This document shows, in pieces, positions 1-30,475 of a DNA stretch of 30,475 nt. The DNA is from a virus: positions 1 to 30,475 of IMG/VR virus record IMGVR_UViG_3300020207_000104. One strand, given 5' to 3'. Numbering within the stretch: the first letter of the stretch is position 1; every line of letters starts with the position of its first letter. A program made the position numbers and the translations under genes. The notes below the pieces were generated by a model. The model searched no databases. It was not told the DNA's origin and saw nothing but the letters and a program-made list of their open reading frames with translations.

Positions 1-351
1 AACTATAGTTGAAGGATCAATATACCTTAATTGTGGTACTTTAAATTGAGCCATGTCAGTGTTCATTACATATTCTTCGAATGTTAAGCCGTCAACCGCT
101 CTATTTTCTGTGTTCTTATAGTAATTGTAGTAACTAAAGGCTCTTTGCCATGGATTTCTAACACAGCAGAAAATAGTATTTCTTCTTATCCTGTGTGGTG
201 TAGGTAACTGGTTAAGCATAAAATGTTTTCCTTGCCATGACTTTGGCTTATACCATTTCCCTTTGCAATTATCAATTAGCCAGTTACTGATACTTGTTCC
301 AGCATTCTTTGGAATGTGGATGAATATTGAATCATCTGTGAGTATAGTCAT
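1..351 (-). CDS. Sulfotransferase-family protein (3' end truncated by window edge)
   Basis: Reading the minus strand from the ATG at 351 gives 117 open codons that run off the left edge. The N-terminus reads FIHIPKNAGTSI, the phosphosulfate-binding loop typical of sulfotransferases that use PAPS. About 50 residues later CCVRNPWQRAFSYY matches the second (3'-phosphate-binding) motif, with the expected R and S. Both motifs are in the right order and spacing for the Sulfotransfer_2 type family, so the fold call is strong; the acceptor is unknown. The start overlaps the stop of gp4 by four bases (ATGA, 348-351), so the two are translationally coupled. A carbohydrate acceptor, perhaps a glycan made by the glycosyltransferase cassette at 20429-25496, is inference only. 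Confidence 0.75.
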   Translation of the reverse strand, partial: MTILTDDSIFIHIPKNAGTSISNWLIDNCKGKWYKPKSWQGKHFMLNQLPTPHRIRRNTIFCCVRNPWQRAFSYYNYYKNTENRAVDGLTFEEYVMNTDMAQFKVPQLRYIDPSTIV

Positions 352-845
352 TTCTTTTTCTTTCTCACTGGTCCTAGCGGCTTAAGTTTTTTTATAGGTT
401 TCAGTGGTTTTGGTTTTATTCCCATTTTTTCTAAATGTTTTTCTGTCCAGATTTGAAATTGCCAGCCTCTGTCTTTAGCAAATTCACTTGCAGCCTTCCA
501 CTTATTTTGATTTTTCACGTATTCTAAACCTTCAGAAAGGTATGCTTTTGTTTTTCTTCCGGGGTAAACAGGAGGTTTTGTTTGTTTTTCAGGTTTCACT
601 TCAACCAGCACAGTTGTGTTGTTAGTGTATGTTATTTTTAAATCCATAAAATATCGGTGATATCTCTTATCAACGTCGTATAAGTATGGTATAACTATTT
701 CTTCTGAGCTCCATGTCTTAATGTTAGGATTTTCATCACACCACTTAAAACACCATTTTTCCCACATAGATCGATAGACTACATTAGAGCTGTCTCCTCT
801 ATATTTCTTCTTATTTTTAACTGTGTATCTTCCTTTATAACTCAT
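348..845 (-). CDS. 4: Head completion nuclease, T4 gp4-like
   Basis: A 165-residue protein of the T4 gp4 (gp50/65) family, which completes DNA-filled heads before tail joining. Visible family signatures are YRSMWE near residue 25, KWCDENP, WSSEEIVIPY near 45-54, HRYFMDL near 63-69 and VEVKP near 80-84. The order E, D, then ExK resembles a PD-(D/E)XK nuclease core, as in TnsA-like enzymes. The C-terminus is a Lys/Pro-rich basic tail. The ATG at 845 (MSYKGRY) is preferred because homologues I recall begin with M-A/S-YKG and a GGA lies just upstream; an in-frame ATG at 854 has no visible ribosome site. It is transcribed away from the baseplate genes and overlaps the sulfotransferase start. Confidence 0.85.
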   Translation of the reverse strand: MSYKGRYTVKNKKKYRGDSSNVVYRSMWEKWCFKWCDENPNIKTWSSEEIVIPYLYDVDKRYHRYFMDLKITYTNNTTVLVEVKPEKQTKPPVYPGRKTKAYLSEGLEYVKNQNKWKAASEFAKDRGWQFQIWTEKHLEKMGIKPKPLKPIKKLKPLGPVRKKKK

Positions 846-853
846 AGGATCCA

Positions 854-861
854 TATAAATA
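854..861 (+). promoter_or_regulatory. T4-type late promoter -10 box (TATAAATA)
   Basis: An exact TATAAATA, the T4-family late promoter consensus recognised by the gp55-type sigma factor, lies 33 bases upstream of the ATG at 895 and points into the baseplate operon. The same box recurs in front of five other genes in this window. Confidence 0.8.
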
Positions 862-876
862 CTGATAAGATTTTTC

Positions 877-884
877 TATTTATT
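877..884 (-). promoter_or_regulatory. Possible divergent late promoter (AATAAATA on minus strand)
   Basis: The minus strand reads AATAAATA here, one mismatch from the late consensus, about 30 bases upstream of the gp4 start at 845. The position fits a late promoter for the gp4/sulfotransferase pair, but with one mismatch in AT-rich DNA this is tentative. Confidence 0.35.
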
Positions 885-894
885 GGAAGTTTAC

Positions 895-1857
895 ATGGCT
901 GAATTACAATTTCCTATCTCAGGACAAGACAAATACAAGGGTCGAATTAGATTTGACGTATGGAGAACCATTCCTCCCACAATAACTCAAAGAGCTCAAA
1001 GAGCTGTAAATGATGCAATATCCAGCGCTGATGCAGCGTTAGGTGGAGGAACACCTATTATAAGCTCAAATGATCCAAATGATCCACGTGGTCCTAATCA
1101 AATTCCATCTTTAGATGATCCAAATGTGGGTATTGGCTCAGGGGCATTTGTTGGCAAATCACAAGAAATAAGAACTGGTAATATGTGTAGCATCTACATG
1201 CCACAGTCAATACAAATTCAAGATGGTGTTCAAATTGAAAACGTAGATTTAGGAGTGTTTGGATCTACACTTGAAGCAGGATTGAAAGCAGGCACCGCAC
1301 CTTTAGAAGCATTAGTTAATTCAGCCGGAGCTACGTTTAGTTCAATTGCAGATTTTTTTAGAGGTAATTTAACACAAGATGCAGCTAGAGCAGCTGCTGC
1401 AAGGCTTTCGGGGATGGTCAGTGATGGTGCTATTAGTGGAGCAGTTAGATCAGCACTTCAAACTACACCAGCACCAAACACTAGAGCAATTTTTAAAGCT
1501 GTAAACATTAGAGAATTTTCTTTTCAATTCACTATGATTCCAAAGACTCAAAGAGAAGCTCAGGAAATTGTCAACATTATTAAATTTTTTAGGACTGAGT
1601 TATATCCTGAAACAATTAAAGCTGGAAATATTCCTGTAGCATATAAGTTTCCAAATAAGTTTGCCATATCAATTGAGTACGATGGTAAGTTAGTGGCAAC
1701 TCAAATATTAAAATCATATTTACGTAATTTTCAAACCAACTATAATCCTTCTTCAATGGCATTTTTTGAAGATGGAAATTTCCAAGAGATTCAGATCGCG
1801 ATGAGTTTCGTAGAATCCAGAACATTGGACAAAGACGATATTGCTGGAGGTTTCTAA
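895..1857 (+). CDS. 48: Baseplate tail-tube cap/initiator protein, gp48/gp54-like
   Basis: A 320-residue structural protein. The C-terminal half carries the pattern I associate with tail tube and tube-initiator proteins of T4-like phages: FSFQFTMIPKTQREA near 210, then FFRTELYP, PNKFAISI, and the ending NFQEIQIAMSFVESRTLDKD. The middle is rich in Ala and Gly, and residues 63-71 (DPRGPNQIP) repeat a motif also found in the gp5 protein. The open frame begins at a TTG at 883, but the ATG at 895 with GGAAG a few bases upstream is the better start. A late promoter lies upstream and the stop overlaps the next start (TAATG). It could be the gp48 or the gp54 equivalent; position next to gp53 and sequence do not separate these firmly. 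Confidence 0.6.
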   Translation: MAELQFPISGQDKYKGRIRFDVWRTIPPTITQRAQRAVNDAISSADAALGGGTPIISSNDPNDPRGPNQIPSLDDPNVGIGSGAFVGKSQEIRTGNMCSIYMPQSIQIQDGVQIENVDLGVFGSTLEAGLKAGTAPLEALVNSAGATFSSIADFFRGNLTQDAARAAAARLSGMVSDGAISGAVRSALQTTPAPNTRAIFKAVNIREFSFQFTMIPKTQREAQEIVNIIKFFRTELYPETIKAGNIPVAYKFPNKFAISIEYDGKLVATQILKSYLRNFQTNYNPSSMAFFEDGNFQEIQIAMSFVESRTLDKDDIAGGF

Positions 1858-2603
1858 TGGCTTATTTTCGAAATTTTCCTATCACTAATTATCAATTCGG
1901 TGATTCAAAAAATATTACTGCTATTCAAGATCTCACCGCATATATTGATATAATTGATAGAGTAAGAGACGATGCTGCATTTTACCAAATGTACACAATC
2001 CTTCCAAAAGAAAGACCTGATTGGCTATCTTTCAAGCTTTATGGTGACACTAGATTCCATTGGACATTTTATTTACTAAATGATAAAGTCCGCCGTCAAG
2101 GCTGGCCTTTAGATTATAATCAAGTAGTAGAAAAGGCAAAGAAAGATTATCCTAACGAAACATTTACATTTGATGAGTTAATGCATGATCAATTTCTTGT
2201 AGGCACTACATTTGAAGGATTAACAAGCGGAGCAACTGGAAAGATTCTAAGAAGAAATCTAGACTTAGGACAAATTACATATGAAAGAACGAGTAGTTCT
2301 AGCTTTACAAGCGGTGGAGAGGTAGTCGTTCAAAAAGATACGTTTGGCAATGTCACGAATAGTGGAAATGGTACATCATTTGTAAAAGAATATCTTGCAG
2401 CTCATCATTATGAAAATGCTGATAAAGAAACAGTAGACATTGATCCATTAATTGGACCAGGTGTTCTTTTAACAGAAATTACATACTTGGACAGATATGA
2501 ACGAGCTAATGACGAGCTAAAAGAAATTAAAGTACTTAGACCAAATGTAATTAATGATATTGACCAAGCATTCCAAGAAGCATTAACAGGTACTGATGGA
2601 TGA
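1857..2603 (+). CDS. 53: Baseplate wedge protein gp53
   Basis: A 248-residue homologue of T4 gp53, which locks the baseplate wedges together around the hub. Family features are the N-terminal FRNFPITNYQF, a helical stretch ending in YTILPKERPDWLSFKLYGD (about 46-64), HWTFYLLNDK and GWPLDY (81-87), and a C-terminal helix ELKEIKVLRPNVINDIDQAF. T4 gp53 is about 196 residues; the extra length is largely an inserted small beta-rich module at about residues 114-160 (GTTFEGLTSGATGKI onward), similar in pattern to a segment of gp8. The start overlaps the upstream stop and its own stop overlaps the next start (ATGA), so translation is coupled. Confidence 0.85.
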   Translation: MAYFRNFPITNYQFGDSKNITAIQDLTAYIDIIDRVRDDAAFYQMYTILPKERPDWLSFKLYGDTRFHWTFYLLNDKVRRQGWPLDYNQVVEKAKKDYPNETFTFDELMHDQFLVGTTFEGLTSGATGKILRRNLDLGQITYERTSSSSFTSGGEVVVQKDTFGNVTNSGNGTSFVKEYLAAHHYENADKETVDIDPLIGPGVLLTEITYLDRYERANDELKEIKVLRPNVINDIDQAFQEALTGTDG

Positions 2604-3907
2604 GCGAAGCAACACCCTTTGATTTTGAAATCGTTAGTGCTGTTGTGTCTGCAAACAGAATGTCTTTTGTAGTAGACTTAGCACGTGTCATTTCAGAAAT
2701 TAATATATTTGAACATGTCGATAAACCATTCTTAACTGGAAACATTTTGTTCAATGACAATGCCGGTCTCTATAATGAGGTAAACTGGCAAGGAACAGAA
2801 ACACTTTCACTTACTATCCGCACTGATCAATCTGGTGATTTTACTATCAATCGTAATTTTCGAATTACGAATGTCAAGCAATCAATAAAATCTAATGATA
2901 ATAACGAAACGTTCTTGATGGAATTTATTGATGAGTATGCTTGGTTATCATCAACTATCAATGTTAATAAAGCATATCAAGGTAAGTGTAAAGATATAAT
3001 TACCGGCATTGTAACCGATACCCTTGGCATAGAAGTTATGAGTCAAAATAAACCTGATGCGTACAAAGACATGCGAGTCTTAGTTCCTAATATGTCTCCA
3101 CTTCAAGCAGCAATGTGGATAAAGGATAGAGCACGTGATGTATACGGATCTCCATATTTTCTTTATGCATCGATTGCTGATGAAAGATTACGATATATTG
3201 ACTTAGAAACAATTCTTTCTCTTGGACCACTTAATAAAGGTCGAGACTACATATTTGCTCAACCATTTGGTTCACAAAGTCCAAAAATGGATTTCGAAGA
3301 TCAGTGCTTTATTATACAAACTTATAGACAACCTGAATCCGAGAACCTACTTAGGTTATCAAATCAAGGGTATGTTGGTGCTGAATGGGAATTTGTAGAT
3401 CCTATCAAAGCTAATTCATATAAAATTAAGCATGATATTCAAAAATCATTTAGCAGTATGGTGACAAGAGGCGTATTTCCATCAACACAAAACGTACCAG
3501 TATATGATAATTCCTCAGGCTTACATACCTCAACTGCTAGACATATAACACAACTTGCTGGTAGTCGGACATATATTGGAGCAAATAATATTTATGAAGC
3601 TGAAAACAGCATGGAGCACCAAGAAAAAGTTACATCAAAAGCGTTAAGAAATTTTCTCTTAAAAAGTCCAGTAGACATAAACGTACCAGGCAAAAATTTC
3701 TTCTTAAGAAGAAAAAATATGACAATTGGTAACACAATAAATGTGATGTTTCAAATTAATGATGATACTGATGGTGGAAATGTTGTAGACTATAAGAGAT
3801 CAGGTCAATACATGGTGTATTCAGCAAGACATGTGTTCACGGCAAATAGATACACTGTAAACTTAACTTGTGCTAAACTAGCCACAGGTTCTAAACGTGG
3901 AGTATAA
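2600..3907 (+). CDS. 27: Baseplate hub protein, gp27-like
   Basis: A 435-residue protein placed between gp53 and gp5, where a hub protein that holds the gp5 spike is expected. The N-terminal region (FDFEIVSAVVSANRMSFVV, then SEINIFEHVDKPFLTGNILF) looks like the first beta-barrel of gp27/gpD-type hubs. The centre has CKDIITGIVTDTLGIEV and MSPLQAAMWIKDRA, a helical pattern also common in such hubs. The C-terminus (NMTIGNTINVMF ... YMVYSARHVFT) is a likely second barrel. T4 gp27 has 391 residues. Direct motif identity to T4 gp27 is weak, so the name rests on position, length and pattern. The start shares ATGA with the gp53 stop. Confidence 0.65.
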   Translation: MSEATPFDFEIVSAVVSANRMSFVVDLARVISEINIFEHVDKPFLTGNILFNDNAGLYNEVNWQGTETLSLTIRTDQSGDFTINRNFRITNVKQSIKSNDNNETFLMEFIDEYAWLSSTINVNKAYQGKCKDIITGIVTDTLGIEVMSQNKPDAYKDMRVLVPNMSPLQAAMWIKDRARDVYGSPYFLYASIADERLRYIDLETILSLGPLNKGRDYIFAQPFGSQSPKMDFEDQCFIIQTYRQPESENLLRLSNQGYVGAEWEFVDPIKANSYKIKHDIQKSFSSMVTRGVFPSTQNVPVYDNSSGLHTSTARHITQLAGSRTYIGANNIYEAENSMEHQEKVTSKALRNFLLKSPVDINVPGKNFFLRRKNMTIGNTINVMFQINDDTDGGNVVDYKRSGQYMVYSARHVFTANRYTVNLTCAKLATGSKRGV

Positions 3908-3909
3908 CT

Positions 3910-4854
3910 ATGAGTTTGTTGGATGATAGAATTCCTAAAATTATAGAAAATCACCACTATGGTGATGAAACAAGATGGTGGCTAGGGAAATGTGTAAATA
4001 ATCGAGATCCAGATAAATTAGGAAGAGTTCAAGTTAGAATTTTTGGTATACACTCCGGAAGTCAAGCCGACATGCCTACATCAGTCCTACCTTGGGCACA
4101 GTGTCTAACTCCAAGCACAGAAGGTGGAGTGTCTGGAAAAGGAAGATATTCAAAAATATTACCTGGTGCTGAAGTGTTTGGAATAATGCTTGATGGTAAA
4201 AATTCACAGTGTCCACTTGTACTTGGTACGTTACACTATAAAGAAAATGGATCAGGCCGAGTACCAAAACATTCAAATGCTGGCCGACAGGATAGAGTCT
4301 ATGATCCAAGAGGTCCACATCAAATACCGGGTTACGATAGCGGTATACCAAATGGTGAAATAGATACTGCACTATCAGGTGGCACAAATGCTGAAAAGAT
4401 TTTTAACTTCTTTACAGCTCAAGGATTTCAACCGAATCAAGCTGCAGCATTTGTTGGCAATTTCTATGCTGAATCGAACTTAGATCCTAAAGCTCTAAAT
4501 CCTAATGACAAGGGAAAGCCTGCGTTTGGATTAGCTCAATGGAGAGGTAGTCGTTATGATGACCTAATAACATATTCTGAAGAGGTTGGATTGCCCCCTG
4601 ACTCACTTACAACTCAACTTAATTTCGTTATGCATGAATTAAATACAACCGAAAGCCAAGCGCATGGTAAAATAAGAGCGAGCGGATCAGTTGGAGATGC
4701 TACGACTGTAGTAAGTAGATATTATGAAAGACCTGAATTTACATTAACAAATGGCGCATATAATAGTCCAAGCTTACCTACTCGTCAAAATGTAGCAATG
4801 GATGCATATAACAGATTTGCTTCGAATGGAGTAGCAGTTGGTGGAGGTAACTAA
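3910..4854 (+). CDS. 5: gp5-like hub protein: OB-fold domain plus phage tail lysozyme
   Basis: A 314-residue two-domain protein. Residues 22-110 form the gp5 N-terminal OB-fold that docks on the hub (WWLGKCVNNRDPDKLGRVQV, FGIHS, LPWAQ, LPGAEV). Residues 160-305 match the phage tail lysozyme family (Phage_lysozyme2): NAEKIFNFF, AAAFVGNFYAESNLDP with E188 the likely catalytic acid, then PAFGLAQW at 204-211. The lysozyme cuts peptidoglycan glycan strands as the spike crosses the cell wall. Unlike T4 gp5, there is no C-terminal beta-helix; it is encoded separately at 6423. The linker has DPRGPHQIP (132-140), shared with the tube-cap protein. GGAG lies about eight bases before the start, and the stop overlaps the next start (TAATG). 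Confidence 0.85.
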   Translation: MSLLDDRIPKIIENHHYGDETRWWLGKCVNNRDPDKLGRVQVRIFGIHSGSQADMPTSVLPWAQCLTPSTEGGVSGKGRYSKILPGAEVFGIMLDGKNSQCPLVLGTLHYKENGSGRVPKHSNAGRQDRVYDPRGPHQIPGYDSGIPNGEIDTALSGGTNAEKIFNFFTAQGFQPNQAAAFVGNFYAESNLDPKALNPNDKGKPAFGLAQWRGSRYDDLITYSEEVGLPPDSLTTQLNFVMHELNTTESQAHGKIRASGSVGDATTVVSRYYERPEFTLTNGAYNSPSLPTRQNVAMDAYNRFASNGVAVGGGN

Positions 4855-6413
4855 TGAGCGTGAACGTACAAATTTCTTTACCATCACTAAATGAAGTTCT
4901 TGGAAATATTCCAGCATTTTCACAGTTACAAAAAGTAGAAAGTGAAATACAGAATGCTGCAAATCAATTTAGCTCAGCACTACAACGAGGAATGGTCTTA
5001 GGTAGGTCAAGAACTACTATCAATGGGCTAGAATCTCTTACTTCAAATGTAGATTTAACGAACACAGGCCTAGGCATTAACGTCGCAGCCGAGTTCAATT
5101 TTGGAGTAGTGCGTATTAGAGCATCAATGCCAGGATTCTCAAATATTCTAATCAATACACAAAATTTTTCTGCTGATTTGAGATTAGTTACTGGAAGAAC
5201 AACTTTTCCAACATCATTTGAACCAAATGAAATCGTTATTGCAAGCACTTCAAGAGCAATCAAATCGAATGTTCACAACATTACAGGCAAAACGCCTAAC
5301 TATGACAAAATCGTTGCAGATACCATAGATCCACAATACAGTTCATCTGCAGCAGCTGCATACAATGCAGTTAACACTACAACAGGTGCATTAACTGAAA
5401 TCGTAAATTCGGTTTCATCATCTGTGAGTGGCTTATCATCAACCATTTCGACTTCGCTTGGTGATGTATCCGTTACATATGGTAAGCTCGATAATGCTGC
5501 ATTACAAGTCGATAACTATATCGAAAGAGAAATCCGTTCATTGACAAGCAATACAATACCAGAAGAAGATGTTAGATTCGCTACACAAGCAATTGCAGAT
5601 GGTCGGCCAGAAGTTGCAGTTCAGATTATGCAGCCGTACTCTACAGTTGACTTTGCAAAGCTAGAAGAAGACGTTCATGCTGTGCCATCATCTCCAACAA
5701 GTCAAATCGGTACTCCATCTGGTACACAAACGACTGTATTAGGTGGTGGTCTTGGTACATCAACTCACACACCAAAAGTCATTGGTGGTGAAACTGCGGG
5801 ATGGCAAGGTCGGTCTACACCTTCAAACTGGTCAGGATTCAACGAAGTTAATTCAATTGAAGAATTGATTGCAGAATTTCTTCAGTGCAAAAGACCAATC
5901 ACAGAGTTCGTTGTTCATTGGACAGCTCACTACCTCGATTCAGAAGGAGTGGGAGCTGCACGTGTTCACCAAGATATGATTAGTCGAACAGATATTCAGT
6001 TTGCAGGACTAGGATATCACTACATTATCAAGAGAGATGGTACAATCGAAAGAGGTAGACCGCTTGGAATTCAAGGAGCACATGCTGCTGCTGGAGGACA
6101 TAATAAGCATTCAATAGGAATATCTTTCGTTGCAGGATATAATTGTACGAGTGGTACACCGAATCCGAATAAGTTCATTAGTGCAGATTCAATTACGAGT
6201 CCTCAGTTTGCGGCATTCGATGACTGGTGTAGAGCATTCTATCAAGTGTTTCCAGCTGGTCAAGGATTCGGTCATAATGACACTGATCCGAATCGAAAAG
6301 TCGATCCGGGATTCAATGTACCTGAATATTTAGAGACAAAATTTGGCAAAAGAAATGTGATCGCCGCGGCACAAGGTCCGCTTTCACCTGAACAACTGAC
6401 AGCAATAGTATAG
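4854..6413 (+). CDS. Baseplate hub-associated N-acetylmuramoyl-L-alanine amidase
   Basis: A 519-residue protein lying between the two halves of the gp5 spike. Residues 1-230 have no domain I recognise; they are rich in Ser, Thr, Ala and Asn, with a low-complexity stretch at 160-215. Residues 280-325 are a Gly/Ser/Thr linker. Residues 345-500 form a type 2 amidase (T7 lysozyme/PGRP fold): FVVHWTA with H355, GLGYHYII at 386-392, DGTIERGRP, H410, GHNKHSIGI, then GHNDTDP with H474 and DPGF with D484. H355, H474 and D484 are the probable zinc ligands, with Asp instead of the Cys used by T7 lysozyme. It probably cleaves peptide stems during entry, next to the lysozyme of the preceding gene. A release role is less likely given its place in the hub operon. 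Confidence 0.8.
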   Translation: MSVNVQISLPSLNEVLGNIPAFSQLQKVESEIQNAANQFSSALQRGMVLGRSRTTINGLESLTSNVDLTNTGLGINVAAEFNFGVVRIRASMPGFSNILINTQNFSADLRLVTGRTTFPTSFEPNEIVIASTSRAIKSNVHNITGKTPNYDKIVADTIDPQYSSSAAAAYNAVNTTTGALTEIVNSVSSSVSGLSSTISTSLGDVSVTYGKLDNAALQVDNYIEREIRSLTSNTIPEEDVRFATQAIADGRPEVAVQIMQPYSTVDFAKLEEDVHAVPSSPTSQIGTPSGTQTTVLGGGLGTSTHTPKVIGGETAGWQGRSTPSNWSGFNEVNSIEELIAEFLQCKRPITEFVVHWTAHYLDSEGVGAARVHQDMISRTDIQFAGLGYHYIIKRDGTIERGRPLGIQGAHAAAGGHNKHSIGISFVAGYNCTSGTPNPNKFISADSITSPQFAAFDDWCRAFYQVFPAGQGFGHNDTDPNRKVDPGFNVPEYLETKFGKRNVIAAAQGPLSPEQLTAIV

Positions 6414-6422
6414 GATAAGAAA

Positions 6423-8441
6423 ATGACAACCGAAAAAGATGACTTACAGGACAGAATTGCTGCTCAAGGACAAGGAAAAGTCAACTCAGATGGCCGTACA
6501 TCAGACGCCTGGGGTGATGCAAGTGGTATATATCCTCAATATGGACCAAACGAATCAGGTGTCAATCGTGCTGCACGTGGCGAAAAAATCAATAATCTGG
6601 ATGTCAAAACCACTGTTCCAAACGTAGAGCATAATATCACACAAGATGTTGCATCAATATATCCAAAGTCAGATGTCAACGAGTCAGAAACAGGACACGT
6701 CATTGAGATTAATGATACACCCGGTGGCGAAAGAATTCTCATACATCATAACACTGGCGCAGGGTTCGATATTCGTCCTGATGGTACAATCGTCATCAAT
6801 TCAAAGAACAATAACGTCGAATCAACGGACGGAAACAAGTATATGGCAATCGGCGGAGATGGTAAAATCACTGTCTTCGGTAACCTCGATCTTGATGTTC
6901 GCGGAGATATGAGTGTCAAGGTTGGTGGAAATCTCAATTGGAGAGTCAATGGATCGATCGTTGGAAGCCTCGTTGGCTCAATGATTTCTCGCATATCGGG
7001 ATCAGTTCGGAGAGTCATCACAAAAAATCTTCAAGATCAGGTTCTGGGTAATATCTTCAGCCTCGGTCTTGGTGGGCTTACAAGCTATGTCAAAGGCGAT
7101 TACAAAGTCGTCAATCACGGTGCGATGTCACTCTTCTCAAAAACAAAAACAAGAATCTCATCAGAAGAAGAACTCGACGTTGCATCAAACAATATCAATA
7201 TCGGAGCAAGAGATCTCACAGCAATCGGAGATACCGGCACAATCGGCGGACAGAACATTATTTACTATGGCTACAATGGCCATTTCCAAAAATCTCTCTA
7301 TGCAGAATCGATGTCAGCAGATACCTTTCATGGAGATCTTACAGGTACAGCAACTGGAGCAGTTCGAGCAGGAACTGCATCTTTCGGCGCTTCTCATGGT
7401 GGATCCGTTACAAATACTGCTCTTGATACAAAAGCTACTGTCCTTCCGACTGGTGCATTAATGAACGATTTCCTTGATAATTCAGAAGCAGGTATCACAA
7501 AAATTAATATCGATCCAGATGGATCTCTTGCAGAAGGTATCGATGGTACAAAACTCAATGGAGGAGTTACAGATAGAGAACTCACGACAGAAGAAACAAG
7601 AGCAAGACTACGGAATCCAAACCATCTCGCTAATACAGACTTCTATACGAGTCAAGTAGCTGCAGGTAACCTCGCACCTAATTTTGCCAACTCATCTCCT
7701 TCGTCCATAGGGAGAGTCATCGCTACTACTGATAATACCTATACAGGTGAAAACCCTATTGGCCAATTGCCAGAAGATGGATTCCGTGGTACCACATTCT
7801 CTCAGACAGAATCAGCAGGCCAAGCCCGTAATCTTACGATACAGGTAGAAGGACGGTATAACCCTAGTCGTTGGACTTCTATTATACCGAATACACCACT
7901 ATCGAATAAGCTTACTCTGGCCAACTTCCTTGGTGGATATGGAGATGTAGCGAATATAAACCATATTACAGACCTTGAAGAAAGAAGACAGATTCTTCGA
8001 AACCTCTTGCCCCATACAGGATTTGTTAATCTATTCAACACCTTAAAGAGTATGGCAGGACACAATCTAGTAATCACAGAAGGGCTGTACCGACCTAGCG
8101 AGACTGAGACAATAGATCCAGATTCTATATTAGATCTAAGGCAGACTGGTAGAGCGGTTGCTTATGAAGTACATAACAATACAACAGGATTACTATCACC
8201 AGAGAAATTATTTGATTTTGCTCGATTAGTCAAGAATGCAAGTCAGTTTAATGAACTCTCGCTTAGATATGATACATTCGATCCAAGTGGCAACCAACAT
8301 GTTTCTCTTATAATAACGACACCTGTTATACCAGAGGATTTGTCAGCAAGATTCGAACAGAAGCTATCGACATACTATAACGAGGTACTACAGTCAGCCA
8401 CATCGTTAGTCGAAATGAGACCTGCAGTAGGGGGCTTTTAA
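6423..8441 (+). CDS. gp5 C-terminal spike protein (beta-helix) with degenerate M15-like domain
   Basis: A 672-residue protein carrying the spike part of gp5/VgrG. Residues 91-127 match the start of the gp5 C-terminal needle (GHVIEINDTPGGERILIHH, GFDIRPDG), and 140-265 form short repeated beta strands (GNLDLDVRGDMSVKVGGN, then NGSIVGSLVGSM) expected of a triple-stranded beta-helix. Residues 545-632 resemble a hedgehog/DD-peptidase M15 domain: ITEGLYRPS, then LRQTGRAVAYEV where the family has H..GRA.D, and QHVSLI near the end. The first zinc His and the Asp are replaced (Q574 and Y581/E582), so it is probably not catalytic. The 330-540 segment is unassigned. Codon use in the first two thirds favours C-ending codons, unlike most neighbours. 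AGGAT precedes the ATG. Confidence 0.75.
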   Translation: MTTEKDDLQDRIAAQGQGKVNSDGRTSDAWGDASGIYPQYGPNESGVNRAARGEKINNLDVKTTVPNVEHNITQDVASIYPKSDVNESETGHVIEINDTPGGERILIHHNTGAGFDIRPDGTIVINSKNNNVESTDGNKYMAIGGDGKITVFGNLDLDVRGDMSVKVGGNLNWRVNGSIVGSLVGSMISRISGSVRRVITKNLQDQVLGNIFSLGLGGLTSYVKGDYKVVNHGAMSLFSKTKTRISSEEELDVASNNINIGARDLTAIGDTGTIGGQNIIYYGYNGHFQKSLYAESMSADTFHGDLTGTATGAVRAGTASFGASHGGSVTNTALDTKATVLPTGALMNDFLDNSEAGITKINIDPDGSLAEGIDGTKLNGGVTDRELTTEETRARLRNPNHLANTDFYTSQVAAGNLAPNFANSSPSSIGRVIATTDNTYTGENPIGQLPEDGFRGTTFSQTESAGQARNLTIQVEGRYNPSRWTSIIPNTPLSNKLTLANFLGGYGDVANINHITDLEERRQILRNLLPHTGFVNLFNTLKSMAGHNLVITEGLYRPSETETIDPDSILDLRQTGRAVAYEVHNNTTGLLSPEKLFDFARLVKNASQFNELSLRYDTFDPSGNQHVSLIITTPVIPEDLSARFEQKLSTYYNEVLQSATSLVEMRPAVGGF

Positions 8442-8570
8442 ATGACAGGAAAAAGCCATATACCGAGCCGAAGGCCATGATAACGAGGTTGTTAATACTC
8501 AGAAAAAAGTTCAGTAGGTTCACCGAAAATTTTTTTTCTCACGAGAAAATACTACCCCCAGGGTTTACTA

Positions 8571-8578
8571 TATAAATA
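8571..8578 (+). promoter_or_regulatory. T4-type late promoter -10 box (TATAAATA)
   Basis: An exact late-promoter box 20 bases upstream of the gp25 ATG at 8599, within the 157-base gap after the spike gene. It starts the second baseplate transcript. The rest of the gap (8442-8570) shows no convincing gene; an AT-only hairpin with six to seven pairs lies at 8534-8549. Confidence 0.8.
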
Positions 8579-8598
8579 GACAATAAAAGGATACACCA

Positions 8599-9042
8599 AT
8601 GGCAAGAAGATCGTTCGCAGTAGAGGATGGAAGTTTAAATACTCCGGCTATTGTTACGAGTAGAGCCCGAGCTTATACGGATATCGATCTACTGTTTAAA
8701 GCCAAGGGAAACGGAGATCTATATAAGAAGAATGATGCTGCCGCAGTAAAGCAAGCAGTCAAGAATCTAATACAGACTAACTTCCATGAGAAGCCGTTTG
8801 CTCCTTACTTTGGTGCGAATCTGAGAAACATGCTTTTTGAATTAGCAGGGAATGATGTAGATTATATTGTACAAGAAGATATAAAAGCTGCCATTGCTAA
8901 TTACGAACCAAGAGCAGAAGTAGTAGGAATAGATGTCATTGCTCGACCTGATAATAATAGTATCGGAGTAACGTTGACTTTTAGAGTAAAGAATACGGAC
9001 GAGAATGTCGTTTTAGAAACATCAATATCAAGGTTAAGATAA
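8599..9042 (+). CDS. 25: Baseplate wedge protein gp25
   Basis: A 147-residue member of the GPW/gp25 family, which sits at the inner end of each wedge and nucleates sheath assembly. It shows the family order: a DIDLLF segment near 27-32, AVKQAVKNLIQTNFHEKPF (about 50-68), PYFGANLRNMLFELA, and the conserved NYEPRAEV near 100-107, followed by two beta strands. Length is close to T4 gp25 (132). A GG-containing AAAAGG lies about eight bases upstream of the ATG and a late promoter just before that. The next gene follows after one base. Confidence 0.93.
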   Translation: MARRSFAVEDGSLNTPAIVTSRARAYTDIDLLFKAKGNGDLYKKNDAAAVKQAVKNLIQTNFHEKPFAPYFGANLRNMLFELAGNDVDYIVQEDIKAAIANYEPRAEVVGIDVIARPDNNSIGVTLTFRVKNTDENVVLETSISRLR

Positions 9043-9043
9043 T

Positions 9044-10906
9044 ATGGCAACAACAGTTAGAAGCACAGCACTTGATTTCGATAGAATAAAGACAGCGTTA
9101 GCAAAGGATCTTGCGGCGAGTAACGAATTTCCTGACTTTGATTTCGAAGCAAGTGGTATCAGTAACATACTGGATGTCCTTGCGTATAATACTCATTTAA
9201 ATGGTCTGATAGCAAACTTTGCTACGAATGAGAGTTTCATGCGCACTGCGCAACTCCGGTCTTCAATCGTATCAAGAGCAGAAGAACTTGGTTTGAATAT
9301 TCGCAGTAACACAGCGTCCTCTGCAGTACTCCGTATATCAGTCAATCTATCGACTCTACCAGTTCTACCAACGACAATTAAACTACCACAATATACAGAA
9401 TATACAGCAACACTTGATGGAGTTACATATTCCTTCTATACTCTTGAGGAGTACACCGCAGAGAATAACGGACAAGGAATCTATACCTTCGAAAATGACT
9501 ACGGAAATGGCGTAGGAGATGATACCGATTATCAGATACCTGTCTATCAGGGTGATATTAAAACAAAGAATTTCTATGTAGGTACATCAGATGATTACCA
9601 AGTATATGTGATTCCTGATACTCAAATGGATACTTCCAGTGCAAGAGTATATGTCTATGATACTCCTACCTCAAATTCTTATGAAGAATATACAAGTATT
9701 ACAAAAGCGATTACAGTTAATTCGAGCTCGACTTATTACGATCTCCGCGAGGCGCCTAACGGCGCCTATGAACTTACCTTCGGAGATGGACAGACCTACG
9801 GTAAAGCACCAAGTCCAGGATCAAAGATAGTCGTAACATATCTGAGACCAGATGGAGAAGATGCAAATGGGAGTGCAGACTTCTTTCCACAGAGTACTTT
9901 AACTTATTCAGGCGTGCAATTCGATCAAGGTGTTACAACATTCAGTAATTCAACAGGTGGAAGAAATAAACAAACGATCGAACAGATACGCCAAACAGCG
10001 CCGATCGCGTTTGCATCTCAACAAAGACTTGTAACTCCTGAAGATTATCAAGCACAGATTCTTTCAAACTTTTCTCAAGTTGATGAAGTCGCAGCGTGGG
10101 GTGGACAAGATAATATTCCTATTGACTATGGAAAGGTTTATTTAAGTCTTCAGTTTGATGATGGAACTGATGCAAATACGCAGACTCGTGTCAAAGCGAA
10201 GATTGTATCTGATCTAACAGATAAATTATCAGTAACATCAATCACACCGAAGTTTGTCGATCCAATAAATGTTTATCTTGAATGTACTGTTGATTTTAAT
10301 TATGATCCAGATCTGACAGGACTCACTGCTGGTAACATGGCAACAAAGGTGACAAACATTGTTACCAATTACTTCAATACAATTGATGGATTTGAAAAAA
10401 CATTCCGTCGATCAAATATGTTAACTACAATTGATGAAGCCGAAGAAGCAATCCTTTCTTCAAAAGCGGATGTAAAAATGAGAATGAGATTTGAACCAGA
10501 GTTTGGATCTACCGCAACTTTTGCATACACTATTAATTTTCCAGTTCCACTCGCAGAACCTGATGATGTAAATTATATCATACGGACAACAAACTTTGAG
10601 ATTACAGGTGGAACAGCATATATCCGTAATAAACTGAATAGTACTCAATTAGAACTCGTAAATGCAATAACGAATGAAGTTATTACTTCAAATGTTGGAG
10701 ATTACTATGCTAAGAAAGGTGAGGTTTGGATTTCAGAGATTACACCATTAAGTTCTTCTTCAGGTGGAACTTATATTGAAGTGAGAGCGACTCCATATAA
10801 TCAATCAGTAATTAAACCTTTACGTAATTATATTATTAAACTTGATAAATCCCGGCTTGTTACAAATGCTTTAAGAGATGATCAGAATACGAAAGTAACA
10901 CTCTAA
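9044..10906 (+). CDS. 6: Baseplate wedge protein gp6 (baseplate J-like)
   Basis: A 620-residue homologue of T4 gp6 (660 residues), the wedge protein that forms the inner iris of the baseplate and is related to P2 gpJ. Diagnostic stretches are DFDRIKTALAKDLAASNEF, SNILDVLAYNTHLNGL (about 42-57), MRTAQLRSSIVSRAEELG (about 66-83), and further on GGRNKQTIEQIRQTAP with RLVTPEDYQAQIL near 330, the core of the baseplate J family. The C-terminal 150 residues are beta-rich. Placement after gp25 is the canonical T4-like order. Its stop overlaps the next start (TAATG). Confidence 0.92.
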   Translation: MATTVRSTALDFDRIKTALAKDLAASNEFPDFDFEASGISNILDVLAYNTHLNGLIANFATNESFMRTAQLRSSIVSRAEELGLNIRSNTASSAVLRISVNLSTLPVLPTTIKLPQYTEYTATLDGVTYSFYTLEEYTAENNGQGIYTFENDYGNGVGDDTDYQIPVYQGDIKTKNFYVGTSDDYQVYVIPDTQMDTSSARVYVYDTPTSNSYEEYTSITKAITVNSSSTYYDLREAPNGAYELTFGDGQTYGKAPSPGSKIVVTYLRPDGEDANGSADFFPQSTLTYSGVQFDQGVTTFSNSTGGRNKQTIEQIRQTAPIAFASQQRLVTPEDYQAQILSNFSQVDEVAAWGGQDNIPIDYGKVYLSLQFDDGTDANTQTRVKAKIVSDLTDKLSVTSITPKFVDPINVYLECTVDFNYDPDLTGLTAGNMATKVTNIVTNYFNTIDGFEKTFRRSNMLTTIDEAEEAILSSKADVKMRMRFEPEFGSTATFAYTINFPVPLAEPDDVNYIIRTTNFEITGGTAYIRNKLNSTQLELVNAITNEVITSNVGDYYAKKGEVWISEITPLSSSSGGTYIEVRATPYNQSVIKPLRNYIIKLDKSRLVTNALRDDQNTKVTL

Positions 10907-11868
10907 TGAAAACTCTTAGTGATTTAAATCGTTTACCAATTACTATGAAACGAAGTCTGGTAGGAGATGTCTTACCAGAATATTGGTCTTCTGAATATCC
11001 TAATCTAATTTCTTTCCTTGAAGCTTATTATGATTTCTTAGATAGTGATGAGAATTTTGGTGAACTCATTGAAGATCTTTATACAATAAGAGATATTGAA
11101 GAAGCTACTCTTGATCAAATAGATTTAATGTTTAAAGAAATTGGTATGGGTGTTGCTCATACTCAGTTTACATCACCAAGAGAAGTGATAAGAAACTTTG
11201 GTAGATTCTTTCGAGTAAAAGGTACAGAATACAGCGCCGAAAATTTCTTCCGTGCATTCTTTAATGAAGACGCTTGGCTAGAATATCCTAAGCATAACTT
11301 ATTTACAGTTGGTCAATCTACATTAGGTATTGATGGATTAGATGTATTACAAGATGGTAAACTAAATCAGATTTTATCTGTTCTTGTAAAATCTCCAATC
11401 TCAATTGCAACATGGGGTAATTTATATCGAAAGCATGTTCATCCAGCTGGTTTTTATCTAGGCGCTGAAGTTTTAATCACAACTTTATTTGATGTAGGAG
11501 CATCAGCTCCAATTGTTGTTTTAGATTCTGATGGCGAGGTTATAGTTGAAGAAGTTACAACCTTCTTATCACAAGGTGCAGAACAAGATCTAACTCTACT
11601 ACAAACAATGGGCGCAACCATGTATGTATTAGATTCAATACAAAATAGATTAATATGGACAAACATGGATGGGCTGTACGAATATGATTCGAGTTATACA
11701 GATAGAAATGCAGATTCTACACAAGAAGTCTTTAATGTTAGACTTGATCCAAGTATTCAGATTAGAGGATATAAAGATATTGTAATATCTGATTTTGATA
11801 GTGATTATACATCTATTTATGATTTAATGGAAGCATCTTATGACTTTGAACCATCGGTTCGGGTATAA
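10906..11868 (+). CDS. Baseplate wedge protein, gp7/tail protein I-like
   Basis: A 320-residue protein between gp6 and gp8, the position of gp7 in T4, although T4 gp7 is over 1000 residues. The N-terminal 130 residues look like a tail-protein-I/gp7 N-terminal wedge domain: LPEYWSSEYPNLISFLEAYY, LIEDLYTIRDIEEATLDQID, then GRFFRVKGTEYSAENFFRAFF. This part would clamp around gp6. The middle and C-terminal parts are beta-rich with many Asp and have no motif I recognise. It shares TAATG with gp6, so it is co-translated. A gp7 role is inferred from position and the N-terminal pattern. Confidence 0.6.
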   Translation: MKTLSDLNRLPITMKRSLVGDVLPEYWSSEYPNLISFLEAYYDFLDSDENFGELIEDLYTIRDIEEATLDQIDLMFKEIGMGVAHTQFTSPREVIRNFGRFFRVKGTEYSAENFFRAFFNEDAWLEYPKHNLFTVGQSTLGIDGLDVLQDGKLNQILSVLVKSPISIATWGNLYRKHVHPAGFYLGAEVLITTLFDVGASAPIVVLDSDGEVIVEEVTTFLSQGAEQDLTLLQTMGATMYVLDSIQNRLIWTNMDGLYEYDSSYTDRNADSTQEVFNVRLDPSIQIRGYKDIVISDFDSDYTSIYDLMEASYDFEPSVRV

Positions 11869-11871
11869 ATA
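11864..11871 (+). promoter_or_regulatory. T4-type late promoter -10 box (TATAAATA)
   Basis: An exact box 26 bases upstream of the gp8 ATG at 11898. It begins in the last codons of the gp7-like gene and overlaps its stop codon. Confidence 0.8.
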
Positions 11872-11897
11872 ATAGAAAATAATTTAGGGCATAGAAA

Positions 11898-13256
11898 ATG
11901 GTAGCAGTAATAACAGATTATTTTAGAAGTAATATCGTCAGATATATTACTGATGGTATTAACGACTCCAGTGAGCATATGTACATTGGCCTAGGTAGAT
12001 CTGAGTATTGGGATAGTACTGATACACCTCCTCCGCCAGTGAACACAGCAGAAGAAATTAAAAACTTTAGAGAAAGTTTACAAGCTGTAAAGAAAATCAC
12101 TGACACATCTTATGTTGTTCCAAGAGTTAATTGGACGACTGGCACAACTTATTCACAATGGGATGATACTCAAGCAGGTTATCCAACACCCAATTATTAT
12201 GTGATGACTCAAAACTACGGAGTCTATATGTGTTTAAGAACTGGAAGAAATGATACAGGAGCAACTGTTCCTTCTATAGTAGAACCTTCCGGCTCAAATA
12301 ACGATCCATTTGAAACTGCTGATGGATATGTTTGGAAATTCCTATTTACTATTTCTGCAATTGAAGCTAACTATTTCCTTTCTGCTAATTATATGCCCGT
12401 AAGCAGAATTGTCGGTGAGTTAGATTCAGATGCGACTGGTATTCAATTAAAGCATAAAGAAATTCAAGATCAAGCTGTGCCCGGCATGATTTCTTCCATT
12501 GTTGTAACTGATGGTGGATCTGGATACTCTTCACCTCCTACTGTTACTATTACTGGTAACGGAACTACAGCAGCAGCAATTGCTACAATTGATTCTGCAA
12601 CAGATTCTGGTAGAGTTGCTAAGATTGAATTCCTAAACGATTCTTCTACTTTATTATATCCTTATGGGTATGATTATGGTCAAGTCACATTATCAGGTGG
12701 AGGCGGATCAGGTGCTGAAGCTAGATTAGTTATTTCACCTCCTCAAGGATTTGGAGCAGATGCGCCAAATGATTTAAGATCTTCTGGAATTATGATTCAT
12801 ACTAAAGTTTCTGGATCAGAAGAAGATTTTATTGTTGTCCAAGATTTCCGTCAAGTTGGTCTAATAAGAAATCCTGTAAAAGGAGATGGAAGTGATTCAG
12901 ACTTTACTGCAGACACAGGTAATGCATTACAAGCTTTAAACTTATCATCTACAACAGTAGCCTTTAGTGTTGATAAAACAATTGTAGGTGGAACTTCAGG
13001 CACAAAGGCTTATATTGATGAAGTAGATTCAAATTTATTATATTATCATCAAAACTCTACAACTGGATATGGCACCTTTACATTAGGTGAAACAATAACA
13101 GAATCTGATGGTTCTGGTGAAGGAGTACTAGGATCTATCATAGATAGTTCAGAAGTCGATCCATTCTCTGGAGAAGTCCTATACATTGATAATAGAACAG
13201 CAGTTGAGAGAATGTCTAATCAAACAGAAGATGTTAAAATCATTCTACAATTATAA
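11898..13256 (+). CDS. 8: Baseplate wedge protein gp8
   Basis: A 452-residue homologue of T4 gp8 (334 residues). Shared hallmarks are MYIGLGRSEYW with a following PPPP run (28-48), VPRVNWTTG, the YGVYMCL strand, DGYVWKFLF at 142-150, and the C-terminal EVLYIDNRTAVERMSNQTED (426-445), which is nearly diagnostic. The extra length comes from two modules: a glycine-rich repeat domain at about 197-282 (IVVTDGGSGYSSPPTVTI), common in marine phage virion proteins, and a beta module at about 355-405 resembling the insert in gp53. A late promoter lies 26 bases upstream; TAGGG serves as the ribosome site. Confidence 0.9.
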   Translation: MVAVITDYFRSNIVRYITDGINDSSEHMYIGLGRSEYWDSTDTPPPPVNTAEEIKNFRESLQAVKKITDTSYVVPRVNWTTGTTYSQWDDTQAGYPTPNYYVMTQNYGVYMCLRTGRNDTGATVPSIVEPSGSNNDPFETADGYVWKFLFTISAIEANYFLSANYMPVSRIVGELDSDATGIQLKHKEIQDQAVPGMISSIVVTDGGSGYSSPPTVTITGNGTTAAAIATIDSATDSGRVAKIEFLNDSSTLLYPYGYDYGQVTLSGGGGSGAEARLVISPPQGFGADAPNDLRSSGIMIHTKVSGSEEDFIVVQDFRQVGLIRNPVKGDGSDSDFTADTGNALQALNLSSTTVAFSVDKTIVGGTSGTKAYIDEVDSNLLYYHQNSTTGYGTFTLGETITESDGSGEGVLGSIIDSSEVDPFSGEVLYIDNRTAVERMSNQTEDVKIILQL

Positions 13257-13267
13257 AGAGCTAGCAC

Positions 13268-16200
13268 ATGACGATAAATTACACTGAAAAATTATTTGAA
13301 ACTAGATACCGAGATGACTACGCGGATAGTAACGGGTTTGTTCGTATCTTATTCAACAATGGACGTCACTTACAAGCTAGAGAGTTAACACAATCTCAAA
13401 CGATTATTCAAAAGCAATTGGAAAGATTCGGCCGCAATATTTTTAAAGAGGGCGCTGATGTTCTTCCTGGAGCAGTTGCTTTAAATAATAAGTATGAATT
13501 TGTAAAATTAGATGCTGGAGTTTACTCTGTTCCAGTTGATGGAAGCATTCTTGATGAAACATTTGTTGGTCAAAATTCAAATGTAAGAGTAAAAGTTTTA
13601 GAGCAAGTTGGGATTGAAGGATCTGATCCTCATACACTTTATGTAGAATATACCAATACGATAGGTGGAACAGTTAGTGATACTCCAATTAGATTAACAC
13701 CTGGTGAAGATATTGTAGGTGTTTCTACTGGTACTATTTTAAGAGTACAAACAACAAACACAATTTCAAATCCAGCGGTTGGACAAGGCGTCAAGTTCTC
13801 CGTAGATGAGGGTTCCTTTTTCGTCAATGGTTTCTTTGTATTTGCGCCCAAACAAGAAATAATTATTCAAAAGTATAGCCCCATTTATACTGGTACTGTT
13901 GGATTTAAAGTTGTTCAAGACATTGTTACAGAAGATGATGATGAATCTCTTTATGATAACTCACAAAAACTTCCTAATACTACAGCACCTGGTGCAGATA
14001 GATTTAGAATTACATTAACTTTAATTGATGAAGCAAATACAAGTGCAACTGATACATTTGTTTATTTAGCTAAAGTAATAAATTCAAATGTTGTAGATGC
14101 TGTAACCGGATTTAATCAATATAATAAAATAAATGACTTAATTGCTTTAAGAACAAAGGAAGAATCTGGAAACTATTTAGTGCGTCCATTTAAAATTTTG
14201 TATGATTCAGCAGATGCAACAAATCTAAATTTAAATATTTCTGATGGCACAGCTTATGTTAATGGATATAGAGTTAATAAAGATTATCCTACAGAATTAG
14301 AAGTGCCTAGAGCTCAAGATACCGAGCAATTAGAAAATGAAGTAGTTGCAAGTAACTTTGGAAACTATGTTATTGCAAGTACTTTAATAGGTTTACCTGA
14401 TATATCCACATTTTCTGAAGTTAATTTAAGAGATAATGCTACTTATGGATCTGGATCTAATATAGGTACCGCTAGAATTAGATCTATTGACCGTGTTGGT
14501 GATGGTACTTATAGAATTTATCTATTTAATATTGCAATGTCTGGTGGTAATAATTTTAGAAACGTTAAATCTCTTGGAACTTCTTCAATTAATAATGCCA
14601 CTTTATTATTAGAAAATAATTTAGCGGTATTAAAAGAAGCAAATAATATAGATTTATTATTTCCTCTTCCACAAATTAGACCTTCTACAATTAATGACAT
14701 ATCATTAACAGTACAGAGAAAAATCAATGCTGTAACGGATGGTGCTGGAGCAGTTGATTTAACTTTATCAGCAGCAGGTGAAACCTGGGCAAGTACTTCT
14801 GATTGGATTACAGCAGTAGATTCTGATGGAGCTTTAGTCACTCCATCGATTTCAGGATCTGGTACTACGACAGCTTCTATTTCAGGCGCGCCATTTAATT
14901 CTAATTTAACACTTTTTGCTTATGTTAATAAAAGTGTTGGAACAGTTAAACAAAAGTTAATACAAGAAACTACTGGAAATCAAGGAAGCTTAAACACTGG
15001 TGGTAATGGAGAGCGTTACGTAGACCTTGCTGTTCCTGATGCTTTTCAAGTGAATTATATTAGACAAGATAGTGAAAACGGCGCAGACATTTCTGACCAA
15101 TTTAACTTAGATACTGGCCAAAGAGATGCATATTATGATATTTCTAGATTAGTGCTTAAAGGCGGTATTGCAGTACCAACAAATGTTTTCTGGTCAATTA
15201 AACATTTTCAGCACGCCACTTCAGGTGATTTCTTTGGAATTAATTCATACTCTTCATTAAGCTACACTGATATTCCATCATATACTAAACAAGATGGAAC
15301 CGTAGTTGATTTAAGAAATGTTATGGATTTTCGTTCAGTTAAAAACGTTGGTGATACTTTTGTTGGCGGAACTGGACGAATTCATGAACTTCCAAAAAAT
15401 ACTGACGTTATTAATTCCGACATTACTTATTATCTACCAAGATATGATAAAGTTATAGTTGATGAACAAGGAGAGTTATCTGTATTACAAGGTATTTCTT
15501 CTTTAACACCAAAGTTTAAAGAAGTTTCGCCAAATGCTTTAGAATTATATAGAGTTAAAATGAATCCATTTACTCTACATGATAGTGATATGGTAACTCA
15601 ATTCATAGAAGCCAAAGGCTATACTATGAAAGACATTGGTTTAATAGAAAAAAGAGTAAACACTTTAGAAAAAGCTGTTAGTCTTTCATTACTTGAATTA
15701 GATACTAATGCATTAGAATTAATTGATTCAAATGGAACACCCAGAACTAAATCTGGATTTGCAGTAGATAACTTTACGAGTCATATTTTATCTGATACTA
15801 CAAGTTCAGAATATAAAGCGTCAATTAATCCTAGTCAACAAACTTTAAATTCTGCATATGTTGAAAAAAATGTTGGATTAGTGTATGATTCTTCTTTATC
15901 GACTAATACTGTGTTAAAAGGCGATAATGTATATGTAAAATATAATGAAACAAGTTATATTTCTCAACCTCAAGTTTCTAATACTCAAAGCGCCAATCCA
16001 TTTACTACTTCTTTATATAATGGCACAGTGATTTTATCAGGTGCTTCTGATGAACATAGAGATACAAAAACTCCAGCCACTGTAGTATTACAAGGGGGTG
16101 TAAGTTTAACGCCAAAACAAGAATTACTTTATTCATTTAATGAATGGGGATGGAATGGTATTGATAGAAATTCTACTGTAACAACTAGAGTTGTAGAAAA

Positions 16201-18208
16201 TGAAACAATTAGAGAAGTGGTTAATGATAGAATAGTTGATGTAACTTTAATTCCATTTATGAGATCAAGAAAAGTTTATTTTAAAGCTGTAGGTTTAAGA
16301 CCTAATACAAGAATTATTCCTTATTTTGATGGTGTTAATGTTAGTGATTGGTGCAAATCTGAAGCCTTCCAAAGAATTAATACAAATAAAGCCGAATACG
16401 GAAACACTAAATCTAAATTAACAAGTCATCCAGATGGAAGTTCTAATTTATTTACCGATGCTAAAGGTGAAGTTTCTGGTTCTTTCTTTATACCTAATAC
16501 ACCAAGTATTAGATTTAGAACTGGTGTAAAAGAATTTACTTTATTAGATATTACAACTTTTGATCCAGATACTTCAGGTTCTGTAGCTTCTGCTTCTTTT
16601 GCAGCAGAAGGTGTTATAGAAACTAAAACAGCTAATCTTGTTAATACAAGAAGAGTTAATCCACCAAACTTAACAAGAAAGCATAATCCATTAGCTCAAT
16701 CTTTTTATGTTGCTGAAACAACTGGTGTGTTTTTAACTAAAATAAGATTATATTTTAAAAATAAATCTAGTACTCTTCCAATTTGGATTCAATTAAGACC
16801 TATGAAAAATGGGGCGCCGAGTGATGAGGTTATTATACCAGGTTCAAATAAAATCTTAGATCCTATTAATGTTCAAACTTCAACCGATGGAAGTGTAGGA
16901 ACTGATTTTGAATTTGATGAACCTATTTATTTAAACCCACAAACAGAATATGCTTTAGTAGTTCTTACAGATGCTTCTGATTATAATCTTTTCATTTCAA
17001 GAATGGGCGAGTTTGAATTAGGATCTACTGAAAAGAGAATTACAAAACAACCTACATTAGGTTCTATGTTTAAACCTCAAAGCGTTGCAGATTGGGAGCC
17101 TTCACAATTAGAAGATTTAATGTTTATAGCTTATAGAGCTTCATTTTCTACTGGAACATCAACTGCGTATTTAGAAAATATAAGCTTACCTAATAAACTT
17201 CTCGGTGATAATCCAATTACTACAACTTCAGGTTCAGCTGAAATCACAGTAAAACATAATGAACATGGTTTATTTGTTGGAGACACTGTTACTCTTAGTG
17301 GTATTGTTGGTAATATTGGTGGATTCTCACAAGATAGCTTAAACGCCAATCATATTATCACAGCAATTGATGGAACTGGATATACTTTTGACATGGATTC
17401 AACTGCAAGCATTACAACTACTTCTGGTGGTGATGATGTAATTGCATCAGATCAAATGCTAATGGATAAAGTCTTCCCTTATATTGAAACGATTGCGCCA
17501 GAAGAAACTGCTTTACAGTATAAAGGTAAATTCCACACTGGTAAATCTTTTGCTGGAAATGAAACAGCTTATGCTGAGGATGTTATCTTTACAAGTCTTA
17601 ATAATAAAGAATATAATTTCTTTCCAGCTCCAAGAGTTATAGCGCAAAGTTCAAAAGAAACTTCATTAGCAACTTCTACTGCTAAAATGAATGTATTAAT
17701 GACTACTGCATCTGAATATGTATCACCTATTGTTGATTTACAAAGAAGTTCATTAACAGGTATATCACATAAAATAGATGATCAAGCAGCAGCTCCTGCA
17801 TCAGGTAAAAATGTTCCTTTAAATTATGTAGCAGAAACTGATCCAGCTGAAGGTTCTTCTTTATCAAAGCATATAACAAAGCCTGTTACTCTTATTCAAG
17901 ATGCTGTTGGTTTAAAAATTGTATTTAGTGCAAATAGACCATCAGTTTCTACTATAGAAGTTTATTATAAAGCAATTACTGAAGACGAAGATTTAAACTT
18001 AGTTGATTGGTCACTTGCTACAATAGAGACGGAAGTTCCTTCTGATGAGAATAGAGATGAATTTAGAGAATATAGATACCTAGTTGGAGGAAGTAGCGGT
18101 AGCCTATCTTCATTCTCGGTATACCAACTAAAAATTGTTATGAAATCTACAAATAGTTCTAAGGTTCCTGTAATAAAAGATTTAAGAGCAATTGCGCTAG
18201 GGACATAA
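13268..18208 (+). CDS. Giant virion structural protein, DUF4815-type
   Basis: At 1646 residues this is the largest complete gene here. The N-terminal 60 residues (DYADSNGFVRILFNNGRHLQ, ARELTQSQTIIQKQLERFG, IFKEGADVLPG) match the DUF4815 family of T4-like marine phage structural proteins. Later parts are beta-rich; AQSFYVAETTGVFLTKIRLY near 1140 recalls a jelly-roll receptor or attachment domain, and residues about 1320-1390 hold a small module with HGLFVGDTVTLSG seen in many fibre proteins. It follows gp8 where T4 has gp9 and gp10, so it may connect wedge to fibres. That role is inferred from position. AAGAG lies before the ATG; the next gene starts one base after its stop. Codons are strongly A/T-ending. 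Confidence 0.7.
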   Translation: MTINYTEKLFETRYRDDYADSNGFVRILFNNGRHLQARELTQSQTIIQKQLERFGRNIFKEGADVLPGAVALNNKYEFVKLDAGVYSVPVDGSILDETFVGQNSNVRVKVLEQVGIEGSDPHTLYVEYTNTIGGTVSDTPIRLTPGEDIVGVSTGTILRVQTTNTISNPAVGQGVKFSVDEGSFFVNGFFVFAPKQEIIIQKYSPIYTGTVGFKVVQDIVTEDDDESLYDNSQKLPNTTAPGADRFRITLTLIDEANTSATDTFVYLAKVINSNVVDAVTGFNQYNKINDLIALRTKEESGNYLVRPFKILYDSADATNLNLNISDGTAYVNGYRVNKDYPTELEVPRAQDTEQLENEVVASNFGNYVIASTLIGLPDISTFSEVNLRDNATYGSGSNIGTARIRSIDRVGDGTYRIYLFNIAMSGGNNFRNVKSLGTSSINNATLLLENNLAVLKEANNIDLLFPLPQIRPSTINDISLTVQRKINAVTDGAGAVDLTLSAAGETWASTSDWITAVDSDGALVTPSISGSGTTTASISGAPFNSNLTLFAYVNKSVGTVKQKLIQETTGNQGSLNTGGNGERYVDLAVPDAFQVNYIRQDSENGADISDQFNLDTGQRDAYYDISRLVLKGGIAVPTNVFWSIKHFQHATSGDFFGINSYSSLSYTDIPSYTKQDGTVVDLRNVMDFRSVKNVGDTFVGGTGRIHELPKNTDVINSDITYYLPRYDKVIVDEQGELSVLQGISSLTPKFKEVSPNALELYRVKMNPFTLHDSDMVTQFIEAKGYTMKDIGLIEKRVNTLEKAVSLSLLELDTNALELIDSNGTPRTKSGFAVDNFTSHILSDTTSSEYKASINPSQQTLNSAYVEKNVGLVYDSSLSTNTVLKGDNVYVKYNETSYISQPQVSNTQSANPFTTSLYNGTVILSGASDEHRDTKTPATVVLQGGVSLTPKQELLYSFNEWGWNGIDRNSTVTTRVVENETIREVVNDRIVDVTLIPFMRSRKVYFKAVGLRPNTRIIPYFDGVNVSDWCKSEAFQRINTNKAEYGNTKSKLTSHPDGSSNLFTDAKGEVSGSFFIPNTPSIRFRTGVKEFTLLDITTFDPDTSGSVASASFAAEGVIETKTANLVNTRRVNPPNLTRKHNPLAQSFYVAETTGVFLTKIRLYFKNKSSTLPIWIQLRPMKNGAPSDEVIIPGSNKILDPINVQTSTDGSVGTDFEFDEPIYLNPQTEYALVVLTDASDYNLFISRMGEFELGSTEKRITKQPTLGSMFKPQSVADWEPSQLEDLMFIAYRASFSTGTSTAYLENISLPNKLLGDNPITTTSGSAEITVKHNEHGLFVGDTVTLSGIVGNIGGFSQDSLNANHIITAIDGTGYTFDMDSTASITTTSGGDDVIASDQMLMDKVFPYIETIAPEETALQYKGKFHTGKSFAGNETAYAEDVIFTSLNNKEYNFFPAPRVIAQSSKETSLATSTAKMNVLMTTASEYVSPIVDLQRSSLTGISHKIDDQAAAPASGKNVPLNYVAETDPAEGSSLSKHITKPVTLIQDAVGLKIVFSANRPSVSTIEVYYKAITEDEDLNLVDWSLATIETEVPSDENRDEFREYRYLVGGSSGSLSSFSVYQLKIVMKSTNSSKVPVIKDLRAIALGT

Positions 18209-18209
18209 T

Positions 18210-18416
18210 ATGAAATTTTTACCGGTAGAAGGAAATAGCGATTTAGTAAAAGATCCTAATACAGGAGCTATTTTAAATACTTCTAGTAATATTGCAATTG
18301 CAAGAAGAGCTAAAGAGGCACGGAAACAAAAAGAAAAAGAATTAATTGAACTAAAAGAAGAAGTAAAAGAATTGAAAACTATGTTAAATGTACTTCTAAA
18401 TAAATTGGATAATTAA
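18210..18416 (+). CDS. Small coiled-coil virion or assembly protein
   Basis: A 68-residue protein. The N-terminal part contains LVKDPNTGAILNTSSN, a stretch I recall as conserved in small proteins at this position in T4-like marine phages. Residues 30-66 form an uninterrupted charged heptad-like helix (ARRAKEARKQKEKELIELKE, then VKELKTMLNVLLNKL), a likely coiled coil. It starts one base after the giant protein stop, with AGGG upstream, and is followed two bases later by the next gene. Exact function is unknown; a short bridging or trimerising part of the fibre network is plausible. Confidence 0.65.
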   Translation: MKFLPVEGNSDLVKDPNTGAILNTSSNIAIARRAKEARKQKEKELIELKEEVKELKTMLNVLLNKLDN

Positions 18417-18418
18417 TT

Positions 18419-18670
18419 ATGGCACGTCAAGTAAGAGTAGATTTAAGCGATCACTTTGAAGCATGGAGAGAAAAAACAAATCTTCTTTCTCAATATATGG
18501 GTGATTTAGATAGGTTAATTACACCAGAAGATTCTGATCTTGTTGGTGCTATTAATTCTGCTTATACGTATAGACAGGACTATTATACTGACACGACTGT
18601 AGTTTTAGTTAATTCAGCTGGCAGTATAATCAAAACAATGTATGTTTATGATAGTATTGGCGGCTTATAA
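18419..18670 (+). CDS. Small tail-fibre-adaptor-like protein (first of tandem paralogues)
   Basis: An 83-residue protein. It shares with its downstream neighbour the pattern MAR-x-(V/I)-x-VDLSD-x-x-(E/D)-AWREKTN-(L/I)-L, GDLD-x-LIT, and DSDLV-x-AIN. The last resembles the T-x-x-x-x-V-x-AINE-L signature of many phage fibre proteins. The C-terminus (SAGSIIKTMYVYDSIGGL) ends like the 25521 protein, suggesting a shared terminal segment. No signal peptide or membrane segment is seen. The late promoter for the next gene overlaps its stop codon. Function is inferred from context only. Confidence 0.65.
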   Translation: MARQVRVDLSDHFEAWREKTNLLSQYMGDLDRLITPEDSDLVGAINSAYTYRQDYYTDTTVVLVNSAGSIIKTMYVYDSIGGL

Positions 18671-18673
18671 ATA
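18666..18673 (+). promoter_or_regulatory. T4-type late promoter -10 box (TATAAATA)
   Basis: An exact box 22 bases upstream of the ATG at 18696, overlapping the TAA of the preceding gene. It is the last exact box before 25485, so it is the probable promoter for the glycosyltransferase cassette as well as 18696-20419. Confidence 0.8.
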
Positions 18674-18695
18674 AAGAATAAAATGGGCGGATTAG

Positions 18696-18944
18696 ATGGC
18701 AAGAAAAATTTACGTAGATTTAAGCGATACAATCGACGCTTGGCGGGAGAAAACAAATATTCTTGGTGCGAATAGTGGTGACTTAGATAATTTAATCACT
18801 ACTGCAGATTCTGACCTCGTGGCTGCTATTAATGAAGTTTATAATTTTCAACCAATACGGGATGAGAATTTGCGCATTAGAAGGGCTGATGGAACTATTG
18901 CAAAAGATTTATATGGCTTCACAGCAGATTCATCCGGTGGTTAA
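18696..18944 (+). CDS. Small tail-fibre-adaptor-like protein (second of tandem paralogues)
   Basis: An 82-residue paralogue of the preceding gene: VDLSDTIDAWREKTNILGA at the N-terminus, then GDLDNLITTADSDLVAAINE. The C-terminal third is different except for a short ending, ADGTIAKDLYGF, which keeps the pattern A-x-x-x-I-x-K-x-(L/M)-Y also present in the 18419 and 25521 proteins. It has its own late promoter, so the copies are in separate transcription starts. The next gene begins five bases after its stop. Role unknown; small structural partner of fibres is likely. Confidence 0.65.
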   Translation: MARKIYVDLSDTIDAWREKTNILGANSGDLDNLITTADSDLVAAINEVYNFQPIRDENLRIRRADGTIAKDLYGFTADSSGG

Positions 18945-18949
18945 TTATT

Positions 18950-19945
18950 ATGGCAAGAAGAAGACCGCTTAGAATAGATGATAGCGACAACCTAATAGAA
19001 ATGTCTCTTGATGACATGTTACAAGTTAGAAAACGTATAATTTCATTATACGGCGCCAATCCTTCTGTAACATTAGGTGTTGTTCCATCTGGTGGTAATT
19101 TACCAGGAGCTCCACTATATGATAGAAGAACTGTTTCTGGTGGTGCTGTTTTAGCTGGAGATCCTCTTAAACCTTTAAGTACAATAGATGTTGCTTATAA
19201 CAGAGTTGAACAATCAATAGAAGATTCTAGTACAACTCCAACTTGTCCTGATACAAATCTTAGAGGATTTCCAGTTTATTTAAATGACAGCGATCACATC
19301 CAGGCGATGACTGATTCCGATTTTTATGATACCTTTATGGATTCAGCTATTGAGACACTTACGCTTACTGGCTGGGCAGATAGTACTCAAGCTGGAACAT
19401 ATGTAGTATCAACTACTCAATTTGTAGAAGATGCTGAACTTATATCAACTACTCCAATTTTTGTTAATACTATAGCAGATGTTGAAGCATTTGGAAGTGG
19501 CCCTTTGCCTGAAGATTCAGATCAGCCATTAGAATTAACTTCATACTATTTACATAGAATTAATCCAACTCGTGCAGAAAGTTTTAATTGTATTGTAATT
19601 GACGATTCAGATCATTTACAAGAATTAACAGATTCAGATTTCGATGAATGTCTTTCTAAATCTATTCGATATTCAGCCGCAAGGCGACCTTTAAATCAAA
19701 TAAGATATGCATGGGATAGTGGTAATATTAGAACTACTGCTATTTTAGATACTGTTATCGATTCATCTGGTGGACCTGTTAGTGATTATGACGAATATGG
19801 TACATATGAAGTAGATTATGAGTACACTCAGTACGATTCTGCGTTACCATATATAATTAGAGAAGATGGAACATATCGTCAAATTGTTCCAAGTGGAAGA
19901 GAAGCAATTTATAGAAGATATTATTTGAAAATACAAAAGGTGTAA
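18950..19945 (+). CDS. Virion structural protein with three internal repeats (paralogue of 26177 gene)
   Basis: A 331-residue protein I cannot name by function. It has three copies of one motif: IDDSDNLIEMSLDDML (8-23), LNDSDHIQAMTDSDFYDTF (about 112-130) and IDDSDHLQELTDSDFDECL (about 218-236), each followed by a short helix. After the first copy comes NPSVTLGVVPSGGNL, and the protein ends RRYYLKIQKV. The 326-residue protein at 26177 shares NPSV-x-L-x-x-V-x-SGGNL, a GTY-(V/F)-V-(S/T)-T core, a Y-(L)-LH-(R/K) stretch and the Y-Y-L end, so they are divergent paralogues on either side of the glycosyltransferase cassette. It lies in the late structural operon and is probably a baseplate-fibre connector. 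Confidence 0.65.
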   Translation: MARRRPLRIDDSDNLIEMSLDDMLQVRKRIISLYGANPSVTLGVVPSGGNLPGAPLYDRRTVSGGAVLAGDPLKPLSTIDVAYNRVEQSIEDSSTTPTCPDTNLRGFPVYLNDSDHIQAMTDSDFYDTFMDSAIETLTLTGWADSTQAGTYVVSTTQFVEDAELISTTPIFVNTIADVEAFGSGPLPEDSDQPLELTSYYLHRINPTRAESFNCIVIDDSDHLQELTDSDFDECLSKSIRYSAARRPLNQIRYAWDSGNIRTTAILDTVIDSSGGPVSDYDEYGTYEVDYEYTQYDSALPYIIREDGTYRQIVPSGREAIYRRYYLKIQKV

Positions 19946-19951
19946 TTTATA

Positions 19952-20419
19952 ATGGCAGTATTTAGTGGAAAGATTGTAGAAGCTAAATTCTTAGATCGTC
20001 AAAAAACAATGATAGAAATCTTATATAAAGATGATGATAAAATTGTGGCGCATTCTATAGAAGTTGATTGGGAATTAAAAGATTTTCATGATTTATTAGA
20101 AGAAATGGATCTTGAAGATATTGAAAGACAAACAATCATTAGAAATCAAGATTTAGCGGAACAAAAGAAAGCAGCTGTAAAAGCGGGTGTTGAAGCAAGA
20201 TTATCAGATGGATTTAAAGAAAAAGCTACTGCAATTGATGTTTTAATAAAAGAAGTAATTGCTAATAGACACGATGAAAGTTTCTTATTTAAATTTAAAG
20301 CAGAAATATTTAAAATGGAAGAAGTAAGTCTTTCTTATAAATGGTTTAAAAAAAGAAAAATTCAGAAATCTAAAGATGCATTAGAAATTTTAGCTATATT
20401 ATATAAAATTATAAAGTGA
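19952..20419 (+). CDS. Conserved hypothetical protein, probable virion-associated
   Basis: A 155-residue acidic/helical protein. The N-terminal 30 residues form beta strands (FSGKIVEAKFLDRQKTMIEI), followed by VAHSIEVDW. The remainder is charged helix, including EEMDLEDIERQTI and a Lys-rich C-terminus. I recall proteins with this N-terminal pattern in marine T4-like phage structural clusters but cannot give a function. AAAAGG lies about ten bases upstream. It is the last gene before the glycosyltransferase cassette, nine bases from it. Confidence 0.55.
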   Translation: MAVFSGKIVEAKFLDRQKTMIEILYKDDDKIVAHSIEVDWELKDFHDLLEEMDLEDIERQTIIRNQDLAEQKKAAVKAGVEARLSDGFKEKATAIDVLIKEVIANRHDESFLFKFKAEIFKMEEVSLSYKWFKKRKIQKSKDALEILAILYKIIK

Positions 20420-20428
20420 TGGTTTATA

Positions 20429-21178
20429 ATGGGAAACAAAATCATTTACCTCAGGTGGGGTGAAAGATACACTGAAGAGCATGTATCACAATTATTCGAT
20501 AAAGTAAATAAAAATTGTTCAGTTGATTTTGAATTTACTACAATTGAAAGTGTTCATCTTGGTGATGAATTTGATGAACTTGCAAAAGGTCAAAAAATTT
20601 GTTTTAGAGGAACGCAGGATCCAGAATCTTCAGTAACAGACAATCCTAATCAAGATTATTGTAGAGAAGACGCTGGTGGCATGGCTCATTGGCGTAAATA
20701 TCTTATGTTTAACCGAGATGTTGAGCAATTTAGTGAAGAAGATACTTTATTATATTTAGATTTAGATACACTTATAACTGGAGATTTAGCTTACTTTTTT
20801 GATTTAGATATGTCTAAGCCATATATTGCTCGAAGCTGGCAATTTGAAATAGACAATTTATGGAGAAAGCTCTATAATCTTAGAAGTTGTCCTTATTTTA
20901 ATAGTTCAGTTTTAGTTTGGAAACCAGGTCAATGTTTACCTGTTTTTGATGAAATGATGAAACAATATTGGAATATGATGTTATCATATGGAAGCAATGA
21001 TAATTGGCTATTCCATAGATTTGGGCCACATACTTTTTCAGATGAAAATAGAAACTTTTTTAATTGGTTTCCAAAATATACAGTAGCATCTGATTCTCGC
21101 TTTGTTAAAGAAGGCGAAACAATTATTCACACTTTAGCTGGATTAACTATGTCTGAAAAGAATAAATTATGTTTATAA
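20429..21178 (+). CDS. Glycosyltransferase, GT-A fold (cassette gene 1)
   Basis: A 249-residue transferase. The N-terminus IIYLRWGERYTEEH and KNCSVDF form a nucleotide-binding region shared with cassette genes 3 and 4. GGMAHWRKYLMF comes near 87-98. LYLDLDTLITGDLAYFF contains the metal-binding DxD (D111, D113). CPYFNSSVLVWKPGQ and WLFHRFGPH complete the core. These are the marks of GT-A enzymes that transfer a sugar from a nucleotide-sugar using a divalent metal; donor and acceptor cannot be read from sequence. No membrane segment is seen. The stop lies ten bases inside the next gene. It is much more similar to the 22483 gene in its C-terminal half than to the others. Confidence 0.8.
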   Translation: MGNKIIYLRWGERYTEEHVSQLFDKVNKNCSVDFEFTTIESVHLGDEFDELAKGQKICFRGTQDPESSVTDNPNQDYCREDAGGMAHWRKYLMFNRDVEQFSEEDTLLYLDLDTLITGDLAYFFDLDMSKPYIARSWQFEIDNLWRKLYNLRSCPYFNSSVLVWKPGQCLPVFDEMMKQYWNMMLSYGSNDNWLFHRFGPHTFSDENRNFFNWFPKYTVASDSRFVKEGETIIHTLAGLTMSEKNKLCL

Positions 21179-21819
21179 TAGATGATTACAATATTAATGA
21201 TAGTTTAGTTGATAGTCTATTTGCATTAGATGAAAACTGTCCATGGATGAAAATTGATTTTTATAGATCATTATCTAAACGTAAATTACAAAAAAATATG
21301 TGGTTATATGATCAATTAACAAATGTTATACACGATCCAACTATAATGTCTAGAGTAAATTGGTTAGCGCCTGGTTTTTGTTATTATTCTTCTATAATTT
21401 TAGATAAATTGGGTTTCAAAGATATAAAATTTTATGATTATGATCCTTCAGTTAAATACGTTAATTATCAATCTACAAAATTAATTAAAAATGCAAATGT
21501 AGAACATATTATGTTAGATGTAGTATTTGATAGAGAATTTATTAGAAAAGATCCAGATTTAGTAGTTTGTCTTTCTATGTCATCTCTTGGAAATGATTTT
21601 TTTATGCTTAATGAAAATTATAAAAATAATCCTATGTTTGCTTTAATGGGTTCTAGTAAATGTAAACGAGGAAATATTCATGTTTTTGAGAGTATAGATA
21701 AATTCATAGAATCAACTGGAATTAAGAATATTTTATATTCCGGTGAAAAAAATATACATGGAGAAATTTATTATTTGGTAATAGGGCATAAGGAAGATGA
21801 TGGATGCTACAAATTATAG
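21169..21819 (+). CDS. Methyltransferase-fold protein with degenerate SAM loop (cassette gene 2)
   Basis: A 216-residue paralogue of cassette gene 5 (23264). Equivalent positions include CPWMKIDF, RVNWLAPGFCYYSS where the partner has a glycine-rich SAM loop, then IKFYDYDPS (acidic end of strand 2), VVFDREFIRKDPDLVV, KRGNIHVFESIDKFIESTG and the terminal YLVIGHKE. The loop here keeps only one glycine of the partner's GGIG, so cofactor binding may be changed or lost. It starts within the end of the preceding transferase and overlaps the next start by 16 bases, which indicates coupled translation. A class I methyltransferase relative is likely; activity is uncertain. Confidence 0.6.
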   Translation: MFIIDDYNINDSLVDSLFALDENCPWMKIDFYRSLSKRKLQKNMWLYDQLTNVIHDPTIMSRVNWLAPGFCYYSSIILDKLGFKDIKFYDYDPSVKYVNYQSTKLIKNANVEHIMLDVVFDREFIRKDPDLVVCLSMSSLGNDFFMLNENYKNNPMFALMGSSKCKRGNIHVFESIDKFIESTGIKNILYSGEKNIHGEIYYLVIGHKEDDGCYKL

Positions 21820-22499
21820 TTTCTAAGTGGGGAACATTATATGGTGAAGAATATATAGATCGCTTAAAAGAAAGAATTGAAAAAAATTGTAGTGTACCCT
21901 GGAATTTAACAGTTATAAGAGATCATGAAAATGGTTGGGGAGATTATAGTAAAAAACATTATAGAGGTGAAGGAGAACCAAAAGTAGTTCAAGGTGAAGG
22001 ATTTCAAAATGGATATCACCATTATAATTTAGGAGGAATTCCTTTATATAGAAAAATGTATCCATTTGGTATGGACGATCATTGTCATGAAGATGATACA
22101 ATTATGATGATGGATATAGATATGTTAATCACTGATGATTTAGCATATTTTACAACTTTATCTACTGATAAACCGTGGATTCAATTTGATTATGATACAC
22201 CAGAATGGGAACTTATGGATGATTATAAAAATCAAAATATAACTCCGTTAAATAGTTCTGTAACAGTATGGCGAAAAGGTCAAATGAGACCAGTATACGA
22301 TTTCGTTAATAAATTTAAAAATGAAGTATTTTTTACATATAGACGTGTCGATGCTTATCTTTGGTATTGTTGGGGAGTAAAAGACTTCTTTAATTATTTA
22401 CCAGTTGAAGCTGTTGATTGGTATTATAAAGGAACAAATGCAATTGTAAGAAATATGGCAGGTGAAAAGATTGAGTTGAAGAATGAAGTGGTTGTATAA
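21804..22499 (+). CDS. Glycosyltransferase, GT-A fold (cassette gene 3)
   Basis: A 231-residue paralogue of cassette genes 1 and 4. Visible motifs are IIVSKWGTLYGEEY and KNCSVPW at the N-terminus, KKHYRGEGEP and QNGYHHYNLGGIPLYRKMYP in the middle (shared most closely with gene 4), MMMDIDMLITDDLAYF with the DxD at D104/D106, and NSSVTVWRKGQ. It lacks the FHxFGP block of genes 1 and 4, having YLWYCWGVKDF in that place. AAGGAAG lies before the ATG, inside the previous gene. Substrates are unknown. It overlaps the next reading frame at its 3' end if that gene starts at 22483. Confidence 0.78.
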   Translation: MLQIIVSKWGTLYGEEYIDRLKERIEKNCSVPWNLTVIRDHENGWGDYSKKHYRGEGEPKVVQGEGFQNGYHHYNLGGIPLYRKMYPFGMDDHCHEDDTIMMMDIDMLITDDLAYFTTLSTDKPWIQFDYDTPEWELMDDYKNQNITPLNSSVTVWRKGQMRPVYDFVNKFKNEVFFTYRRVDAYLWYCWGVKDFFNYLPVEAVDWYYKGTNAIVRNMAGEKIELKNEVVV

Positions 22500-23277
22500 T
22501 ATAATGAATCCTAGACCTCCTAGAACGTCTACAAGCAAAAATAAAATAGTGTGTGCTCGATGGGGAAAACTCTATGGTGAAAAAGATATTGATGATTTAT
22601 ATGAAAAAGTGAAAAAGAATTGTTCAGTAGATTTTGATTTTGAAATATTTGATAACTTTAAAAAATATAAACATTGGGAAAGAGCAAAGAAAAAACATTA
22701 TAGAGCTTCTTTACAACCTGATGAAAGGTTCGATGCTGTTCAAAATGGTTATCACCGTGATGATTTTGGAGGAATTCCTCATTATCGTAAAATTACAATG
22801 TTTGACCAAGATAAAAAATTTAATCCAGATGATACAATATTATATCTTGATCTGGATACAAATATTACTGGTGATTTAGCTTATTTTTTTGAAGAGATTA
22901 ATCATGCTAGGCCATATTTAGTTTGGAATTATTGGTGGGACAAAGATGATGGTATTGAGTGGAAAAGGCAATATCATGTTACTCGTTGTCCATTATTTAA
23001 TAGCTCAGTTATGGTTTGGAAACCAGGTCAAAATGAAGCTATATATAATTTTGTAGAAAATAATTTAAATGAATGTTTTTATACTTATCCTTCTATGGAT
23101 ACTTTTATGTTCCATAATTTTGGACCTTATAGTAATCCAGAAAGAAGAAATCATTTTAATTATTATGATGAAGGTATAGTCACTTCACAACGAGTATTAG
23201 GTCATGATAAGCCTGGGATTATTAATATGCTCGAAGGGCTAAGTGCAGAAGAGAAACATAAACATGTATCACATTGA
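22483..23277 (+). CDS. Glycosyltransferase, GT-A fold (cassette gene 4)
   Basis: A 264-residue transferase with IVCARWGKLYGEKD and KNCSVDFDF, KKHYRASLQP, QNGYHRDDFGGIPHYRKI, LYLDLDTNITGDLAYFF (DxD at D123/D125) and CPLFNSSVMVWKPGQ, ending with MFHNFGPYSN. Protein and DNA in the DxD and NSSV regions are close to cassette gene 1, and like gene 1 it is followed by an overlapping methyltransferase-fold gene. Two starts are possible: 22483, inside the preceding gene, or the ATG at 22504 just after its stop; the paralogues do not settle it because both give an N-terminal extension. Confidence 0.8.
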   Translation: MKWLYNIMNPRPPRTSTSKNKIVCARWGKLYGEKDIDDLYEKVKKNCSVDFDFEIFDNFKKYKHWERAKKKHYRASLQPDERFDAVQNGYHRDDFGGIPHYRKITMFDQDKKFNPDDTILYLDLDTNITGDLAYFFEEINHARPYLVWNYWWDKDDGIEWKRQYHVTRCPLFNSSVMVWKPGQNEAIYNFVENNLNECFYTYPSMDTFMFHNFGPYSNPERRNHFNYYDEGIVTSQRVLGHDKPGIINMLEGLSAEEKHKHVSH

Positions 23278-23884
23278 AGAAAAAGATGTAGATAGATTCC
23301 AAAAAATACTTGATCAACTTAAACATACTTATCCATGGGATGGAATGCATGCTAATATCTGCGCTCAAGTAGGACCAATTGAATTTCAAATTCAAAAATG
23401 GTGGGCAGATAGAATAAATTGTATAGATCAAAGAGTAGCTATTTTGAATGGTGGGATTGGTTATTTTTCAGTTCCCTTTGCATATGAAATGGGAGCTAAA
23501 AAAATAGATTTATATGATATGGATCCAATCACAGAAAACTTAAGTTGGTATGTAAATGGAATATACAAACCTGAATTCGTTCACCATCAAAAAAATGTTA
23601 TTTTTGATAAAAGAGAAATTGATAACGCTGATGTGTACATAAATACTAGTTGTGAGCATAGTTATCATATGAGAGATATAATTCCATCAAATCGCCTTTG
23701 TGTAATGAGTGGAAATAATTTAACAGCTAGAGGACATATAAATTTATTTAAGAATATGCGAGCGCTGAAAAAATCAGTAGGATTTAAAGATGTATTATAT
23801 GAAACGACAATGGAATTTACATATCATGATGATATGGGAAAAAGACCATATAAACAATTTTTAGTAATAGGGATAAAATCATGA
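23264..23884 (+). CDS. Class I SAM-dependent methyltransferase-like protein (cassette gene 5)
   Basis: A 206-residue protein with a Rossmann-type core: RVAILNGGIGYFSVPFA is the glycine-rich SAM-binding loop after strand 1, and KKIDLYDMDP gives the acidic residue ending strand 2 that would bind the ribose. ADVYINTSCEHSYHM lies where strand 4 and the active site are expected. The C-terminus FLVIGIKS matches the paralogue at 21169. The frame is open from a GTG at 23243, but the ATG at 23264 is preferred because it fits the paralogue and has a purine-rich stretch upstream; it overlaps cassette gene 4 by 14 bases. It shares ATGA with the next gene. A sugar O-methyltransferase is a reasonable guess from context, not shown by motif. 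Confidence 0.65.
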   Translation: MYHIEEKDVDRFQKILDQLKHTYPWDGMHANICAQVGPIEFQIQKWWADRINCIDQRVAILNGGIGYFSVPFAYEMGAKKIDLYDMDPITENLSWYVNGIYKPEFVHHQKNVIFDKREIDNADVYINTSCEHSYHMRDIIPSNRLCVMSGNNLTARGHINLFKNMRALKKSVGFKDVLYETTMEFTYHDDMGKRPYKQFLVIGIKS

Positions 23885-24783
23885 AAAAGAGAGTTATTTT
23901 TTCAATTTATATTGAAATCCCTGAAGCACTTTTGGATGAAACAGGTTATTCAAAACATGCCGAGAAAAATACGCATAGAGGTGAAAGAGCTGGGGAAACT
24001 AAAGATAAGTTAAAAGCATATAAAAATAGATTGATGTGGAATCAAAAATGGTATGCGGATCAATGTGATGCAGACTATCATATGTACACTTATGATAAAC
24101 AGTTTTTAGAATATTATCGTTATTGTAAAGGTGTTCACGATAAGCTTCCAATGTATCATATTGTAAATTATTATAAGAATCATTTGCTTCAAGAATTAGC
24201 GAAAACTTATGATGAAGTTTTTTATATGGATATTGATATTATTCCTAGAACAAAAGATAATATATTTGAAGTCCACAATATGAATAAGCTTTGGGCAAAG
24301 AATAATAATGATTTAGCTGAGTGGAGTAAGCACTACGATTTAACAAAATATAATAGTTGTGATAGAAACCCTGGTATAAAATATTGGAATTGTTATGCTC
24401 TTTTAGTTCAAAACGGACATGATCCTGAAAACGACGTTATTAACACAGGAACAGTAATTGGCGGTAAAAAAGCAATTATGGCAATGAATTGGCAAGGGGA
24501 ATTTGAAGGATTAGTTGCTGATATGTTAAAATTACAAGAAGATGAAGCAACAATGTTTCCTGAAGCACTACATTCAAGGTTTGCATTCGATAATGAAACC
24601 ATGTTTAGTTATTTAGTAAAAACTAAAAAATTAAAGTATGATACTTTAGATGATATTTGGCATGGAAGATTGCCAGATGATGGAGTAGATCCAAGACATA
24701 AAATTATTCATGCTATTAATAAGAAGTTTGAATTAATTTGGGATGATGTTCCATATGATGGAAGAACTTTAGGAAAATCATAA
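23881..24783 (+). CDS. Glycosyltransferase-like protein, GT-A fold (cassette gene 6)
   Basis: A 300-residue protein of a different subfamily from genes 1, 3 and 4. It begins RVIFSIYIEIP, has a helix with YHIVNYYKNHLLQELA, then EVFYMDIDIIPRTKD with the DxD at D117/D119, and NTGTVIGGKKAIMAM near 180-195, which is the usual second conserved block of GT-A enzymes acting on a metal-bound nucleotide-sugar. DNETMFSYLV and HAIN near the end fit the acceptor-side region. No membrane segment. It overlaps the upstream stop (ATGA) and the downstream start (TAATG). Confidence 0.7.
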   Translation: MKKRVIFSIYIEIPEALLDETGYSKHAEKNTHRGERAGETKDKLKAYKNRLMWNQKWYADQCDADYHMYTYDKQFLEYYRYCKGVHDKLPMYHIVNYYKNHLLQELAKTYDEVFYMDIDIIPRTKDNIFEVHNMNKLWAKNNNDLAEWSKHYDLTKYNSCDRNPGIKYWNCYALLVQNGHDPENDVINTGTVIGGKKAIMAMNWQGEFEGLVADMLKLQEDEATMFPEALHSRFAFDNETMFSYLVKTKKLKYDTLDDIWHGRLPDDGVDPRHKIIHAINKKFELIWDDVPYDGRTLGKS

Positions 24784-25496
24784 TGCCTATTACAACACAT
24801 TCTTCAGGTGAGACTAATCAAGCACAAAAAATATTTGTTTTCAGAATGGGAAAAAAATATGGTGAAGAGTATGAAGAATACTTAAACCGAAAACTAAAGG
24901 GAAGATATGATCTTGTTTGGATAAGAAATCCATTAGATTCAAAAGTAGCATTACAATGGAATAAAATGTTTCTTATGAATTTAGATTATATTGACCCCAT
25001 TATTGTAATGGATATTGATATTTTATTAGAAAATAATTTCCATGAATTATTTGAATATCCTATTCAAAGAGGTGAATTTTTATCAATTCCAGCGTGGTGG
25101 AATGAAAGAGCTGGATATTTACTAAATGGCGGGTTTTTTAAATACTATCCTAAAGACTGTAAATACATTTTTGATGAATTTATTAATAATTCTAAGCATT
25201 GGCAATCACATTATATTAAAGAAGGTATTACAATAGGTCCAGTAAATGGTGAGCAATATTTTGTTGAAGATCAGGTTAAGAAACACTTAGATTTAAAGTT
25301 TGTCCCTAAGTCATGGGTAACTAGATGGACGAATGATAGTAGCAAAAATATGAAAATTGCTGATAGATGGAGAAAAAAGGTAGAAGATACACAATTATTT
25401 TACCATGAAAAAAATAAATTTAACGAAAATGTGAAATTTGTTCATTTTACTACCTCTTTAAATAAACCGCACGAATCGAAATTATATAAATACTAG
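24783..25496 (+). CDS. Glycosyltransferase-like protein, GT-A fold (cassette gene 7)
   Basis: A 237-residue distant paralogue of cassette genes 1, 3 and 4. It keeps IFVFRMGKKYGEEYEEYL at the N-terminus, NKMFLM where the others have RK-x-x-x-F, IIVMDIDILLENNF with the DxD at D77/D79, and LLNGGFFKYYP in place of NSSV-x-VWK. VEDQ at about 160-163 is a possible catalytic-side acidic segment. KFVHFTT near the end matches the HTLAG or NMLEG block of the others in position. The KNCSV block is missing. The late promoter of the next gene lies in its last codons. Confidence 0.7.
   Translation: MPITTHSSGETNQAQKIFVFRMGKKYGEEYEEYLNRKLKGRYDLVWIRNPLDSKVALQWNKMFLMNLDYIDPIIVMDIDILLENNFHELFEYPIQRGEFLSIPAWWNERAGYLLNGGFFKYYPKDCKYIFDEFINNSKHWQSHYIKEGITIGPVNGEQYFVEDQVKKHLDLKFVPKSWVTRWTNDSSKNMKIADRWRKKVEDTQLFYHEKNKFNENVKFVHFTTSLNKPHESKLYKY
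25485..25492 (+). promoter_or_regulatory. T4-type late promoter -10 box (TATAAATA)
   Basis: An exact box 28 bases upstream of the ATG at 25521, embedded in the final codons of cassette gene 7. It restarts transcription for the fibre genes after the cassette. Confidence 0.8.
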
Positions 25497-25520
25497 TAAC
25501 CAGAAAAAAGAGGTTTTAGT

Positions 25521-26174
25521 ATGCCCAGAATTATAGATTTACCTTCAATTAGTGCAGATTCTGCCGATTCCGCAGATTGGCTCATTTTATACAATGTTGA
25601 TGCAGCATCAAATGACGCTGTTAATAAAATTAGAGTTGATCAACTAGCTGAATTAACAGCAGGAGTTGCAGCTTATGGTGATTCTGACGTAGGAGTATAT
25701 TTAGCTAATAGTGATTCAGCTAATCCTATACAAGTTGGGCAAATGGTCATAGATAGCGACCTTGTTGTTCTAGGTGACTTAAGAGTTTTAGGTACAACTA
25801 CTACAGTTAGTAGCTCAAATTTAAGTATTTCAGATAAATTACTAATATTAGCTGATAGTGCATTAACACCAACTGATGCTGATGGTGGTGGTATTCAATT
25901 AAATGGTGCTGATGCTACATTACTATATCAACAATCAGATGATACATGGAATTTTAATAAAAACTTAGAATATCCAAATAGATTTTCATTAACTGACACA
26001 GATTCATTAAATGAAGGAACTACAAACTTATATTATAGTTCTGCAAGATTTGATTCCGATTTAACTAATGCAGATTCGTCAATTACTTCTAGTCAATTAG
26101 CTTCTGCTGTTTCTTTAATCATTTATGATTCTGCTGGATCTGCTATAAAGACGTTGTATGGTGCAGGAGTTTAA
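25521..26174 (+). CDS. Tail-fibre-type structural protein
   Basis: A 217-residue fibre-like protein. The N-terminus IIDLPSISADSADSADWLIL followed by NKIRVDQLAEL is the common opening of phage fibres. Residues 78-110 (LVVLGDLRVLGTTTTVSSSN) and the GGGIQL segment are a beta module frequent in marine phage fibres. FSLTDTDSLNEGTTNLYYSS is a fibre signature also present in the giant fibre at 27596. The C-terminus IIYDSAGSAIKTLYGAGV resembles the ends of the 18419 and 18696 proteins. AGAGG lies about seven bases before the ATG. It probably contributes to the distal tail-fibre network. Confidence 0.75.
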   Translation: MPRIIDLPSISADSADSADWLILYNVDAASNDAVNKIRVDQLAELTAGVAAYGDSDVGVYLANSDSANPIQVGQMVIDSDLVVLGDLRVLGTTTTVSSSNLSISDKLLILADSALTPTDADGGGIQLNGADATLLYQQSDDTWNFNKNLEYPNRFSLTDTDSLNEGTTNLYYSSARFDSDLTNADSSITSSQLASAVSLIIYDSAGSAIKTLYGAGV

Positions 26175-26176
26175 GT

Positions 26177-27157
26177 ATGGCTGGCAATCCTTTAGTATGG
26201 GACACATCATCTGAAGATGTACGTCCAGCAAGTGCTGCACACGTTATAAACTTAATTGAAAGAGGAATTTTTCACTATAGCTCTAATCCTAGTGTGCAAT
26301 TAAGTTATGTTGCATCTGGTGGTAATTTAAATTCTATTGATGACACAAGATATGCACCTAGCGCAGGTTTATCTAGAGTTGATAGATTTCCAACACCAGC
26401 TGAAACTGGAGCAGTTGACCTTATTACTGTATCACAGCAAAAAATACAACAAACAAAGGCAACTGTAACAAAGCCAACAAATACTAAGCCTTTAGCTTAT
26501 GTTACAAATACTGGAAATATTAGAGCTCTTCCTATTGATGAAGCAGTTGAAATATTAGTAAAACCTGCAATTGATAAGTTAAATGATAAAACAGCTATTG
26601 CAGATGATAATCGCGGTGGAACTTATTTTGTTACTACATCAGTTTCAGCAACAGATGCTGATAATGTTTCATCCCAACCAATATACACTGATACTAATGC
26701 AAATGTTTCTTTTTATGATGCAGAAAGATCTGGAAATGGATTATTCGTTTCAGCAGATACTCCAACCACTAACACTTCTTGGTATTTGCATAAACAAAAA
26801 GCAGATGCTTTTGATAGAAATTTAACTGGAACAGCTGGAGGGGATGTAAATAGATATCCTCTTTATATTACACCATCTGGTGATTTAAGACATTACACTA
26901 TTGCTGAATACGATAATTTTATTGGTGAATTAATTAGATGGGCTGCTGTAAATTTATCAGGTTACATATTAGATTATCAAGTTAGCACTTCTTCTGTTGA
27001 TAATACGTATAGAAGTTCAACAATTACTAATACTTTAGTTGATAGTTCAAAACACTTTACTGAACAAATAGGTCCAGATGATTATAGAGGACAATCAATT
27101 CCTCAAGGTACTGCAACCTTAATAAATTCTTATTATCTTACCCTTTCTAAAAGCTAA
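26177..27157 (+). CDS. Virion structural protein, paralogue of 18950 gene
   Basis: A 326-residue protein without a named family. Shared with the 18950 protein are NPSVQLSYVASGGNL, the GTYFVTTSVSATDADNVSSQ core, SSQPIYTDT and TSWYLHK, and the end SYYLTLSKS. The three-fold motif of the paralogue is recognisable but without its Asp-Ser-Asp: SSEDVRPASAAHVINLIERG (11-30), NTGNIRALPIDEAVEILV and PSGDLRHYTIAEYDNFIGEL. The two paralogues flank the seven-gene glycosyltransferase cassette, which suggests the cassette entered a block of related fibre genes or that the genes duplicated around it. AGGAG lies before the ATG. Probable fibre or baseplate connector. Confidence 0.65.
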   Translation: MAGNPLVWDTSSEDVRPASAAHVINLIERGIFHYSSNPSVQLSYVASGGNLNSIDDTRYAPSAGLSRVDRFPTPAETGAVDLITVSQQKIQQTKATVTKPTNTKPLAYVTNTGNIRALPIDEAVEILVKPAIDKLNDKTAIADDNRGGTYFVTTSVSATDADNVSSQPIYTDTNANVSFYDAERSGNGLFVSADTPTTNTSWYLHKQKADAFDRNLTGTAGGDVNRYPLYITPSGDLRHYTIAEYDNFIGELIRWAAVNLSGYILDYQVSTSSVDNTYRSSTITNTLVDSSKHFTEQIGPDDYRGQSIPQGTATLINSYYLTLSKS

Positions 27158-27161
27158 TCTT

Positions 27162-27169
27162 TATAAATA
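27162..27169 (+). promoter_or_regulatory. T4-type late promoter -10 box (TATAAATA)
   Basis: An exact box five bases after the stop of the 26177 gene. It is 60 bases from the next ATG, while the other five boxes are 20-33 bases from theirs, so this transcript should have a longer leader. Confidence 0.78.
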
Positions 27170-27179
27170 GAATATAAAA

Positions 27180-27223
27180 GAGGCAGGGGCGTTTTGCACG
27201 TCCGACAAAGAAATCGGTAGGAG
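27180..27223 (+). promoter_or_regulatory. GC-rich 5' leader with overlapping small hairpins and strong ribosome site
   Basis: The leader between the late promoter and the ATG at 27230 is GC-rich in an AT-rich genome. GGGCG (27187-27191) can pair with CGTCC (27199-27203) including one G-U pair, and CCGA (27202-27205) can pair with TCGG (27214-27217). The two stems share two bases, so they cannot both form fully. TAGGAG at 27218-27223 is a strong ribosome-binding site just downstream. Whether this regulates translation is unknown. Confidence 0.35.
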
Positions 27224-27229
27224 TATTTC

Positions 27230-27595
27230 ATGGCCCAATATGAAGAATTCACCTTAGCTCAAGGTGCAGACATAGCAATTGAGCTACATTTAGTAGACGA
27301 CCAAGGATCTCCAAAAGATCTGACAAACCATACGGTTTCGGCACGACTACAAAAATCATATACATCTACATCTTATACTGATTTCAATTCAATAGTTGCA
27401 AGCCCACCTTCTGACGGTATTGCTACTATATCACTAACTAATGTTCAAACTGAAGCTTTAGAAAAGGGACGTTATGTTTATGATGTCATACTTTCTTTTG
27501 TTGATAGCGCTGGTGATACAATAGCTGAAAGGCTGTTAGAAGGAAGAGTTCAAGTGACACCAAATGTCACACCAACTCCGGGAGGCAGTGAATAA
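27230..27595 (+). CDS. Small Ig-like virion protein (BppU N-terminal-like)
   Basis: A 121-residue beta-rich protein. It follows the pattern of the N-terminal domain of upper-baseplate/fibre proteins: FTLAQGADIAIELHLVDDQG, then PKDLTNHTVSARLQKS, IATISLTNVQTEAL and KGRYVYDVILSF, ending LLEGRVQVTPNVT. This is an immunoglobulin-like sandwich that often anchors a fibre to the baseplate. It is the first gene of the last late transcript here and ends exactly where the giant fibre ATG begins, so it is likely its partner. It ends in a Thr/Pro/Gly-rich tail. Confidence 0.7.
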   Translation: MAQYEEFTLAQGADIAIELHLVDDQGSPKDLTNHTVSARLQKSYTSTSYTDFNSIVASPPSDGIATISLTNVQTEALEKGRYVYDVILSFVDSAGDTIAERLLEGRVQVTPNVTPTPGGSE

Positions 27596-30475
27596 ATGGC
27601 TGAAATAACACTAACTTCTCAAGGCCGAACAACTGTAGTTAAAAAGGTTATAATTGGAACTCCAGTTAGAAGAGTTACATCTGGTTCGTTTAGTATTTTT
27701 AATATTTCAGGTATTTCAGCTGTCGGATCTAGTCATAACGATCTTCTTGTTTTTGATTCATCTACTGGCAATTATGAAAATGAAAGTACGCTTCGTGTTT
27801 TAAAAGTAGATGATTTTACAATTGACAGTAACTCAATAAGTGCTACTGGCGATATAAACATCTTTGCTACACAACTTAATATTTCAGCTCCAGTTGAAGC
27901 AACATCATTCAAGCAAACTCAATTAGGTGCTTTTGATGATTCTGATCTAACAAGTAAAATTTATGTAGACACTGAAGTTGAAAGAGTTAAACATGTTATT
28001 TTTACTACAGATGATGGATTTACAGATTCTGTTCAAATTTATAATGATGAAGATATAAAAGTAATTGGTGGAACTGGTCTTAAAACTTCTGCTACAAAAA
28101 TTGGAACTCAATATCAATTAACAATTGATTTAGATAGTTCTGGTATAGTAACCGGAACTTATGGTACTGCTACTTCAGATGTTTCAGCTGATTTTTCTAA
28201 AGGCCAGCAGATTACATCAAGTAATTTGCAACAAAATTTTGCAGGAGCTCCAAGTCAATCACAATTTAATAATGATGGTACTAAATGGTTTGTTATTGGA
28301 ACTAATGGTTCTTTTGATGAAGAATTTGAAGAATGGGATTTAAGTACACCATACGATTTATCTACTGCTACATTTAGTCAAAGTGTATCAAGAGATATGG
28401 GCGGAGAAACAAACGGCGCCCAAGCGATGACGTTTAACAATGATGGTACAAGCTTATTAGTTTTTGTAAGAAGACCAGGCGGGTCAAGCCCAAGAGCAAT
28501 ATCTTATACCTTTACATTAGGCACAGCATATGATATAAGCACTTTATCTGCTGTACCTGGTAGTTTCAAATCCACAAATGATTATGGTGTAACAGGAACT
28601 GATAAAGGATATGCTTGGAATAATGATGGAACTAAATTATTTGCGGTATCTCATACTCAAAATTTAGCTGTTATTGATGTTAGTACTCCTTATGATATTA
28701 GTACGCAAACATCATATAATGATTATCACCCAACAGATATTGATTCAAATATTACTGCAAATGCTCTGTGGGGTATAGCGTTTGATAATAATGGTTCAAC
28801 TCTTTACTTGTTGGAAAGTAATGATACCACAAATGAAATATTCAAACTAACATTATCGACACCATACGATGTAACTACTGCTACATTAGATGAAGTGTTG
28901 GATATTGATGAAACTAGTTCATATGATATATCTTATCCAAAAAGTTTAGTAACAACGCCTGATCATCTAATTGTATATGGCACAACATCTGGAAGTGAAC
29001 AATACACATATATTACTAAACCTTCAGGTGGCTCTGGCAATTATGGCCTTACAATACCTATTCTTCAATTTGATTCATCTGGAATATTATCTGGTGTTAC
29101 AGTATCTGATCCTATTACAACAGATAATGTTAGAGAAGGCGACTCAAATTTATATTATACTACAGCTAGATTTGATGATAGATTAGACGATAGTAGTTCT
29201 ATTTCAACTATACGTAGTATGTTCTCTCCTGGCGGAGATATGGTATATGATTCAATTAACGGTATCTTTTCAGTTAATGTTCTTGCTAGCTATAACTCAG
29301 AAAACTTTGATTCTGACTTAGATGATGCTTTAGCTAATAGTCAAAATATTGTATATAATGATTCATTAAATTCATTTGACTTAACTGCTATAAATGAATC
29401 GAATGCTGGTACATTTGGGTCAACAACTGAGGTTCCAATTCTTCATGTTGATTCATATGGTAGAATTGATAGTATTAGTACTGCTTCAATTTCATCAACA
29501 TTGAGAATTAGTGCTGATAATTCAGCTGTTGCTATTCCTGCTGATACATCTATTGAATTTAATGCAGGAAAATACTTATCTGTATCCGCTGCAGATGCAG
29601 ATAGTGCTTTTGGGCCAGATGGATGGTCGATTGATTTTTGGTATAAAAAAGATTCAAACACTACAGCTGGCGGGACTGGAATGTTCCAAGATGGTATTAT
29701 CAACCAGCACGGCCATTTTGTTATATTTGATAACACAAATAATGGTGTTTCTACACTTGCTATTGCTGGTTCAAAAGATAACACTGGATCAAATTTTTGG
29801 TCGGCGAATACTAACACTGTAACAACAACAAACTGGAATCATTTCCATGTTGGTTATGATGGAACAACTGTTAGAGTATTCGTTAATGGAACATTAGATA
29901 ATAGTGTAACCACTACATCTTATCATGGTCCCGTAACAGGAGGAACAGCACCTTTAAATATCGGCGCAAGATCTGGTGGCGTTGGCGCAACTGTAACAGA
30001 GGTTTTGGCTGGACAACTAGCAGATGTTCACATACAAACAGGAACTGGTGGTGTTAAAACTAGTAACTTTAGTACTCCAACAGGAACACCTGGTGCAACA
30101 AGTAATTCTTTAATTCTATTATATGGCTCAAGTTCAGGTTGGCAAAATGCCACTTCTACTACAGTAACAGAAGCTGGAACTGGCAACGCTGTTACTACAA
30201 ATACTCTACCATACACTGCAGGTTCTGCTATTAGTAGTGGTGTAGATTCGATAAATCTTGGTACTGATTTTTTCAATATTTCAGGCCAACCTGATAATAT
30301 CATTACAACAGTAACAGATAATGGTATTAATATACGCTTAGATAGTGGCCAAACCTCACACAATTCTGTTTTAGGTGCAGTGCAGCCAGGATTATATACG
30401 TATGGTGGTGGGTCGTCTATTGCGCGAGTTTCAGTTAATGAGTTTGGTATTGTTAAACACATAGACGCAACTGAC
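27596..30475 (+). CDS. Giant tail fibre protein (3' end beyond the window)
   Basis: An uninterrupted frame of 960 codons from the ATG immediately after the previous stop, still open at the window edge. Domains in order: a beta-rich N-terminus (about 1-215); four propeller-like repeats (about 220-432) with a (N/D)N-(D/N)-G-(T/S) turn and a (S/T)-x-YD-(L/I/V)-(S/T)-T strand; the fibre signature NVREGDSNLYYTTARFDDRL (about 510-529); and a LamG/concanavalin-like domain (about 640-800) with GWSIDFWYKK, NWNHFHVGYDG and VRVFVNG. The last is a typical carbohydrate-binding fold. The protein is rich in Ser, Thr, Asp and Gly. It most likely forms the host-recognition fibre. No signal peptide or membrane segment. 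Confidence 0.8.
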   Translation, partial: MAEITLTSQGRTTVVKKVIIGTPVRRVTSGSFSIFNISGISAVGSSHNDLLVFDSSTGNYENESTLRVLKVDDFTIDSNSISATGDINIFATQLNISAPVEATSFKQTQLGAFDDSDLTSKIYVDTEVERVKHVIFTTDDGFTDSVQIYNDEDIKVIGGTGLKTSATKIGTQYQLTIDLDSSGIVTGTYGTATSDVSADFSKGQQITSSNLQQNFAGAPSQSQFNNDGTKWFVIGTNGSFDEEFEEWDLSTPYDLSTATFSQSVSRDMGGETNGAQAMTFNNDGTSLLVFVRRPGGSSPRAISYTFTLGTAYDISTLSAVPGSFKSTNDYGVTGTDKGYAWNNDGTKLFAVSHTQNLAVIDVSTPYDISTQTSYNDYHPTDIDSNITANALWGIAFDNNGSTLYLLESNDTTNEIFKLTLSTPYDVTTATLDEVLDIDETSSYDISYPKSLVTTPDHLIVYGTTSGSEQYTYITKPSGGSGNYGLTIPILQFDSSGILSGVTVSDPITTDNVREGDSNLYYTTARFDDRLDDSSSISTIRSMFSPGGDMVYDSINGIFSVNVLASYNSENFDSDLDDALANSQNIVYNDSLNSFDLTAINESNAGTFGSTTEVPILHVDSYGRIDSISTASISSTLRISADNSAVAIPADTSIEFNAGKYLSVSAADADSAFGPDGWSIDFWYKKDSNTTAGGTGMFQDGIINQHGHFVIFDNTNNGVSTLAIAGSKDNTGSNFWSANTNTVTTTNWNHFHVGYDGTTVRVFVNGTLDNSVTTTSYHGPVTGGTAPLNIGARSGGVGATVTEVLAGQLADVHIQTGTGGVKTSNFSTPTGTPGATSNSLILLYGSSSGWQNATSTTVTEAGTGNAVTTNTLPYTAGSAISSGVDSINLGTDFFNISGQPDNIITTVTDNGINIRLDSGQTSHNSVLGAVQPGLYTYGGGSSIARVSVNEFGIVKHIDATD
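28261..28890 (+). repeat. Four propeller-like repeat units within the giant fibre gene
   Basis: Four units, beginning near 28261, 28432, 28615 and 28780. Each starts with FNNDGT, WNNDGT or FDNNGS followed by a beta strand and ends with STPYD or GTAYD plus (L/I/V)-(S/T)-T. They resemble blades of a beta-propeller, and the similarity is in protein pattern rather than identical DNA. Confidence 0.6.

Follow-up and report, generated by a model that had tools for sequence, protein, structure and literature searches.

In phage T4, the central spike protein gp5 combines an OB-fold, a muramidase and a triple beta-helix (PMC4576200). The window analysed here, the whole 30,475-base stretch of an uncultured virus record, encodes the OB-fold with a lysozyme and the needle in separate frames, with the gene for a third protein, an amidase, between them. 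The question raised by this locus is which of these enzymes would open the cell wall, and what has become of the enzyme that relatives carry at the needle's end. A sequence-only reading of the window had described the three frames, and their coordinates proved exact and their domains were confirmed. It had also stated that T4 joins these parts by cleavage; in fact the T4 precursor is a single chain that is cut later, according to a title cited in PMC4576200. All conclusions below are based on sequence and predicted structures. The features are as follows.

854..861, + strand, TATAAATA, late-promoter-like box preceding the hub genes at 883-8441
883..3907, + strand, tube cap, gp53 and gp27-like genes (PHROG 230, 232, 350), one unit with the spike genes
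3910..4854, + strand, OB-fold and Phage_lysozyme2 protein, corresponding to the N-terminal half of gp5, 314 aa
~4384-4818, + strand, lysozyme domain
4471-4473, + strand, codon of Glu188, catalytic by alignment with phi29 gp13
4854..6413, + strand, amidase protein, 519 aa
4854..5843, + strand, first ~330 residues of the amidase protein, modelled as largely helical
5892..6311, + strand, Amidase_2 domain of T7-lysozyme type, by Pfam and fold match to T7 lysozyme
6423..8441, + strand, needle protein, 672 aa: linker of GFxDPxGxYP type (aa ~27-65), trimeric beta-helix of gp5 type (aa ~77-292), a middle part modelled with low confidence (aa ~280-470), then the M15-like C-terminal domain
7860..8417, + strand, degenerate M15 peptidase domain (aa 480-665), with R573 at the His place and A580 at the Asp place
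8571..8578, + strand, TATAAATA, late-promoter-like box ahead of gp25, marking the next unit
8599..9042, + strand, gp25 baseplate wedge gene

Domain scans placed the tube cap, gp53 and gp27-like genes 5' of the spike genes, and gp25 and gp6 3' of them. The OB-lysozyme and amidase frames overlap by 1 base, and 9 bases separate the amidase and needle frames. By its predicted gene content, the region encodes hub and inner-wedge proteins of a T4-like virus. This layout fits the virion hub proposed in the sequence-only reading; its further point that having both kinds of hydrolase is unusual did not stand, and the split itself is not special either, as detailed below. The best-ranked isolates for gp6 were Phage C48C1 (39%) and Pelagibacter phage HTVC008M (34%). 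An Rfam search of the window gave no match, and neither did the PF06841 profile against the window record, for which the control was equally silent.

IMG/VR was scanned with the three proteins and their relatives (among the matches listed), and with the addition of named records this gave at least 414 loci. Some contigs are present more than once, making the locus counts redundant; the counts refer to related sequences and should not be read as independent events, and genes interrupted by locus ends were left out. An amidase-domain gene is present in at least 292 loci, which hold at least 137 distinct complete amidase proteins. The OB gene lies no more than 50 nt upstream of it in 246 of the 256 loci with an upstream hub gene found (the other 10 have a larger OB/amidase overlap, in four, or a 1-2.3 kb insertion, in six), and the needle gene follows it by no more than 50 nt in 278 of 286, the remaining eight having a 0.7-1.4 kb insertion between amidase and needle. 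The three-gene order repeats across IMG/VR contigs down to ~30% identity, and because it recurs in this way, the split is not a sequencing error. The alternative of one gene broken by such errors is refuted by the comparison, given that the frames have their own starts and adjoin closely, and that loci encoding 137 distinct amidases are broken at the same points; nothing in its favour was found, and we regard it as practically impossible. The N- and C-terminal parts of the amidase protein are themselves separate frames in three loci (L176, L405 and L409).

The split itself is not special: separate genes for OB protein and needle also occur in the isolates RHph_I1_18, Melnitz and S-CREM2. We considered whether the gene break corresponds to the T4 gp5 cleavage site, which lies between lysozyme and needle. 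In T4 a GFxDPxGxYPR segment stands ahead of the lysozyme (about residues 105-150), whereas in the window it heads the needle gene (a weak match, 5-6 bits); equivalence with the cleavage site was rejected on this position.

The OB-fold of the first protein was recognized by PHROG 430 (9e-29) and scored 22.4 bits with Pfam Gp5_OB, below the 25-bit cut-off; the OB profile aligns with residues 4-102 of the solved T4 gp5. Phage_lysozyme2 (PF18013) matches aa 159-303 (1.1e-33), and Glu188 aligns with Glu45 of phi29 gp13 (3csr). Glu45 is the suggested catalytic residue there, and in a related family the corresponding Glu has been proven essential by mutation (PMC10394673). The predicted catalytic residues of the window lysozyme are intact.

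Conservation of this site was examined in 119 distinct OB-lysozyme/amidase pairs. The Glu is kept in 80 and absent in 39 (L101 and L303 are examples of OB proteins lacking it), with the HMM and MAFFT alignments agreeing on it in 119 of 119, and three of the 39 being gapped in the HMM alignment. Of the 80 Glu-bearing lysozymes, 79 also have the Gln of a nearby GLAQW motif, as do 3 of the 27 printed sequences (of the 39) lacking the Glu. On a tree of 74 representatives (near-copies and short rows were left out of all trees), Glu loss amounts to five changes, at least four of them forced by well-supported branches. Ten further loci encode an OB protein with no match to the PF18013-type lysozyme. 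The label 'tail lysozyme', when given by domain match alone, is probably wrong for about one third of the OB proteins (39/119).

Amidase_2 (PF01510) matches aa 347-486 of the amidase protein (1.7e-12). The model has a pLDDT of 84, and T7 lysozyme (1lba) aligns to it over 137 residues with Z 17.2 and rmsd 2.3; matches in the structure searches were all taken up by the amidase domain, and the N-terminal ~330 residues had no Pfam or PHROG match. The window protein has H355, H474 and D484, which we take to be the zinc ligands, and its predicted catalytic residues are intact, as are those of the lysozyme, bearing out the earlier statement that two different hydrolases are encoded. The ligands are kept in 132 of 137 distinct amidase proteins; five have lost them, so the protein would not always be needed as an enzyme. 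Against 50,697 phage records the amidase protein gave 157 matching records, none covering 80% of it, and many of the tblastn matches listed for the amidase domain are annotated as endolysin, amidase or lysozyme. In L332 and L282 the middle (amidase) protein has a second domain, M15_3 (Pfam), with an intact zinc motif in L332. Kinship of the N-terminal part with a 451-aa protein at the same place in C48C1 was rejected (BLAST E 0.045; hhalign P 0.27 versus 0.21 to 0.82 in 30 letter shuffles).

The needle was likewise recognized by PHROG 430 (1.4e-25), with Gp5_trimer_C at 21.9 bits, below the 30.9-bit cut-off, and its profile matches T4 gp5 at 384-555 by sequence (E 2e-22). The monomer model is of low confidence over much of its length, and Foldseek found nothing for it at E <=0.001. 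The earlier reading had omitted the long C-terminal part of this protein, which ends in the degenerate M15 peptidase domain. Alignment of the last ~190 residues with the M15 domain by hhalign gave a score of 50.2 (E 5e-7; 17-18% identity, colinear over 114-151 columns), with 100 column shuffles reaching 25.0 at most, using 63 of 64 M15 sequences (those of <=110 letters were dropped); with four M15 sequences the score was 37.0 versus 17.3 in shuffles. A structure aligner placed aa 457-643 of the needle model on Hedgehog N-domains with Z 5.8-6.3 and rmsd 3.0-3.8, Z values in the aligner's middling range, which can reflect a common arrangement. As judged from these alignments, the C-terminal domain is related to the M15 peptidases and lacks their zinc ligands.

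The motif His and Asp are both absent from 136 of 136 readable sequences among at least 139 distinct clade sequences, replaced by Arg, Ala, Lys or Gln at the His place and by Val, Ala, Tyr, Gly, Phe or Leu at the Asp place. Since these sequences were collected with a profile built on the dead domain, intact domains were sought separately. Among the amidase loci, an intact M15 motif was found only in L332, in the second domain of its amidase protein. Among relatives with no amidase gene, many needles run on into an M15 domain with SxHxxGxAxD and a later His. Of 64 distinct M15-domain proteins from loci with no amidase match (four from isolates, a few with no needle in the same frame), 60 retain all three zinc ligands; three of the others are truncated at a contig end, and L202, with two M15 matches, has an aligned copy devoid of the ligands. 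In 13 of 80 relatives' loci (among the matches listed; e.g., L206 and L209), OB and needle form one frame with no M15 match.

The same relatives bear on the earlier view that a glycosidase together with a stem-peptide hydrolase is unusual in a hub; the pairing turned out to be common. They often have OB-fold, glycosidase, needle and M15 peptidase as one chain. Ten related loci were chosen: a glycosidase match was found in nine of the OB proteins (seven GH19, four of which are under the Pfam cut-off, and two GH24; none in L207), and an M15 domain follows the needle in all ten. Glycosidase and M15 domain are also paired in the isolates Cr30, BUCT-ZZ01 and RHph_I1_18.

Between the window and L012 (one pair), dN/dS was 0.138 for the dead domain, 0.148 for the amidase domain, 0.164 for the beta-helix and 0.386 for the middle part of the needle. 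By this codon comparison, the dead M15 domain is under purifying selection. It forms its own gene in 45 loci and is fused to the needle in 218. The constraint and the separate gene suggest that it still does something. One candidate role comes from the PAAR tip, which in T4 is gp5.4: PAAR genes were found in 0 of 11 clade contigs, which may be incomplete, versus 7 of 9 isolate records (one under the cut-off), and the dead domain may for this reason serve as the spike tip. Cr30, ZZ01 and Melnitz have both an M15 and a PAAR match.

Sixteen loci have the dead domain and no amidase gene; in these the needle or its remnant begins at contig base 1 to 733. Only L290 among them had room to show much of an amidase gene: 732 nt lie upstream of its dead-M15 needle, with no amidase match there. 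The locus L301 comes from the sample that gave L290; there, an insertion of 1.4 kb separates amidase and needle.

Both enzymes are intact in 75 of the 119 pairs, the lysozyme Glu is lost with the amidase intact in 39, the amidase is lost with the lysozyme intact in 5, and neither is intact in 0. Mutual exclusion of dead lysozyme and dead amidase was rejected as proof, the empty cell not being significant (P 0.13). On the needle tree (69 rows), the amidase-bearing rows require one change (support 79/59), and the exchange of M15 peptidase for amidase may thus have been a single event. The co-occurrence of amidase gene and dead M15 domain is, to the same extent, possibly one event and not many independent ones. 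The M15 rows nearest to the clade are RHph_I1_18, L222 and L201, which have OB and needle apart, no amidase and long branches. A plausible order is that gp5 was split, that the amidase gene entered between the halves, that the M15 zinc site was lost, and that the losses of the lysozyme site followed.

To place the amidase gene in a transcription unit, we looked for TATAAATA within 80 nt before each gene in 38 representatives, leaving out genes at locus ends. It precedes the first gene, the tube cap, in 22 of 23 representatives and gp25 in 31 of 34, against a background of 0.014 per stretch. It was found before none of the OB-lysozyme (0/36), amidase (0/38), needle (0/38), gp53 (0/27), gp27 (0/28) or gp6 (0/32) genes. 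Counted over the window by itself, the box is no commoner than chance would give (6 versus 5.2 expected), and it is informative only by its placement across loci. Because the box stands before the tube cap and gp25 and before none of the spike genes, the amidase gene is probably transcribed together with the hub genes, and its product is probably a virion hub protein.

This bears on the possibility that the gene encodes a lysis endolysin that merely sits in the baseplate gene set and stays out of the virion. The closest solved homolog, T7 lysozyme, is a lysis amidase, the annotations of the listed tblastn matches point the same way, and no other lysin above cut-off was found in 8 of 10 long contigs searched with six families. 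The gene nevertheless lies within the hub with no promoter-like box of its own, the protein has its own ~330-residue N-terminal part, the gene is kept with broken zinc sites in some lineages, and the other two long contigs do have a separate lysin-like gene above cut-off (M15_3 in that of L174, GH19 in that of L102). Hub position, boxes and the lysins elsewhere on those two contigs favour a virion role for the amidase, and we consider the endolysin alternative unlikely. Alternatively, the amidase might be one more interchangeable hub enzyme and the M15 zinc loss mere drift, with nothing replaced. Hub enzymes do vary widely among relatives, and L332 and L282 have a further M15_3; however, in the one pair compared, selection constrains the dead domain as much as the amidase domain, and 45 loci encode it separately, which makes drift improbable in our view. 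The low identity, the lack of a Pfam M15 match in the window protein and the middling Hedgehog Z would also fit an unrelated cap with a chance resemblance to M15. Against this, the hhalign score is twice that of the best shuffle and colinear, the dead domain occupies the place of the relatives' M15 domain, and Hedgehog N-domain and M15 enzymes have the LAS fold in common; a chance resemblance is very improbable.

The reading we prefer, and hold to be probable, is that the separate amidase took over wall cutting and that the former peptidase was retained as a pseudoenzyme with a structural role. The three genes would form the central-spike cassette of a T4-like virus. An OB-lysozyme trimer would sit on the gp27-like ring and bear the needle trimer as a separate polypeptide, and the amidase would be a subunit of the virion hub, anchored there through its N-terminal ~330 residues, with docking site and stoichiometry guessed. 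On tail contraction, the spike would take the amidase into the periplasm, where it would cut the stem peptide from the glycan in place of the M15 peptidase found at the relatives' needle C-terminus. The dead M15 domain would remain as a structural element that caps the tip or acts as a dock, and some members of the clade would have a lysozyme turned pseudoenzyme too. We give an even chance to the wider statement that a large T4-like clade changed the wall-opening chemistry of its spike, with the separate hub amidase as main hydrolase, the ancestral needle peptidase a structural pseudoenzyme fixed in the whole clade and encoded on its own in some members, and the catalytic lysozyme residue lost independently about five times. 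If so, a cell-puncturing device can swap its enzyme and retain the old enzyme's fold as a part. The relatives would provide a natural series (intact peptidase; dead peptidase with amidase; dead lysozyme too) useful for asking which wall bond a contractile tail must cut.

Comparison with known systems shows where the window departs from them. T4 gp5 has a similar N-terminal OB-fold and trimeric beta-helix needle, but is made as one precursor chain and cut later, whereas the window has separate frames with another gene between; its lysozyme is of another family (GH24 T4-type, versus PF18013 in the window), and to our knowledge it has no amidase and no M15 domain. Caulobacter phage Cr30 gp5 (AGS81101.1) shares OB-fold, Phage_lysozyme2, needle and M15-type C-terminus with the window, but is a single 701-aa chain that keeps the M15 zinc ligands; the Cr30 genome has a PAAR gene and no Amidase_2 match. 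Rhizobium phage RHph_I1_18 also has separate OB-lysozyme and needle genes, the needle being one of the M15 needles closest to the clade, on a long branch; unlike the window, it has a 116-aa gene at the amidase place, intact M15 ligands and no Amidase_2 match. Synechococcus phage S-CREM2 encodes its OB protein (ORF211) and needle-like protein (ORF212) separately and has a PAAR gene, but gave no amidase or M15 profile match in the seven proteins tested. Both ORFs are in the virion proteome, ORF212 being labelled a wedge protein (PMC10665884 Table 3).

The phi29 gp13 tail protein joins a lysozyme of the same family (3csr) to a second wall-related domain, which unlike in the window is LytM-like, and it is a podovirus tail tip (PMC10394673). 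In the hub of the Rak2-like phage CBB, an OB protein has a lysozyme and a possible M23 peptidase, and its gene adjoins another lysozyme-domain gene; the enzyme families differ from those of the window, and no amidase is among the hub enzymes described (PMC5259590). Among pelagimyophages and cyanomyophages gp5 is highly variable, perhaps fitting host walls (PMC7029224). In the open-access literature we found no description of such an amidase protein or of a dead M15 needle domain. As far as that literature shows, the separate amidase with a conserved dead peptidase is new, as is the repeated loss of the lysozyme site. Vibrio phage VP-1 has a 1016-aa single protein, A0A4P2TEB5, labelled 'baseplate hub subunit and tail lysozyme', and its predicted structure matches that of the amidase protein (E 1.4e-5). 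The VP-1 record was not found by tblastn among the matches listed, and the comparison is by predicted structure. Given this structure match, an amidase may lie inside the hub protein of an isolate.

Hub genes of related loci, fetched mostly from IMG/VR contigs, differ from those of the window at the following places:

L173 1304-2866 and L177 5352-6845 (also in L329, L330 and L334): amidase gene retained, zinc ligands lost
L268 1904-4200, L275 2946-4229, L278 3245-4246 and L291 3255-4238: additional genes between the OB gene and the amidase gene
L362 7642-8283, L393 8134-8775 and 43 further loci: dead M15 domain (zinc ligands lost) as a separate gene, 3' of a shorter needle gene

The predicted catalytic Glu of the lysozyme was intact in all five loci with a zinc-ligand-less amidase. 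It was lost in the hubs of L332 and L282, in which the amidase protein (2878-5721 and 3044-5722, respectively) also carries an M15_3 peptidase domain, with an intact motif in L332. Amidase proteins were also longer (631-645 aa) in L098, L105, L161, L163 and others; the L098 protein, the only long one scanned, showed no second Pfam domain. The genes inserted between the OB and amidase genes encode proteins of 309-457 aa with no match in Pfam. S-CREM2 ORF212 (L265, 17270-18226) matches the gp5 needle profile (5e-14), despite its annotation as an inner baseplate wedge protein.

Beyond its hub genes, the window contains:

11864, 18666, 25485 and 27162, plus strand: further late-promoter-like boxes, TATAAATA
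20429-25496: gene run resembling glycosyltransferases by eye, flanked by tail genes
348-854, minus strand: TnsA-like endonuclease domain (PF08722, 4e-19), adjoining the hub genes on the opposite strand

The total count of the box in the window does not exceed chance. Each of these four lies 34 to 284 nt upstream of a gene start and is possibly a late promoter. The sole family match in the glycosyltransferase-like run was to GT8, at 21.7 bits, below the cut-off. The TnsA-like gene we take to be, probably, that of a gp4-like head completion nuclease.
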